From Polynucleobacter kasalickyi (GTDB lineage Bacteria; Pseudomonadota; Gammaproteobacteria; Burkholderiales; Burkholderiaceae): a DNA stretch of 64,000 bases. Numbering within the stretch: position 1 is the first letter of the stretch; every line of letters starts with the position of its first letter. Location: the NCBI RefSeq assembly GCF_900176405.1, contig NZ_FWXJ01000002.1, positions 186,001-250,000 on the forward strand, read 5' to 3'. This document shows positions 1-64,000 of the stretch, in pieces. A program made the translations under genes and the position numbers. Under the pieces are notes generated by a model. The model did no database searches. It saw nothing but the letters and a program-made list of their open reading frames with translations, and was not told where the DNA came from.

Positions 1-1
1 C

Positions 2-115
2 GTTATTTTGGCAGACGCCGCAGTAACGGTAGTTACTACAAGTGTAAAAGTGGTGGCAAAGACCGTAGAAACTGCGGTGGATGTTGTCACTCCATCTCGT
101 AAAAAAGAAAATTAA
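2..115 (+). CDS. C-terminal end of a small lipoprotein-like protein (partial)
   Basis: An open frame enters from the left edge and stops at 113-115, giving 37 residues rich in Val, Thr and Lys that end VVTPSRKKEN. The alternating valine-rich composition with a TAVDVVTPS tail resembles the ends of very small bacterial lipoproteins annotated as NF038104-like; that assignment is from memory. The start, signal peptide and lipobox lie outside the window. It converges on the minus-strand gene ending at 154. Another frame also stays open to 102, but its Cys/Arg-rich content looks less protein-like. Confidence 0.4.
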   Translation, partial: VILADAAVTVVTTSVKVVAKTVETAVDVVTPSRKKEN

Positions 116-153
116 AGTTTGCTAAAGAACGGATGCGTTTCGACTTGTTGAGC

Positions 154-759
154 TTAGTCTTCCTTTCGCTCTGAGATTTTATATTCCTTTGCTTGACGCT
201 CCGTAACATATGTCATATTCGTTGATTTTGCGCTGTTGGCGTATTCGAGGAGTCGTGGATCGATTCCCATCATTTCTAAATATCGAATTAAACTTTGATT
301 GATTCTTTGTTGTTGCTCCAAATCAAGTACCTGCGTTTTACTGTAGTAATGATGAAGTCCTAGATGCGCAGTAGGGGGCAACTTTCTGATGACTCCCCCA
401 AAAAAAGCATATGCACATGCTGATAAACAATCTGCAGAGCTGTATTCAGTATTGCCAATAATCGTATTAAATTTTGCTTCTCGAATGCGTTTGCCAATCA
501 TGAGGCCACTATCGAGCATCCCACCTTTGCTAGAAAATAAAACATAGGTTCCAGCGGGAAATTGGCGCGAAAAATCGGTGAATTGCTTTGGTGTATCTTT
601 CGTGATGATGCCCACAGCAATAATCATCTGTTGACATTTTGGTTCTAAATCTTGAAAACACCTAGATTCAGTGGAGAGATCCATGGCAAAACAAGGCCAA
701 TATGCCACTGTGATGGCCAATTGGAAAATAGAAATTAGAATGGTTTTAGGAGTAAGCAT
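154..759 (-). CDS. Exported ClpP-like (COG3904-type) protein
   Basis: Starting at the ATG at 757-759 the protein has 201 residues and a clear signal peptide (MLTPKTILISIFQLA, then cleavage near PCFA). A TTG 24 bases upstream is also possible. The mature part has the ClpP/crotonase-like pattern of predicted periplasmic proteins: VLFSSKGGMLDSG, then ADCLSACAYAFFGG, where the Ser of SACAY sits where the nucleophile is expected, then a His in LGLHHYYS. Substrate is unknown. It lies about 50 bases downstream of hipA on the same strand, so the two may share a transcript. Fold call is fairly sure, proteolytic activity is inference. Confidence 0.65.
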   Translation of the reverse strand: MLTPKTILISIFQLAITVAYWPCFAMDLSTESRCFQDLEPKCQQMIIAVGIITKDTPKQFTDFSRQFPAGTYVLFSSKGGMLDSGLMIGKRIREAKFNTIIGNTEYSSADCLSACAYAFFGGVIRKLPPTAHLGLHHYYSKTQVLDLEQQQRINQSLIRYLEMMGIDPRLLEYANSAKSTNMTYVTERQAKEYKISERKED

Positions 760-811
760 TGGTTGAATAGGATGAATTACCAATCGTTGAAAGAGAGGCT
801 TACTAAGTTCC

Positions 812-2158
812 TTAAAGTGTAGAGCAATTGGCTAAATAAAGTCTATGCCCTGATACCACTCGGTTTCGATCTTCTGCTGCCACTCCCCATTGTTTGCCAA
901 GCTTAGACCAATTGCAGAAGGCATCAACAGTCGCATCAATGATTGTTCCTGGATGGTGAATATCAAACTTTTTCCCAATTGAAATGAGTTCATCTCTTGT
1001 GAAATTATCTCCCCGTCCTGCTATCGTCATTTGGTGTTGACGAGTATAACCGACCCCATATGAATAGGTTAAGTCGTAGGCTGGGGACAACTCCCATCCA
1101 GAGGATTTATCCTTCATTAAAAAAGAAATATTTTTGACATGGTCATCTTGGTTACGGCCAACCACATTGAAGATCATGCGTCGATAGGCTTGTTCCATAG
1201 ACGGGTAACCAAGATGTAATTCTTGAATGAGCCTGAACCATGCCTCATAACTATAGGCGCCAGGTAAGTTGTAATCCACATGGGTCATGCCCGCTAGGCT
1301 ATGCATATGGTGCTTCGCTACTTCTGTACGGTCAAATCGTTTGGTCATAAAGTGAAATAAATCACCATCTTCCAAATAGCTCACTTCCTCCATGTCGAGT
1401 TCCAGTTGCTTGGCTAATAATGCGTAGGTATATTCAATGCGGTTGAAAGGTTTTGCTTTGTTATCACGCTCACTCGCAGAATTAACGCCATCAAATTTGA
1501 TCAGCCAATGCTCTTCGCCAACTCGGTGTTTTGCAAAGCCAGATCGCACCTTGTTTTTTTCACGATCCCATAAGATCAACGCTTTGGGTCTTGCCCCACC
1601 GGCAGAACCACCAACTCGCATAATTTCGTGAATTGCTTCCCCGGCTTCTCCCTCGATTAAGCGCCTAGCGGATTCGACTAAGCTCTTAATTTCTAGAGCT
1701 TGTTCTTCTTCTTGGCTCTTGCGCTGAAGGTGTGGTGCATATTCAAGTGCTCCCATTGCTCGATTTCCAACATACAGTAAACGCTGCACTGGACTCATCG
1801 ACTTTTCAAGTTCTCCACGCTCTTCGAAATATTTTTTAATAATCAAGTTACCGAAAGTATCTGGTAATGAGTCCGCTAGAACTCCAGGTAGACCCATGAA
1901 CGCTTCTTGACGTTGCAAGTCAGGGAACTCGAAGGTACGAGACTCAATTGGTAAAAATTTGGGGGAAATGGCTAAGCCCCCATTTCGAATATATTCACTG
2001 TCGTAGGAAAAGCCAATACGACCGTTCTCAAACTCCATTACTACTCCAACCATCTCGTCCCATAGACGAATATTGGCTTTGGCTAGAACCCTGGGGCCTG
2101 TTTTACGGGACCGAGGCCTTGGGGTTGGCGAAGAAGAAGATGCTTTATTGTCCGACAT
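812..2158 (-). CDS. hipA: HipA-family serine/threonine kinase toxin
   Basis: Type II toxin kinase. HipA of E. coli phosphorylates glutamyl-tRNA synthetase and halts translation; the target here is unknown. The N-terminal HipA domain (IRLWDEMVGVVMEFENGRIGF) is followed by the P-loop segment VGGSAGGARPKAL, whose Ser aligns with the autophosphorylated Ser150 of E. coli HipA. LIKF supplies the ATP-binding Lys, RNQDDHVKNISF is the catalytic loop and LSPAYDLTYS the metal-binding Asp motif, so the kinase looks intact. The start is uncertain. A GTG at 2216-2218 would overlap hipB by 74 bases; the ATG at 2156-2158 overlaps by 14 bases and is preferred, giving 448 residues. Neither has a strong ribosome-binding site, which fits translational coupling to hipB. 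Confidence 0.9.
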   Translation of the reverse strand: MSDNKASSSSPTPRPRSRKTGPRVLAKANIRLWDEMVGVVMEFENGRIGFSYDSEYIRNGGLAISPKFLPIESRTFEFPDLQRQEAFMGLPGVLADSLPDTFGNLIIKKYFEERGELEKSMSPVQRLLYVGNRAMGALEYAPHLQRKSQEEEQALEIKSLVESARRLIEGEAGEAIHEIMRVGGSAGGARPKALILWDREKNKVRSGFAKHRVGEEHWLIKFDGVNSASERDNKAKPFNRIEYTYALLAKQLELDMEEVSYLEDGDLFHFMTKRFDRTEVAKHHMHSLAGMTHVDYNLPGAYSYEAWFRLIQELHLGYPSMEQAYRRMIFNVVGRNQDDHVKNISFLMKDKSSGWELSPAYDLTYSYGVGYTRQHQMTIAGRGDNFTRDELISIGKKFDIHHPGTIIDATVDAFCNWSKLGKQWGVAAEDRNRVVSGHRLYLANCSTL

Positions 2159-2486
2159 TGATTTGGGAATCTTTTTGGGGAGAACTGGATCGGTAGGCAC
2201 GAACGCGAGGTTGTCCACGCTTTGAAAGTGCCGCGCCCCCCGGGAGAGTATCAGGCAGTGCTGTATTTAAAATACCTAATAAATGTAATGCCCGTAATAC
2301 TTTGATAACGGAACTAAACCGTACATCCCGACCGGCTTCCAGTTCCATAATCGTTTTACGGTTCAATCCAGTTTTTTCGGCGAGACCTTCGGTTGTTAGA
2401 TTGCGTTCAAGTCTTCTGGAGCGCAATCTTGTGCCGAATTCACTCATGTTTTCAAAATCTGTTAAAAAGTCACCTATAGAGGGCAT
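2145..2486 (-). CDS. hipB: HipB-like antitoxin, XRE-type HTH
   Basis: 113-residue DNA-binding antitoxin partner of the HipA kinase. A lambda-repressor-type HTH covers about residues 15-75 (FGTRLRSRRLERNLTTEGLA, then EKTGLNRKTIMELEAGRD). The last 30 residues are basic and Ser-rich and probably disordered, as in other HipB proteins, where the tail is protease-sensitive. The start ATG at 2484-2486 is supported by AAAGGA eight bases upstream. The gene precedes and slightly overlaps hipA, the usual order. It likely represses its own promoter through the repeats at 2491-2614. Confidence 0.88.
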   Translation of the reverse strand: MPSIGDFLTDFENMSEFGTRLRSRRLERNLTTEGLAEKTGLNRKTIMELEAGRDVRFSSVIKVLRALHLLGILNTALPDTLPGGAALSKRGQPRVRAYRSSSPQKDSQINVGQ

Positions 2487-2501
2487 ATTAGATCCTTTAA
2501 A

Positions 2502-2560
2502 TTCATAATGTCCAATATAGCATACAAAAAGAAAACTTTAAATAATTTTTCATAATGTCC
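2502..2560 (-). promoter_or_regulatory. hipB promoter zone with a 12-bp direct repeat
   Basis: TTCATAATGTCC occurs twice exactly, at 2502-2513 and 2549-2560, 47 bp apart. On the minus strand the copies read GGACATTATGAA and flank TATGCTATATT (2514-2524), a plausible -10 element for hipBA. Promoter position is inferred from sequence only. Confidence 0.4.
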
Positions 2561-2596
2561 TTTAATATACGCATATATAGTAAATGATGTTAATAA

Positions 2597-2614
2597 TATC
2601 CTTTTTAATGGATT
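2597..2614. promoter_or_regulatory. Candidate HipB operator
   Basis: TATCC, eight bases, GGATT. This matches 9 of 10 defined positions of the E. coli HipB operator TATCC-N8-GGATA, with the same 8-bp spacing. It lies 110 bp upstream of hipB. A half-site, GATCC, overlaps the hipB ribosome-binding site at 2491-2495. The rest of the 317-bp gap to 2803 is AT-rich with nothing else clear. Confidence 0.45.
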
Positions 2615-2803
2615 TTATGAATTATTAAAATTTATTTTTTCTTAACCAGTAATAAGCCCTAAATATTTTCACAGTTTATAGTTGAGCAAAACAAGCGACT
2701 TAGGGTTGGTTTTTGAGGCTCTATTGGAAGCAAGGGATATTTAATATGAGCCTTCCCTAGTTGGGTATCAAGACATAAAATTCAACTACTATTGGAAAAT
2801 ATT

Positions 2804-3310
2804 ATGAACACCATCACACCATTTCAGATTACCCGAGAATTTCAGGCGCCAAGAACTTTACTTTGGGCTGTTCAAACGCAAGCTGAGCACCTTAAAAATT
2901 GGCTTAGTCCACAGGGCTTTCATACGATTCATGTGGAGATTGACTTTAGGGTGGGCGGTCGTTATTTTTACGGTATTGAAGGGCCAAATGGAATGCAAAT
3001 GTGGGGGTTGCAGGAATATAAGGAAATCGAACCCGAGCTCAAATTAGTACACTTACAAAGTTTTTCCAATAAAGATGGAGGATTAAGTCGTCATCCGATG
3101 GCGCCTACCTGGCCAGCATATATGTATGTAACTTCTACTTTTCAAGATAGTTCAAGTGGCGGTACGATTTACACGATTTCGTGGGAGCCACATGAAAGTG
3201 ATGAAGTGGGGGTTGCAACTTTTAACGCTGCTCGTGCAGGTATGCAAATGGGTTTTGACGGCACTTTTGCTAAGCTTGATCAATACCTAATTGAATTGCA
3301 GAGACGATAG
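2804..3310 (+). CDS. SRPBCC / AHSA1-domain protein
   Basis: 168-residue protein of the START-like SRPBCC fold, close to the Activator of Hsp90 ATPase homologue 1 group. Typical features are ITREFQAPRTLLWAVQTQ at the N-terminus, HLKNWLSPQGF, and the DFRVGGRYFYGI strand near residue 50, ending in a helix (GMQMGFDGTFAKLDQYL). Such proteins bind small hydrophobic ligands; the ligand cannot be told from sequence. The ATG at 2804 is chosen over a TTG at 2792 because GGAAA sits six bases before it. It stands alone between hipB and an ssrA-derived repeat. Confidence 0.8.
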   Translation: MNTITPFQITREFQAPRTLLWAVQTQAEHLKNWLSPQGFHTIHVEIDFRVGGRYFYGIEGPNGMQMWGLQEYKEIEPELKLVHLQSFSNKDGGLSRHPMAPTWPAYMYVTSTFQDSSSGGTIYTISWEPHESDEVGVATFNAARAGMQMGFDGTFAKLDQYLIELQRR

Positions 3311-3312
3311 GC

Positions 3313-3335
3313 CAAAGAGAAGGGCCTGAGGCCCC
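3313..3335 (-). terminator. Hairpin GGGCC-TGA-GGCCC
   Basis: Perfect 5-bp GC stem with a 3-base loop at 3322-3334. On the minus strand it is followed by TTCTCTTT. It lies just beyond the decayed ssrA 3' end at 3352-3416 in the same relation as the intact ssrA has to its own terminator, so it may be the displaced ssrA terminator. It could also end the SRPBCC transcript on the plus strand. Confidence 0.4.
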
Positions 3336-3351
3336 TAATTGACTTACGCAT

Positions 3352-3416
3352 TGGTGAAACCCGCGGGAATTAAACCCACGATGGCAAATCATCTACATAA
3401 AACTCCAAATGCTTAG
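3352..3416 (-). repeat. Decayed copy of the ssrA 3' end (att-like scar)
   Basis: Aligned without gaps to the last 65 bases of ssrA (7067-7131), I count 49 identities (75 percent). Both ends match: TGGTG (the CCA side) and CTTAG. Orientation is the same as ssrA. Elements that integrate in tmRNA genes rebuild the 3' end on one side and leave the old 3' end at the far side; this segment fits that displaced copy, now mutated. It is not a working RNA because the acceptor and T-stem pairings are broken. Confidence 0.7.
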
Positions 3417-3504
3417 AAAAGTCAAAACCCAGTGAATAGATTCTTCGGAATGAATTCCTAAGGCTAGCCAACGGATAGATGAACTGTTTTAGATCTGATC
3501 GGAG

Positions 3505-3888
3505 TTAAATAGAGGCATAACCCTCGATTTCAATCAAAAATCTTGGATCGGCTAGAGCTGAAACCACTACAAGCGTTGAAGCTGGACAATGACCTTGAAG
3601 ATATTTTGCTCTAATTTCTACAAAATTTTTGATTTGTTCTGGACTTGTTAAATAAGAATTAATTTTAATTAAGTTCTTAATTGACATGTCAGACTCTTCA
3701 AGGATGGCGATGATATTTTTCCATACAACCTCACATTGCTCAATCAACGAGTTTGGGACAGTACCATCAGATTTGATTGCAACCTGACCAGAGATCGCTA
3801 AAAATTTAGATCCTTCAGTAACTAGAACACCATGAGAATAGGTACCATTCGGTGCCGAAATTGTTTTAGGATTTAATAGTTGAATCAT
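3505..3888 (-). CDS. RidA (YjgF/YER057c/UK114) family protein
   Basis: 127 residues, the normal length of the family. RidA proteins hydrolyse reactive enamine/imine intermediates; other subfamilies have other roles. The signature CPASTLVVVSALADPRFLIEIEGYA is present, including the Arg that binds the substrate carboxylate and the Glu near the C-terminus, so imine deaminase activity is possible. There is no ribosome-binding site before the ATG at 3886-3888. A 12-codon frame (ATG at 3922-3924, with AAGGTGA upstream) ends in an ATGA overlap with this start and may drive translation by coupling. It is divergent from the M24-fold gene at 4258. Confidence 0.85.
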   Translation of the reverse strand: MIQLLNPKTISAPNGTYSHGVLVTEGSKFLAISGQVAIKSDGTVPNSLIEQCEVVWKNIIAILEESDMSIKNLIKINSYLTSPEQIKNFVEIRAKYLQGHCPASTLVVVSALADPRFLIEIEGYASI

Positions 3889-4257
3889 ATTTTTCGAGAT
3901 GTTAATTTGATGATGTTCTGCATGAAATCACCTTACTTTTCTTCAAACTTTAAACCTTGTAAGTGATCAATAAAAGTAGGTGATATACCTATACGTTAAA
4001 TGATTCTCTGCGAAGTCAGTAAGAACCTGTGCAAACACGGGTTAGTCTGAACAAAAGTTAACCGAGTCAGGGTTGACCTTTAAGTTTTGAAAGTTTTGTA
4101 CTCTCATAATATTGTGGAGCTAGAATTTTTGGATCGGTGGATTGGCAATAGTACGAAAGTTCTGGCCGTGCTGTCAGCGCAATCATTGAATGAGCTTTGT
4201 TATTTTAAACCTTTAGAGATAGAATATAAATAATAAAAATCTATATAGGGAGACATC
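3889..4257. other. 369-bp divergent intergenic region between ridA-like and M24-like genes
   Basis: It contains a long imperfect inverted repeat, ATCACCTTACTTTT at 3927-3940 and AAAAGTAGGTGAT at 3972-3984 (13 paired bases, one bulge), overlapping AGGT-GATAT-ACCT at 3979-3991. These are plausible operators for the divergent pair. A 48-codon frame from a TTG at 4087 to a stop at 4231-4233 ends NELCYFKPLEIEYK. I do not recognise it and do not call it a gene. GGGAG at 4247-4251 is the M24-like ribosome-binding site. Confidence 0.4.
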
Positions 4258-5565
4258 ATGGATAGAAGATCATTTGAAAAACTTCTTGTGGGAGGCGGCG
4301 TTGGTGCTGGCTTATTACTCAATAACAATTCCCTTCATGCTAAATCATTTGAGGGAATGAATCCTGCAGATTATTTACAACTGCCATCTAATTTCCGATC
4401 TATCTTCGACCAACCTTATCCCCAATTTACAGAACAAGAATACTCGAGAAGAAAACAGGCGCTTGTAGATGTAATGAATGCACAAGAAATCGATACGCTC
4501 CTTATAGTAACAACTGGAGGACTCGGTAATGCCACACGATGGATTACCAATTGGCCCGGAACTCAACAAGCTCTTACGGTATTTAAGCCCAATCAAAACT
4601 CCACGATGTTCGTGGAATACCATAATCACGTAGCTCTAGCAAAGATGCTTGCCAGAGATACTGAAGTCATTTGGGGTGGAGACAAAGGAATGGCTCCTTT
4701 GATGGAGTTTTTGGCAAAACAAAACACTAAAAAAATTGGTGTCATTGGCCCTTTAGTTGGCCCACGTTGGAAAATTCTAGAATCTAAATATCAAGTCGTA
4801 AGTTTAGATAACGAATATATCAAGTTAAGAATGATTAAGTCAGAAGAAGAAATTTCTTGGCTAAGAGTTGGTGCGGCAATGAGTGATTTAGGAATGGCGG
4901 CACTTATTAAAGGAACTCGTCCTGGCATGACCGAACACGAACTTGCTGATCTTATTGAAAGAACTTATATTGGTCTTGGCGGCAATAACTGGATTCATTA
5001 TATTGGTTCAACATCAATGAAATCCCCAGATGTATGTGTGCCAAGACAATTTACATCCAGAAGAAAAATCCAAAAAGGAGATTTTGTCTTTTGTGAACTT
5101 TCCGCTTCATTCTGGGATTATTCTGGTCAAGTTTTAAGAGGATTTTCAGTGGATGCAGAGCCAACTTCTCTTTACAAGGATTTGCATCAAACTGCATACA
5201 GTGCCTTTAACAGTATTACGAAAGTCATTCGCCCAGGGGTGAATGCTAAAGAATTAATAGAAGCCTCCGGAATAATAGAGCGTAATGGCTTTACAACGAA
5301 TGACGATTTGGTTCATGGCTATGGTGGTGGGTATTTTGCACCAATTTTAGGTTCCAAAAGTCGTCCCTCTGGACATTCTGCAGATATGGAATTAAAAGAA
5401 AATATGTGTATGGTTGTTCAACCGAATGTCATTACTCCTGATCAAAAAGCTGGTGTGCAGTTTGGTGAACTGGTAAGAGTTACGAAAAATGGTTTCGAAT
5501 CACTTCATCGCATGCCTCACGGCTTATTTAAAGCGGGGCAAGACGTAAAAGTTTTAAATACCTAA
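4258..5565 (+). CDS. Tat-exported M24 (pita-bread fold) protein, metal site degraded
   Basis: 435 residues. The N-terminus MDRRSFEKLLVGGG is a twin-arginine signal, so export of a folded protein is likely. The creatinase-type N-terminal domain (about 50-180) is followed by an M24 domain (about 185-430). Active Xaa-Pro peptidases use Asp, Asp, His, Glu, Glu as metal ligands. Here the first Asp position reads FCELSASFWDYSGQ, the GHG-type His motif reads GYGGGYFAPIL, the EPG motif reads VVQPNV, and the last Glu motif reads VQFGELVRVT. Most ligands therefore seem lost, as in creatinase, which is metal-free. A hydrolase of an unusual C-N bond or a pseudoenzyme are both possible. Start is supported by GGGAG seven bases upstream. 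Confidence 0.8.
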   Translation: MDRRSFEKLLVGGGVGAGLLLNNNSLHAKSFEGMNPADYLQLPSNFRSIFDQPYPQFTEQEYSRRKQALVDVMNAQEIDTLLIVTTGGLGNATRWITNWPGTQQALTVFKPNQNSTMFVEYHNHVALAKMLARDTEVIWGGDKGMAPLMEFLAKQNTKKIGVIGPLVGPRWKILESKYQVVSLDNEYIKLRMIKSEEEISWLRVGAAMSDLGMAALIKGTRPGMTEHELADLIERTYIGLGGNNWIHYIGSTSMKSPDVCVPRQFTSRRKIQKGDFVFCELSASFWDYSGQVLRGFSVDAEPTSLYKDLHQTAYSAFNSITKVIRPGVNAKELIEASGIIERNGFTTNDDLVHGYGGGYFAPILGSKSRPSGHSADMELKENMCMVVQPNVITPDQKAGVQFGELVRVTKNGFESLHRMPHGLFKAGQDVKVLNT

Positions 5566-5739
5566 CACTTCACATCAGATATGGCAGTTAGAAGAAGGCA
5601 AGCAAAATGCATCGTGGCTTCCACTTTTGGACTGCTTTGTGAAGAACCAGAGCCTTAATATCTAGTTTGCCAGATATGGCCGATGGTTAGAAATAGGTGG
5701 ATAAATGTAAGTAATTAAACGTAGGTAATAATTTGGGGT

Positions 5740-5785
5740 CATATACCTCGAAGGAAGTTTTTTACGCTAACCTCCGAGGTATATG
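5740..5785. repeat. Inverted repeat with 11-bp arms
   Basis: CATATACCTCG at 5740-5750 and its exact complement CGAGGTATATG at 5775-5785, with a 24-base loop. A T-rich stretch follows but no clean U-tract. It could be an end of a lost element, an operator or a weak terminator for the M24-like gene. Confidence 0.5.
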
Positions 5786-5955
5786 TTTATTGACTTTACC
5801 GCCTGTCAATAGTTGTTTTGGTGGTGTGGTGCTGCCAACGGCAAACGACTCAAGAAAGATCATTAATGAGACTTCCCGGTTGCCCCGGAAGATCTCCAAT
5901 TCAATCCCCATATGGCCTGGCGCGCAGGTGACGCACTTAAAGGTCGAGCTCGAAA

Positions 5956-5977
5956 TTGCGGACGCGGGTTCGATTCC
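5956..5977 (+). repeat. Exact 22-bp copy of the ssrA T-arm region (att-core-like), inverted
   Basis: The plus strand carries GCGGACGCGGGTTCGATTCC preceded by TT. This equals the minus-strand ssrA sequence at 7081-7102 with no mismatch, and similarity stops abruptly on both sides. The T-arm and 3' end of tmRNA is a known crossover site of tyrosine integrases. The copy is inverted relative to ssrA, so it is not a simple attL/attR pair: a later inversion or a second element is needed. Confidence 0.7.
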
Positions 5978-6070
5978 GTAAATCACAATTGAACCTTAGT
6001 CCAAATCGACTTGACTTCACTTTTTAAAGAAGCGTTCATTGGTTTTTAACCAACCCAAAAGGAAGCTCCG

Positions 6071-6217
6071 ATGGACTTCATTCACTTCAATCAAAAACAA
6101 CTTGCTGTCCGGTGGCAAGTGGCCGAGGCCACTTTTGAGCTTCTGTTGGATTCCGTCTTATCCGATATTGGTATACATTTTTCAGACAAAACCGTGATCC
6201 CCGCGCAAAAACACTAA
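6071..6217 (+). pseudogene. Truncated HTH (excisionase/AlpA-like) gene remnant
   Basis: A 48-codon frame starts at an ATG with AAGGAAG upstream. Its first part, IHFNQKQLAVRWQVAEATFE, has the look of the MerR/AlpA-type HTH of small mobile-element proteins, where a QLAxRWxxSExTLERWR pattern is usual. After residue 23 the sequence no longer fits that pattern and stops early. It lies 94 bases after the att-like core, a natural place for an excisionase. The family resemblance is from memory. Confidence 0.5.
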
Positions 6218-6489
6218 CTAATGCACAATCTCCTTGAAAAGCACCTGCATTGTGTAAAACCGGTCATGACAAGGCAGGAGAGTAAGTCAATGATTAGCGC
6301 GTGGGTTGCGCATAGTAAATGAGAAAACCCAGGCTGGATGTTTGAAATATTTGCGATAGTTCGCCTTAAATGTGATTTTTAGAGATTATTTCAATCAAAT
6401 CGTTGCTGAGTAAGCTGGAGCTTGCTTGAGTTCATCCTATTTCAGAAACCAGCCTCGGCAACCATCATGTCGATGAATTTCAATTTTGA

Positions 6490-6552
6490 CGACACGAACC
6501 CAAGACGTGTCGTTAGATTTCAAAAATGTCGACACATTATCTGGGCGTGTCG
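6490..6552. promoter_or_regulatory. Cluster of TGTCG motifs upstream of the Fic remnant
   Basis: CGACACG (6490-6496) and CGTGTCG (6506-6512) form a 7-bp inverted repeat. The palindrome TGTCGACA (6527-6534) and another CGTGTCG (6546-6552) follow. Four sites in 63 bp, about 70 bases before the fic fragment, look like a relict operator array. Confidence 0.4.
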
Positions 6553-6618
6553 CTCGTATCTCTATATCATCGAAACATGCCGATAAAAATGATTTTTTAA
6601 ACCATGAGGAATGCTGAG

Positions 6619-6738
6619 ATGTCCTGGATCGCCGAAAAACCACACAACAGTCTTCCTCCACTGCCTCCAGCTCAAAATCTGGAAAGTCGAACTGTTTTGA
6701 AGGCGTGCATCAATGCACAAACGACTCAAAATATCTGA
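6619..6738 (+). pseudogene. Fic-family protein, N-terminal fragment
   Basis: A 39-codon frame reads SWIAEKPHNSLPPLPPA and then TVLKACINAQT before a stop. This matches the start of Fic/DOC N-terminal-domain proteins (the WIAxxPYNxLPPLPP and VLKACIxARxAL pattern, from memory). The Fic core with HPFxDGNGR is absent downstream, so only a fragment remains. Fic proteins transfer AMP to target proteins; this fragment cannot. Confidence 0.65.
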
Positions 6739-6840
6739 CATCTGACAGCTGACCTTTTTCTTGATGAGTGAACTGTCTTAGTTTTGGCCAAATAGAACGA
6801 AAATATGGTTCAACTCTATTTTCCCAATATTCACTTCTTT

Positions 6841-7060
6841 GATCGCCCGGACGTACCCCGTTGATTTATATAGGGGTGACGGGCGTGCCTTCCGGACTTC
6901 GGTCTGCGCTGGGTAGGGAGGGTCGGAGAGAAAATGTGCAAACGGAGAGAAAGCCTGCCGGTTGCTGGCAGAAATGCCTCTCTCCATAGTCCGCAGGAAC
7001 CCGCGCAAATTCGCGGTAGTAGGCAAAAAAAAGCCAACCGGGTTAGGGTTGGCCTTTTTA
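6841..7060 (+). ncRNA. Candidate structured RNA: chain of GC-rich hairpins ending in a terminator
   Basis: In an otherwise AT-rich zone this stretch is visibly GC-rich and has no convincing reading frame. It folds on paper into four successive hairpins. H1 6845-6884 pairs GCCCG with CGGGC and ACCCC with GGGGT. H2 6893-6906 is a 5-bp stem closed by a C(UUCG)G tetraloop. H3 pairs 6945-6951 GGAGAGA with 6979-6985 TCTCTCC. H4 pairs 7001-7005 CCGCG with 7012-7016 CGCGG. A hairpin with a T-run at 7033-7059 then ends it. UUCG rather than its complement favours plus-strand transcription. A good sigma-70 promoter was not found, only AATATT at 6826-6831 as a -10 guess. Confidence 0.3.
7025..7059. terminator. 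Bidirectional terminator downstream of ssrA
   Basis: GCCAACC (7033-7039), 7-base loop, GGTTGGC (7047-7053). On the minus strand it is followed by eight T (7025-7032), ending ssrA. On the plus strand it is followed by C and five T, so it could also end a transcript from the hairpin-rich segment. Confidence 0.85.
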
Positions 7061-7066
7061 AGGTTT

Positions 7067-7426
7067 TGGTGGAACCGGCGGGAATCGAACCCGCGTCCGC
7101 AAATCCTCTACAAAGAGTTCTACATACTTAGTTATATCATTTGATTTAATTCATGCAACGCGGATTAACACGCTTTACAGGAACGATTCCCTTTAGTTCT
7201 AGCTCCATTAACAGTGACCTTTAATGGCACGATCCGATATAAATGACCTCGAATGGTATTTCTACCCCAACCTATCGGCAAATTGGTACGAGGGCCACAG
7301 CCCTTAGGCTGCTAGTGCGTAACGTTCGTCGTTAGCAGTTATTACAATTCCCATTGATTTACGAGATAACGGGTCCTCGGTATGCCCTCCGTGCTTCGCA
7401 ATCCACGTCGAAACCAAGTCGGTCCC
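7067..7426 (-). ncRNA. ssrA: tmRNA (ssrA), tag ANDERYALAA
   Basis: 360-base transfer-messenger RNA that rescues stalled ribosomes. The 5' end GGGACCG pairs with CGGTTCC at the 3' end (7 bp, one G-U), followed by encoded ACCA. The T-arm is GCGGGTTCGATTCCCGC. The tag frame GCT AAC GAC GAA CGT TAC GCA CTA GCA GCC TAA (7304-7336) encodes ANDERYALAA, with the resume Ala codon and the LAA end seen by ClpXP. Most betaproteobacteria have ANDERFALAA, so Phe to Tyr is a small variant. It lies downstream of gph and upstream of a scarred integration zone. Confidence 0.97.
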
Positions 7427-7475
7427 TATGATGCTCATTGATGCTTTCACAGATAGACTTGTATTCTATTCCTTT

Positions 7476-8150
7476 TTACTTAAAAAGGATATCCTCAATT
7501 TCATGAGGGTTTTGTACCAAATAGGTAGCTCCCCAGGAGTGGGCAGGAGAGTCGTCACCGCAATAGCCATAGGCTGCTGCAACGGTGTGCATACCAGCAG
7601 CATGACCTGCTTGAATATCCCTTAAATCATCACCAACATAAATAGCTTTACTTGGATCAATTTTTAGGATTTGAGAACACAGGAGGATGGGAGCAGGGTG
7701 GGGTTTTGGGTAAGCGGTCGTATCACCACTCACAATCGCAGGGGTTCTTCTGTCTAACCCCATACTTTTTACCAAGGGATGGGTAAAGCGTTCATGTTTA
7801 TTCGTGACAATACCCCAAGGAATCTGATGTTCGTCAAGTTGACTGAGTAAAGATTCAATTCCTTCAAACAGTTTCGTATGCACGTGGATGGCATTTTCAT
7901 AGTTATTCAAGAACTCATCTCGAATCGTCAAGAACGAAGGATCATCTACCTCTAAGCCTAAAGTCACCTTGATCAGGCCTCGAGCACCCATGGATGCCAT
8001 GGGACGGAGCAGTTCCAATGGTTTTGGCTCTAACCCTCTACTGAGTAATAGTTGATTGGCGGCAGCTGCTAGATCGGGTGCTGTATCGGCTAATGTGCCA
8101 TCAAGATCAAATAAAACACTTTCGTACAAGGGGGTTCGGTTTCTTTTCAT
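7476..8150 (-). CDS. gph: Phosphoglycolate phosphatase (HAD superfamily)
   Basis: 224 residues from the ATG at 8148-8150, the usual length; a TTG at 8210 overlapping ubiG is less likely. It dephosphorylates 2-phosphoglycolate formed in DNA repair and metabolism. HAD motifs are all present: FDLDGTLADT with the nucleophile Asp, IVTNK, YPKPHPAP with the motif III Lys, and YVGDDLRDIQAG. It follows ubiG by 37 bases on the same strand, in the ompA-ubiG-gph order that I know from Burkholderiaceae. Confidence 0.88.
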   Translation of the reverse strand: MKRNRTPLYESVLFDLDGTLADTAPDLAAAANQLLLSRGLEPKPLELLRPMASMGARGLIKVTLGLEVDDPSFLTIRDEFLNNYENAIHVHTKLFEGIESLLSQLDEHQIPWGIVTNKHERFTHPLVKSMGLDRRTPAIVSGDTTAYPKPHPAPILLCSQILKIDPSKAIYVGDDLRDIQAGHAAGMHTVAAAYGYCGDDSPAHSWGATYLVQNPHEIEDILFK

Positions 8151-8187
8151 CTTGCTCGTCAATGGGGACCTAAATATGTGTAAAGTG

Positions 8188-8892
8188 TTAGAGTGGTTTT
8201 CTGGCGGCAATCATATAGTTGACATCCACATTGGAGCCAAGGTAATAATGGTCAGTGATGGGGTTAAAGTGAAGGCCCGTCATATCAAAAGGCTCTAAGC
8301 CAGCATCACGAATATAGGTTGATAATTCCGAAGGTTTGATAAATTTTGCATAATCGTGGGTACCCTTTGGCAATATGTTTAGTACATACTCAGCGCCAAT
8401 AATCGCCATTAAATAAGATTTGAGGTTACGGTTTAAAGTGCTAAAAAATAATATTCCACCAGGTTTGGCCATTTTTGCTGCGGCTTTAACGACGGAGCGT
8501 GGGTCTGGAACATGCTCTAGCATTTCCATACAAGTAACTAGGTCAAAAGTCGCGGGATTTTTTTCAGCCATTTCTTCCGCACTTATCAATTCATATTGAA
8601 TCGATGTTTGCGTTTCTAAAGCATGAAGCTTTGCCACTTTTAAAGCTTTGCTAGATAAATCAATTCCCGTGGTGTCTGCACCACACTTTGCTAGTGACTC
8701 AGAGAGAATTCCACCACCACAGCCAATATCAATGGTTTTCATGTTGGGAAGGGATGTTTTACTCAGAATCCAACCTAGACGAAGGGGATTAATTGCATGT
8801 AGAGGCTTAAACTCGCTTGTTTCATCCCACCAGCGACTTGCAAGTTCACTAAATTTGTCTATTTCAGCTTGATCTTTGTTTTCAGTATTCAT
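8188..8892 (-). CDS. ubiG: Ubiquinone biosynthesis O-methyltransferase UbiG
   Basis: 234-residue SAM-dependent methyltransferase acting on both O-methylation steps of ubiquinone biosynthesis at the inner membrane. The UbiG-specific start (EIDKFSELASRWWDETSEFKPLH, residues 10-32) precedes the SAM motif TIDIGCGGGILSE (about 53-65) and the acidic GIDLSSKAL. The C-terminal half has LNRNLKSYLMAIIGAEYVL and HDYAKFIKPSEL, typical of UbiG. Quinone synthesis implies a respiring organism. Confidence 0.95.
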   Translation of the reverse strand: MNTENKDQAEIDKFSELASRWWDETSEFKPLHAINPLRLGWILSKTSLPNMKTIDIGCGGGILSESLAKCGADTTGIDLSSKALKVAKLHALETQTSIQYELISAEEMAEKNPATFDLVTCMEMLEHVPDPRSVVKAAAKMAKPGGILFFSTLNRNLKSYLMAIIGAEYVLNILPKGTHDYAKFIKPSELSTYIRDAGLEPFDMTGLHFNPITDHYYLGSNVDVNYMIAARKPL

Positions 8893-8974
8893 ATTTAAAG
8901 GGGGTAGATTCAGTATCTATGATTATCCAACAAAAAGAATTATGTGATTTATTGGAATTCACATTGCATAGGCG

Positions 8975-9003
8975 TAAAAAAAGCCCGGTAACCGGGCTTT
9001 TCT
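8975..9003. terminator. Terminator after ompA
   Basis: AAGCCCGG, short loop, CCGGGCTT, flanked by an A-run (8975-8982) and TTTT, so it works on either strand. It ends the ompA transcript and separates it from ubiG. Confidence 0.85.
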
Positions 9004-9018
9004 ATAAGAACTAAAGAA

Positions 9019-9651
9019 TTAGTTCTTTTTTGTACCTACAACTTCAACGATAGCACGGCGGTTTAATGCACGGCCAGCAGCAGTTTTGTTGTCAGCAACA
9101 GGCTCAGAGAATGCTTTACCTTCAGTGTAAACACGGCTAGCTTCAACGCCATTTTTCACTAAATATGCTTTAACAGCTTCAGCACGCTTGAGTGATAATT
9201 TTTTGTTGTATGCCAAGCTACCAACTGAGTCAGTGTGACCGATAACAATAATTACTTCAACAGTAACAGCTTTTAACTTAGCAGTTAAATCATTTAACTT
9301 AGCAGCGCCTTCAGGCTTGATGACAGACTTGTCAAAGTCAAACAATGCATCAGCCAATAAAGTTACTTTAGTGCTTGAAACGACTGGAGCTGGTGCAGGA
9401 GCTGGTGCTGGTGCAGGAGCTGGTGCAACTGCTTTTGGTGCTGGCTTGATTGCGCCATCACATACTTGAGCTGCAGTTGCAGGTGTCCATGTGTTGTCTC
9501 TCCAGCAGAGTGAAGCATCTGCACCTGAGCGAACATATGTTGTACCTGAGCCTGCTGCCCAGTTATCAACGTTTTGAGCTTGTGCAATTCCTGCGATTGA
9601 TAATAAAGCAGTGATTGCGGCTATTTTTACAGAGCGAGTCGTTTGTTTCAT
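9019..9651 (-). CDS. OmpA-family outer-membrane/peptidoglycan-linking protein
   Basis: 210 residues. A signal peptide (cleavage after GIAQA, about residue 25) is followed by a short domain with two Cys (SLCWRDNTWTPAT and AAQVC), a Pro-Ala repeat linker (PAPAPAPA, about 70-90) and an OmpA C-terminal domain (about 95-207) with FDFDKSVIKPEG, GHTDSVGS and NRRAIVEV, which bind diaminopimelate in peptidoglycan. There is no OmpA beta-barrel, so it is a small anchor protein. This short form, with a CWRDNTWTPAT motif before the linker, is common in Burkholderiales. Confidence 0.9.
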   Translation of the reverse strand: MKQTTRSVKIAAITALLSIAGIAQAQNVDNWAAGSGTTYVRSGADASLCWRDNTWTPATAAQVCDGAIKPAPKAVAPAPAPAPAPAPAPVVSSTKVTLLADALFDFDKSVIKPEGAAKLNDLTAKLKAVTVEVIIVIGHTDSVGSLAYNKKLSLKRAEAVKAYLVKNGVEASRVYTEGKAFSEPVADNKTAAGRALNRRAIVEVVGTKKN

Positions 9652-9822
9652 ATTTTATCTTCCTCTTAAATTCATTGAATTCAATCTTTTGTGATTAACT
9701 TGTTTTAATATTACTCATAAATTATAACAACAACCTTATTGTAGATTGTCGATTAATTACAAATCAAATATATAACAATAAAATTTATTAAGTGTTGTTA
9801 TTTCGCATGGTAAAATAATTAT

Positions 9823-12576
9823 ATGGAATATGCTGCTAAAGAAACACTACCCGTATCACTAGAAGATGAAATGCGGCGGTCCTATTTGGACTACGCAATG
9901 AGCGTTATTGTTGGTCGAGCGTTACCTGATGCACGAGATGGTTTAAAGCCAGTTCATCGTCGGGTTCTTTTCGCTATGCACGAACTCAATAACGACTGGA
10001 ATCGTGCTTATAAAAAATCTGCCCGTATTGTGGGTGACGTCATCGGTAAATATCACCCTCACGGTGATTCTGCCGTTTATGACACGATTGTTCGTATGGC
10101 CCAGGACTTTTCCTTGCGCTACATGTTGGTGGATGGTCAGGGTAACTTCGGTTCCGTCGATGGCGATAGTGCTGCCGCGATGCGTTACACAGAGATCCGT
10201 TTATCCAAGATTGCGCATGAGTTGTTAGCCGATATTGATAAAGATACGGTTAATTATGGTCCGAACTACGACGGTAGCGAACATGAGCCTCTAATCCTGC
10301 CAGCTAAAATCCCTAATTTGTTGATTAACGGGTCTTCCGGTATCGCTGTGGGTATGGCAACGAATATTCCGCCTCACAATATTGATGAAGTAATTAATGG
10401 TGCTTTGCATTTATTAGCAAATCCAGATTGCACCATTGATGAATTAATTGAGTTTATCCCCGCGCCTGACTTTCCAACCGCTGGAATTATTTACGGTATC
10501 CAAGGCGTAAGAGATGGTTACCGTACTGGTCGAGGTAGGGTCATTATGCGTGCAAAAACGCATTTTGAGGATATGGAAAAAGGCCAAAGACAATCAATTA
10601 TTGTTGATGAACTGCCTTACCAAGTAAATAAAAAGAATTTGCTTGAGCGAATTGCTGAACTGGTGACAGAAAAGAAGATTGAAGGTATTTCCGATATTCG
10701 GGATGAGTCTGATAAGTCTGGCATGAGAGTTGTGATTGAGTTAAAACGAGGTGAAGTGCCAGAGGTGGTTCTCAATAACCTTTATAAAAATACCCAATTA
10801 CAAGACAATTTCGGGATGAATATGGTGGCTTTGGTTGATAACCAACCGAGGCTGTTGAATCTCAAGCAATTATTAGAGTGCTTCCTCCGTCATCGTCGTG
10901 AAGTTGTTACACGTAGAACAATTTTTGAATTACGCAAAGCGCGTGACCGCGGTCATGTACTGGAAGGTCTTGCCGTTGCCTTAGCTAATATTGATGAATT
11001 TATTGCCTTAATTAAAGCGGCTGCTTCTCCACCAGATGCTAAACGTGAGTTATTGGCTCGCGTATGGGATTCTGAGGTGGTACGTGAAATGTTGGTAAGA
11101 GCTAGTGAAAATGTACAAGGTGGTATTGGGGCATATCGTCCTGATCGTTTGCCGCCTACCCTTGGTTTACAAGCAGACGGACTTTATCGCTTATCCGAAG
11201 ACCAAGCACAAGAAATTTTACAAATGCGTTTGCAACGACTCACCGGTCTTGAACAAGACAAGATTGTGCAAGAGTACAAAGGCGTGATGGATCAAATTAC
11301 CGATTTGTTAGATTTATTAGCTAGACCGGATCGGGTGACAACGGTTATTCACCAAGAATTGTTGGAGTCGAAAGCTGAATTTGGCCAAGAAGGTAGTGAT
11401 AATGGCCGACGTTCTGTCATTGAAATGAATGCGACAGAATTGTTTACAGAAGACTTAATTACTCCGCAAGATTTGGTGGTGACACTTTCTTATACTGGTT
11501 ATTTCAAGAGCCAGCCACTCACTGAGTATCGTGCTCAAAAACGAGGTGGTCGTGGTAAGAAAGCGACTACGACGAAAGATGAAGATTGGATTCAAACCCT
11601 CTTTGTCGCCAATACCCACGATACGATTTTGTGCTTCTCGGATAGAGGAAGACTGTATTGGTTAAAAGTTTGGGAAGTGCCACAGGGAAGTAGTAATTCT
11701 CGAGGTAAACCAATCGTTAACATGTTCCCTTTAATTGAAGGCGAAAAGATTACTACCATTCTGCCAATCAAAGGTTATGTGGATAATCAGTATGTGTTTA
11801 TGGCAACGAAAAACGGGATTGTGAAGAAAACTGCCCTGAGTGATTTTTCCAACCCTAGAAAAGGTGGAATTATTGCAGTTGATTTAGATGAAGGTGATGT
11901 TTTAGTTGGCGCGGCTATTACCGATGGTCATCATGACGTCATGTTGTTCTCAGATGCTGGTAAAGCAGTTCGTTTCGATGAGAATGACGTTCGTCCAATG
12001 GGTCGTACGGCGCGTGGTGTGAAGGGGATGAATTTAGAAGGTGGTCATCTTGTCATTGCCATGTTAGTTGCTGCCAGTGAATCTAACGCTGAGTCTAATC
12101 TTGAATCTACGGAAGTGGATTCTGTGGACACTGATTCGTCTGTTGTCGTTAAGAAATTGCCATCGAGCGTTCTCACTGCAACTGAAAATGGCTTTGGTAA
12201 AAGAACGCCAATTTCCGAATATACAAGACACGGTAGAAATACGAAGGGAATGATTGCAATCCAGACTTCTGATCGAAATGGAAAACTGGTTGCGGCCTCT
12301 TTGGTTTCTACTGAAGACCAAATCATGTTGATTACTACGGGTGGTATTTTAGTGAGAACCCGTGTCTCAGAAATACGTGAAATGGGTAGATCAACACAGG
12401 GTGTGAAATTAATCAATGTGGATGAAGGTACTGTGCTTTCTGGATTACAAAGAATTTCAGAGAGTATGGATGAGGACGATTCAATAGCTGATGATGTTTC
12501 CATAGTTGGAGAGTCTGAAATCAGTGATGAAAATAATCCTCCATCAGATACAACCGATGAGACCCCTGCCGAATAA
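9823..12576 (+). CDS. gyrA: DNA gyrase subunit A
   Basis: 917-residue catalytic subunit of gyrase, which introduces negative supercoils with GyrB. Numbering matches E. coli at the N-terminus: active Tyr122 in RYTEIRL, and Ser83 and Asp87 in [12 protein letters not shown], so the quinolone-resistance region is the sensitive type. The GyrA box is [10 protein letters not shown]. The C-terminal wrapping domain carries an insertion of about 30 acidic/Ser residues ([20 protein letters not shown], near 750-770) and an acidic tail. No clear ribosome-binding site precedes the ATG. It opens the long plus-strand supraoperon. Confidence 0.98.
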
Positions 12577-12602
12577 GCTGTTTTCCAATCTAGTTAAACT
12601 TT

Positions 12603-13700
12603 ATGCTTTTTGACCATCGTATTTACAATTTTGCACCTGGTCCTGCAACACTTCCTGAGGAAGTGTTGCAACGTGCCTCAAAAGATATTCTCAACTGGCA
12701 AGAACTTGGCACTGGCGTGATGGAAGTTAGTCATCGTGGTAAGCCTTTTATGGCTTGCTATCAAGAGGCCATTACTGATTTGCGTGAGTTGATGCAGATT
12801 CCAGAAAATTATGAAATTCTTTTCTTACAAGGCGGTGGCATTGGGGAAAATGCGGCGATTCCAATGAATTTGATGGGACTTGCTAAGAAGGGACCGCAAG
12901 CAGATTTCGTGGTGACTGGTACGTGGTCACAAAAATCAATTGCAGAAGCTGCTAAATATGGTAACGCTAGACTTGCAGCCTCTAGTAAAGAACAGCAATT
13001 TAATACGATCCCTGAGAATGCGAACTGGGATATTTCCTCTGATTCTGCCTATTTGCATATTTGCGATAACGAAACAGTGGGTGGACTTGAATATGGTTAC
13101 GTACCAAACACTAATGGAATCCCTTTAGTGGCAGATATTTCTAGCAATATTCTTTCTAAAGTAATTGATGTTTCCAAGTACGGCGTACTTTTTGGTGGAA
13201 TTCAGAAAAATATTGGTCCTGCAGGGATGACGATTGTGATTGTTCGTAAAGATCTTATTGGTCACGCTATGTCGATTACACCAACTGTTTGGGATTGGAA
13301 AATTCAAGCCGCAAATGATTCGATGATTAATACTCCTCCAACTTTTGCCATTTATCTTGCTGGTCAAGTGTTTAAATGGTTAAAACAGCAGGGTGGTGTT
13401 GCCGCAATCGAAGCGGTTAATCGCAAAAAAGCAGAGTTGCTCTACAGCATTCTTGATCAAAGCTCTTTGTATGATGCTAGAGTTGATGTCACATATCGTT
13501 CTAAAATGAATGTAACCTTTTACTTAAAAGACGAGTCCTTAATGGATAAGTTCCTCAAGGGAGCTGAAGATCAGGGGATGATTGGCCTCAAGGGGCACAA
13601 AAGTGTGGGTGGCATCAGAGCCAGTATTTATAATGCAATGCCTCTAGCTGGCGTCGAAAAATTAGCGAATTACTTGTTAGAGTTCGAAAGAAAAGCCTAA
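12603..13700 (+). CDS. serC: Phosphoserine aminotransferase
   Basis: 365-residue class-V PLP aminotransferase that makes phosphoserine and also serves pyridoxal-phosphate synthesis. YNFAPGPATLPEEVL starts the family fold; the PLP Lys is in FGGIQKNIGPAG (about residues 195-210). VGGIRASIYNAMPLAGVEKL is the conserved end. It lies 26 bases after gyrA and overlaps pheA by one base (TAATG), so translation is coupled. Confidence 0.97.
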   Translation: MLFDHRIYNFAPGPATLPEEVLQRASKDILNWQELGTGVMEVSHRGKPFMACYQEAITDLRELMQIPENYEILFLQGGGIGENAAIPMNLMGLAKKGPQADFVVTGTWSQKSIAEAAKYGNARLAASSKEQQFNTIPENANWDISSDSAYLHICDNETVGGLEYGYVPNTNGIPLVADISSNILSKVIDVSKYGVLFGGIQKNIGPAGMTIVIVRKDLIGHAMSITPTVWDWKIQAANDSMINTPPTFAIYLAGQVFKWLKQQGGVAAIEAVNRKKAELLYSILDQSSLYDARVDVTYRSKMNVTFYLKDESLMDKFLKGAEDQGMIGLKGHKSVGGIRASIYNAMPLAGVEKLANYLLEFERKA

Positions 13701-14812
13701 TGAATGATGATTTAAAAGATCAAGAAGAACAGCGTTTATTACCATTGCGTAATCAGATTGATGCTGTTGATCAAGAAATTATTCGGTTATTATCTGAACG
13801 GGCAAAGATTGCCCTTGCTGTTGGGGCAGTCAAACATGAGTATGGTTCTCCAGTTTTTCGACCTGAAAGAGAAAAGCAAGTTTTAGAAAAATTAGCGCTG
13901 CGTAATCCTGGACCTTTAAAAACAAAAGGCTTACAAGCTATCTGGCAAGAGGTCATGTCTGCCTGTAGAGATATAGAAGGCTCAATTTCTGTGGCGTATT
14001 TGGGACCTGCTGGTACATTCTCTGAAGAGGCAACCTTACAATTTTTTGGTAAATCGATTCAGTTAGTTCCTTGTTCTTCACTAGATGAAGTATTTCAGCA
14101 AGTTGAAAATGAAACCGTTCAATACGGGGTTTTACCCATTGAAAACTCTTCCGAGGGTGTTATTTCTAGAACATTAGACTTACTGTTAGAGTCGAATGTA
14201 ATTATTAGCGGTGAAATTGCTATTCCTATCAAGCATTCATTATTAAGTCTGTCAGGGACTCTTGAGGGGGTGACTGAGGTCAGTGCCCATGCCCAGGCTC
14301 TCGCGCAATGTCAACAATGGTTAACAGTAAATGTACCTCTATTGCAACGGCAGGCAGTCAGTAGTAATGCAGAAGCGGCCAAACAGGCTGCTTTACATCC
14401 ACATCAAGCGGCGATTGCGAGCGCCTCTGCTGCCAATCAATATGGTTTAAAAATTGTCCAGCAAGGAATTCAGGATGATGCGCATAATCGGACAAGATTC
14501 ATTGTCGTCGGTAAACAGGCCTGTTTGCCCAGTGGTCACGATCAAACCTCATTAATTTTATCGGTTGCAAACCAACCTGGTGCGGTCTATCAAATGTTGG
14601 CGCCACTTGCGAAGCATGGTGTTTCAATGACGCGATTTGAGTCTAGGCCTGCTAGAAAAGGGACTTGGGAGTATCACTTTTATGTCGATATCGATGGTCA
14701 TCAAAAAGATGAAAAAGTGGTTGATGCCCTGCAAGAGCTCCAACAAACTACGGCATTTTTTAAATGCCTTGGTTCATATCCGAAAAGTAGCCCAACCCAT
14801 AAAAATGTTTGA
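13700..14812 (+). CDS. pheA: Bifunctional chorismate mutase / prephenate dehydratase
   Basis: 370 residues. It converts chorismate to prephenate and then phenylpyruvate for phenylalanine. Chorismate mutase (AroQ) covers about 12-95 (LRNQIDAVDQEIIRLLSERA), prephenate dehydratase about 96-275 (VAYLGPAGTFSEEA, and NRTRFIVVG with the catalytic Thr), and an ACT domain about 285-360 with the ESRP motif (FESRPARKGTWEYHF) for phenylalanine feedback. It overlaps serC by one base. Confidence 0.97.
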   Translation: MNDDLKDQEEQRLLPLRNQIDAVDQEIIRLLSERAKIALAVGAVKHEYGSPVFRPEREKQVLEKLALRNPGPLKTKGLQAIWQEVMSACRDIEGSISVAYLGPAGTFSEEATLQFFGKSIQLVPCSSLDEVFQQVENETVQYGVLPIENSSEGVISRTLDLLLESNVIISGEIAIPIKHSLLSLSGTLEGVTEVSAHAQALAQCQQWLTVNVPLLQRQAVSSNAEAAKQAALHPHQAAIASASAANQYGLKIVQQGIQDDAHNRTRFIVVGKQACLPSGHDQTSLILSVANQPGAVYQMLAPLAKHGVSMTRFESRPARKGTWEYHFYVDIDGHQKDEKVVDALQELQQTTAFFKCLGSYPKSSPTHKNV

Positions 14813-14841
14813 TTAAGTACTTTATTTCCTGATTAAGTACT
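14810..14841 (+). repeat. 12-bp direct repeat after pheA
   Basis: TGATTAAGTACT occurs at 14810-14821 and 14830-14841, a 20-bp period. The first copy includes the pheA stop codon. It looks like a small local duplication in the 72-bp gap before hisC. Confidence 0.6.
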
Positions 14842-14884
14842 GAAGATAAAACACTCGTTAACCTAATATTTATAGCCCAAGCTC

Positions 14885-16012
14885 ATGTCAGAAAACTCTA
14901 AAATTACCCCTGGCCTTAGTCAAGTAAAAGCCATTGCTCCTTATATTGGTGGCAGACCGATTAGTGAAGTAGCGCGTGAGTATGGTCTAGATGAGTCAAA
15001 AATTATCAAGCTTGCTTCCAATGAAAACCCTTTGGGTTTGCCTGAGTCCGCTAAAGCGGCGATGATGGCTGTCATGAACGATTTGGGTAGATATCCTGAT
15101 TCAAATGGCTATGAGTTAAAAAAAGTCATTTCTGAAAAGCTCCAAGTACCTGATCATTGGCTAACTCTAGGAAACGGTAGTAACGATATTTTAGAATTAG
15201 TGACGCGATCAGTAGCCCAAAGTGGTGATGAGATTATTTTCTCTAAGCATGCCTTCGCAGTGTATCCTTTGGCCACTCAAGCAGTCGGTGCTAAAGCGGT
15301 TGAGGTAGATGCAAAACCGGCAGATTTGGGACATGATTTAGAAGCGATGCTCGCTGCAATCAATGAACGGACTAAATTAATTTTTGTCGCAAATCCGAAC
15401 AATCCTACTGGAAGTTTTTTACCTGGTGGGGCGATTGAAGCCTTTTTAAAGAAGGTTCCTAGTCAGATTGTGGTGGTCATTGATGAGGCTTACAATGAGT
15501 ATTTGTTGCCAGAACAGCAATATGATGCGATTGCTTTTGTTCGTAAATATCCGAATGTTTTGGTGTCTCGAAGTTTCTCTAAAGCATATGGCTTAGCCGG
15601 TTTACGCTTAGGTTTTAGCGTAGCTCAAGCCGAATTGACGGATTTATTGAACCGTATTCGTCAGCCTTTTAATGTGAATTCTTTAGCTATGGCTGCTGCT
15701 ATCGCTGCTTTTAACGATGAGCCATTTTTAGCGCAGGGTGCTGCGATTAACCGGGCTGGTTACCAACAACTTACGCAAGCATTTACGGAAATGGGCTTAC
15801 ATTATTTACCATCCGCTGGTAATTTTGTGTTGCTTCAAGTTGGTGATGATGATCAAGCTGGTAGTCGCGTAAATTTAGCATTACTCAAAGCAGGGATTAT
15901 TGTTCGTCCTGTAGGCAATTATGGATTACCTAAGTGGCTGAGAATTTCGATTGGATTGCCCGAGGAAAATGAAGCTTTTATTAAAGCTCTTGGACAAATA
16001 TTAGGCAAGTAA
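14885..16012 (+). CDS. hisC: Histidinol-phosphate aminotransferase (HisC-like)
   Basis: 375-residue class I/II PLP aminotransferase. Landmarks: LASNENPLG, NPNNPTGS, DEAYNEY and the PLP Lys in SRSFSKAYGLAGLRLG. In this supraoperon the gene lies between pheA and tyrA, where the enzyme probably also serves aromatic amino acids (HisC2-type); that dual role is inferred from position. It follows pheA after 72 bases. Confidence 0.93.
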   Translation: MSENSKITPGLSQVKAIAPYIGGRPISEVAREYGLDESKIIKLASNENPLGLPESAKAAMMAVMNDLGRYPDSNGYELKKVISEKLQVPDHWLTLGNGSNDILELVTRSVAQSGDEIIFSKHAFAVYPLATQAVGAKAVEVDAKPADLGHDLEAMLAAINERTKLIFVANPNNPTGSFLPGGAIEAFLKKVPSQIVVVIDEAYNEYLLPEQQYDAIAFVRKYPNVLVSRSFSKAYGLAGLRLGFSVAQAELTDLLNRIRQPFNVNSLAMAAAIAAFNDEPFLAQGAAINRAGYQQLTQAFTEMGLHYLPSAGNFVLLQVGDDDQAGSRVNLALLKAGIIVRPVGNYGLPKWLRISIGLPEENEAFIKALGQILGK

Positions 16013-16032
16013 TGCTCTTACGATAACATCTA

Positions 16033-16926
16033 ATGTCTGCCACTATCCAGCCCCTCTCTCCAACTCAACGAATGTACCCCACTGTGGGTATCGTTGGCGT
16101 GGGTTTAATTGGAGGATCTTTAGGTCTGGCACTCCAACATCACCATTTAGCTACTCAAGTGTTAGGTAGTGGTAGATCTGCTGCGAATATGGCTGAGGCA
16201 ATAAAAATTGGGGCGATCACTCAGATTGCTACCTTAAGTGAAATTGCTGAGCAAGCGCAATTAATTGTTTTATGCGTGCCCGTTGCCCAAACGAAAGCCG
16301 TTCTAGAACAGATACAGCCTCAGCTCCGTCCAGAGACGATTATTATTGATGTTGGCAGTACCAAATCAGATGTCATTGCGATTGCGAAGGAAGTGCTTGG
16401 TGAGCAGATTGGTCAGTTTATTCCTTGTCACCCAATCGCCGGAGGGGCTCAACATGGAGCTACGGCCGCAAGGGTTGACTTGTTTGAGCAACGACAATTT
16501 ATTATTTGCCCTTTACTTGAAAATGCACCACAGGCAATTCAAACAGTAGAAAAAATGTGGCAACAATTGGGCTCAACTGTTTTTCAGATGTCCGCCTTAG
16601 TGCATGATCATATTTTTGCAGCCGTCTCCCATTTACCCCATCTTCTATCGTATGCGCTGATGTTGCAAGTTGCGAATTCAGAAGATGCACAAGCGAAGTT
16701 TGCGCATGCTGGGGCTGGGTTTCGAGACTTTACTCGGATTGCTGGCTCTAGTCCAGAAATGTGGCGCGACATTACCTTTGCAAACTCAGAGGCAATTCTT
16801 GAACAACTAGATGATTACATCCTTATCTTGCAGCATTTTAAAAAGTTGATTCAGGATGGTAATAGTAATCAACTTGAAAAACTATTGAATATTGCCAGCC
16901 AATCAAGAAATAACTGGAAAGGTTAA
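16033..16926 (+). CDS. tyrA: Prephenate/arogenate dehydrogenase
   Basis: 297 residues. It oxidatively decarboxylates prephenate (or arogenate) in tyrosine synthesis. The Rossmann motif [16 protein letters not shown] is at about 18-33, with CHPIAGG and the helical C-terminal domain ([18 protein letters not shown]) typical of the family. It is a single-domain TyrA without chorismate mutase, as expected when pheA carries one. Confidence 0.95.
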
Positions 16927-16930
16927 ATTC

Positions 16931-18265
16931 ATGAGTCACTCCTCATTACATATGGAACCGATTCGTTCCGCCAGAGGGCAAATTACCTTACCTGGTTCTA
17001 AAAGTATTTCTAATCGCGTTTTACTCTTAAGTGCATTGGCGAGTGGAGTAACCACCTTGCATGGTTTATTGGATGCCGATGATACTAGAGTGATGCAGTC
17101 AGCTCTCAAAGCATTAGGCGTAGATTTAGAGCCGGTTAAAAATTCTGATGAAACCATTTTGCGAGTCTATGGTTGCAATGGCAAATTGAGGAATACTACA
17201 GCTGATTTGTTTATGGGGAATGCAGGTACTGCCATTCGCCCTTTAACTGCAGCCCTAGCAATTCTGGGCGGAGATTATCACTTGCATGGGGTCCCTAGAA
17301 TGCATGAAAGACCCATCGGCGATTTAGTGGATGGGTTGATTGGGATTGGTGCAAAGATTGACTATTTAGGTCAGGAGCATTACCCTCCGATTCAGATTGG
17401 TACTGGTAATCTCTTGTTAGATCAATCAGTGAAGGTTCGAGGGGATGTCTCCAGCCAGTTTTTAACTGCCTTACTAATGGCTTTGCCATTAACGAAGCAC
17501 CCTAGAGATATTTGTATTGAGGTGATTGGTGAGCTGATATCGAAGCCTTATATTGAGATTACTCTGCGTCTCATGGAGAAATTTGGGGTGAGGGTTCTGA
17601 ATAATGATTGGAAATCATTCATTATCCCAGCCTGGGATCCAACACAGCCGACGATTTACTCATCCCCTGGAGAGTTTTGGGTTGAAGGTGATGCTTCATC
17701 TGCCTCCTATTTTTTGGCAGCAGGTGCATTGGGTGGTGGTCCACTCCTGATTAATGGCGTGGGTAGAGAAAGTATTCAAGGCGACGTAGCGTTTGCCAAT
17801 GCACTCGCCATGATGGGGGCGAATGTAACGCAAGGTCATAATTGGATCGAAGTCAGAGGTGTGGATGAAGCTGGTTTGCAGGCGATTGAAATTGATTGCA
17901 CACCCATTCCAGATGCGGCGATGACTTTAGCGGTTCTTGGCTTATTTGCGAAGGGTACTACGCGTCTGACAGGGATTGCTAGTTGGCGTGTAAAAGAAAC
18001 AGATCGTATCGCCGCAATGGAATGCGAACTCAAAAAATTTGGTGCTCAAGTGATTTCTGGCGATAATTTCATTGAAGTAAGCCCACCAGTTCATTGGACT
18101 GTTCCGGTTGGTGGTGTTGATACCTATGATGATCACCGGATGGCAATGTGTTTTTCGTTGGCAGCTTTTGGTCCCGTTGGTTTTGAGATTAATGATCCGC
18201 AGTGCGTTAGTAAAACTTTCCCGCAATATTTCGATGAGCTACATTCTGTGATTCAGAATGTTTAA
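16931..18265 (+). CDS. aroA: 3-phosphoshikimate 1-carboxyvinyltransferase (EPSP synthase)
   Basis: 444 residues, sixth step of the shikimate pathway. Conserved motifs: [43 protein letters not shown] and [20 protein letters not shown] points to a class I, glyphosate-sensitive-type active site. The ATG at 16931 with GGAAAGG just before it is chosen over an upstream TTG at 16892 inside tyrA. It starts four bases after the tyrA stop. Confidence 0.96.
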
Positions 18266-18283
18266 TTCACTTCATACTTCAAC

Positions 18284-18952
18284 ATGACAATCCATTCTAG
18301 TTTTCCGGTTATCGCTATTGATGGTCCAACAGCCTCTGGCAAGGGTACTGTGGCCCAATTGGTAGCCAATCGATTGGGGTTTCATTATTTAGATAGCGGT
18401 GCTTTATATCGCATTGTTGGGTTTGCCAGTTTACAAAGAAATATTCCATTAGATCAAACTCTGGCACTGGCAGAAATGACTCAAGCATTGCAAATCGAAT
18501 TTAAGGGAAATGCTATTTTTCTGGATCATCAAGAAATTACTGAGCTGATTCGAACGGAAGAGATGGGTTTAAGAGCTTCTGCAGTAGGCGCTATTCCAGA
18601 GGTTCGAAATGCACTATTTTCGTTGCAAAGAAGTTTTTTGACCTCGCCAGGTCTCGTAGCTGATGGTCGAGATATGGCTACAGTCATCTTCCCTGAAGCC
18701 GTTTTAAAGGTGTTTTTGACGGCATCTGCTCAAATTCGCGCCGAAAGAAGGTTCAAGCAATTGATAAACAAAGGAATATCTGCTAAAATCGAGATTCTTT
18801 TAAATGATTTGGTAGCTCGTGATGCACGCGACACACAGCGTAAAGACGCGCCGCTCATTCAAGCAATTGATGCCCATCTACTAGATACGAGTGAGATGGA
18901 CATAGAAACAGCAGTTCAAAAGGTAGTAGATTGGTATCACGCTGTTAACTAA
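18284..18952 (+). CDS. cmk: Cytidylate kinase
   Basis: 222-residue (d)CMP kinase. The P-loop is IDGPTASGKGTVAQ (about residues 12-25), followed by FHYLDSGALYR, the CMP-site DGRDMATVIFP and RDARDTQRKDAPL near the lid. It lies 18 bases after aroA and ahead of rpsA, the order aroA-cmk-rpsA-ihfB that is widely conserved in proteobacteria. Confidence 0.97.
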   Translation: MTIHSSFPVIAIDGPTASGKGTVAQLVANRLGFHYLDSGALYRIVGFASLQRNIPLDQTLALAEMTQALQIEFKGNAIFLDHQEITELIRTEEMGLRASAVGAIPEVRNALFSLQRSFLTSPGLVADGRDMATVIFPEAVLKVFLTASAQIRAERRFKQLINKGISAKIEILLNDLVARDARDTQRKDAPLIQAIDAHLLDTSEMDIETAVQKVVDWYHAVN

Positions 18953-19000
18953 AGTTATAATAAATCATTCCATATTTTTGAATTAAAATCGTTTTTTGTT

Positions 19001-19143
19001 CTAGTAGTAAGTTGTAGTAAAAGTAGTTCCTTGTAGTAAATCGTAGCCCCTTGTTGAATCCCGGCGCGCCTTTATTAAATATGAAGGTTCATCAATGCGT
19101 CTCAGTAAGGGTTTATAAACCTAACCCCGTTGGCATTGCCAAC
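19001..19143 (+). promoter_or_regulatory. rpsA leader with repeats and hairpins
   Basis: TTGTAGTAA occurs at 19012-19020 and again at 19031-19039, with related GTAGT units around them. Further down are a 12-bp palindrome GGTTTATAAACC (19110-19121) and a 6-bp hairpin GTTGGC-ATT-GCCAAC (19129-19143), which ends 16 bases before the rpsA start. In E. coli, S1 represses its own leader, which folds into hairpins; a similar role here is inferred. Confidence 0.4.
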
Positions 19144-19159
19144 TAGATAAGTAAATACC

Positions 19160-20833
19160 ATGTCTGAATCATTTGCAGCCCTATTTGAAGAATCATTAGC
19201 CCGTTCAAATATGAAATCTGGGCAAGTTATTTCTGCCGAAGTCGTCAGAATTGACCATAACTTTGTTGTAGTAAACGCAGGTTTAAAGTCTGAAGCTTTT
19301 ATTCCTGTTGAAGAATTCCATAATGACCAAGGTGAACTTGATGTGCAACCAGGCGATTTCGTCTCTGTTGCGATTGATGCTTTGGAAAATGGTTATGGAG
19401 ATACGATTCTATCCCGTGACAAAGCAAAACGTCTCGCATCTTGGATGAATCTTGAAAAAGCTCTCGAGCAAGGCGAGATTGTTACCGGTGCTGTTACTGG
19501 TAAAGTTAAAGGCGGCTTAACCGTTATGGTTAATGGTATCCGTGCTTTCTTACCTGGATCATTACTTGACACACGCCCAATTAAAGATACTTCTCCATTT
19601 GAAGGTAAAACAATGGAGTTTAAGGTTATCAAGTTGGATCGTAAGAGAAACAACGTTGTTCTCTCACGCCGTGCTGTTGTTGAAGCAAGTCAAGGTGAAG
19701 AGCGTCTCAAGTTAATGGACAACCTCAAAGAAGGTACAGTTGTTCAAGGCGTTATTAAGAATATTACTGACTACGGTGCATTCGTTGATCTTGGTGGTAT
19801 TGATGGTTTGCTCCACATTACCGATTTGGCGTGGAGAAGAGTACGTCACCCAAGCGAAGTGTTAACTGTAGGTCAAGAAGTTACAGCAAAAATTTTACGT
19901 TACGACCAAGACAAAAACCGTGTATCACTCGGTATCAAGCAATTAGGTGATGATCCATGGGTTGGTATCGCAAGACGTTACCCACCAAGTACACGTTTAT
20001 TCGGTAAAGTAACGAATTTGACTGACTACGGTGCATTCGTTGAAATCGAAACAGGTATCGAAGGCTTGGTACACGTTTCTGAAATGGATTGGACTAATAA
20101 AAATATTGCACCAGGTAAAGCTGTTCAATTAGGTTTAGATGTTGAAGTAATGGTTCTCGACATTGATGAAGATAAGCGTCGTATCAGTTTAGGTATGAAG
20201 CAATGTAAGACAAATCCATGGGAAGAGTTTTCTCGTAACCATAACAAGGGTGACAAAATCTCTGGCGCAATTAAATCGATTACCGATTTTGGTGTGTTCA
20301 TTGGTTTAGATGGAGGCATCGATGGTCTAGTTCACTTGTCAGATATTTCTTGGCAAGAAACTGGCGAAGAAGCTGTTAAGAAGTTCAAGAAGGGTGACGA
20401 GATCGACACAGTTGTTCTTGCTATCGATGTAGAGAAAGAACGTATTTCTTTAGGTATCAAGCAAATTTCTGGTGATCCATTCACAAACTACACTTCTGCA
20501 AATGACAAAGGTGCTTTAGTAACTGGTACGATCAAATCAGTTGATGCTAAAGGTGCAGTTGTTCAATTAGCGGATGAAGTAGAAGCCTATTTACGTGCTT
20601 CAGAAATCTCAACAGAACGGGTTGAAGATGCGCGTAACTTGTTAAAAGAAGGCGAAAGTGTTTCTGCAATGATTATTAACGTGGATCGTAAATCACGTAG
20701 TATCAATCTTTCAATTAAAGCGAAAGATAATGCTGATCAACAACAAGCAATGAGCAAGTTGCAAAATGACTCAAGCGCTGGTACTACTAATCTTGGTGCT
20801 TTATTGAAAGCCAAATTAGATAATCAGGGGTAA
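19160..20833 (+). CDS. rpsA: 30S ribosomal protein S1
   Basis: 557 residues with six S1 RNA-binding domains, the standard proteobacterial form. Repeated units show [40 protein letters not shown] and [21 protein letters not shown]1 loads structured or weak-SD mRNAs onto the 30S subunit, relevant here since several genes in this window lack a clear Shine-Dalgarno. Codon use is even and GGT/GTT-rich, as expected for a highly expressed gene. The start is set by [14 protein letters not shown]. Confidence 0.98.
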
Positions 20834-20841
20834 TAAGCTAA

Positions 20842-20873
20842 ATGCTACTGGGGAACCAGTAGCATTTTTTTCT
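20842..20873 (+). terminator. rpsA terminator
   Basis: ATGCTACTGG, loop GGAA, CCAGTAGCAT, then a run of T (20866-20871). A perfect 10-bp stem, 9 bases after the rpsA stop and before ihfB. Confidence 0.92.
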
Positions 20874-20891
20874 TTATTCGGGATCAAAACT

Positions 20892-21260
20892 ATGACTAAT
20901 CAAAATAAAACTTATTCGAACGATGTTGCCATAGATAGATCAATAACTAGATCAGAATTGATCGAATTATTATCATCTAAGTTTCCACAGTTATTACCTA
21001 AAGATGTTGAACTAGTCGTAAAAACGTTGCTTGATGCAATGACTAATGCTTTAGTTGAATCAAAAAGAATTGAATTACGCGGTGTTGGTAGTTTTGTGTT
21101 GCATCACCGACCATCGCGTGTAGGGCGTAACCCAAAGTCTGGCGAGCAGGTTTTAATTCCAGAAAAAAAGGTTCCACATTTCAAGCCAGGTAAAGAACTC
21201 CGTGAGCGAGTTGATTACAAGGCTGCAATTACTCCAGTGACACCCTCACCAAGTGAATGA
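20892..21260 (+). CDS. ihfB: Integration host factor, beta subunit
   Basis: 122 residues, DNA-bending nucleoid protein acting as a heterodimer with IhfA. Core: [46 protein letters not shown] and [14 protein letters not shown]; the [12 protein letters not shown] arm intercalates DNA. About 17 extra residues at the N-terminus and 15 at the C-terminus make it longer than E. coli IhfB (94). The stop overlaps lapA (ATGA). Confidence 0.95.
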
Positions 21261-21493
21261 GCGTATTAATTAAATATTGTTGGAGATTATTTGTGATAGG
21301 AAGTAGAGTGCTATTTTTTGCATTCTTCTTCCTTTTGGCTTTAATGAACTCGCAAGATATCAATCTTCACTGGTTTGTGAATCAATCCGTACAGGTTCCA
21401 TTAATGATTGTGATTTTAGGAGCGTTTTTAACAGGGATGATCATGTCCGGATTGGCGTTTTACCGATGGAACTCTAGGAAGAGTTCCAAATGA
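21257..21493 (+). CDS. lapA: LapA-domain inner-membrane protein
   Basis: 78 residues with two membrane segments ([13 protein letters not shown] and [20 protein letters not shown]) joined by a periplasmic loop, the DUF1049/LapA pattern. LapA works with LapB in lipopolysaccharide assembly and LpxC turnover. It overlaps ihfB and lapB by 4 bases each, so the three are translationally coupled. Confidence 0.88.
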
Positions 21494-22692
21494 TTTCAAT
21501 TGAAAATCATTGGCTCGTAGTTCTACCAATTTTATTTGGCTTAGGTTGGGTTGCTTCCAACTGGGAACGTCGACTACAAAATGAAGTCGATCATGAAGAG
21601 CAAAAAAAGAAACAAAAATCGACCTTCAAAGGCCTTAATCTATTATTGAATGAACAACCAGATAAAGCGATAGATGCTTTAGTAGAGGTTGTTCAATTAG
21701 ATCCTGAAACTACTGAGCTGCATTTTGCTTTGGGCAGTTTATTCCGCAGGAGAGGTGAGACTGAGAGAGCGATCCGTATTCACCAACATCTAGTTGGTCG
21801 TTCTGATTTGAGAATACGCGATAGAAACCACGCAGCCTATGAGTTAGGTAGAGATTTTTTAAGAGCTGGCATGTTAGATCGTGCCGAAGCGAGTTTGAAT
21901 CAAGTGGGTGAAGGTGGTTTTAATGTCCCAGCTAAGATCGCTTTGCTCGAAATGTATCAAATTGAAAAAGACTGGCGCAAAGCCATCATTGCTGCGAATG
22001 AGTTGCAAACAATTGAAAATAAAAACTATCAGGAACAAATTGCTCATTTCTATTGCGAATTAGCCCTAGAGGCAATTCGTAGGAAAGACTTTCATGCCGC
22101 AGAAGAGGCTGTGAATCAATCATTGGCAACCGTAGATAGCCATATTCGAGCAATAACGATTAAGGGTGAGCTGATGATGTTAGCTGGACGCCCGAAAGAA
22201 GCTATTACTGTTTGGTCCGAAATTGAGAAATATCATCCCTCGTATTTACATTTAGTAGCTGATCGATGGATGATTGCCCATACTGAAATGGGACAGGAGT
22301 TGGTCGGTTTACAGCGCTTAAAAGAACAAATGAAAGAGCAAGCTAGAGGTGAATTGCTCGATATTGTTTACCGAAACTGCTTAAAGCTGGAGGGAACTTC
22401 TGCGGCAGAACATTTGATGTCTGAAATTATGTTGACGAATCCTAGTTTAGTCGCCATGACCAAGCGTATGGAGTCCCAATGGTTGCTTGCAAAAGAAGCA
22501 AATAATGATAGCTTGTCAGCTGATATTAAAGCTTCACTGGATTTATTAAAGCTTCGGACGAGCACCCTAGTCCGATATACTTGTAGTAACTGTGGCTTTA
22601 GGGCTCGGCGCTTCTATTGGCAGTGTCCTGGCTGTAATCACTGGGATGTATACTCACCTAAACGAGGTGAAGGTATGAGCTTGTCCAATTAA
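21490..22692 (+). CDS. lapB: Lipopolysaccharide assembly protein LapB
   Basis: 400 residues. An N-terminal membrane anchor (WLVVLPILFGLGWVASNWERRLQ) is followed by TPR repeats (about 50-340) and a C-terminal rubredoxin-like zinc/iron knuckle, CSNCGFRARR with QCPGCNHWD (CxxC-x10-CxxC). LapB adapts FtsH to degrade LpxC in E. coli, tuning LPS synthesis. Placement before ugd and heptose genes fits an envelope role. Confidence 0.95.
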   Translation: MISIENHWLVVLPILFGLGWVASNWERRLQNEVDHEEQKKKQKSTFKGLNLLLNEQPDKAIDALVEVVQLDPETTELHFALGSLFRRRGETERAIRIHQHLVGRSDLRIRDRNHAAYELGRDFLRAGMLDRAEASLNQVGEGGFNVPAKIALLEMYQIEKDWRKAIIAANELQTIENKNYQEQIAHFYCELALEAIRRKDFHAAEEAVNQSLATVDSHIRAITIKGELMMLAGRPKEAITVWSEIEKYHPSYLHLVADRWMIAHTEMGQELVGLQRLKEQMKEQARGELLDIVYRNCLKLEGTSAAEHLMSEIMLTNPSLVAMTKRMESQWLLAKEANNDSLSADIKASLDLLKLRTSTLVRYTCSNCGFRARRFYWQCPGCNHWDVYSPKRGEGMSLSN

Positions 22693-22776
22693 CGGATGGT
22701 TCTTCTGTAAAGAGCTCCATGGCAAGGCTTACCCATCAAGAATTTGTACTAAATCTAGAATTGGTTAATTGAAAAA

Positions 22777-24141
22777 ATGAAAATCACAATTATTGGTAGT
22801 GGTTATGTTGGGCTTGTTACCGGTGCATGTTTAGCTGAGCTAGGTAATCATGTATTTTGTTTAGATGTGGATCAAGCCAAAATTGATATTTTGAATGGTG
22901 GTGGTGTTCCAATTTATGAGCCCGGCCTCAAAGAAATGATTACGCGTAACATGGAGGCCGGTAGAATCCAATTTTCTACAGACGTAGCAGCAAGTGTTGA
23001 GCATGGTGAGATACAGTTTATCGCCGTAGGCACACCACCGGATGAAGACGGTTCAGCAGATCTCAAATACGTCTTAGCAGCTGCTAAAAATATCGCAAAA
23101 CACATGACAAGTTTTAAGGTCGTAATTGATAAATCAACCGTACCTGTTGGCACTGCACAAAGAGTTAGTGATGCGATTCGCGCTGAATTAGACGTTCGTG
23201 GTTTACAAGATCTAAACTATTCCGTTATTTCTAATCCAGAGTTTTTAAAAGAAGGTGCGGCGGTAGAAGATTTCATGCGTCCCGATCGTATTGTGGTCGG
23301 TACCGAAGCGAATGAGTCTGGCCTCTATGCCAAGGAATTGATTCGTAAATTGTACGCGCCGTTCAATCGCCATCATGAACGAACTTATTATATGGATGTA
23401 AAAAGTGCCGAACTCACTAAATATGCTGCTAATGCGATGTTGGCCACCCGTATTTCATTTATGAATGAACTCGCAAATTTAGCGGATATTGTGGGTGCTG
23501 ATATTGAAGCCGTTCGTCAAGGCATTGGTTCAGACTCAAGAATTGGTTATGGATTCTTATATGCTGGGACCGGTTATGGTGGTTCCTGCTTCCCAAAGGA
23601 TGTTCAAGCTTTAACCAAAACGGCGATGGAATATCAACTTGATTTAAAGATCCTACGCGCCGTTGAGGATGTGAATAATCTGCAAAAGAGTATCTTGGTT
23701 GGTAAAATCCTGCAGCATTTTGGCGAAGATTTAAGCGGTCGGACTTTTGCTTTGTGGGGTTTGGCGTTTAAACCAAATACAGATGATATGCGCGAAGCAC
23801 CAAGCCGCGTCATTATTCGTGAGTTGGTGCAGCGTGGCGCATCTATCGTGGCGCATGATCCCGTTGCCAGTGAAGAAGCGAAACATGCTTTAAGCATTGA
23901 TTTTGCTGATGCACCTGAGTTACTTAATCGAGTCACTATGGTAGAAAAACCCATGTTGGCGATACCTGATGCAGATGCATTAATTATTGTGACTGAATGG
24001 AAAGCATTTAGAAGTCCAGATTTTGATTTATTGAAGCAACAATTGAAAACACCAATTATTTTTGATGGACGTAATTTATTTGAGCCATCAGTTTTATCAG
24101 AGCATGGTTTTATCTATCAAGGAATTGGTCGACATAATTAA
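22777..24141 (+). CDS. ugd: UDP-glucose 6-dehydrogenase
   Basis: 454 residues. It oxidises UDP-glucose to UDP-glucuronate with NAD. Rossmann motif [19 protein letters not shown] is at residues 7-25; the catalytic Cys is in [28 protein letters not shown] marks the C-terminal domain. The product feeds surface polysaccharide or modified lipid A. It starts a short envelope-sugar run with the two heptose genes, separated from each by very few bases. Confidence 0.96.
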
Positions 24142-24158
24142 TAGGATCAGCAGACGAG

Positions 24159-25124
24159 ATGCGCAATAGAAATTTTATTACTGAAAAAGTGGCCATTGAT
24201 GCCGCGGGCGTAGAGGCCTTTCAACAAACCCGCTTGTTAGTTGTTGGTGATGTGATGTTGGATCGATATTGGTTTGGTGATACAGATCGAATTTCCCCAG
24301 AGGCACCTGTGCCTATCGTGCAAATTAAAAAGATTGAAGAGCGCTTGGGTGGCGCTGCCAATGTAGCTCGCAATGGCGCATCATTAGGTGCCCAAATTGC
24401 TATCCTTGGTCTTATTGGTCAAGATGAAGCAGGGCGTCAAGTTGAGAAAATGTTGGCAGAACAAGCCATACAAAGTTATTTGCAAATTGATGAAACTGTC
24501 CCGACGATTGTAAAATTGCGAGTAGTGGCTCGCCAACAACAACTGATACGACTTGATTTTGAAGAAGAACCAGCGAATGATGTATTGCTTTCAAAGTTGG
24601 CTATTTTTGAAGAACGACTACCGGCTGTGCAAGCGGTCATTTTTTCTGATTATGGTAAAGGTGCACTGAAACATATTCCTCAGATGATTCAATTAGCGAA
24701 AGCCGCTGGAAAAATTATCTTTGTGGACCCGAAGGGGAGTGACTATTCGAAATATGCAGGGGTTACGGTAATTACTCCGAACCGCAGTGAACTTAAACAA
24801 GTTATTGGTCGTTGGCAAACTGAAGCGGAATTAGCGCAAAAAGCTGAAAATTTAAGAAGTGCCTTGGGTTTAGAGGCGATTCTTTTAACGAGGTCAGAAG
24901 AAGGGATGACACTATTTAGAGAAAATAGCGTCATTGACGTTTCTGCTCAAGCTCGAGAAGTTTTTGATGTGTCTGGTGCGGGTGATACCGTCATCAGTAC
25001 GATGGCAGTTGCTTTGGCAGCAGGTTGGAGCTGGGAAATGGCCATGGCTCTCGCTAATCGTGCCGGTGGCATCGTGGTTGGTAAATTAGGTACTGCAACG
25101 GTTTCTTGGAAGGAGTTGATGTGA
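24159..25124 (+). CDS. rfaE1: D-glycero-beta-D-manno-heptose-7-phosphate kinase (single-domain)
   Basis: 321-residue PfkB/ribokinase-family kinase, first domain of HldE in enterics. [20 protein letters not shown] is a family hallmark, [11 protein letters not shown] binds substrate, and [14 protein letters not shown] carries the catalytic Asp. The adenylyltransferase domain that completes E. coli HldE (about 477 residues) is missing, so a separate gene must provide it elsewhere. Its TGA overlaps the hldD GTG start. Confidence 0.93.
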
Positions 25125-26152
25125 AAATAATTGTTACTGGAGCGGCAGGTTTTGTTGGCTCGAACATTATTGCTGGTCTCAATGCAAGAGGCGTGAAAGA
25201 TATTATTGCGGTTGATGACTTAACACTCGCTTACAAATATCGCAATATAGCCGATTTAGAAATTTCAGATTATTTTGACCGATATGACTTTATAGACCGC
25301 TTAAGATCTGGCTCTTTAGGTAAGGTTCAAGCAATTTTTCATGAAGGAGCATGTTCAGATACGATGGAATCTGATGGCCATTACATGATGGAAAATAATT
25401 ACCGATATACCTTGGATTTACTCGATATCTGTACCGAACAAAAGATTGCACTTTTATATGCTTCCTCGGCAGCTACCTATGGTGGTTCAAATATTTTTAT
25501 TGAAAATCGACAATACGAAAAGCCACTGAATATTTACGGATATTCAAAGTTTTTATTTGATCAAATACTGAGACAGCGGATTGCTGAGAAGAAACTTACC
25601 AGCCAGGTAGTTGGCTTTAGATATTTCAATGTTTACGGCCCTCGTGAATCTCATAAAGGCAGAATGGCGTCAGTAGCATTTCATCATTTCAACCAATTCC
25701 AAAATGGTAGCACGGTGAAATTGTTTGGCCCTTATGATGGCTATAACGCAGGAGAGCAGTCTAGAGATTTTGTTTATATTGATGATGTTGTTAAAGTAAA
25801 TTTGTTTTTCCTCGATCATCCGCACCTCACTGGTATCTTTAATTTAGGCTCTGGCCGTGCTCAACCATTCAACGATGTCGCTCGTGCGGTCGTCAATCAA
25901 ATGGAGTTGCATGATTTAGGCGATTCTTTTAAAGAAAAAAATCTGCAAGATTTGGTTGCTGAAAAACGCATCGAATATATCGAATTTCCAAATGACCTCA
26001 AGGGGAAATATCAATCTTTTACACAAGCAAACCTTGATTTATTAAGGTCTGTAGGGTATCAAGATAGTTTTCATTCCGTTGAGCAAGGTGTCGCTAAATA
26101 CATCGATTGGTTATTTAAAAACGCCAACTATTTGTCTACGCCAACTACCTAA
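25121..26152 (+). CDS. hldD: ADP-L-glycero-D-manno-heptose 6-epimerase
   Basis: 343 residues. It makes the L,D-heptose used in the LPS inner core. Rossmann motif [16 protein letters not shown] at the N-terminus; catalytic Tyr and Lys in [19 protein letters not shown]. The GTG at 25121 has AAGGAG five bases before it and overlaps the kinase stop (ATGTGA); a TTG at 25106 would swallow that ribosome-binding site, so GTG is preferred. Confidence 0.95.
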
Positions 26153-26189
26153 AAATTACTTCGCCGTTATTTTTTTCCTATACGTCAAC

Positions 26190-26205
26190 CTATAGTTAAC
26201 TATAG
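26190..26205. repeat. 16-bp perfect palindrome CTATAGTTAACTATAG
   Basis: Fully self-complementary, in the 105-bp gap between hldD and the ComEA-like gene, 12 bases before the hairpin at 26218. The symmetry suggests a dimeric regulator site, or a second stem of the downstream terminator. Confidence 0.5.
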
Positions 26206-26217
26206 CGTTGGGACCAA

Positions 26218-26244
26218 CTCATAGTAATGTTGCTATGAGTTTTT
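26218..26244 (+). terminator. Terminator-like hairpin in front of comEA-like gene
   Basis: CTCATAG, 8-base loop, CTATGAG, then TTTTT (26240-26244). It ends 13 bases before the next start codon, so it either ends the heptose operon or acts as an attenuator for the ComEA-like gene. Confidence 0.6.
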
Positions 26245-26257
26245 GATAGGAGTAGTT

Positions 26258-26656
26258 ATGAAATTGACGAGTCGAAATGGATTGATTTCCAGAAGTCGTG
26301 ACAGCATCAAAGCGGTTTTGATTGCAATTGGTTTATCTTTAGCAATTGCCGTAGCACCTCAGATATTTGCTGAAAATATCAATCGGGTGTCGCAAGAAGC
26401 CTTGCAAAATATTAAAGGTGTTGGTGCCAATAAAGCCAAAAAAATTATTGCTGAAAGGGAACGTGGCGGGAATTTTCAAGACGCTAGCGATTTAAGGCAA
26501 CGGGTAAAGGGCATTGGTGAGAAAACGATTGGAAAACTTGGTCAAGCAGGTATTACCTTTACTGAGGGGGCGGTAATGAATAACACTAAAGATACTGACT
26601 CAGTAAATACAAAACCTGAAATGAGGATTCGAAGTCGAAGTCGTCAAACTCAATAA
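26258..26656 (+). CDS. ComEA-like helix-hairpin-helix protein
   Basis: 132 residues. An N-terminal membrane segment or signal (VLIAIGLSLAIAVAPQIFA) precedes two helix-hairpin-helix motifs (LQNIKGVGANKAKKIIAERE and LRQRVKGIGEKTIGKL), as in ComEA proteins that hold incoming DNA in the periplasm during natural transformation. The tail is basic (RIRSRSRQTQ), which also suits DNA binding. The ATG at 26258 with AGGAG upstream is preferred over a TTG at 26243. Competence itself cannot be inferred from one gene. Confidence 0.82.
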   Translation: MKLTSRNGLISRSRDSIKAVLIAIGLSLAIAVAPQIFAENINRVSQEALQNIKGVGANKAKKIIAERERGGNFQDASDLRQRVKGIGEKTIGKLGQAGITFTEGAVMNNTKDTDSVNTKPEMRIRSRSRQTQ

Positions 26657-26746
26657 GTCATTTTGAGTGATTCAGGCGTTTAGACTAAAACAATCTCAAT
26701 CAAGGGTAGAATTGTTACATCTAAATGCCTGAATGTCCCCAACTGT

Positions 26747-27718
26747 ATGAGTGATTTGAACGATTCCAAATTTGAAACAAAGCTAGCCGCCGAACCGAGT
26801 CAGGAAAATGATTCTGTTTGCTATCCGACCATTGCTGATATTGTCGGAAAAACCCCTTTAATTCGTCTACAAAGAATTCCAGGGCAAGGTAATCAAATTC
26901 GCAATAATATTATTCTAGGGAAGTTGGAAGGAAATAATCCAGCTGGTTCTGTGAAAGATCGTCCCGCTTTATCGATGATCAAAAAAGCGCAAGAGCGGGG
27001 AGACATCACGCCAGGTGATACGTTGATCGAGGCTACCAGTGGCAATACTGGGATCGCATTAGCAATGGTTGCAGCGATCTTGGGATATAAAATGATTTTA
27101 GTGATGCCTGACAATCAAAGTTTAGAGCGTCGTCAGAGTATGACAGCATATGGTGCTGAATTAATCTTAACGCCATCTTCAGGAGGCATGGAATATGCCC
27201 GAGACTTTGCTAATCAATTACAAAAAGAAGGACGTGGGGTTGTTTTAGACCAGTTCTCCAACCGTGATAATCCTTTGGCGCACATCGAAGGGACTGGTCC
27301 TGAGATTTGGCAAGATACGAAGGGCACCATTACACATTTTGTTTCTTCAATGGGCACAACCGGTACGATTACCGGGGTATCTACTTTTTTGAAAGAGCAA
27401 AATCCTCATATTCAAATTATTGGCGTGCAGCCGACCGATGGCTCTCAAATTCCAGGGATTCGAAAATGGGCGCCAGAGTACTTACCTAAAATTTTTGATT
27501 CCAGTCGGGTAGATAGTTTGGAATATGTTTCTCAAACTGAGGCTGAGGAAATGTGCCGCAGATTAGCCAAAGAAGAGGGCATCTTTTGTGGCATTTCAGC
27601 AGCTGGGACTTTGGTTGCAGCCCTAAGGATTGCAGAAAGAATCGAAAATGCTACAGTCGTTTTTGTGGTTTGTGACCGCGGTGACCGTTATTTATCGACC
27701 GGAGTTTTTCCCGTTTAG
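26747..27718 (+). CDS. cysM: Cysteine synthase B
   Basis: 323 residues, PLP enzyme joining O-acetylserine with sulfide or thiosulfate. PLP Lys in NPAGSVKDRPALSMI, EATSGNTGIALAMVAA, and the phosphate cup SSMGTTGTITGVS. The form ending in RGDRYLSTGVFP and the short C-terminus match CysM. Its last 68 bases lie inside the convergent mltB frame. Confidence 0.94.
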   Translation: MSDLNDSKFETKLAAEPSQENDSVCYPTIADIVGKTPLIRLQRIPGQGNQIRNNIILGKLEGNNPAGSVKDRPALSMIKKAQERGDITPGDTLIEATSGNTGIALAMVAAILGYKMILVMPDNQSLERRQSMTAYGAELILTPSSGGMEYARDFANQLQKEGRGVVLDQFSNRDNPLAHIEGTGPEIWQDTKGTITHFVSSMGTTGTITGVSTFLKEQNPHIQIIGVQPTDGSQIPGIRKWAPEYLPKIFDSSRVDSLEYVSQTEAEEMCRRLAKEEGIFCGISAAGTLVAALRIAERIENATVVFVVCDRGDRYLSTGVFPV

Positions 27719-28895
27719 CGGAGTTGAGTGTATCAAAGCTAACCGGATTAGTGATTTTGTCATCAATTAAATTAGCGACGGTATAGCCAAACTCGGTCAC
27801 GGCCATCGCATAAAAAAAACTGCGGTTATATTGGGTAATGACCTCAAAATTCTTTAAGCCAACCCAGTAAGTTGTCGACTCGTTTCCTTTGAGGTCAATT
27901 TCGGGCAAATCAACAATAAGCGCTAGTTCAGTTGGGTTCAACCCCTGCGGAATGGTCTCAATAATTTTCATTGCTTTTAACTGTGACAACGTCCATTTCG
28001 GATTTGGGTCACCATCGGCAATTTTTTGGACTGCCTCCAAAGCATTGATGTTGCGATTCACTGGTAATAGAATGGGTTGATCAACGACCCAACCATGAAT
28101 TAATAGAAAGTTGGCAATACTGGCCATTGCGTCTATCGGACTATTTCTTAAATCGATCAAGCCATCCTTATCACCGTCCGTAGCATATTTAAGCAAACTA
28201 GTGGGCATAAACTGCGGCATACCAATGGCACCTGCGAAGGAGCTGGGTTGCGTTAAGCACTCTTTGAAAACCATTGGGTTGTCAATTTGTCCGGAAGGAC
28301 TACAAAACGAAATGAGATCAGCTAATTGTTCCTTAAACATTTGTGAGCGCGCAATTCGGTTGGGCGTGTCGGGATAATCAAAGGCTAAGGTCACTAACAC
28401 ATCTCTGACTGGAAAACGCCCCATATTTTTGCCATAAATCGTTTCGATACCTAAAATTCCAACGATTAAGGCAGCAGGAATACCGGTACTTTTTTCTATT
28501 TGAGATAGTTCGACTTGATACGTACGCCAAAATTTTTGACCCGCTTGAACTCTAGAGGAGTCTTGAGCATTTTGTCGATACTTGAGCCAGTTTTTCTTGC
28601 TAATTACGCCGGGGGGTGGGGCAATATATTTTTTTGCGGTCAATTGTGGCGTTACATCAGCAAAAACTTCTCTTAATGTTGAGATGGATAAATTTTTCCT
28701 AAGTCCTACCTCGATTAAAAAAAGATCTAGCAACTGCGCTTGAGAAAGAATCACGGTGTCATCGGAAATTTCTTTGGAACTGATTGTTTTAGACCCCGCA
28801 ATGGGTTGTGCATCAACCCTAGAAAAAGATCCAGTTAGGGAAAACACTACACAGAAAGTAGTCAAAACAATGTTAAATTTTTTAGTAAATATCAT
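27651..28895 (-). CDS. mltB: Lytic murein transglycosylase B
   Basis: 414 residues with a signal peptide (FNIVLTTFCVVFSLTGSFS). The catalytic Glu is in VGILGIETIYGKNMGRFPV and the SLT-fold pattern continues with SFAGAIGMPQFMPTSLLKYA and DKDGLIDL. It cleaves peptidoglycan to anhydro-muropeptides. There is no lipobox Cys, so it is periplasmic or soluble. The last 22 residues are basic and unlike the family; they are encoded across the end of cysM, suggesting a lost original stop. Confidence 0.93.
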   Translation of the reverse strand: MIFTKKFNIVLTTFCVVFSLTGSFSRVDAQPIAGSKTISSKEISDDTVILSQAQLLDLFLIEVGLRKNLSISTLREVFADVTPQLTAKKYIAPPPGVISKKNWLKYRQNAQDSSRVQAGQKFWRTYQVELSQIEKSTGIPAALIVGILGIETIYGKNMGRFPVRDVLVTLAFDYPDTPNRIARSQMFKEQLADLISFCSPSGQIDNPMVFKECLTQPSSFAGAIGMPQFMPTSLLKYATDGDKDGLIDLRNSPIDAMASIANFLLIHGWVVDQPILLPVNRNINALEAVQKIADGDPNPKWTLSQLKAMKIIETIPQGLNPTELALIVDLPEIDLKGNESTTYWVGLKNFEVITQYNRSFFYAMAVTEFGYTVANLIDDKITNPVSFDTLNSAKREKLRSINNGHRGHKPQKRL

Positions 28896-28956
28896 GAATA
28901 TTTAAAGTTTCAGTAATAATAGAAAGAACAAATAACCTTTTAATACAATTTTCATT

Positions 28957-29880
28957 ATGCCTACAGGATTTATTTCTCATTCGGATTGTTTGAAGCACGA
29001 AATGGGAAATTATCATCCAGAGTGTCCCGAACGACTCACTGCCATTGAAGACCAGTTATTGCTGAGTCGGATTAATGATTTTCTAATCAAGTTGACGCCC
29101 CCTCTAGCGACTGAGGAAAATTTGAATTTAGTTCATTCTAAAGAACATATTGAGTTTGTCAAAAGTATTCGTCCCTCTGCAGGTTATGCTGAAATTGATG
29201 GTGATACCTTGATGAACCCACATTCCTGGAATGCGGCACTCCGGGCGGCAGGTGCTGGACTTTTAGCGGTTGATGCCATTATGAACAAAGAGCTTGTGAA
29301 TGCATTTTGTTCGGTAAGGCCCCCTGGGCATCATGCCGAGCCGAACAAGGCAATGGGCTTTTGTTTTTTTAACAATCTAGCGATTGCAGCTAAGTATGCA
29401 GTGAGTAAGTACGCTATTCAACGAGTTGCCATTATTGACTTTGATGTCCACCATGGGAATGGTACTGAGCATGCCTTTATGCAGGATGAACGTTTTTTAA
29501 TGTGTAGTTTTTTTCAGCATCCTTTATTCCCCTATAGCGGTACAAATAATACGGCAAAAAATATGTTAAATACGCCTGTTCCCGCTTTTACGAACGGACA
29601 AACCATTCGTCAATTAGTGGAAGAGCATTGGCTACCTAGACTAAACGAATTTAAGCCTGAGTTTATTTTTATATCGGCTGGCTTTGATGCTCATCGTGAA
29701 GATGAACTCGGTCAGATGGGACTGATCGAGTCTGATTACGCTTGGTTAACCCAACAAATTGTTGCGATTGCCAAGCAATATGCCCAAGGAAGAATTGTGA
29801 GTTGTTTAGAGGGTGGCTATAACTTATCTGCATTATCTCGAAGTGTCGTGGCTCATATTAAAGAGCTTGCTGAAATTTAA
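28957..29880 (+). CDS. Histone-deacetylase-family amidohydrolase
   Basis: 307 residues, class II HDAC/acetoin-utilisation/acetylpolyamine amidohydrolase fold. Catalytic and zinc-binding residues are all visible: RPPGHHAEPNKAMGFCFFNN, DFDVHHGNGTEH, FISAGFDAHRED and LEGGYN. It could deacetylate lysines or acetylated polyamines; the substrate cannot be told. It lies 32 bases before the acyl-CoA synthetase, so it may regulate acyl-CoA synthetase acetylation as AcuC does for Acs (inference). Confidence 0.92.
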   Translation: MPTGFISHSDCLKHEMGNYHPECPERLTAIEDQLLLSRINDFLIKLTPPLATEENLNLVHSKEHIEFVKSIRPSAGYAEIDGDTLMNPHSWNAALRAAGAGLLAVDAIMNKELVNAFCSVRPPGHHAEPNKAMGFCFFNNLAIAAKYAVSKYAIQRVAIIDFDVHHGNGTEHAFMQDERFLMCSFFQHPLFPYSGTNNTAKNMLNTPVPAFTNGQTIRQLVEEHWLPRLNEFKPEFIFISAGFDAHREDELGQMGLIESDYAWLTQQIVAIAKQYAQGRIVSCLEGGYNLSALSRSVVAHIKELAEI

Positions 29881-29912
29881 GGGGGCAGTCCCCGATTTTT
29901 GGAAGGGCGTTA

Positions 29913-31574
29913 ATGACTAAAATTTTCGAAAAAGATTTGGCTAAAACTCCAGCAAACTATACAGCGATGTCACCGCTGAGTTTCATCGAGCGAACTGCCA
30001 ATGTATATCCTGAGCGCTTAGCTATTGTGCATGGTGAACTAAAGCAAAATTGGCAAACAACCTATTCACGTTGCAAAAAATTAGCGAGTGCGCTTCGCCA
30101 AGTTGGCATCGCCAAGGGCGATACTGTTGCGGTGATGTTACCGAATACTCCACCCATGGTGGAAGCCCACTTCGGCGTGCCGATGACAGGGGCCATCTTG
30201 AATTGCTTAAATACGCGCCTTGATGCACAGACGATTGCCTTTATGCTGAATCATGGTGAGGCTAAGGTAGTGATAGTCGATCCTGAATTTAGCCACACGA
30301 TTGCTAAAGCAATAGAAATTGCAGCACTTGATCCCGCTTCCAGGGTTAGAGATTTAATTGTGATCGATGTAGTGGATTCTTTATACACTGGGCAAGCAGT
30401 AAAAATTGGTAAGTATGTCTATGAGGATTTTGTCGCTTTAGGTGAGCCAGATTTTTCTTGGCAATATCCAGAAGATGAATGGGATTCGATTTGCTTGAAT
30501 TACACCTCTGGTACCACGGGCAATCCCAAAGGGGTGGTCTATTCACATCGGGGCGCTGCAACGAATGCAATTTCAAATATCCTTGAATGGGATATGCCGC
30601 GTCATCCAGTCTATTTGTGGACTTTACCCATGTTTCACTGTAATGGTTGGTGTTTCCCATGGACGGTGGCGGCAAGAGCTGGTGTGAATGTCTGCTTACG
30701 CAGGGTGGATGCGGTAAATATTTTGCAGGCGATTAAAACTTTAGGAGTCACCCATTACTGTGCTGCACCAATAGTGCATGGACTATTGGTCAATGCCACC
30801 GAAGAACTCAAGAAAGACCTACCCAAAGGTGTAAGAGCGATGGTGGCAGGAGCAGCTCCGCCTGCATCGATGATTGAAGGTATGGAAGAAATGGGGTTTG
30901 ATTTAACCCATGTGTATGGCTTGACAGAGACCTATGGCCCAGCTTCTGTTTGCGTGAAGCACGAAGACTGGGATGAGATGCCAATCGGTGATCGTGCGGC
31001 GCTCAACGCACGTCAGGGCGTCCGTTATCACCTTCAACAAGAAATGAGCGTAGTGGATCCACAAACGATGCAGATAGTTCCTGCCGACGGTCAAACCATG
31101 GGTGAAATTGTTTTTAGAGGAAATATCGCGATGAAAGGGTATCTAAAAAACCCAGATGCGACGAGTGAAGCTTTTGCCGGAGGTTGGTTTCATACGGGGG
31201 ATTTAGCCGTGATCCATCCTGATGGTTATATTAAGATCAAGGATCGTAGTAAAGACATCATTATTTCTGGAGGAGAGAATATTTCCTCAATCGAGTTAGA
31301 AGATATTTTGTATCGACACCCAGCGGTTCTAGCGGCTGCAGTGGTTGCCATGCCTGACCCAAAGTGGGGGGAAACCCCATGTGCTTTTTTAGAAATCAAA
31401 TCTAACTCAAAGGTCACAGAACAAGATATTATTGACTACTGTAAATTACACCTTGCGGGCTTCAAAGTGCCCAGAGTTGTAGTATTTGGAGATTTACCCA
31501 AAACCTCAACAGGTAAAATACAAAAATTCGAATTACGTAAGCTCGCAGGTTCATTAAAAGCCATTGATGTCTAA
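29913..31574 (+). CDS. Acyl-CoA synthetase (AMP-forming)
   Basis: 553 residues, ANL superfamily. ATP loop YTSGTTGNPKGVVYSHRG (about 196-213), VYGLTETYGP, hinge TGDLAVIHPDGYIKIKDRSKD, and catalytic Lys in TSTGKIQKFELR. The form is close to medium-chain fatty acid or methylmercaptopropionate-CoA ligases (DmdB-like). The downstream etfBA and a large acyl-CoA dehydrogenase suggest the product is oxidised next. Exact substrate unknown. Confidence 0.9.
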   Translation: MTKIFEKDLAKTPANYTAMSPLSFIERTANVYPERLAIVHGELKQNWQTTYSRCKKLASALRQVGIAKGDTVAVMLPNTPPMVEAHFGVPMTGAILNCLNTRLDAQTIAFMLNHGEAKVVIVDPEFSHTIAKAIEIAALDPASRVRDLIVIDVVDSLYTGQAVKIGKYVYEDFVALGEPDFSWQYPEDEWDSICLNYTSGTTGNPKGVVYSHRGAATNAISNILEWDMPRHPVYLWTLPMFHCNGWCFPWTVAARAGVNVCLRRVDAVNILQAIKTLGVTHYCAAPIVHGLLVNATEELKKDLPKGVRAMVAGAAPPASMIEGMEEMGFDLTHVYGLTETYGPASVCVKHEDWDEMPIGDRAALNARQGVRYHLQQEMSVVDPQTMQIVPADGQTMGEIVFRGNIAMKGYLKNPDATSEAFAGGWFHTGDLAVIHPDGYIKIKDRSKDIIISGGENISSIELEDILYRHPAVLAAAVVAMPDPKWGETPCAFLEIKSNSKVTEQDIIDYCKLHLAGFKVPRVVVFGDLPKTSTGKIQKFELRKLAGSLKAIDV

Positions 31575-31647
31575 TGGTTAATAAAACTCGCTAGCTTTTT
31601 TGTAAAATAGAAGATGGTTAGCATTTAATTTAAAAATTTAGGTCATT

Positions 31648-32397
31648 ATGAAGATATTAGTTGCCGTAAAACGTGTTATTGACTACAACGTCAAAATTAG
31701 AGTGAAGTCTGATCAAACCGGAGTTGAAACTGCCAATGTCAAAATGAGCATGAACCCTTTTGATGAAATTGCAGTGGAAGAGGCTGTCAGGTTAAAAGAT
31801 GCTGGTATTGCAACGGAAGTAATTGCTGTTTCTATCGGACCTGTGGCTTGTCAAGAAACCCTTAGAACAGCGATGGCAATTGGTGCTGACCGAGGCATAT
31901 TGGTTGAAGCGAATGAAGAAGTCCAGCCGCTCGCGGTAGCTAAGTTGCTCAAAGCGATTGTGGATAAAGAACAACCGCAAATTATTATTTTAGGTAAGCA
32001 AGCAATTGATGATGACAGTAACCAAACTGGTCAAATGTTGGCCGCGTTAATGAATGCTGGTCAAGCAACCTTTGCTTCTAAAGTCGTTGTGCAAGATGGT
32101 AATTTATCTGTGACGCGTGAAATTGATGGCGGCTTAGAGACGATTGCGTTGAAATTGCCTGCAGTGATTACCACTGACCTCCGACTCAATGAACCAAGAT
32201 TTGTCACTTTGCCGAACATCATGAAAGCGAAGAAAAAGCCATTAGATTCAATGAAGCCTGAAGATTTAGGGGTTGACATCACGCCACGTCTTAAAACTCT
32301 CAAAGTTGTTGAGCCTGCAGCAAGGTCAGCTGGTGTCATGGTTCCAGATATTAAAACTTTGGTCGAAAAACTTAAAAATGAAGCAAAGGTAATCTAA
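31648..32397 (+). CDS. etfB: Electron transfer flavoprotein, beta subunit
   Basis: 249 residues. It pairs with EtfA to carry electrons from acyl-CoA dehydrogenases to ETF-quinone oxidoreductase. Family pattern: [36 protein letters not shown], and the adenine-nucleotide segment [20 protein letters not shown]. Its stop is immediately followed by the etfA start. Confidence 0.97.
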
Positions 32398-33330
32398 ATG
32401 GTCGCGTTAGTTATAGCAGAGCATCAAAATCAATCCATCCAAGCAGGTACTTTGAATGTAGTAACTGCGGCAACTCAGTTAGCCGATGAAATCCACGTAT
32501 TGGTCATCGGTGATCAAGCTGGAGAGGCTGCAAATGCAGTTGCAAAAATCAAAGGTGTTACCAAAGTGTTATTGGCACAAGCGGATTACTTTGCAAATCA
32601 ACTTGCAGAGCCATTAAGTGCCCAAGTTGTAGCGATTGCCGCTAATTACACTCATATTCTGACAAACGCGACGCCATTTGGTAAAAATATTTTGCCAAGA
32701 GTTGCGGCATTGTTAGATGTTGCTCAAGTATCAGAAGTGACCAATATCATTTCTGCAGATACTTTTGAAAGACCGATTTATGCGGGTAACGCGATTGCTA
32801 CTGTTCAAGCGACGGATGCCATTAAGGTATTGAGTGTGCGGGCAACTTCCTTTGAACCAGCATCTTTAGAAGGTCAAGCAAGTGTGGAAGAAATTGCTGT
32901 GATTAGTAATCCTGCCTTGACCACCTTTACTAGTAAAGAGACAGTAAAACTCGATCGCCCTGAATTAACTTCAGCCAAAATCATCGTGTCAGGTGGTCGT
33001 GGACTAGGTTCAGCGGAAAATTTCCATGCAGTCATGGAGCCATTAGCCGATAAGTTTGGGGCTGCGCTTGGTGCTTCCAGAGCTGCCGTAGATGCTGGTT
33101 ATGTGCCAAATGATTATCAAGTTGGCCAAACTGGCAAGATTGTTGCTCCACAGTTGTATGTTGCGGTTGGGATATCTGGCGCGATACAACATTTAGCCGG
33201 TATGAAAGACTCTAAGGTGATTATTGCTATCAATAAAGATCCTGATGCGCCTATTTTTGGTGTGGCAGATTATGGCTTAGTCGCCGATTTATTTTCAGCG
33301 GTGCCAGAGTTGATTCAAGAGTTAGGTTAA
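32398..33330 (+). CDS. etfA: Electron transfer flavoprotein, alpha subunit
   Basis: 310 residues. The C-terminal FAD domain is intact: [55 protein letters not shown] and [16 protein letters not shown]. Directly abuts etfB, so the subunits are co-translated. Confidence 0.97.
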
Positions 33331-33375
33331 GTTGTTGTAAAAGCATCAGTTGGTTCATCAAATTAAGGAGAAGCA

Positions 33376-35163
33376 ATGTCTTACCAAGCCCCTTTAAAGG
33401 AAATGGCATTTGTGATGAATCAACTGGCTGGGCTATCTGAGATATGTAAATACCCTGGTTTTCAAGCGAGCGAATTAGACGCACAGATGACCCAGGCCAT
33501 CTTAGAAGAAAGTGCTAAATTCTCTCAAGAAGTGTTAGACCCTTTGAATTGGAGCGCTGACTGCGCTCCTGGATCTTTACAGGGTGATGAAGTCTTTACT
33601 GCCAAAGGTTTCAAAGAGGCCTATCAGTTGCTAGTCGCAGGTGGTTGGCAGGGGGTCGTTCATCCGCAAGAGTATGGGGGGCAAGGCCTACCCAAATTAC
33701 TTGCTACAGCTTGTACCGAAATGATGAATTCAGCCAATTTGTCCTTTGCCCTCTGCCCCTTATTGACAGACGGTGCCATCGAGGCATTATTAACAGCAGC
33801 TAGTGATGAAATCAAACATAGTTACTTACCAAATATGATTTCAGGTAAGTGGACCGGTACGATGAATCTTACCGAACCACAAGCTGGTTCGGACCTTTCT
33901 TTAGTGAGAACCAAGGCGATTGCAGAGCCTGATGGTCGCTATAAGATTTTTGGTACAAAAATATATATTACCTATGGCGAGCATGATCTCGCTGAAAATA
34001 TCATTCATTTGGTATTAGCTCGAACACCGGACGCACCTGAGGGAGTGAAGGGTATTTCGTTATTTGTGGTTCCTAAATTTCTTGTCAATCCGGATGCCTC
34101 TCTAGGTGAGCGTAATGATGTTCATTGTGTATCGATTGAGCATAAACTGGGTATCAAAGCGAGTCCAACAGCCGTTTTGCAATTTGGAGATCACGGTGGT
34201 GCGACCGGTTATTTGGTCGGTCAAGAAAATCGTGGACTAGAGTATATGTTCATCATGATGAATGCAGCACGGTTTAATGTGGGTATGCAAGGGGTGGCAA
34301 TTGCGGAACGAGCTTATCAGCGGGCAGTCCAGTATGCAAAAGAGCGCTTACAAAGTCGGGATTTATCTGGCTCGAATGGACCTGTGGCCATTATTCATCA
34401 CCCAGATGTCAAACGGATGCTTTTAACGATGAGAGCCTATACACAGGCCACGCGTAGTTTGGCTTACGTCGGTGCCGCTGCCCAAGATGCGAGTCATCAG
34501 GCTGTCGATCCACAAGAAAAAATATTAGCTCAAACATTTTTTGAGTTTCTGGTGCCAATTATCAAAGGTTTTTCAACGGAAGTATCCGTGGAAGTAGCGA
34601 GCCTAGGTATTCAGGTCCACGGGGGAATGGGGTATATCGAAGAAACTGGTGCCGCTCAACATTTCAGAGATGCCAGAATACTGCCAATTTATGAGGGGAC
34701 TACTGCCATTCAAGCAAATGACCTGGTTGGTAGAAAAACCCTAAGAGATGGTGGCGCTGTTGCTAAGCGGATTGCAAAACAAATCGAAACTACCGAAACT
34801 CAATTGGCTACGCACGCATCCGATGCGGCTCTCATGATGTTAAGCCATTTAAAGCCAGCGAGACTGGCATTTGAGGAAGTTGTTGAGTACGTGTTGCAAA
34901 ACGCTAAGCAAGACATTAAGGCAGTATTTGGCGGCAGTGTTACCTATTTAAAACTGGCTGGGCTGACTCTTTCGGGTTGGCAGATGGCCAGGACTCTATT
35001 GATTGCTGAAGAGCTGGCGAATGAAGATCCAGAATTTTATGCGGCAAAAGTTACTACAGCGATATTTTTTGCCCAACAGCTCTTAACTCAGGTTCCGGGC
35101 TTAGCAGTTGCAGTGACTCAGGGTGGCAAGAGTTTGAATGCAATGACCGCTGATCAGTTCTAA
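33376..35163 (+). CDS. Large acyl-CoA dehydrogenase (DmdC-like)
   Basis: 595 residues, about 200 more than ordinary acyl-CoA dehydrogenases; the added C-terminal domain is typical of the group annotated as 3-methylmercaptopropionyl-CoA dehydrogenase. FAD/substrate motifs: MNLTEPQAGSDLSLVRTKA, GNxG-type arginine region QVHGGMGYIEETGAAQH, and the base Glu in ILPIYEGTTAIQANDL. ETF genes lie just upstream, its expected electron acceptor. Real substrate could be a medium or branched acyl-CoA rather than the sulfur compound. AAGGAG precedes the ATG. Confidence 0.92.
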   Translation: MSYQAPLKEMAFVMNQLAGLSEICKYPGFQASELDAQMTQAILEESAKFSQEVLDPLNWSADCAPGSLQGDEVFTAKGFKEAYQLLVAGGWQGVVHPQEYGGQGLPKLLATACTEMMNSANLSFALCPLLTDGAIEALLTAASDEIKHSYLPNMISGKWTGTMNLTEPQAGSDLSLVRTKAIAEPDGRYKIFGTKIYITYGEHDLAENIIHLVLARTPDAPEGVKGISLFVVPKFLVNPDASLGERNDVHCVSIEHKLGIKASPTAVLQFGDHGGATGYLVGQENRGLEYMFIMMNAARFNVGMQGVAIAERAYQRAVQYAKERLQSRDLSGSNGPVAIIHHPDVKRMLLTMRAYTQATRSLAYVGAAAQDASHQAVDPQEKILAQTFFEFLVPIIKGFSTEVSVEVASLGIQVHGGMGYIEETGAAQHFRDARILPIYEGTTAIQANDLVGRKTLRDGGAVAKRIAKQIETTETQLATHASDAALMMLSHLKPARLAFEEVVEYVLQNAKQDIKAVFGGSVTYLKLAGLTLSGWQMARTLLIAEELANEDPEFYAAKVTTAIFFAQQLLTQVPGLAVAVTQGGKSLNAMTADQF

Positions 35164-35168
35164 AAGTA

Positions 35169-35615
35169 TTATTGAGAAATTTTCCTGGCGGCTTCAATTT
35201 GCATGCTGAAATATTGTTCAAACGCAATGGCAAGACCTGACATCAGAAAAAATGCTCCAACCATTAAGGCAACGACTACGCACAAAATGATGAGCCAACC
35301 AGACTGATTCTTTTTGGTAGACAAGGGATTAAATTGAGCATCAAACTTTTCGTCAGGACGCAGGCCAAATGCAAAAGTTGCAATCCAACTTGCCAGAATC
35401 GAACCCTCTCCAAGAATCACGGCAATCCAACCAAGTATTGACTCTTTTTCGGTCTGCGCTAATTCCATCCAACCCCAAACACCAATACATAAACAGGCGA
35501 TTTGTAGAAAAAACCATTTGCTCTTCAAGCCAAATAGGTACGCAAAGTGTAAGCCCGTGCCGGGTAAGAAGGTACTTAAAGTACAGGTAAGGAGTTTTGA
35601 TTTAAAGTTAGCCAT
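35169..35615 (-). CDS. Small membrane protein of unknown function
   Basis: 148 residues from MANFKSKLLTCT. Hydrophobic stretches FFLQIACLCIGVWGWMEL, GWIAVILGEGSILASWIATF and GWLIILCVVVALMVGAFFLM suggest about three or four membrane passes; the start resembles TM2-domain proteins (FLPGTGLHFAYLFGLKSKWF). The longer frame to 35696 overlaps the META gene, so the internal start is preferred. Function unknown. Confidence 0.65.
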   Translation of the reverse strand: MANFKSKLLTCTLSTFLPGTGLHFAYLFGLKSKWFFLQIACLCIGVWGWMELAQTEKESILGWIAVILGEGSILASWIATFAFGLRPDEKFDAQFNPLSTKKNQSGWLIILCVVVALMVGAFFLMSGLAIAFEQYFSMQIEAARKISQ

Positions 35616-35673
35616 AAACATTATGATAATGCTTCGGCAAACCTTTTGTATTTGGTGTTGATGAGGCGAAAAG

Positions 35674-36192
35674 TTAGTTCGTTTTATTTCGAGCAAATAC
35701 TAGAACATCACCACTTTTTCCAAAGAGTAATAACTGGTTCTGGTTTTGTTGCCAGGAGCGGTAGTCCTCTAAAACGTTCAAAAAATCTTTTTCGATAAGG
35801 TTTCGTTGATTTTCAAGGCACATTTTGCGAGTGCTACCAATTGGACCTAAAACAATTGCACCTTTGCTATCTTCTTTGAGGTTTGAAAAAAAGTGATTGC
35901 ATCCGGTAGAACCAGAAAGTAGATTTTTCGAGGCATCAAAGTCGATAAAAATATGGTCTGGACTCGTTATTTCGGGAATCGTTCTAAATTTGATTTGGCC
36001 ATTTTGAGGGGGGAGATTCCAACGTACTAGGGTCCAATGGCCATTTAACGCATTTAATGGAGGGGATGAACAGACATTGCAATCGGGGAGGACAGAAGTG
36101 CAAGAAACCAAGAAAAATAAGGCTGAAAAGGCAGATAATCTGGAGAAAATACTCAAAAAAGACTTTTTTAATAAAGAAGTGTTTGTCGTCAT
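35674..36192 (-). CDS. META-domain lipoprotein (HslJ-like)
   Basis: 172 residues. The signal peptide ends in a lipobox, FFLVSC, so it is a lipoprotein. The META domain (about 46-168) shows GHWTLVRW, LSGSTGCNHFFSNL and LGPIGSTRKMC, as in E. coli HslJ, an outer-membrane protein tied to novobiocin resistance. Ligand unknown. Precedes the small membrane gene on the same strand. Confidence 0.82.
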   Translation of the reverse strand: MTTNTSLLKKSFLSIFSRLSAFSALFFLVSCTSVLPDCNVCSSPPLNALNGHWTLVRWNLPPQNGQIKFRTIPEITSPDHIFIDFDASKNLLSGSTGCNHFFSNLKEDSKGAIVLGPIGSTRKMCLENQRNLIEKDFLNVLEDYRSWQQNQNQLLLFGKSGDVLVFARNKTN

Positions 36193-36354
36193 ATTGGTTT
36201 TACGCTAAAATAGTATGCTTTCCGGCTAAGTAATATTACTGAGACCATTATGCAACTGAAATTTTGCAGATGCCAGTGAAGATTGATAGTTCAGTAATTG
36301 TTTAGTTTGTCCTGGAATCCGATTAATTTTTTGATTTATTTTAAGGAAATACTT

Positions 36355-36603
36355 ATGGTCGTTATTCGACTTGCTCGTGGTGGTTCTAAAAAGCGTCCTT
36401 TTTACAGCGTAGTTGTAACTGATAAGCGTAATCGTCGTGACTCTAATTTCGTAGAGCGTTTAGGCTACTACAATCCTCGTGCAATCTCAACAGAACAAGG
36501 TTTTCGTGTTGCTCAGGATCGTTTGACATACTGGACTGGTGTAGGTGCTGAAATGTCTCCAACTGTTAAGCGTTTAATCAAGCAACATAAAACTGTAGCT
36601 TAA
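36355..36603 (+). CDS. rpsP: 30S ribosomal protein S16
   Basis: 82 residues: [20 protein letters not shown], then [17 protein letters not shown]. The ATG at 36355 has TAAGGA upstream; the longer frame from 36298 is leader. First gene of rpsP-rimM-trmD-rplS. Confidence 0.98.
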
Positions 36604-36632
36604 TTTTATATTTAGTTCGGATCGTGGTGGAG

Positions 36633-36687
36633 CCAACTGTTGGTCCCCATAAGATACTCAGGCCAATTTGATTAAACCATCAGTTGG
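36633..36687 (+). promoter_or_regulatory. Alternative-hairpin segment between rpsP and rimM
   Basis: CCAAC-T-GTTGG at 36633-36643 forms a local hairpin. The same CCAACTG can instead pair with CAGTTGG at 36681-36687. The two folds exclude each other, as in attenuators or translational switches. No U-tract follows. Confidence 0.35.
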
Positions 36688-36729
36688 TCTGTTGCAATTT
36701 TCTCCCGTAACTAATTTATTCTTCGTCAA

Positions 36730-37278
36730 TTGACAATCGAATCTAAAGATACATTACCCGCCGACTTAGTAGAACTTGGTACGGTGATTGATGCCTATGG
36801 TATTCGGGGTGCATTGAAGGTTAGACCTTTTTCGGATGATCCTGTAGCATTATTGAAAGCTAAGGAAGTATGGATTCGACATCCTCGAGATCCACAAACT
36901 TTAAAAAATTATCAGGTTTATACCTCACGTAATCATAGTGGTACCATTCTTTTAGAGCTCGTAGGGTTAAACGATCGAGAACTCGTGCTGAGTCTGAAAT
37001 CTGCTGAAATCTTAGTTTCTCGCAAATCATTTCCAAGTCTTAGCCAAGATGAGTATTACTGGTCTGATTTAATTGGTCTTCAAGTGATCAACCAGCATCA
37101 AGAATCCTTTGGTAAGGTTACGGAATTAATGGAGAATGGCGTACAGTCAGTCCTAGTGATTGAAGATGATGCAAAAAAACAACGTTTAATTCCTTTTGTT
37201 GCTCCGTTTATTCTCGATGTTTTTTTAAAGGATACAGACCAGCCAAGAATTGTCGTTGAATGGGAAAATGACTGGTAA
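36730..37278 (+). CDS. rimM: Ribosome maturation factor RimM
   Basis: 182 residues. It helps assemble the 30S head and binds S19. N-terminal domain: LVELGTVIDAYGIRGALKVRPFSDDP; PRC-barrel: DEYYWSDLIGLQVIN and LIPFVAPFILDV. The only usable start before the domain is a TTG at 36730, with no Shine-Dalgarno. This and the folding segment upstream suggest translation is set lower than its ribosomal-protein neighbours. Confidence 0.95.
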   Translation: MTIESKDTLPADLVELGTVIDAYGIRGALKVRPFSDDPVALLKAKEVWIRHPRDPQTLKNYQVYTSRNHSGTILLELVGLNDRELVLSLKSAEILVSRKSFPSLSQDEYYWSDLIGLQVINQHQESFGKVTELMENGVQSVLVIEDDAKKQRLIPFVAPFILDVFLKDTDQPRIVVEWENDW

Positions 37279-37346
37279 TAATCTTTGTAAGGTATTTTTT
37301 TACAAGCATTGTTGCGCAATAGTTTAACGAGCTTGAGGGTGTGTTC

Positions 37347-38126
37347 ATGCGGTTTGATGTAATCACTATTTTTCCTGAAATGTTTGAAGCTATCACCCAA
37401 TATGGTGTTACTAGTAGAGCGTTTTCGAAAGATATTTGCAGGTTAAATACCTGGAATCCGCGTGACTTTACTACGGATCCTCGCAAGACCGTCGACGATA
37501 GGGCTTACGGAGGTGGTCCTGGCATGGTCATGATGGCGGCTCCCTTAGAAGATACCCTACAGGCAATCCATAGCGATATTTCTAAGCAATTCACCGTTAA
37601 AAAAGGCCCCACCGTTTTAATGTCTCCCCAAGGTCGCGTCTTTAATCAAGAGTTATCTCGGGAACTATGTCAGTTGGAGCAGATTACATTGGTTTGTGGC
37701 AGATACGAAGCAGTAGATCAGCGCTTCATTGATCAACACGTTGATTTTGAATTAAGTATCGGTGATTATGTGGTGTCAGGTGGCGAGTTACCCGCTTTAG
37801 TTGTGATGGATAGCTTGATTCGTTTGCTGCCAAATGCCCTTGGGGATGCGAATTCTGCCCAGCAAGACAGTTTTAGTGAGGGGCTTTTGGACTGCCCACA
37901 TTACACGAGGCCTGAAAATTATAAAAATATTTTAGTACCGGGGGTGCTTTTAGGTGGACATCACGGTAGAATAGAGGATTGGCGTCGCAGTGAAGCATTA
38001 ATTGCGACCCAAAAGAGGCGTCCTGATTTAATTGTGGCGGCTCGAAATAAAGGGTTGTTGAGTAAAAAAGATGAGAAAGTTTTGCAGGAATTTCTACAAA
38101 CCCAATCATCTCAGCTTGGCAAGTAA
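37347..38126 (+). CDS. trmD: tRNA (guanine37-N1)-methyltransferase
   Basis: 259 residues, SPOUT-class knotted methyltransferase that makes m1G37 and prevents frameshifting. Signatures: MRFDVITIFPEMFEA, DDRAYGGGPGMVMM, LVCGRYEAVDQRFI and SIGDYVVSGGELPAL (knot). The ATG at 37347 with GAGGGTG upstream is favoured over a GTG six bases earlier. Confidence 0.97.
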   Translation: MRFDVITIFPEMFEAITQYGVTSRAFSKDICRLNTWNPRDFTTDPRKTVDDRAYGGGPGMVMMAAPLEDTLQAIHSDISKQFTVKKGPTVLMSPQGRVFNQELSRELCQLEQITLVCGRYEAVDQRFIDQHVDFELSIGDYVVSGGELPALVVMDSLIRLLPNALGDANSAQQDSFSEGLLDCPHYTRPENYKNILVPGVLLGGHHGRIEDWRRSEALIATQKRRPDLIVAARNKGLLSKKDEKVLQEFLQTQSSQLGK

Positions 38127-38216
38127 CTGTTAATCGTATCCTCTTACGGGTCCCGAATCGCGATAGTATTTGATTCACAAGGGAATAAAACGTCGTAAAG
38201 ATACATAAGGAAATCT

Positions 38217-38618
38217 ATGAACTTGATTGAAAAAATTGAGCAAGAAGAAATTGCTCGTCTAACTAGTAATAAAGTAATCCCACCATTCGCTCCTGGCGAT
38301 ACTCTCATCGTGAGCGTAAACGTAGTTGAAGGTACACGTAAGCGTGTGCAGGCATTTGAAGGCGTAGTGATTGCAAAACGTAATCGTGGCTTAAATTCCA
38401 GCTTCATCGTTCGTAAAATCTCTTCAGGCGAAGGTGTTGAAAGAACATTCCAAACTTACTCTCCTTTAATCGCAAGTATTGAAGTTAAACGTCGTGGTGA
38501 TGTACGCCGTGCGAAACTTTATTACCTCCGTGAGCGTTCTGGTAAATCAGCACGTATTAAAGAGAAGTTGGTTTCTCGTACTAAAGTGGCTAAGGTTGCA
38601 GCAACTCCAGCTCCATAA
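38217..38618 (+). CDS. rplS: 50S ribosomal protein L19
   Basis: 133 residues: [37 protein letters not shown] and [20 protein letters not shown]. Has AAGGAA before the ATG. Ends the rpsP operon; a terminator follows at 38656. Confidence 0.98.
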
Positions 38619-38655
38619 GCTCGAGTTAACTACTAACTTAAAAGTCATTCAAACA

Positions 38656-38695
38656 AAAGCTCCTTGGTTAATCACCACGGAGCTTTTTGTTTTGT
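38656..38695 (+). terminator. rplS operon terminator
   Basis: AAAGCTCC and GGAGCTTT form the stem, with further TGG/CCA pairing inside, followed by TTTGTTTT. Located 37 bases after the rplS stop. Confidence 0.88.
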
Positions 38696-38734
38696 AAAGT
38701 AGTCAAGCGATTAAAGATTCCTTATAATCATCTT

Positions 38735-39427
38735 ATGCGACCTAGAGTTCCCAAGTATGACCCCCAATTAGTACCAATCTTGGTACCTTCCTTAGATACT
38801 CCTGCCATTGACGAGAAATTTCTGAATGAGTCGGCGCTTCGCCAACGATTTACAAAACATTTCGAATGGGCTCCAGAACTAACCGATGAGTCCCGCATGT
38901 CGATCGCCTACCTCGATACTTACGAGAAAAGGATTGCGGGAGTCTTAGTGCCACTTGTAAATATGAATGATGAAATTCATGTGTTGTTAACGCAACGAGC
39001 CGCACACTTAAATGATCATGCTGGTCAGATTAGCTTTCCTGGTGGGCGAAAGGAAGATGCAGATCTTGATATTCAAGTGACAGCACTTCGAGAAGCACAT
39101 GAAGAAATTGGTCTTCATCCCACGCATGTCGAAATTTTAGGGGCTTTACCCGACTATCATACGATTACTGGCTATCAAGTCACACCAGTAGTGGGCATTG
39201 TCAAGCAAGCTAGTACTTTTGCTTCGGACACCAATGAGGTGGATGAAATTTTTATGGTTCCTCTTGCTTTTTTAATGAATCCCGCAAATCATCAAATACG
39301 TCAACGAACGACCGAAGAGGGGAGTCGAACTTTTTATGCGATGCCCTATGAAAATCGGTTTATCTGGGGTGCCACTGCTGGCATGTTAAGAAATCTGTAT
39401 CACTTTTTAAGGGCGGCTCACCAATGA
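38735..39427 (+). CDS. Nudix hydrolase, CoA pyrophosphatase type
   Basis: 230 residues. The Nudix box is in SFPGGRKEDADLDI and ALREAHEEIGL, which is the CoAse (NudL/YeaB) variant with the preceding LTQRAAHLNDHAGQISF block that marks CoA pyrophosphatases. It would cleave CoA or oxidised CoA to 4'-phosphopantetheine and ADP. The ATG at 38735 follows the terminator; it overlaps the next gene by 4 bases. Confidence 0.9.
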   Translation: MRPRVPKYDPQLVPILVPSLDTPAIDEKFLNESALRQRFTKHFEWAPELTDESRMSIAYLDTYEKRIAGVLVPLVNMNDEIHVLLTQRAAHLNDHAGQISFPGGRKEDADLDIQVTALREAHEEIGLHPTHVEILGALPDYHTITGYQVTPVVGIVKQASTFASDTNEVDEIFMVPLAFLMNPANHQIRQRTTEEGSRTFYAMPYENRFIWGATAGMLRNLYHFLRAAHQ

Positions 39428-40368
39428 CTTTTTTCTCGGTGTTATTTGCGTTGTTTGCTGAGCAATATGTTCCTGTAGGAAAAGACCACTGGGTCATGAG
39501 AATGTGTCGTAATTGGGTAAAAAAAGTCCCTAATTTTTGCGATACCGGCGAAGCAGATGCCGCGAAGATTGCCATTGCAATGCTTTTAATTCCTCCGGTA
39601 TTCTTGGTTTTTGCCGTACATCTTTGGTTAATTTTTAATCAGCCTCTATTCGCATTGTTTTGGAATGTGACTATCGTATATTTTTTTATGGGTTTTAGAC
39701 AGTTCAGTCATCATTTCACCAGAATTCAAGAGTTACTGAATAATCGTCAAATTGAATCTGCTAGAACTGAATTGAGTGCCTGGGTTGGACCTAGTTTAAA
39801 CACTGAAACCTTAACAGAGTCCGAAGTGGTTCGACACACCCTGGAACGTTCTATTTTGGCAGTTCACTCGCATGTCTTTGGGGTATTTTTTTGGTTTTTA
39901 GTACCAATTGGTCCTGCGGGTGTCGTGATGTACCGTTTGACTTTAATGGCTCAGGAAACTTGGAAATTCGGCAATGCCAGCCCAGTCTTGATTGAGCATA
40001 TCAATAAATGGCGTTATTTAATTGATTGGGTACCGACTCGATTGACGGCTATCGGCTTTACGATTGTCGGTAATTTTGAGAAAGCAGTTTACGCGTGGAG
40101 ATTTCATCAGCAAAAATGGGATAACCAATCTGCCGCAATTCTAATTGGTACTGGGGGTGGCGCATTGGGTGTTCAACTAGGCGAACCCTTAGCTCAGCTT
40201 GGTAGTTTAGAGGCCATTCAATTGGCGGAAGAGGGCGTTCTGCCTGTGCAAGAGTATGGCATGCTACCAGTGCCAGCCCATCTCGCCTCGGGGGCCTCAT
40301 TGGTCTGGAGAGCGGTAGTTCTCTGGATGATTCTTTTAGCGATGCTTTCGATTGCTATTTGGTTGTAA
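39424..40368 (+). CDS. CobD/CbiB-family membrane protein
   Basis: 314 residues with at least four hydrophobic segments (AIAMLLIPPVFLVFAVHLWL, WNVTIVYFFMGF, VFGVFFWFLVPIGPAGVVMY and AVVLWMILLAMLSIAIWL). The stretch ILAVHSHVFGVFFWFLVPIGPAG resembles CbiB, which attaches aminopropanol in cobalamin synthesis, but no other B12 gene is in this window and the AmpE group is related. It may have another role. ATGA overlap with the Nudix gene. Confidence 0.72.
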   Translation: MTFFSVLFALFAEQYVPVGKDHWVMRMCRNWVKKVPNFCDTGEADAAKIAIAMLLIPPVFLVFAVHLWLIFNQPLFALFWNVTIVYFFMGFRQFSHHFTRIQELLNNRQIESARTELSAWVGPSLNTETLTESEVVRHTLERSILAVHSHVFGVFFWFLVPIGPAGVVMYRLTLMAQETWKFGNASPVLIEHINKWRYLIDWVPTRLTAIGFTIVGNFEKAVYAWRFHQQKWDNQSAAILIGTGGGALGVQLGEPLAQLGSLEAIQLAEEGVLPVQEYGMLPVPAHLASGASLVWRAVVLWMILLAMLSIAIWL

Positions 40369-40387
40369 GAATATTACCAACCTCATC

Positions 40388-41350
40388 CTATTTATTGGGT
40401 CTTTCTAACACCTGAGTGCTGGCATTCCTTGTTTCATGGACTAATTGTCGGAATAGATTCAGGCGCTGAGATGATATTTTCCCCAAGCCAACTGCTGTTA
40501 AAACTGCACATTCTGGTTCATGCAGATGTGTGCAATTATTGTATTTACAATGGCCTAGATAAGGGCCAAATTCTGTAAAAGCGTGTTGAAGTTCACTTTC
40601 TGAAATATGCGCTAACCCAAATTCTTGAAAACCTGGTGAGTCAATCAATGCTCCCAACTTACCATTTGCACTACCCCATTCAGATGGCAAGTCATAATAT
40701 CTGCAAGCGGTTGTGGTGTGTTTGCCAGTGTCTAGCTTAATGGAGTGCTCACGTGTTTGCGCTAACGCAGTAGGAATCCATTGATTGAGAAGGGTTGATT
40801 TCCCCATGCCTGATTGCCCCACTAATACGGAAACTTTACCAGCTAGATGAGATCTAATCGCCATTAAGCTTTCCGGTGAAGACTTGGCTGATATTTCATG
40901 GATGGGGATGCCTAATTGACGATAAGGTGTAAGAAGTTCTCTTGCCTTTGCCAATGATTCACTTAAATCAATTTTATTTAATAAGATCCGAAATTCGATT
41001 CCGTCATGTTCTGCTGCAATGGCAGCTCTACCTAATAAATCAGGTGAAAATGCGGGTTGGGTTGCTAATACCAGGATGACTTGATCGACGTTAGCCGCGA
41101 TTGACTTTGATCGAAAAGCATCCGATCGAAAGAGTAAATTTTTTCTTGGTTGTATTTTTTCAATGACCGCTTGATTATTTGAGGTTTTGGTCAGCGTCAA
41201 TCGATCACCTACTGCAGCTAAGTGTTTTTTCCCACGGCTATTGACCTCCCAAAACTCTTCCTCACCGGAGGGGAGCTTTGCGATGGATCTAGCAATATAA
41301 TTTCTGCCAAAAGAGGCGATTAAAAGTGAGTCAATGACCTCATTTGGCAT
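40388..41350 (-). CDS. rsgA: Ribosome small-subunit-dependent GTPase RsgA
   Basis: 320 residues, circularly permuted GTPase acting late in 30S maturation. An N-terminal OB fold (about 10-70) is followed by G4 LNKIDL, G1 GQSGMGKSTLLNQW, G3 DSPGFQEF, and a zinc knuckle CKYNNCTHLHEPEC. The order G4-G1-G3 is diagnostic. It lies 11 bases after the M48 protease gene on the same strand; the next gene downstream, orn's neighbour region, is divergent. Confidence 0.96.
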   Translation of the reverse strand: MPNEVIDSLLIASFGRNYIARSIAKLPSGEEEFWEVNSRGKKHLAAVGDRLTLTKTSNNQAVIEKIQPRKNLLFRSDAFRSKSIAANVDQVILVLATQPAFSPDLLGRAAIAAEHDGIEFRILLNKIDLSESLAKARELLTPYRQLGIPIHEISAKSSPESLMAIRSHLAGKVSVLVGQSGMGKSTLLNQWIPTALAQTREHSIKLDTGKHTTTACRYYDLPSEWGSANGKLGALIDSPGFQEFGLAHISESELQHAFTEFGPYLGHCKYNNCTHLHEPECAVLTAVGLGKISSQRLNLFRQLVHETRNASTQVLERPNK

Positions 41351-41361
41351 GGATTAACTGA

Positions 41362-42618
41362 TTACCTGAGTGACAACTGGTAAAGGTGCTCGATCCGAAT
41401 TGGCGCTGGGGGATGCGAGTCATAGAAAGCAGAATACCAGTGATCAGGAGTTAATGTCGCTGCGTTATCTTGATAGAGTTTAATCAATGCTTTGATCAAT
41501 TCATTCGCATCAGTTTTTTCTGCGGCAAAGGCATCCGCTTCAAACTCATGTTTGCGCGATAACAAACTAGAAAGCGGTGTAATAAAAAAGGTAAATACTG
41601 GCGTGACCAAAAAGAATAGGGCCAAAGCTAAGCCAGCATTATTTCCGTTGAGTGATGGTTCTACCCCTAAACCCTCATAAAACCAAACTTGATTCATTAA
41701 CCAACCTAGGAGTGCTAGACCAGCTAAAGTAGTTACAAATGTCATAGCCATTCTTTTACGAATATGATTTTTTTTGAAATGCCCAAGTTCATGGGCAAGT
41801 ACTGCTTCGATTTCTAAAGGGGAAAGTTTTTCAATCAGCGTATCAAAAAATACGATTCGTTTACTTTTGCCGATGCCAGTAAAGTAAGCGTTACCATGGG
41901 CGCTTCGCTTACTTCCATCCATGACAAATAAACCATTACTAACAAAACCACAACGGTTTAATAAAGCCTGAATGGAATCTTTTAATGGGCCATCCTCTAA
42001 GGGAATAAATTTATTAAAGAAGGGTGCAATCCAAATCGGAAATACCAAAGTTGCAATGAGGATAAAACTCACCATCGTTACCCATGCAAAAATCCACCAA
42101 TAATCTCCAGCTTTTGACATGAGGGTTAGCACGACCCATAACAAAGGAACCCCAATACAAAGACTGAGAAGGATGTTTTTGAAAAAATCGATAAAAAATA
42201 ATTTTTTATTCATTCGATTAAACCCAAATTTTTCTTCGAGATGAAATTGGCGATACCAAGCGAATGGTAAATCAATCGCACTCGATAAAATACTAATCCC
42301 TAAAATCAAACTGATTTGTTGCCAAACACCCGCAGATAAAAAATCGAGTAACTTTAAATGGACGGCATATAACAAGCCAAACATGGTGAAAACTAATAAC
42401 ATTGCTTGCGATAGGGCGATTTCCAGCATACCAAAACGTAATTTAGCCACGGTGTAGTCCGCAGCCTTCTGATGGTTTTCTAAAGTCACCTTTTCTTCAA
42501 AGCCTTTTGGCACCTCACCTCGAAATTGAATGACCGATTGAATTTGACGATTTGCCAAGATAAATTGGATAAATAGTCCGAGAAATAAAAAAAGAAGGAA
42601 AATATAGGTAAATATCAT
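41362..42618 (-). CDS. M48 family (Ste24/CAAX-type) membrane metalloprotease
   Basis: 418 residues, many membrane helices, with the zinc motif in [14 protein letters not shown] and the downstream ligand in [11 protein letters not shown]. The N-terminal M48_N region ([17 protein letters not shown]-like, seen as [17 protein letters not shown]) matches CAAX prenyl protease 1. In bacteria it probably serves membrane-protein quality control. Divergent from orn, 27 bases apart. Confidence 0.93.
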
Positions 42619-42645
42619 TTAGTAATTATAAGAGCGAGAGAGAAA

Positions 42646-43206
42646 TTGAACACAGAATTGAAAAAAGACCGTTTAGTTTGGTTGGACATGGAAATGTCTG
42701 GCTTAGACCCAGAGAAAGAAAAAATCTTAGAAATCGCCATTCTTATTACCGATGGTGAACTGGAAATTGTTGCAGAAGGGCCAGTATTAGTGATCCATCA
42801 AAGTGATGAAGTATTGGATGGAATGGATGCTTGGAATAAAGGAACCCATGGTAAGTCAGGGTTAATCGATAAAGTGAAGGCTTCTTTGATTTCAGATGAG
42901 CAAGCACAGAAGATTTGTTTAGATTTTTTGAAACAACATGTTAAACCAAACACTTCACCGATGTGTGGCAACACGATTCATCAAGATCGTCGTTTTATGG
43001 CAAGGTATATGCCAGAACTTGAAGAGTATTTTCACTACCGTAATATTGATGTTTCGACAGTAAAAGAGTTGTGTAAGCGCTGGCAACCCCAAACCGCAAA
43101 ATTGTTCACTAAAAAACAAGCCCACACGGCCTTAGCCGATATTGTCGAATCAATTGAAGAGTTACGCTTTTATCGGGCTAATTTTTTCCGGTCACCTGAA
43201 AGCTGA
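42646..43206 (+). CDS. orn: Oligoribonuclease
   Basis: 186 residues, DEDDh 3'-5' exoribonuclease that finishes RNA decay to mononucleotides. Acidic motif [36 protein letters not shown], and [14 protein letters not shown]. Starts with TTG after a GAGAGAGA ribosome-binding site; no in-frame ATG lies near. Confidence 0.96.
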
Positions 43207-43230
43207 ATACATTTCTATCGGGCCAAAATA

Positions 43231-43857
43231 TTACCGAGGCCGAAGCGCTGATTTGGGACGAAAGGCTTTGACGATTTCTTCGTTGGTTTCGATATAGGGG
43301 CCACCGATTAAATCGATACAATATGGCACCGCCGCAAAAATTCCTGAAACCATTGATTTTCCAGCTTCATCCTTGAGACCCTCAAGGGTTTGAGTAATCG
43401 CTTTGGGTTGGCCTGGTAAATTAATCATGAGTGCAGCATGATCCTGGATCTCTCGCAACGCGCCTACTTGCCTCGATAAAATGGCAGTAGGGACAAAATT
43501 CAAACTGATTTGACGCATTTGCTCTCCAAAGCCAGGCATCTCCCGCGTGGCAACCGCTAGGGTTGACTCGGGGGTTACATCCCGCCGACTAGGGCCAGTC
43601 CCGCCAGTGGTTAATACTAAGTCACAATGACAGGTATCAATCAATTCTTTGAGGCAAGCTTCGATTTGTTCTTTTTCATCAGCAATTAAGCGCATTTCGA
43701 AGGTGATTGGATTTTGAATTGCTTTTTCAAGCCAATTTTTTAAAGAGGGGATTCCTTCATCTTGGTATACCCCAGAACTGGCTCGGTCCGAAATAGAAAT
43801 TAAGCCAATCTTGACCGATTCAAGCGATAATATTTGTTGTGCTGTTGTGTCTGACAT
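43231..43857 (-). CDS. mogA: Molybdopterin adenylyltransferase
   Basis: 208 residues. It adenylates molybdopterin before MoeA inserts molybdenum. MPT-binding motif VLTTGGTGPSRRDVTPEST and the NLPGQPKAITQTL segment are MogA-like. The family is also close to MoaB; the length favours MogA. It lies away from moeA-mobA-moaA at 49718-52766. Confidence 0.9.
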   Translation of the reverse strand: MSDTTAQQILSLESVKIGLISISDRASSGVYQDEGIPSLKNWLEKAIQNPITFEMRLIADEKEQIEACLKELIDTCHCDLVLTTGGTGPSRRDVTPESTLAVATREMPGFGEQMRQISLNFVPTAILSRQVGALREIQDHAALMINLPGQPKAITQTLEGLKDEAGKSMVSGIFAAVPYCIDLIGGPYIETNEEIVKAFRPKSALRPR

Positions 43858-43912
43858 TAGGGGAAATCTTTCTGCTTTAGGGCTAATCTAAATTTATCGT
43901 TATGATATTCGA

Positions 43913-45277
43913 ATGACAAAAAAAATATTTACTTATTCAAAAGAACAATTCCAACAAATTATAAAAGATACGCTCTCTGATGCGAAAGCCTTGGGAGCGA
44001 CTGATGCTGCCGTCGAAATATCTGAAGGTCATGGTTTGTCGATTAGCACTCGCTGTGGAGAGATTGAAACCATTGAGCAAAGTGTCGATAAATCGCTCGG
44101 CGTTAGTATTTATTTAGGACAAAAAAAAGGCAATGCTAGTACCAGTGACTTTTCCGAGGCCTCCTTAAAAAGAACTGTCCAAGCAGCCTACGATATTGCT
44201 AGATTTACCGCCGAAGATCCTTTTGCTGGTCTGGCAGAGGGAGATTTATTGGAACTTTCTCCAAAGGACTTGGATTTGTTTCACCCTTGGGAGTTATCGG
44301 TTGAGGAAGCAGTCGAAATTGCCCGTAAAGCAGAAGATGCTAGCTTTGCCGTGAGTAAAAGAATTACGAATAGTGATGGTGCAACCGTAGCTTCGAATCA
44401 AGCCCATTTTCAGATGGGAACTACTAAAGGCTTTTTAGCCGGTTACCCATTCTCAAGACATTTTATTTCTTGCGCGCCCATCGCTAGTCAGAATAAAAAG
44501 TCTGGCAGTGTGATGCAACGTGATGATTGGTATACCTCTTCCAGAATCCCACAGGCACTTGCCAAACCAGAAGAAATTGGAGCGTATGCGGCCAAGCGGG
44601 CTTTATCTCGATTAAATGCCCGTTCTATTAAAACGCGGAAATGCCCTGTAATTTTTGAAGCACCTCTTGCTGCCGGTCTTCTCGGCAGTTTTGTGCAGGC
44701 TGTATCAGGTGGTTCTTTATACAGAAAATCGAGTTTTTTATTAGACTCACTGGGAAAACAAGTGTTTCCTAAGCATATTCAAATCGATGAGGATCCTCAT
44801 CGCCCAAGGGAAACTGGTAGTACGCCTTTTGATGATGAAGGTGTCAAAACTAAACAAAGAGTCGTCGTTGATGACGGTAAGTTACAAGGATATTTCTTGT
44901 CTACCTATTCGGCTAGAAAATTAGGCATGCAAACGACGGGTAACTCTGGCGGCTCTCACCATTTAAAGTTGCGCAGTAATTTGACTCCGCTAAATCACAC
45001 CTTAGATGACTTATTGAAACAAATGGGTACTGGACTTCTGGTTACGGAAGTAATGGGACAAGGCGTGAACTATGTAACAGGCGATTACTCACGGGGTGCT
45101 TTTGGGTATTGGGTTGAAAATGGACAAATTTGTTACCCCGTTGAAGAAATTACTATTGCTGGGAATCTGAAAGATATGTTTATGAATATTGCGACCATCG
45201 GTGGCGATGCCTTGGTTCGCGGAACCAAAGAAACAGGCTCAATCCTTATCAACGAAATGATGATTGGCGGTAATTAA
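43913..45277 (+). CDS. pmbA: Metalloprotease PmbA/TldE
   Basis: 454 residues. The TldE half of the TldD/TldE protease that trims modified peptides and the CcdA antitoxin in E. coli. Signatures: LGVSIYLGQKKGNASTSDF, ISCAPIASQNKKSGSVMQRD and GNSGGSHHLKLR. Lacks the HExxxH metal motif, which lies in TldD, so a tldD elsewhere is expected. Confidence 0.95.
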   Translation: MTKKIFTYSKEQFQQIIKDTLSDAKALGATDAAVEISEGHGLSISTRCGEIETIEQSVDKSLGVSIYLGQKKGNASTSDFSEASLKRTVQAAYDIARFTAEDPFAGLAEGDLLELSPKDLDLFHPWELSVEEAVEIARKAEDASFAVSKRITNSDGATVASNQAHFQMGTTKGFLAGYPFSRHFISCAPIASQNKKSGSVMQRDDWYTSSRIPQALAKPEEIGAYAAKRALSRLNARSIKTRKCPVIFEAPLAAGLLGSFVQAVSGGSLYRKSSFLLDSLGKQVFPKHIQIDEDPHRPRETGSTPFDDEGVKTKQRVVVDDGKLQGYFLSTYSARKLGMQTTGNSGGSHHLKLRSNLTPLNHTLDDLLKQMGTGLLVTEVMGQGVNYVTGDYSRGAFGYWVENGQICYPVEEITIAGNLKDMFMNIATIGGDALVRGTKETGSILINEMMIGGN

Positions 45278-45286
45278 GGAGCCAGT

Positions 45287-45817
45287 TTAGTTCCTAGGCG
45301 AATCACCTGGGACGCGTTGATAAGTAATAAATGAATAGGCAGGGTATGTTTTACCTGCTTGATCAGGTTGAGCCAGATGATGTTCTTGAGGATGATCTTC
45401 TTTCGCCACAATGTGCCAAGAGTTATCTAGGCTTGGGAAAAAAGCATCACCATCCACCTCAATATCTACTTCAGTAATGATCAATTGGTCGACCAGTGAT
45501 AAAGCTTGCTCATAAATTTGTGCACCGCCAATGATAAACACCTCTGGTGCATCTTGGCATGCTGCAATCGCAGCTTCCAATGACGAGAAACACTCAGCAC
45601 CTGCTAAATCTAGTCCCGTTTGGCGAGAAATCACGATGTTTCTTCGGTTTGGCAACGGTCGACCTAGCGAGTCCCAGGTTTTTCTACCCATTAGGATGGG
45701 GTGACCACTGGTGATTGCTTTAAAGTGCTTTAAATCGGCTGGAAGGTGCCAAGGTAGTTGGTTATTGATGCCTATAACACCAGACTTTGAGCGGGCAACA
45801 ATAATGCTAATTGTCAA
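45287..45817 (-). CDS. folA: Dihydrofolate reductase
   Basis: 176 residues. Reduces dihydrofolate for thymidylate synthesis. Residues: ISIIVARSKSGVIGINNQLPWHLPADLKHF, with the catalytic acidic residue Asp in LPADLKHF, and MGRKTWDSLGRPLPNR. It follows thyA by 9 bases on the same strand; the two act in sequence. Confidence 0.97.
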   Translation of the reverse strand: MTISIIVARSKSGVIGINNQLPWHLPADLKHFKAITSGHPILMGRKTWDSLGRPLPNRRNIVISRQTGLDLAGAECFSSLEAAIAACQDAPEVFIIGGAQIYEQALSLVDQLIITEVDIEVDGDAFFPSLDNSWHIVAKEDHPQEHHLAQPDQAGKTYPAYSFITYQRVPGDSPRN

Positions 45818-45826
45818 AATGTTGTC

Positions 45827-46621
45827 CTAGATGGCCACAGGCGCTTTGATTGCCGGGTGACAGGTGTAGTTAATCACCTCAAAGTCTTCGAATTCATAAT
45901 CAAAAATGGAGTCAGGATGGCGCTTGATCACTAGCTTGGGCAACGGGTAGGCCTCTCTGGAGAGTTGCAAGTCGACTTGTTCTAAGTGATTCAGGTATAA
46001 ATGACAATCGCCACCGGTCCAAACAAAATCACCCACCTCTAAATTCGTTTGTTGAGCAATCATGTGGGTTAATAAAGCATAGCTAGCAATATTAAAAGGT
46101 ACTCCTAGGAAAATATCAGCACTGCGTTGATACAACTGACAGGATAATTTGCCATCAGCTACATAGAACTGGAAAAATGCATGGCAGGGTGCCAAGGCCA
46201 TTGAGGGAATATCTGCCACGTTCCACGCGGAAACAATTAATCGTCTGGAGTCTGGGGTTTTTTTAATTTGGTCAATTAACTGACTAATTTGATCAATATG
46301 TTCGCCATTTGCAGTTGGCCAAGAGCGCCACTGGTAACCATAAATGGGGCCAAGTTCACCATTTTCTTGAGCCCATTCGTTCCAAATTGAAACACCACGT
46401 TCTTTAAGCCAATTATTGTTGGTACTGCCTTTGAGAAACCAAAGGAGTTCATAAATAATGGACTTCAGATGAACTTTTTTTGTGGTAACCATTGGAAAAC
46501 CTTTGGATAAATCAAAGCGCATTTGATGTCCAAAGACCGAAAGGGTACCTGTACCAGTTCGGTCTGTTTTCTTAGTACCATGTTCTAAAACATGGCGCAT
46601 CATGTGTAAATAAGAGTCCAT
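45827..46621 (-). CDS. thyA: Thymidylate synthase
   Basis: 264 residues, the typical short bacterial form. Makes dTMP from dUMP with methylene-THF. [18 protein letters not shown] at the N-terminus, catalytic Cys in [34 protein letters not shown], and [11 protein letters not shown]. Upstream of folA. Confidence 0.98.
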
Positions 46622-46660
46622 GACTTATTCTAATTGATTAACCAATCTCTCATGGAGAAA

Positions 46661-47734
46661 TCAATCAAAAGTAGGGGTTTCCACGCCTAAGACTTTATGT
46701 AATTTAGGCGAGGTAGTGGTGTACTGTAAATGGACTTTTTTATCAGGATACATATACTCTTTAGCCGCAAAAGCTGCCAAAGCTGCTTCATGAAAGCCTG
46801 ACAAAATGAGTTTCTTTTTACCTGGATAAGTATTGATATCACCCACTGCATAGATGCCAGGAATGTTTGTCGCAAACTTTTCTGTATCGACCACGAGTTG
46901 TTTACGTTCAATATCAAGCCCCCAGTCTGCAATCGGACCGAGTTTTGGCGATAAGCCAAAGAACACAAGCAACATATCCAAGGGGAGGCGACGCGTAACG
47001 CCATCAGCTCCTGTTAATTTAATGTGGGATAACTGTTCACCATTTTGCTCAAAGCCAGTAATTTGTCCGACTTCAAATTGCATTTCATACTGTTCACAAA
47101 GTTCTTTCATCTTTGCCACAGAAGCAGGGGCTGCTTTAAAGCCGTCACGACGGTGAATCAAAATCACGCTCTCTGCTTTACCAACAAAATTGAGAGTCCA
47201 ATCAAGTGCTGAGTCTCCACCACCAACAATCACGAGATTTTTACCTGCAAATAAGTCAGGATTTTTTACGCGGTAAAAGAGTTGTTTATTTTCAAACTGC
47301 TCAATGCCATCCACTTTAATCGTTCTTGGTTGGAAAGAGCCAACACCTGCAGCAATAAAGATCGTCTTTGTTAAAAAGCGAGTGCCGAGTGAAGTAACTA
47401 ATTCAAAACGACCATCTTCCTGCGGGGTGACTTCAACCACTTCTTGATTGAGATGAAAGGTTGGACCAAATGGTTCGATTTGCTTTAACAAATTATCCGT
47501 TAGCTCCTGACCCGTACAAACAGGGACGGCAGGAATGTCATAAATTGGTTTGTCTGGATAGAGTTCTACGCATTGACCACCTACGACAGGTAAAGAATCA
47601 ATGACATGGGCCTTGATTTCTAAGAGACCTAATTCGAACACCTGGAAAAGTCCGACTGGACCTGCGCCAACAATGACAGCTTCAGTTTCGATTAAATCAG
47701 TTGAATTGAATGGAGAGGTGTTGAGTTCTGACAC
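46661..47734 (-). CDS. Ferredoxin--NADP reductase, thioredoxin-reductase-like type
   Basis: 357 residues. FAD motif [18 protein letters not shown] and NADPH motif [18 protein letters not shown], but no CxxC redox pair, which separates it from thioredoxin reductase and matches the FNR type 2 group. [23 protein letters not shown] is the FAD-end motif. It follows fdxA by 122 bases on the same strand; the ferredoxin is its likely partner. Confidence 0.92.
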
Positions 47735-47764
47735 GAAATATTTCCTAAATAGACAAAATAGTAA

Positions 47765-47840
47765 ACAATTTGCTTAATTTAAAGCAAATTGTAGATCTAT
47801 AAATATGGGTACCTACTTAAGCCCAAATTAATATTTGGGC
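47765..47840 (-). terminator. Two hairpins between fdxA and the reductase
   Basis: An 11-bp stem ACAATTTGCTT / AAGCAAATTGT with a 6-base loop (47765-47792), and an 8-bp stem GCCCAAAT-TAAT-ATTTGGGC (47821-47840). On the minus strand the first is followed by TTTACTATTTT. They probably end or attenuate the fdxA transcript before the reductase. Confidence 0.6.
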
Positions 47841-47856
47841 CGCTCGAGAAAAAGTC

Positions 47857-48180
47857 TTAGCGAATGAGTAGCGCAAGCTTATTTTTAACATCCTTAAACT
47901 CTTCAGCTTCCGGCAATGAGCCCTTCGATTTAGTAATCGATTTCCATTGACGGGAAAGTTCAGTATTGATTTTAATAAACTCTTGCTGATCGCCAGGAAC
48001 GTCATCTTCGGCGTAGATTGCATTCACAGGACATTCTGGAACACAAACGGCACAGTCGATACACTCGTCTGGGTCAATCGTTAAAAAATTAGGACCTTCT
48101 CTGAAACAGTCGACCGGACAAACATCTACACAGTCGGTATATTTACATTTGATACAAGCTTCGGTGACAACGTAAGTCAT
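47857..48180 (-). CDS. fdxA: 7Fe ferredoxin FdxA
   Basis: 107 residues with two cluster motifs, [18 protein letters not shown] and [17 protein letters not shown]: one 3Fe-4S and one 4Fe-4S cluster is usual. The C-terminal extension ([19 protein letters not shown]) is typical of FdxA. Low-potential electron carrier; partner reductase lies downstream. The start is set by [12 protein letters not shown]. Confidence 0.95.
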
Positions 48181-48340
48181 TTGATGTATAAAGTGTGTTA
48201 AAACGATTATTTTAGCTGAGAAAATTCTATTTTCGTAAAATAACGGCTAAATTTGTTATACATTGTGGTGATTTAGATATTCCCCCACCTTGATTAAAAG
48301 TCAATTCCAATTAAAACCCTTTATTTGAAAGTTAAAAATC

Positions 48341-49333
48341 ATGAATTCTAGTAATGCTCGCCCCAAAATTCTAGTTGCTCGTAGGATTTTCCCTGAGGGA
48401 ATTGAGCGACTTGAAGCCGTTTGTGATGTTGATTATGTCGATCAAATAGAGCCACTATCGAAAGAAGAGTTAGCCAGGCGCTTGCTCGATAAAGATGGAG
48501 CGTTAGTCACCGGTAGTGAAAGGGTTGATGCAGAGACAATAAAAAATGCTAGTGCATTAAAGATTGTTTCTAATATTGCCGTGGGATTTAACAATTTTGA
48601 TGTTGAAGCGTTAAATCAACGGGGGATTATTGGTACAAATACCCCTGATGTTCTGACGGATACGACAGCAGATCTTGGGTTTGCATTACTCATGGCTATT
48701 TCAAGACGTTTGTCGGAAGCTGAAAGATGGCTTCGAGATGGTCAATGGCATCATTGGGAGATGGGGCGCATGTTGGGGGTAGATATTCATCACTCCACGT
48801 TAGGCATTATGGGCATGGGGCGCATCGGCCAAGCAATTGCCAAGAGAGGTTTGGCATTTGGAATGAATGTGATTTATTACAATCGCCGACCTTTATCTCC
48901 TGAACTAGAACAAGCCTGCCAAGCGACCTACGTAGACAAAGAGACTTTATTAAAAACGGCCGATCATGTCATGTTAGTGATGCCATATTCACCGCAAAGC
49001 CATCATTTCATTGGTGCCAAAGAGTTGTCGATGATGAAGCCGACAGCTACCTTGGTGAATATTGCTAGAGGGGGGATTGTGGACGATAACGCCTTGGTGG
49101 AAGCACTGCAACAACAGCGTATTTTTGGCGCTGGACTAGACGTTTATGAGGGCGAGCCTCATTTGCACCCAGGCTTATTAAATTTGCCAAATGTTGTCCT
49201 CGCCCCACATATTGGCAGTGCAACTGAGAAAACACGCTATTTGATGATGAATCTTGCGATTGATAATCTGTTAGCTGGACTAGCCGGCAAAAAACCGAAA
49301 ACGATGATTAATCCAGAGATTTGGCAAGATTAA
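48341..49333 (+). CDS. 2-hydroxyacid dehydrogenase (glyoxylate/hydroxypyruvate reductase-like)
   Basis: 330 residues. Rossmann motif LGIMGMGRIGQAIAKRG, active Arg in VNIARGGIVDD, Glu in DVYEGEPHLHPG and His in APHIGSATEKTR. Overall form like GhrB/GyaR, reducing glyoxylate or hydroxypyruvate with NAD(P)H. The exact substrate is not set by sequence. Confidence 0.92.
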   Translation: MNSSNARPKILVARRIFPEGIERLEAVCDVDYVDQIEPLSKEELARRLLDKDGALVTGSERVDAETIKNASALKIVSNIAVGFNNFDVEALNQRGIIGTNTPDVLTDTTADLGFALLMAISRRLSEAERWLRDGQWHHWEMGRMLGVDIHHSTLGIMGMGRIGQAIAKRGLAFGMNVIYYNRRPLSPELEQACQATYVDKETLLKTADHVMLVMPYSPQSHHFIGAKELSMMKPTATLVNIARGGIVDDNALVEALQQQRIFGAGLDVYEGEPHLHPGLLNLPNVVLAPHIGSATEKTRYLMMNLAIDNLLAGLAGKKPKTMINPEIWQD

Positions 49334-49651
49334 TTAAGTGACGTCACTTAAATCTTCTTTGGGGGTAGTATGTTCAACGGGTATTTCTTTGAGATCCAAT
49401 TCAATACCCCCAAACTTTCCAGCTACCCAGTTATACACTTTGCATGCTAACCAAAGAATAGAAAAGCCAAAAATAACGTTCAGAAATACCCCGTAAAGAA
49501 CCACGAATAAGGGAATTTCTCCATACCGAAAATAGGCGTCAAAGAAAAATAAGCCAATAATTGGCAATGAAAAACACAGATAAACTAAAACTAAAGTTTT
49601 AGCAGTGTGAATGGGATCTACCGAAATAATTTCTCTTTTACTACTACTCAT
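49334..49651 (-). CDS. Hypothetical two-helix membrane protein
   Basis: 105 residues with two hydrophobic segments (TLVLVYLCFSLPIIGLFFF and LFVVLYGVFLNVIFGFSILW) and a soluble acidic C-terminus. I do not recognise it. Its stop directly abuts the stop of the convergent dehydrogenase, with no room for a terminator. ATG preceded by a weak ribosome-binding site. Confidence 0.6.
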   Translation of the reverse strand: MSSSKREIISVDPIHTAKTLVLVYLCFSLPIIGLFFFDAYFRYGEIPLFVVLYGVFLNVIFGFSILWLACKVYNWVAGKFGGIELDLKEIPVEHTTPKEDLSDVT

Positions 49652-49717
49652 GACAACAGTCCGGTCCGTGATAACACTAGCGTTATAAAATTTGTTGTTT
49701 GAATTATATTAGAAATG

Positions 49718-51043
49718 TCACATTAGCATTTCTATATTTACAAAACTACCACGCTCGACGACTGAATCGTCAGCCTCTAATACAATTAAACAGTCCGCTT
49801 GACTCATCGAGCTGAGGACTCCAGACCCTTGATTCTTATGGGGTTCTACCCAAATTTGTCCACTTGAGTCGGAACTTAATCGAGCCCTTAAAAACTCCGT
49901 CCGCCCCGCACGTTTTTTTAAGTCAGTACTTAACTTGGCAACGAGCGATATTTTTTTTGTCGCTTTTGAACCACTTAAATACTCGATCATGGGGCGAACA
50001 AACTGTAAAAACGTAATCATAACTGCCACTGGATTACCTGGTAACCCAAATAAAATAGACTCTTTTTTATGATCAACAATTTTGCCAAAGGCCATTGGCC
50101 TGCCTGGCTTAATCGCTAAGGTCCAAAAAGCAACATCTCCTAATTCTCTCATCACTTGTTTGGTAAAGTCTGCCTCACCAACGGATACACCACCCGAGGT
50201 AATGATCAGATCTGCTTGCTGGGCTGCCTTAGCAAAAGTAGTCTTAAGTGCTTGCGCATCATCTTTGACGATACCAAAATCGAGTAATTGAATATTCAGT
50301 TCTTTTAATAAACCAATTAATGTAAATCGATTACTGTCGTACACACGACCAGGTAAAAGAGTTTCTCCAACTGCCGTAACTTCATTACCAGTAGAAAAAA
50401 TTGCAACCTTTAATTGTTCAAAAACTTCGACGTGGCTCAGTCCCATTGAGGCTAGCATGCCCATATCGCTGGCTTTCAATCGTCTACCTTGAGAGAGAAC
50501 GATTTCTCCAATTCGTAAATCTTCACCCATCATCCGACAGTTTTCTTTGGCACGAATTTTATTCGGAGCAAAAGTAATTCCAGTCTGATCAAGTTGAATC
50601 CACTCTTGTGGAATCACCGTGTCACACTCCGGTGGCAGAAGAGCACCTGTGGTGATTTGAATGGCGTGTATGGCTGGCGTAAAGTTAGAGAATTTTTGTA
50701 AACTGTCACCTGCCAGTTGCTTACCAATCACCTGTAAGTGAACTTCAGATGCGTCAGTCCTTAAAGCCTCATGATGAAATGCATAGCCATCCATCGCTGA
50801 GTTGTTGGCTGCTGGGACATTGATGAGTGCTTTGACATCTACCGCTAAAACTCTCCCGAAAGCATCTTCTATTGGAATGCTAACTTTCTTAAGGTTCAGA
50901 AGACATGCTTCTGTATAAGAACGCATAAACTCTAATGCTGCATTTAGTCCTAATGCTTTAGGATTGAATAAGTCAGAGCTATGATGGTGTTGCCAGTCCT
51001 CTTGAAAGGCGTTGAGTGATGGTAGTTGATTAGGAGTATTCAT
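49718..51043 (-). CDS. moeA: Molybdopterin molybdenumtransferase
   Basis: 441 residues. Inserts molybdate into adenylated molybdopterin. Landmarks: SAMDGYAF-type NNSAMDGYAFHHEAL, ITTGALLPPECDTVIPQE, STGNEVTAVGE, and TSGGVSVGEADFTKQVM. The 4-base overlap with mobA (51040-51043) implies one transcript moaA-mobA-moeA. Confidence 0.96.
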   Translation of the reverse strand: MNTPNQLPSLNAFQEDWQHHHSSDLFNPKALGLNAALEFMRSYTEACLLNLKKVSIPIEDAFGRVLAVDVKALINVPAANNSAMDGYAFHHEALRTDASEVHLQVIGKQLAGDSLQKFSNFTPAIHAIQITTGALLPPECDTVIPQEWIQLDQTGITFAPNKIRAKENCRMMGEDLRIGEIVLSQGRRLKASDMGMLASMGLSHVEVFEQLKVAIFSTGNEVTAVGETLLPGRVYDSNRFTLIGLLKELNIQLLDFGIVKDDAQALKTTFAKAAQQADLIITSGGVSVGEADFTKQVMRELGDVAFWTLAIKPGRPMAFGKIVDHKKESILFGLPGNPVAVMITFLQFVRPMIEYLSGSKATKKISLVAKLSTDLKKRAGRTEFLRARLSSDSSGQIWVEPHKNQGSGVLSSMSQADCLIVLEADDSVVERGSFVNIEMLM

Positions 51044-51645
51044 AACAATTGTTCAATGTGCATTAACTCTTCTGGAGTATTGATATTGAGAAATGCAGTT
51101 GGATCATCAAACAATACTTTTTGATGTGAAAGCTCAGAGAACCATCGATCAATCTTTCTTTGGCCAGTGCCTAAAAATAAGTTCAAACTTTCCAAAGCGG
51201 ATCTTTTTAAGAGGCAAAAAACGGGATGGGCTTGTTCTACTCCGTCTTCCATCGTTACCGCATAGGTGCACTCGAGGTTGTTTTGCAACATCGCATCCGC
51301 TAATTTCTCAGCCAAATTACTCGGGAATAAAGGAGTATCACAGGGCATGACCAACACATAAGGTGTGGTTGAATGCGCTAATCCCACCTGAAAGCCGGCG
51401 AGGGGACCAGAAAAATCTTGCTTAGCATCACGCAAGGTGGGCCAACCATACTGTTGGTAATCTTCAATATGGCGATTGGCGTTTAATATGATTTGACCGA
51501 CTTGATTGTGACAACGCTCAATCGTCCATGCGACGAGTGCTTTATCACGCAGCAGAATGAGCCCCTTATCTTGCCCACCCATCCGTTGAGCTTGGCCACC
51601 ACACAAGATGAGTGCGGTAATCTCAGCTTTATCAATCTTCTCCAC
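51040..51645 (-). CDS. mobA: Molybdenum cofactor guanylyltransferase
   Basis: 201 residues. Attaches GMP to molybdenum cofactor to form the MGD used by DMSO-reductase-family enzymes. Nucleotide motif LILCGGQAQRMGGQDKGLI and VMPCDTPLFPSNLA. Overlaps moaA by one base and moeA by four, so translation is coupled. Confidence 0.95.
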   Translation of the reverse strand: MEKIDKAEITALILCGGQAQRMGGQDKGLILLRDKALVAWTIERCHNQVGQIILNANRHIEDYQQYGWPTLRDAKQDFSGPLAGFQVGLAHSTTPYVLVMPCDTPLFPSNLAEKLADAMLQNNLECTYAVTMEDGVEQAHPVFCLLKRSALESLNLFLGTGQRKIDRWFSELSHQKVLFDDPTAFLNINTPEELMHIEQLL

Positions 51646-52766
51646 TAGCCACCTATATAAGACATTTCTACTTTTGCGTGAGAAATTTCTCCCGCTTGAA
51701 TTTTTCCGCGCAGTTCAGAATAACGATCTTGTCGGCCTTGCCAAATATTAGCAATCACATTACTAATTTCTAAGTCGCTGACATTCGTTCTTAAGAGGTG
51801 TTTCAGATCAAAACCGGTGTTGGCGAATAAACAAAGGAATAATTTACCTTCCATTGAGATTCTTGCCCTAGTACAAGAACTACAAAATGCTTGAGTAACG
51901 CTAGAAATAACGCCAATTTCTCCCGCACCATCATTAAAGCGCCATTTTTGGGCGACTTCTCCAGAGTAGCCTTGAGAAACGGGTGAAATCGGGTAACGCT
52001 CATTAATCAGGTCAATGACGGATTGCGACGAAACAACTTCTGACATTTGCCAACCATTGGTGTTACCTACGTCCATATATTCAATAAAACGTAAAATCAC
52101 ACCCGTATTCCGAAAATGTTCAACCATGGGTAGGATTTCGTGCTCATTCGTACCTTTTTTTACTACCATGTTGACTTTGATGTTTTGAAAGCCAACCATT
52201 TGGGCTGCTTCAATACTGTCTAAAACATCTTTCACGGGGAAATCGACATCATTCATTTGTCGAAATACGTCGTCATTGATGCCATCAAGGCTTACAGTGA
52301 CCCGATTAAGTCCTGCATCAAAAAGGGCTTGGGCTTTTTTCTTTAAAAGACTGCCATTCGTTGTTAAAGTGAGATCAATCGCATTGCCTGAAGGAGTCGA
52401 TAAGGCACTCAACATCTGGACTAAATCCTCGATACCTTTTCTCAGTAAAGGCTCTCCACCAGTGAGACGAATTTTTTCTACACCATGGGCGACAAATAGC
52501 TTTGCTAACCGAGTAATTTCTTCGAAATTTAGTAACTCGGATTGGCCTAAATAGTTGTATTGCTTAGTGAAAATTTCCTTTGGCATGCAGTAAGAACACC
52601 GAAAATTACAACGATCGGTAACAGAAATTCTTAAGTCATGTAAGAGTCTACCTCGAGTGTCCTTTAAGAAACCCTCGGCAGGACGCAAGTTTTCAGGAAT
52701 TAAAGGCAGGGTGGTAAAACTACTCTTTAATTCATCGAGTGAAGTAATAGGAATAGTTTTACTCAT
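51645..52766 (-). CDS. moaA: GTP 3',8-cyclase MoaA
   Basis: 373 residues, radical SAM enzyme starting molybdopterin synthesis. First 4Fe-4S motif [10 protein letters not shown], second cluster in [20 protein letters not shown], and a C-terminal GG tail (MSYIGG). About 30 extra residues precede the usual start ([19 protein letters not shown]). First gene of the moaA-mobA-moeA set; moaC/moaE are not in this window. Confidence 0.97.
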
Positions 52767-52793
52767 TTGTACAATCTTTTGAAGATTTAATCG

Positions 52794-55421
52794 TTATTGC
52801 AATTCAATCGTCCGCTCTTGACCACCGGTTTCAATGAGAATCATTGGCCCCACTGGTAGTTCAGCTTTCGGTTTGATTGCTCTAGGAATATGGATTGGCT
52901 TTGGTTCTGCGGCAATTTGAGCTAATACTTCTTCATGTTTAACAGGATTTGTATCCACCCAAACCAGTCCAACTTGACTTAGTACACCTTCTAAACTTTC
53001 ACGATCAAGCATTGCTGGCACAACTTTTGGTAATTCTCTGACTGGCAATTGGACTTGCTCAGACTTCGGCGTCGGCGCAACGATAGCAACTGGAGTAGGT
53101 ATGACTGGCGTTTCAGTTTTTACTTCGTTTGGTACAGAACTTGTTTGAACAAAGCTTTCTGTTTTTTGTTCTGTAACTACGATAGGATCATTCGCATTCT
53201 GTCCTGATGATGGGGTTGCTATGACTTCAATTGCGACAGGAGTTTCCATTCTTGGGCTATCTGTAACTGAATCGTTACTTGCTTGGACTACCTCTGTTGA
53301 CGCTTCTGGGTTTGCACGGTCAGCTTTGTCACGTCCACGATTTCTATTCCTACGATTACGACCTTTGCGTTTTTCTTCACCGCCCTCATTAACCGCAGAG
53401 TCAGTGTTTTCGGTAGCTGCAATGCTAGCACCTTCAGTATTGGCGTTATCCGAAGCAGAAGCGACTGCTTGGTTTCTACGCGCATCATTTCGTGGATGTT
53501 GGTTACGACGTGTTGATTGTGAATTAGTCGTTTCTGATTTTTCAGCACCAGTTTCATTGGTAGCAGTTTCAACTTGACCATCCTCACTAAGTACCTTATT
53601 GGGACGATTTCCTTGGTTACGACCTTTACCTTTTCCTCTTCTCTGATTTGGGTGTTTAGGCTTAGGAGCCTCTACAACCTCGACTGGAGCTGGTACTACC
53701 GTCTTATTGCCACCAAAAAGTTTTTTGATGAAAGCAATCACACCACCAGAACTATTGTTCGTAGCTATTGGTTTAGAAGACTCTTTTGGTGCTGAAGCGG
53801 GAGCAGGTTGACTTGGTGTAATACCTTTTACTGCAGCAACTGGACTTGGTTTGATATCTTGGGCTCGGCGGCTCACAATCGTATCTTCTTCCATTGCTTT
53901 TGAAACTTCATCAGCAATGGCGTAACTCGCTTGAATATTATCTAAGCGTGGATCATCATGTTTGAGGCGTTCAAGTTTGTAATGCGGCGTTTCTAAGTAT
54001 TTATTTGGAATTAATAAGACATTGACCTTAGAACGGGATTCAATCTTAATCACTTCAGAGCGTTTCTCGTTTAATAAGAAAGCAGCTACATCAACCGGCA
54101 CCTGGCAGTGAATCGCAGCGGTGTTCTCTTTCATACTTTCTTCTTGAATAATCCGCAATACTTGTAAAGCAGAAGATTCTGTATCCCGAATATGGCCTGT
54201 ACCAGTACATCTCGGACAAGTAACGTGGGTACCTTCAGACAATGCTGGGCGAAGTCGTTGGCGTGAAATCTCCATTAAACCAAATTTAGAAATTTTGCCT
54301 GTTTGTACTCTGGCACGATCATGTTTCAACGCATCTTTGATACGATTTTCTACATCTTTTTGACTCTTTGGAGACTCCATATCAATAAAGTCAATCACAA
54401 TTAAGCCACCAAGATCGCGTAATCGCATTTGTCTTGCAATTTCGTCTGCCGCTTCTAAATTGGTTCTAGTAGCAGTTTCTTCGATGTCAGAACCTCTTGT
54501 CGCACGCGCTGAGTTGACGTCAATAGAAACTAATGCTTCCGTATGGTCAATGACAATTGCACCACCTGAAGGTAAATTGACCGTTCTTGAATAAGCCGTT
54601 TCAATTTGATGTTCTATTTGAAAGCGGGAAAAGAGTGGAATATCTTCTTGATATCTCTTTACCCGATTCATGTTGTCTGGCATCACTACCGACATGAAGG
54701 ATTGCGCTTGTTCAAAAATATCTTCTGTATCGATCAAGATTTCGCCGATATCTGGCTGGTAATAATCTCGAATCGCACGAATCACTAGACTGGATTCTAA
54801 ATAGATTAACAGGGGGGCAGAGTTTGATTGGGCTGCAGAATCAATCGCTGTCCAAAGTTGCATTAAATAACTCAAGTCCCACTGTAATTCTTGGGCATCC
54901 CGACCGATACCAGCGGTTCTAGCAATAATACTCATCCCATTAGGGATTTCTAGTTGCCCCATTGCTTCACGAAGTTCCTGGCGATCTTCACCTTCAATTC
55001 GGCGAGAAACTCCACCACCTCTAGGATTGTTCGGCATTAATACTAAATATCGACCAGCAAGCGAAATAAAGCTGGTGAGAGCGGCGCCTTTATTGCCACG
55101 TTCTTCTTTTTCTACTTGGACAATAATTTCTTGACCTTCTTTTAAGGCTTCTTTGATCGTTACTTTTTTAACGTCAACACCTTCAGCAAAATAACTACGA
55201 GCTACTTCTTTAAATGGTAAGAACCCATGACGCTCTTCACCGTAATTAACAAAGCATGCTTCTAGTGATGGTTCTATACGAGTAATAACACCTTTGTAAA
55301 TATTTCCTTTGCGTTGCTCACGACCTGCGGATTCAATATCTAAATCGACTAGTTTCTGACCATCTACAATCGCTACGCGTAACTCTTCCTGTTGAGTTGC
55401 GTTGAATAACATTCTTTTCAT
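52794..55421 (-). CDS. rne: Ribonuclease E
   Basis: 875 residues. The main endoribonuclease for mRNA decay and rRNA/tRNA processing. S1 domain at about 37-120 ([20 protein letters not shown]), catalytic Asp in [12 protein letters not shown] and in VIDFIDMES, zinc-link CPRCTGTGH. The C-terminal half (about 520-875) is low-complexity with Arg/Asn-rich stretches ([27 protein letters not shown]) and a final segment that ends in [10 protein letters not shown]; it probably carries RNA- and partner-binding sites of a degradosome. Confidence 0.97.
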
Positions 55422-55921
55422 TTCATTTCCTTAATAGAAAGTAGAAAGGGCATGTGACTAGAAGAATGTTCAACAGATACATCTTCGCAGTTTGCGAAAC
55501 GCACTTTGCGAAATATAGCAAGACAGTGATGAATTGACCACTCGTCTTGCAAGTGCTAATAAATATTCTTGAATCTATTAGCGGAAGGATGCTCGCCCAG
55601 TTATCTTAATCTTGTTATTAGTAACTTGATGGCGTTCAATTAAAATCTGTTAACAACTCTTTGCTGGCAACATGCTAGCTTTCATTTCTTCTCCTCATTT
55701 CAACAAGGGAGGAGTTACCTTGGGGAAATATTTGCCTTCCCTAGCTATAATGTTATTTTTTGGTCTAATGCAGTGAGAACACAATGATCTTACAATTGAT
55801 CCTGTTTGTTCTCTATCGAATACATTGCCTTGACAATAACGCTTTGATTATATGTCAAAGTGACACTGAAAAGTAAATCAATTCCAATTACCATATTAAT
55901 ATTAGTCTAAAAAGTCCAACT
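55422..55921 (-). promoter_or_regulatory. Long structured rne 5' leader and divergent spacer to rluC
   Basis: 500 bp with no gene. In the half nearer rne, TTTGCGAAA is repeated at 55491-55499 and 55505-55513, and a strong stem joins GCAAGAC (55519-55525) with GTCTTGC (55544-55550), extended by AGTG/CACT inside. Such stems in E. coli rne mRNA are bound by RNase E itself for feedback control. At 55832-55860 TTGACA and TGTCAA form an inverted repeat, a possible promoter or operator for either gene. Confidence 0.55.
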
Positions 55922-56869
55922 ATGTCCGAAAACTCCGTCCAATTTATTACGATTACCCCCGAAGAAGAGGGGCAAAGATTGGATAATTTTCTGATGAAAT
56001 GGGGAAAAGGTGTCCCCAAAAGCCATATTTATCGAATTATTCGCTCTGGAGAAATCCGCATTAACAAGAAAAGGGCGGATGTAACGAGCCGAATCGTAGC
56101 TGGTGACGTTCTCAGAATTCCACCTATTCGAGTAGCAAGCCCAGAAAGCCCAGCGGTTTTGTCAGCGGTTAGCCTACAAAATGCTGAAAAAATTGTCCAA
56201 AATTTGCCGATTCTTTATGAAGATGATGCTTTACTCATTGTTAACAAACCTTCCGGCTTAGCTGTGCATGGTGGCTCAGGCATTTCATTAGGATTAATTG
56301 AGGCACTAAGAATCGCGAAACCCCAACTGAGGTTTTTGGAACTAGTGCACCGATTAGATCGCGATACCTCAGGAATTTTGATGTTAGCGAAGAAACGGAG
56401 TGCTTTAACAATCCTGCACGAAGATATTCGTAATGGCAACATGGATAAACGTTACATTTTTGTTGCGCACGGACCATTTACAGAGGGGCTAGGACATATT
56501 GCACTTAAGTACCCATTGCATAAGTATTTGTTAGCAAATGGGGAAAGAAGAGTCCGGGTTGAAGATTTCGGTCAAGAAAGTCATACAGTGATCAAATTTT
56601 TGGGACAAGCTCAAGATGGCAAGAGTTTTGTTGGTGAGGCCCAATTAAGAACTGGTAGGACACATCAAATTCGGGTGCATTTGCAACATCATGGCTATCC
56701 AATTTTGGGGGATGATAAATACGGTGTCTTGGAGATGGATAAGCTAGTCAAAGCAAAAAGATTAATGCTCCACGCCTATAAATTGGTAATTACCCACCCT
56801 TTAAGCAAGGAGAAATTAAATATTTCTGCTCCAGCACCAAAGGGCTTTGAAATTCAAAATAAAATATAG
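55922..56869 (+). CDS. rluC: 23S rRNA pseudouridine synthase RluC
   Basis: 315 residues. S4 RNA-binding domain at about 16-75 (QRLDNFLMKWGKGVPKSHIY), then the RluA-type catalytic domain with HRLDRDTSGILMLAKK, where the second Asp is the nucleophile, and RTGRTHQIRVHLQHHG. The rluC-rne divergent pair is common, supporting RluC rather than RluD. Confidence 0.93.
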   Translation: MSENSVQFITITPEEEGQRLDNFLMKWGKGVPKSHIYRIIRSGEIRINKKRADVTSRIVAGDVLRIPPIRVASPESPAVLSAVSLQNAEKIVQNLPILYEDDALLIVNKPSGLAVHGGSGISLGLIEALRIAKPQLRFLELVHRLDRDTSGILMLAKKRSALTILHEDIRNGNMDKRYIFVAHGPFTEGLGHIALKYPLHKYLLANGERRVRVEDFGQESHTVIKFLGQAQDGKSFVGEAQLRTGRTHQIRVHLQHHGYPILGDDKYGVLEMDKLVKAKRLMLHAYKLVITHPLSKEKLNISAPAPKGFEIQNKI

Positions 56870-56902
56870 TTTCATCATTTAGTCAAAAACAAGAGAGAAG
56901 TA

Positions 56903-57562
56903 ATGACCTTAAAAAATAATAAATTTGAAATGGTGATTTGGGATTGGGATGGGACTATTATGAATTCCACTCCAACGATAGTAGAGTGTATGCAGCAGTC
57001 TTGTCGTGATTTAGGTATGCCGGTTCCCTCTGATCAAATTGCTAGTCACGTGATTGGACTTGGGATTATTGAGTCCATCCGAATTGCTATGCCGACAGTC
57101 GCGGAAGCAGATTATCCTTTGGTATTGGAGAGATTTAGGCATTATTACCTAGGTAAAGATCATGAACTCACGATGTTTGAAGGTATCCGAGAGCTATTAA
57201 GTGATTTGAAGGCCAATGGCCATATTCTTGCGGTTGCCACAGGAAAGCCGCGAGTTGGCCTGAATCGGTCCCTTAATAATCACCAATTAGACGATTATTT
57301 TCATGACTCCCGAACTGCTGATGAGACTCGTTCAAAACCAAATCCACAAATGCTTTTAGAGTTGATGGAAAAATGGGCAATTCCTGCCCATAAGATTGTC
57401 ATGATTGGTGATACGACGCATGATTTAAAAATGGCTAAAAGCGCTGGAGTCAGTGCGATTGCCATGTCTTACGGAGCTCATTCTGCTGAAGAGTTGTTAG
57501 CGCATCAACCTTTAGCTTGTTTTAGTAAAGTTGAGGACCTTAGACATTTTTTACTCAGTTAA
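56903..57562 (+). CDS. HAD-superfamily hydrolase (phosphatase-like)
   Basis: 219 residues. WDWDGTIMNS carries the nucleophile DxD, VATGK motif II, RSKPNPQML motif III Lys, GDTTHDLKMAKSAGV motif IV. Resembles the YcxE/Gph subfamily seen next to rluC in many beta- and gammaproteobacteria. Substrate unknown; a second gph-like gene in this window. Confidence 0.88.
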   Translation: MTLKNNKFEMVIWDWDGTIMNSTPTIVECMQQSCRDLGMPVPSDQIASHVIGLGIIESIRIAMPTVAEADYPLVLERFRHYYLGKDHELTMFEGIRELLSDLKANGHILAVATGKPRVGLNRSLNNHQLDDYFHDSRTADETRSKPNPQMLLELMEKWAIPAHKIVMIGDTTHDLKMAKSAGVSAIAMSYGAHSAEELLAHQPLACFSKVEDLRHFLLS

Positions 57563-57643
57563 ATACTGGGTTAGAGACCAAACGACTAATAAATAGGCAA
57601 AACCATCAAAATATTTAACATTGAGCAAATACAGGAAGAAATA

Positions 57644-58582
57644 ATGAGTACAAATGATGCGAATTGGGAAAAAACTGCTCTTGAGAATTTGTTAAAAGAA
57701 AATTTAAAAGAGCGTCAAAGCAATCGCCGCTGGCGAACCTTTTGGCGCCTAGTTGGATTATCGCTAACGATTTTAGTGGTCTATACCTATTTTGCTCCTT
57801 TTAAAAAGAGTGCGTCAGTCCTTTCTCATCACACTGCTCTAATTAAGTTGGATGGTGAAATTTCTAGCGGCACAACCGCGAATGCTACAGATATCATGAC
57901 GGCATTACAAGCCGCATTCGAAAGTCCAGAAGTCGGTGGGGTGATTTTAAGAATTAATAGCCCAGGGGGCTCTCCAGTTCAGTCCGGCATGATTTATGAT
58001 GAAATGATGCGACTTCGTAAAGCGAATCCAGAAAAACATCTATATGTTGTTATCGAAGATATCTGTGCCTCGGGCGGTTACTATATCGCAGCTGCAGGTG
58101 AAAAGATTTTCGTGGATAAGGCAAGCTTAGTGGGTTCTATTGGCGTCATTATGTCTGGTTTTGGTTTTACAGGTTTGATGGATAAAGTTGGTGTAGAGCG
58201 TCGGGTACAAACTGCTGGGGACAATAAAGCGATGTTAGACCCCTTTATGAAACAGAACCCCAAAACAACTCAATCAATCCAAGCAATGTTAGATGAGATT
58301 CACCAACAGTTTATTAAAGCGGTTAAAGATGGACGCGGAACACGCTTGAAAGAGACTCCTGAGATGTTTAGTGGCATGGTCTGGAATGGCTCAAAGGCAG
58401 TTGAACTAGGGTTGGCAGATGGTTTTGGGACCGTCGACTCGGTAGCCAGAGTGGTGATTAAGTATAGTGATATTGTTGACTACACCCAGACTGAGAACGT
58501 TGCGGAGCGTTTAGCAAAAAGATTTGGCGCAACAATGGGACAGACTTTTGTGAGTGCCTTGAAACAAGTGGAGTTAAAGTAA
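57644..58582 (+). CDS. S49-family signal peptide peptidase (SppA type)
   Basis: 312 residues. One N-terminal membrane anchor (TFWRLVGLSLTILVVYTYF) then a single ClpP-fold protease domain. Catalytic Ser in ICASGGYYIAAAG and Lys in AGDNKAMLDPF, as in short SppA proteins that degrade cleaved signal peptides. Oligomeric in the family. Follows the HAD gene by 81 bases; terminated at 58601. Confidence 0.92.
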   Translation: MSTNDANWEKTALENLLKENLKERQSNRRWRTFWRLVGLSLTILVVYTYFAPFKKSASVLSHHTALIKLDGEISSGTTANATDIMTALQAAFESPEVGGVILRINSPGGSPVQSGMIYDEMMRLRKANPEKHLYVVIEDICASGGYYIAAAGEKIFVDKASLVGSIGVIMSGFGFTGLMDKVGVERRVQTAGDNKAMLDPFMKQNPKTTQSIQAMLDEIHQQFIKAVKDGRGTRLKETPEMFSGMVWNGSKAVELGLADGFGTVDSVARVVIKYSDIVDYTQTENVAERLAKRFGATMGQTFVSALKQVELK

Positions 58583-58596
58583 TTTCTTGTAAATAA

Positions 58597-59349
58597 TTAA
58601 GCCTGCAGTAGAAATACTGCAGGCTTTTTTTCTAGAAACTTGATGTAAGGAGATTGACCCGCCCATGCTTTACGCCATTCACTAATCGTCTGACTGACGA
58701 TTAACTCATCGGGCAGGGTTAAGTGGGTTGCAATACATAATTGCGTATTGGCTTGAAGATTCTCAATACAACTTTCGAGCATGCCTAAATTTCGATAAGG
58801 TGTTTCAATCCATAGTTGCGTTGCATGATTTTTTTTGGATTGTACTTCGATGGTTTTCAACTCCTGAGCTCTCTCTATTGGTTTAATGGCCAAATAACCA
58901 TGAAACATAAAGCCTTGACCATTCATGCCGCTAGCCATTAAAGCCAGCATAAGTGAACTAGGTCCGGTGAGAGGTTTAACCGTGATTTTTGAGCGATGGG
59001 CGGCGGCAACGATTTCTGTGCCAGGATCAGCCACTGCCGGTAACCCCGCCTCGGAGAGTAACCCTAGATCATTACCTAACAATAGGGGGCTTAGTAAGTC
59101 CTTGATATCTACTTTTGCGTGGGGGCCTGACCATTCCACCATCTTAATTTCTTGCAAGGGTTTGATGAGTGGGTAAATTGTATTTACTGCTTTCAAGAAT
59201 GATCTGGCTGTTTTGGCATTTTCAACAATCCAAAATTCTAATTGACTAGCTTTTTTTGCCACTTCATTAGGCAGTACATAAGGTAGTTGGATATCCCGTG
59301 GGTCATCCCCAAGGGTATTTGGCACTAGAAATAAAGTCCCTTTAGTCAT
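58597..59349 (-). CDS. Tetrapyrrole-methylase-fold SAM methyltransferase (RsmI-like paralog)
   Basis: 250 residues with GTLFLVPNTLGDDP and LGLLSEAGLPAVADPGTEIVAAA, the SAM-binding pattern of the RsmI group. RsmI proper methylates ribose of 16S C1402; this divergent paralog between maf and the S49 gene is common in Burkholderiales and its substrate is not known. Its last codons double as the stem of the convergent terminator. Start overlaps maf by 8 bases. Confidence 0.82.
   Translation of the reverse strand: MTKGTLFLVPNTLGDDPRDIQLPYVLPNEVAKKASQLEFWIVENAKTARSFLKAVNTIYPLIKPLQEIKMVEWSGPHAKVDIKDLLSPLLLGNDLGLLSEAGLPAVADPGTEIVAAAHRSKITVKPLTGPSSLMLALMASGMNGQGFMFHGYLAIKPIERAQELKTIEVQSKKNHATQLWIETPYRNLGMLESCIENLQANTQLCIATHLTLPDELIVSQTISEWRKAWAGQSPYIKFLEKKPAVFLLQA
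58601..58630 (+). terminator. Terminator of the S49 peptidase gene
   Basis: GCCTGCAGTA, loop GAAA, TACTGCAGGC, then six T. A perfect 10-bp stem, lying inside the 3' coding end of the convergent methyltransferase gene. Confidence 0.93.
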
Positions 59350-59953
59350 GGTGTGAATTCTTCTGTTCTTGAAACAATTGAAAACCGACGGATATTAGTA
59401 AGCCCGATAACTCAATGAGGGGTAATCCAATAATCGCAGTAGGGTCGGTGGATTTAATCGCAGATAACAGGCCAATCCCTAAGCCTTCTGCTTTAGCACT
59501 ACCAGCGCAATCATAGGGTTGCTCTATTCTTAGGTAGTTTTCGAGAGTAGCTTCATCAAACTCTCTGAAGGTGACCTCGGTATCTACATTTGTATAAAGC
59601 GTCGTATTAGAATTCAAGTGCATTAGACACATGCCTGTTCTAAATATGACCGTTTGTCCTTGCATAAGTTGTAATTGTGCCAACGCTCGTTCGTGAGTAA
59701 TGGGCTTGCCAATGGCTGCCCCCATAAAGTCTGCCACTTGATCTGAGCCAATAACCCAAGCATCTGGATATTTTTCACTAATATGACGGGCCTTTAAGTG
59801 AGATAATCTCTCAACAAGTTGTATCGGGGATTCACCAATATTTGGCGTCTCATCAACGTCTGGAGAGTATACGGAAAAGGGCAGATGCAAACGCTCCAGT
59901 AATTCTCTCCGGTATTTAGAGGATGAAGCTAAGATTAGAGTCTGTTCTTTCAT
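59342..59953 (-). CDS. Maf-family nucleotide pyrophosphatase
   Basis: 203 residues. LILASSSKYRRELLERLHLPF is the Maf signature, with VIGSDQVADF and KPITHERALAQLQLM. YceF-type Maf proteins hydrolyse non-canonical nucleotides such as m7GTP. Position before yceD-rpmF matches E. coli yceF. Confidence 0.92.
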   Translation of the reverse strand: MKEQTLILASSSKYRRELLERLHLPFSVYSPDVDETPNIGESPIQLVERLSHLKARHISEKYPDAWVIGSDQVADFMGAAIGKPITHERALAQLQLMQGQTVIFRTGMCLMHLNSNTTLYTNVDTEVTFREFDEATLENYLRIEQPYDCAGSAKAEGLGIGLLSAIKSTDPTAIIGLPLIELSGLLISVGFQLFQEQKNSHHD

Positions 59954-59969
59954 TTAAGGACTTAATTAT

Positions 59970-60575
59970 ATGAAGCAAAAACAAATTATCGCTCAAGAAC
60001 TGCATTCTACTCAGAGTGCCTTGTCAAATGTAGATCTTAAAAGTGGTCAAACTTTTACGGGGAAAGGCGCTTTCGCCATTGATTGTTTCCCGCGTTTGCT
60101 TGAAGAGATGCACCAAATCCCCCACCAAGAAATGACTCAAGTGCATTGGGAGATGTTGTCATGGATTGATCTATTACCTACTGGTCAAGAACAATATCGG
60201 TTAAAAATAGTTGCTAACACCACAATTCCTTTAGTCTGTCAGCGTTGTCTGGGAGACTACCCACAGGCCATAGAAGTGAATTCGCAATTTGTCTTACTGA
60301 ACACCCAAAATGAGGTAGACGATTTTCCTCTCGAGAATGATGATGAAGATGCACTATTAAACTCTTATGAGTTCAACTTATTCGAACTTCTTGAGGATGA
60401 ATTATTATTGGCATTGCCGATAGTGCCGAAGCATCAAGACGAAAATTGTCAAGGGCAACTATTGAAGGTTGTAGACAATATGAATGACCAATCAGGTGAA
60501 AATATCGATTTAATTGACCCTAAGACTGGTAAATTAAACCCTTTTTTACAACTTAAGAAGCTCAAATTAAACTGA
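59970..60575 (+). CDS. DUF177 (YceD) protein
   Basis: 201 residues. The CQRCLGDYPQAIEV block, an acidic ENDDEDALL stretch and DLIDPKTGKLNPFLQLKKL fit YceD, linked to 23S rRNA accumulation. Directly upstream of rpmF, the normal pairing across bacteria. Confidence 0.92.
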   Translation: MKQKQIIAQELHSTQSALSNVDLKSGQTFTGKGAFAIDCFPRLLEEMHQIPHQEMTQVHWEMLSWIDLLPTGQEQYRLKIVANTTIPLVCQRCLGDYPQAIEVNSQFVLLNTQNEVDDFPLENDDEDALLNSYEFNLFELLEDELLLALPIVPKHQDENCQGQLLKVVDNMNDQSGENIDLIDPKTGKLNPFLQLKKLKLN

Positions 60576-60640
60576 GCGATAAAATTTCTGACTAAAAGTC
60601 TCAAGTAATGCTAAAATATCGGATTGTTTAGGAGTTAAAT

Positions 60641-60820
60641 ATGGCCGTTCAACAGAATAAAAAATCCCCATCAAAGCGTGGCATGCACCGTGCACATGAC
60701 TTTTTAGAAAGCCCTTCATTGGCTGTAGAGCCAACTACAGGTGAAGCTCACTTGCGTCATCACATTAGCCCAAATGGCTACTATCGTGGTCGCAAAGTTG
60801 TTAAAACTAAAAACGATTAA
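60641..60820 (+). CDS. rpmF: 50S ribosomal protein L32
   Basis: 59 residues: [20 protein letters not shown], ending [13 protein letters not shown] stands nine bases before the ATG. The Cys pairs of zinc-binding L32 forms are absent, so it is the zinc-free kind. Between yceD and plsX, 116 bases before the latter. Confidence 0.97.
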
Positions 60821-60936
60821 TTCCGCTTAGCCGTTTAATTTATTTACGGTGAGAACGAATTAATGAATTCTCAAATAGAATTCATAACATCTTTAGAGCA
60901 GCTTTTTACGCTGCTTGATGTTTATCCTTTATTGCG

Positions 60937-62037
60937 ATGACAGTCACTATCTCCATTGATGCAATGGGTGGTGACCATGGTGTCTCTGTCACTGTTGCTG
61001 CTGCTATTGATTTGTTAAAAGAGCATCCTAACTGTAGGATTCTTTTAGTTGGTCAATTGGCAGCGATACACCATGCCCTAAAGAAGATTCCTCATGATCT
61101 AAGAGATCACGTCACAGTTGTGGAAGCAACTGAGGTTGTTGCTATGGATGATTCGGTTGAAGTCGCATTAAGAAAGAAAAAAAATTCTTCGATGAGAATT
61201 GCTATAGAGTTGGTGAAAGATGGCCAAGCTGACGCAATTGTTTCCGCGGGTAATACTGGCGCTCTCATGGCAATTTCTAGATACCTCTTGAAAACACTTG
61301 CGGGTATTGATCGTCCTGCTATTGCTACTCGGATGCCTAATCAAAAGGGTACTGGAACTACGGTGTTAGATTTGGGTGCCAATAGTGATTGTGAAGCCTT
61401 TCATTTGTTGCAATTTGCGCAAATGGCAGATGTGATGGTTCGAGTCATTGACGATAAAGATAAGCCGACGATTGGCTTACTCAATATTGGTGAAGAGGTA
61501 ATCAAGGGTAATGAGGTGGTCAAGCAAGCGGGTGTTCTGCTGAGAAATAGTAGTCTGAACTTCCGTGGAAATGTCGAGGGGAATGACATCTTTAAAGGCA
61601 CAACAGATATTGTCGTCTGCGACGGTTTTGTTGGAAACGTGGCTTTGAAGACCAGCGAAGGCTTGGCGAGCATGATTTCTCAAATGATCAAAGAAGAGTT
61701 TGGCAGATCGTTATTTACTAAGTTTTTGTCCTTTTTAGCGCTTCCAATCCTTTTGCGGTTTAGGAAGCGGGTAGATCATCGCCGTTACAACGGTGCAATG
61801 TTATTAGGTTTAAGAGGACTCGTGATTAAAAGTCATGGTTCAGCCGATCGCTATGCATTTTATGTGGCTTTAACGAGAGCTTATGAAGCTGCTAATAACC
61901 GTATGGTTGAAAAAATTGCAACTGCCTTTGATTTGATTGAAAAACAAAAGCTTACAGAAGTTGTGAAGACAGTTCCAAACAGTGGCTCAGAGAATACATT
62001 AGCCCTGCAATCCACTCCACCGAACGCTACCACATAA
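60937..62037 (+). CDS. plsX: Phosphate acyltransferase PlsX
   Basis: 366 residues. Makes acyl-phosphate from acyl-ACP for phospholipid synthesis. [32 protein letters not shown], and [13 protein letters not shown] are conserved. Joins the fatty-acid cluster plsX-fabH-fabD. Confidence 0.97.
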
Positions 62038-62056
62038 TTTTTAAGATCCTTTATTT

Positions 62057-63043
62057 ATGGCTATTTTTGCAAAAATTGCTGGAACAGGAAGTTATCTTCC
62101 AGAGCATCGAATCGATAATCATCAGCTCGCCGAAATGTTGTCTAAAGATGGTATTGAGACAAGTGATGATTGGATTTTTTCCCGTAGTGGAATTAAAGCA
62201 AGACATTTTGCCCAAAAAAACCAAATGGCAAGTGACCTAGCTGTCCTCGCGGCACAACAAGCATTGACTGACGCAGGGCTTGAGCCTAATCAAATAGATT
62301 TAATTATCTTAGCGACCTCGACTCCTGATAATCTTGGTGGTTTCCCCAGCACAGCAAGTTCAGTTCAACATAAACTAGGTATTACCTCAGGATGTGGTGC
62401 TTTTGATGTCCAGGCAGTTTGCTCAGGTTTTATTTATGGGACCCATTTGGCAAACGCTTTAATTAAGAATGGTGATCATCAGCGCATCTTGGTGATTGGG
62501 ACCGAAGTATTTTCAAGAATTCTTGATATGAAAGACCGTACCACTTGTGTTTTATTTGGTGATGGTGCTGGAGCTGTAATCTATGAAGCTTCTGACGAAC
62601 CAGGAATTATTAGTTCGGCAATTCATTCAGATGGATCTCATCAGCAAATTTTATGTGTTCCAGGGTACATCGGTCACGGTACTATTCAAGGTTCGGCCTA
62701 TTTAACGATGGATGGCCAAGCTGTTTTTAAATTGGCTGTCAAAATGCTCGAAAAAGTAGCAACGGAAGTACTTGAAAAAGCCAAGTTGACCACTACTGAT
62801 ATTGATTGGTTAATTCCACATCAAGCAAATATTCGGATCATGGAGGGAACTGCTAAAAAATTGGGTATTCCTCTCGAGCAAGTGATTGTTACCTTAACTG
62901 AACAAGGCAATACTTCAGCCGCCTCCATCCCACTCGCTCTCGATGCAGGAATCCGAGGTGGTAAAATTACGCGTGGCCAACATCTACTCCTTGAGGGGGT
63001 TGGCGGTGGGTTTACATGGGGCGCAGCTTGCCTTCGTTACTAA
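62057..63043 (+). CDS. fabH: 3-oxoacyl-ACP synthase III
   Basis: 328 residues. Starts fatty acid synthesis by condensing acetyl-CoA with malonyl-ACP. Triad: Cys in [12 protein letters not shown], His in [11 protein letters not shown], Asn in [14 protein letters not shown]. Start ATG 20 bases after plsX stop. Confidence 0.97.
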
Positions 63044-63135
63044 TTTAATCAAGAACTAATAAGTTATTTAATCTCAAAATGAATTTCAGGGATTTTTTAT
63101 TAACTTTATTTGTATAAAAGAATGGTTTTAAATAA

Positions 63136-64000
63136 ATGACTCAAAAATTAGCATTCGTTTTTCCTGGGCAGGGATCTCAATCCGTTGGGATGTTAAATAG
63201 TTTTGCGCAAGATGTCGAAGTGCAGAAGACTATTGAGCAGGCTAGTGCGTCTTTAGGGCAAGATTTAGGCGCATTGATTCAGGATGGTCCGGCCGAAGCT
63301 TTGGCTTTAACTGAAAATACTCAACCAGTGATGTTACTTTCTGCGGTGGCTGTTTACCGTGCTTGGCTTGCAGCAGGAGGGCAAGTTCCAGATTTGATGG
63401 CTGGGCATAGCCTAGGGGAATATACCTCTTTGGTTTGTGCTGATAGTTTGGATTTCGCTCAAGCGGTGCCATTAGTTCGTTTTAGAGCGAGAGCCATGCA
63501 AGAGGCAGTACCTGTCGGCTCTGGTGGCATGGCCGCAATTATTGGCCTGAGCGATGATGTGACAAAGACTTTATGTCTTGAAATCTCTCAAGAGACAGGC
63601 TTTTTGGTTGAGCCAGTTAATTTTAATGCCCCGAATCAAGTGGTAGTTGCCGGACATACCCAAGCGATTGAACAAATAATTTTGAAAGCAAAGCCTGCTG
63701 GTGCTAAGTTGGCGACGAAACTTCCCGTCTCCGCACCTTTTCATTCGAGCCTACTACTGCCCGTTGCCGCACAATTAGAGCAATATTTAGTTGATGTGCA
63801 ATTGCGAACGCCCTCAGTTCAGGTAATTAATAATGTGGATGTAATGATTGAGGAAGATCCAGAAAAGATTAAAAATGCCCTAATTCGTCAAGCCTATTCG
63901 CCAGTAAGGTGGGTAGAGACGATTGAAAAAATGGCTAATTTGGGCGTTACTCACATTGTTGAGTGTGGCCCAGGCAGGGTTTTAGCAGGACTTGTTAAGC
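63136..64000 (+). CDS. fabD: Malonyl-CoA--ACP transacylase (partial, cut by window end)
   Basis: 288 codons visible of about 310. FVFPGQGSQSVGML at the start, nucleophile Ser in GHSLGEYTSLV, and His in PVSAPFHSSLL. Loads malonyl groups on ACP. The ATG at 63136 has no strong Shine-Dalgarno. The last codons and probably fabG, acpP follow outside. Confidence 0.96.
   Translation, partial: MTQKLAFVFPGQGSQSVGMLNSFAQDVEVQKTIEQASASLGQDLGALIQDGPAEALALTENTQPVMLLSAVAVYRAWLAAGGQVPDLMAGHSLGEYTSLVCADSLDFAQAVPLVRFRARAMQEAVPVGSGGMAAIIGLSDDVTKTLCLEISQETGFLVEPVNFNAPNQVVVAGHTQAIEQIILKAKPAGAKLATKLPVSAPFHSSLLLPVAAQLEQYLVDVQLRTPSVQVINNVDVMIEEDPEKIKNALIRQAYSPVRWVETIEKMANLGVTHIVECGPGRVLAGLVK

Follow-up and report, generated by a model that had tools for sequence, protein, structure and literature searches.

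The locus described here raises the question of how a 65-nt likeness of the ssrA 3′ end came to lie well downstream of the ssrA gene, and whether the DNA between the two arrived in one insertion or in several. Both the gene (tmRNA; 7067-7426, minus strand), which we treat as the integration target, and the likeness (3352-3416, minus strand) lie in the window, by which we mean the whole 64,000-nt stretch of the Polynucleobacter kasalickyi genome that was analysed. The initial annotation had described 3352-3416 as an old, decayed copy of the ssrA 3′ end, in the same orientation and with identical ends. Aligned without gaps to the last 65 nt of ssrA, it matches at 49 of 65 positions, with the same orientation and the same end. 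Its first 5 and last 5 bases are those of the ssrA end, and the likeness stops beyond both of its borders. The runner-up among ungapped 65-nt matches to the ssrA end reaches 32/65 in the window and 33/65 in the contig (C19:1-250000). In a local alignment with ssrA the copy scored 50, compared to a maximum of 29 across 200 shuffles of ssrA. Among 36 ssrA-downstream flanks of relatives, the best match to a relative's own ssrA end was 35/65, and no copy like 3352-3416 was present in the 32 congener flanks, each scanned with its own ssrA end. These scores rule out chance as the source of the copy, and an origin from an unrelated gene was rejected on the same match statistics.

A tRNA remnant was also considered as the source, and was rejected because ARAGORN finds no tRNA gene in the window. 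An Rfam search over 2500-7066 (E up to 1) left the copy unmatched, as can be expected for a decayed fragment; the single match in that interval was to tmRNA, at 5930-5978. The T-loop of the copy has lost the conserved TTC by mutation, as expected of a sequence that is not used. The copy is slightly closer to the ssrA genes of the relatives G015 and G069 (51/65 each) than to that of its own genome, a gap too small to decide from which allele it came.

Read in the RNA sense, the CACCA end of the copy is followed by 4 nt and then by a hairpin segment (3347 down to 3314). A hairpin at 3322-3334 had been put forward earlier as a possible displaced ssrA terminator. We compared the 61 nt past the copy with the 80 nt that immediately follow ssrA in each of 36 relatives (32 congeners and 4 from other families). 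The segment 3314-3347 (minus strand) matched the ssrA terminator of congener G009 (L054) at 26 of 34 positions, ungapped and at the same offset (z 9.2), and that of congener G011 (L056) in a gapped alignment with the offset off by 1 nt (z 6.3). The third-best z among the 36 flanks was 1.2. The hairpin is real, and the displaced piece thus carries a terminator type that is still used behind ssrA in two congeners. Given the 49/65 match and the congener-like terminator beyond it, we conclude from sequence comparison that 3352-3416 represents a displaced ssrA 3′ end with its terminator, old and decayed as the initial annotation had it.

The DNA between the copy and ssrA is a different matter. The initial annotation had viewed 3417-7066 as a single inserted island that some close relatives should lack. 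A second displaced ssrA 3′ flank, consisting of a terminator and the CCACC end of ssrA, lies at 5714-5824 (minus strand); over 111 nt, it shares 83% identity with the DNA that adjoins the ssrA 3′ end in congener G069. Upstream of ssrA, G069 shares the gene order of the window, with DNA that is 70% identical. In G069, DNA like 5714-5824 adjoins the ssrA 3′ end directly and 5825-7066 is absent. In the window, the same flank is 1.25 kb from ssrA, and 5825-7066 lies between them, bounded by the direct repeat GTTTTGGTGG. The two copies of this repeat, read directly from the sequence at 5815-5824 and 7063-7072, are only 10 nt long, and the second includes the CCA end of ssrA. Further out, a RidA-like gene (3505-3888, minus strand) is 88% identical to a gene 2.1 kb behind ssrA in G069. 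An M24-like peptidase gene (4258-5565, plus strand) had no more than distant matches in the 36 congeners searched, and no homologues of the M24, AHSA1 or hipBA genes were found in the 13 kb of G069 examined. The 36 ssrA flanks compared first shared no DNA with window positions 1-7066, and their sole protein-level match to this region was a HipA protein with 25% identity (L053). Relatives without the interval were sought; G069 lacks 5825-7066, and none was found with a clean empty site for exactly 3417-7066. Since the interval contains the displaced flank at 5714-5824, a second copy of a repeat described below (RE2, 3998-4089) and a separate wreck at 5825-7066 that is absent from G069, the view of 3417-7066 as one island is not supported.

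Within the genus, insertions recur on the 3′ side of ssrA, which is a hot spot for them. A methyltransferase-like gene, identified by eye and pointing at ssrA, lies downstream of ssrA in 24 of 33 congener loci, at a distance of 39-127 nt in 6 of the 24 and of 1.3-10.5 kb in the other 18; two of the remaining nine loci have almost no downstream sequence. In the present genome, the best match to this gene is on another contig (C31; 46% identity), which rules out the DNA left of the copy as the usual native neighbour of ssrA. No ssrA fragment was found in the 40 kb examined around the match on C31. A subgroup of congeners (L050, L051, L054, L071, L075 and also L072) has gph 2.4-6.7 kb downstream of ssrA, a gene that elsewhere lies upstream; this would fit an inversion or a relocation of ssrA relative to gph. 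Two congeners with similar ssrA ends, G003 (L048) and G025 (L069), have contig breaks 134 nt past the ssrA end or 2 nt short of it, possibly a sign of repeated DNA at this place.

The DNA that abuts the ssrA 3′ end in the window, 6843-7066 (plus strand; RE1), contains a terminator-like hairpin (7030-7058). It is 78.7% identical over 197 nt to a Polaromonas plasmid, near toxin-antitoxin genes, and 63% identical to DNA of genome G131. Via these intermediates, RE1 could be aligned to a repeat of ~300 nt, RE, most copies of which terminate in a CCAACC...GGTTGG hairpin with TTGGTGG after it. A decayed second copy in the orientation of RE1 (RE2; 3998-4089, plus strand) matches at 72% over 86 nt, with a score of 38.9; the baseline, set by the best unrelated 200-nt segment of the window, was 15.3. 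A possible third and older copy (RE3; 2679-2730, plus strand) scored 19.7 against the same baseline, which is suggestive only. It covers 2697-2725, where a weak likeness to the ssrA end and terminator had been reported; what stands of that likeness is this alignment to the repeat and terminator of RE1.

With an RE from Quisquiliibacterium as the query, we found matches in 52 of 399 genomes of the order, the probable source genome included. At an E value of 0.001 the query reached neither the present genome nor the 6 other congeners in the sample; hence, RE1 is a diverged member of RE. Among the 30 best RE loci, 15 are at the 3′ end of tmRNA and 3 at the 3′ end of tRNA-Phe, and for 12 no RNA gene was found; 4 of these 12 carry decayed T-arm and CCACCA ends. 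For 13 of the 18 loci with an RNA gene, the RE alignment extends up to the end of that gene; in the other 5, which include all three at tRNA-Phe, it starts 65-81 nt inside, such that contact with the gene is extrapolated. RE1, although diverged, likewise sits at the CCA end of the tmRNA gene. The repeat is found at tRNA-Phe(GAA) in three genomes (L172, L173 and L176), indicating that the target is not tmRNA alone.

The outer 59 nt of the ssrA-flanking repeat also have a ~95% match in plasmids (2019 records, 2013 of them at 90-95%). In the two plasmid records examined, the match sits between sul1 and ISCR1. In one of them, pCTX-M3 (69208-69266; L181:4001-4059), TTGGTGG, which resembles a tmRNA end, begins no more than a few bases after the match; the other record is L182:4001-4071. 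This match may bear on the origin of the sul1/ISCR1 junction.

Candidates for an enzyme that may move RE were sought among large serine recombinases (PF07508) in 26 genomes, namely, 24 of the 52 with RE, the present genome and G069. There were 14 matches, in 8 of the 26 genomes. Five matches lie 1.8-10.2 kb behind an RE and point towards it (G357, G238, G347, G039 and G444), and nine are not near RE. The RE concerned is at tRNA-Phe in G238, at tmRNA in G347, G039 and G444, and beside no RNA gene in G357. No PF07508 match was found in 16 of the 24 RE-bearing genomes searched, in the present genome or in G069. In G039 and G238, the recombinase (Resolvase, Recombinase and zinc ribbon domains) is part of a module in which it follows a DUF2924 gene and precedes a gene for a small protein. 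Identity to the G039 recombinase is 81-90% for the full-length enzymes of G347, G444 and G238, 83% for the truncated recombinase of G357, which is without the catalytic domain, and 71% for a fragment in G151. The corresponding values are 69-75% for DUF2924 in G347, G444 and G238, and 67-89% for the small protein in six genomes. Between genera, the genes of the module are 67-90% identical. The window has no homology to the module. Since the genome also has no PF07508 match, we infer the mover at this locus from relatives.

No clear displaced target end was detected at the distal border in the 11 target-adjacent loci scanned; the best candidates were 36/65 in G044, near a second RE and out of register, and 35/65 in G444, inside the module. 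A tyrosine integrase was tried as the mover of RE and rejected. Among the PF00589 matches listed (down to an E value of ~5e-15, with the RE neighbourhood read by eye), none lies within ~20 kb on the element side of RE in the 24 RE-bearing genomes, and one, in G152, lies 5 kb from RE on the non-element side. A cruder phmmer scan with three integrases of the present genome found none, which is weak evidence.

The DNA next to ssrA, 5825-7066, is the wreck of an element with relatives elsewhere. Its left end (5819-6262, plus strand) matches both tandem units of an array in G131, at 75% over 338 nt and 69% over 151 nt, and a segment at 6452-6496 (plus strand) is 91% identical to DNA beside hipA in that array. 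The tandem units of G131 carry AbiEi/AbiEii and HipA genes, the AbiEi match falling just below the Pfam cutoff. At the far side of the locus, a segment with HipA domains (829-2620, minus strand) is 77% identical to the hipBA unit of the same array. Positions 6071-6214 (plus strand) appear to be a remnant of a small HTH_17 (excisionase-like) gene. This stretch is conserved at the DNA level, and its N terminus resembles, by eye, that of L139:4205-4474, which matches PF12728; the 48-aa remnant itself had no Pfam match and no plasmid match. Elsewhere in the present genome, G000:C25:83764-83845 (L124) matches window positions 6339-6420 at 79%; its contig also has a tyrosine integrase domain, ~16 kb away.

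Within this wreck, a 22-nt exact mimic of the ssrA T-arm lies at 5956-5977 (plus strand), inverted relative to ssrA. Similar sites occur in other genomes: a pattern built from T-arm mimics matched 16 stretches in the genome collection, spread over 14 contigs that are titled as Burkholderiales, other betaproteobacteria or unclassified Proteobacteria, and matched nothing in viral contigs. Several mimics are beside Fic, AbiE or HipA genes (by Pfam for L130 and L136, by eye for the others), and G044 has three behind ssrA, oriented as ssrA. Our guess is that the mimics may be secondary attachment sites. In L136 (2694-2735), the mimic is a near-perfect palindrome, with 19-bp arms, 2 mismatches and a 4-nt spacer, and sits just behind the Fic gene that follows ssrA.

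We consider it highly probable that the DNA on the 3′ side of ssrA preserves, in layers, a succession of insertions at the end of this gene. This model builds on what is observed at the locus, namely, the homologies, the order of the pieces and the comparison with G069. Every insertion would have given ssrA a new end or terminator and pushed the prior one outwards, so that the layers would run from the youngest, beside ssrA, to the oldest. The youngest would be 5825-7066, a gutted element whose right end, RE1, forms the present flank of ssrA. The older layers would be, in order, the flank at 5714-5824, RE2 at 3998-4089, the copy with its terminator at 3314-3416 and, possibly, RE3 at 2679-2730. 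Insertion was presumably site specific, with each newcomer restoring the end of the gene, and RE1 and RE2 would be the ends of islands moved by an RE-associated large serine recombinase, as in other genomes of the order. The 65-nt copy probably came from a different event than the youngest layer, whose bounding repeat of 10 nt is far shorter. At least two insertions are stacked here, and probably three or more.

Other explanations can be set against this one. A classical tyrosine-integrase island could have entered in a single insertion, such that the copy is its displaced end and the rest of 3417-7066 its cargo. The copy is, indeed, a fragment of the gene's 3′ end that lies downstream of the gene in the same orientation, and its placement agrees with the signature used by Islander (PMC4383910). 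However, the interval contains RE2 and another displaced ssrA flank, and G069 retains part of the interval (the RidA-like gene and the flank) without another part, which contradicts a single island. Nor was an integrase found between gene and fragment: no tyrosine integrase domain (PF00589) was found on contig C19, and no PF07508 match was found in the genome. We therefore class the locus as the remains of islands and not as an intact tDNA island, and we regard a single tyrosine-integrase insertion as very unlikely. It is also unlikely, if slightly less so, that the copy arose by ordinary rearrangement, i.e., by partial duplication or recombination of ssrA DNA and not by site-specific integration. 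The lack of a recombinase found nearby would fit such an origin, as would the finding that no 65-nt copy of this kind is present in congeners that have insertions behind ssrA; on the other hand, the copy stops exactly where the gene does, its ssrA-type terminator follows at the expected distance, and it lies downstream of ssrA in the orientation of the gene.

RE itself could be an inherited 3′ flank of Burkholderiales ssrA that was duplicated by chance together with the gene end, and not the end of a mobile element. That 15 of the 30 best loci have it at a tmRNA 3′ end is compatible with inheritance, as are the failure to find an intact distal border and the absence of PF07508 from most RE-bearing genomes searched. 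Nevertheless, we doubt this explanation, about as much as we doubt rearrangement: RE is also at tRNA-Phe in 3 of the 30 loci and beside no RNA gene in 12, it occurs on a Polaromonas plasmid, and its 59-nt tail occurs on many other plasmids. Its distribution is patchy (52/399 genomes), and a recombinase lies behind it in 5 genomes. Repeated insertion at the ssrA 3′ end remains our preferred reading. A broader proposal, which we advance tentatively and hold at somewhat less than even odds, is that a widespread family of islands in Burkholderiales, moved by a large serine recombinase linked to DUF2924, enters tmRNA or tRNA-Phe genes at the CCA end, supplies the target RNA with a terminator from the island and assembles toxin-antitoxin, Fic and AbiE arrays via T-arm-like secondary sites; at the present locus, such islands would then have replaced the ssrA end or terminator three or more times.

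CcrB is a serine recombinase. In Dehalococcoides, two reports (PMC2764846 and PMC3146451) describe tandem islands at ssrA with several displaced ssrA 3′ fragments, some of the islands without integration genes of their own, and an integrase, DsiB, that is encoded in a reverse-strand module beside the ssrA repeat and was compared with CcrB1 of SCCmec. Similarly, two ssrA 3′ remnants lie in tandem behind ssrA in the window (3352-3416 and 5714-5824). According to those reports, the repeats in Dehalococcoides are 19-20 bp long and 16 islands keep the integration module; in contrast, the window has a 65-nt decayed copy with its own terminator. Insertion in Dehalococcoides is in the T-loop, with a repeat of ~20 bp; the window shows the 65-nt copy, a 10-nt repeat and a 22-nt inverted T-arm mimic. 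The Dehalococcoides integrase lies beside ssrA on the reverse strand, whereas here none was found in the window or genome and five other genomes have a serine recombinase behind the related repeat. The Burkholderiales module also differs from what is described there in that it pairs the recombinase with DUF2924 and occurs behind tRNA-Phe too.

The same two protein families are found close together at the start of the Wolbachia WO prophage, where a large serine recombinase has a DUF2924 protein downstream (PMC11376236). That pair belongs to a prophage, whereas the Burkholderiales pair follows ssrA or tRNA-Phe, and some of the repeats have AbiE, Fic or HipA genes nearby. Among solved structures, the best sequence match to the Limnobacter-type recombinase (Resolvase, Recombinase and zinc ribbon domains) is the TP901-1 integrase (3bvp). 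The solved chain consists of a serine recombinase catalytic domain and nothing more, and the match is confined to residues 10-146. In a search that covered part of the literature, no description of the RE/DUF2924-recombinase island family was found among the matches listed. A displaced tmRNA end is of a kind already known; the layered terminators and the association of RE with a serine recombinase appear to be new.

Displaced tmRNA ends normally mark one island. Here, successive ends and terminators can be ordered and matched to the present ends of relatives, and the ordered former ends thereby give a relative chronology of insertion at one gene. In the Islander report, an island is recognized by a regenerated gene and a displaced 3′ fragment in the same orientation, with an integrase required in the interval (PMC4383910). 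The present locus shares the gene and the same-orientation fragment with such islands but differs from them in that no integrase was found. According to that report, from 2014, no family other than the tyrosine recombinases was known to target tDNAs. RE, which in five genomes has a serine recombinase behind it, occurs at a class of target, tmRNA and tRNA-Phe, that the report assigns to tyrosine recombinases only, and Dehalococcoides is the precedent that we found for another type of enzyme at this class of target.
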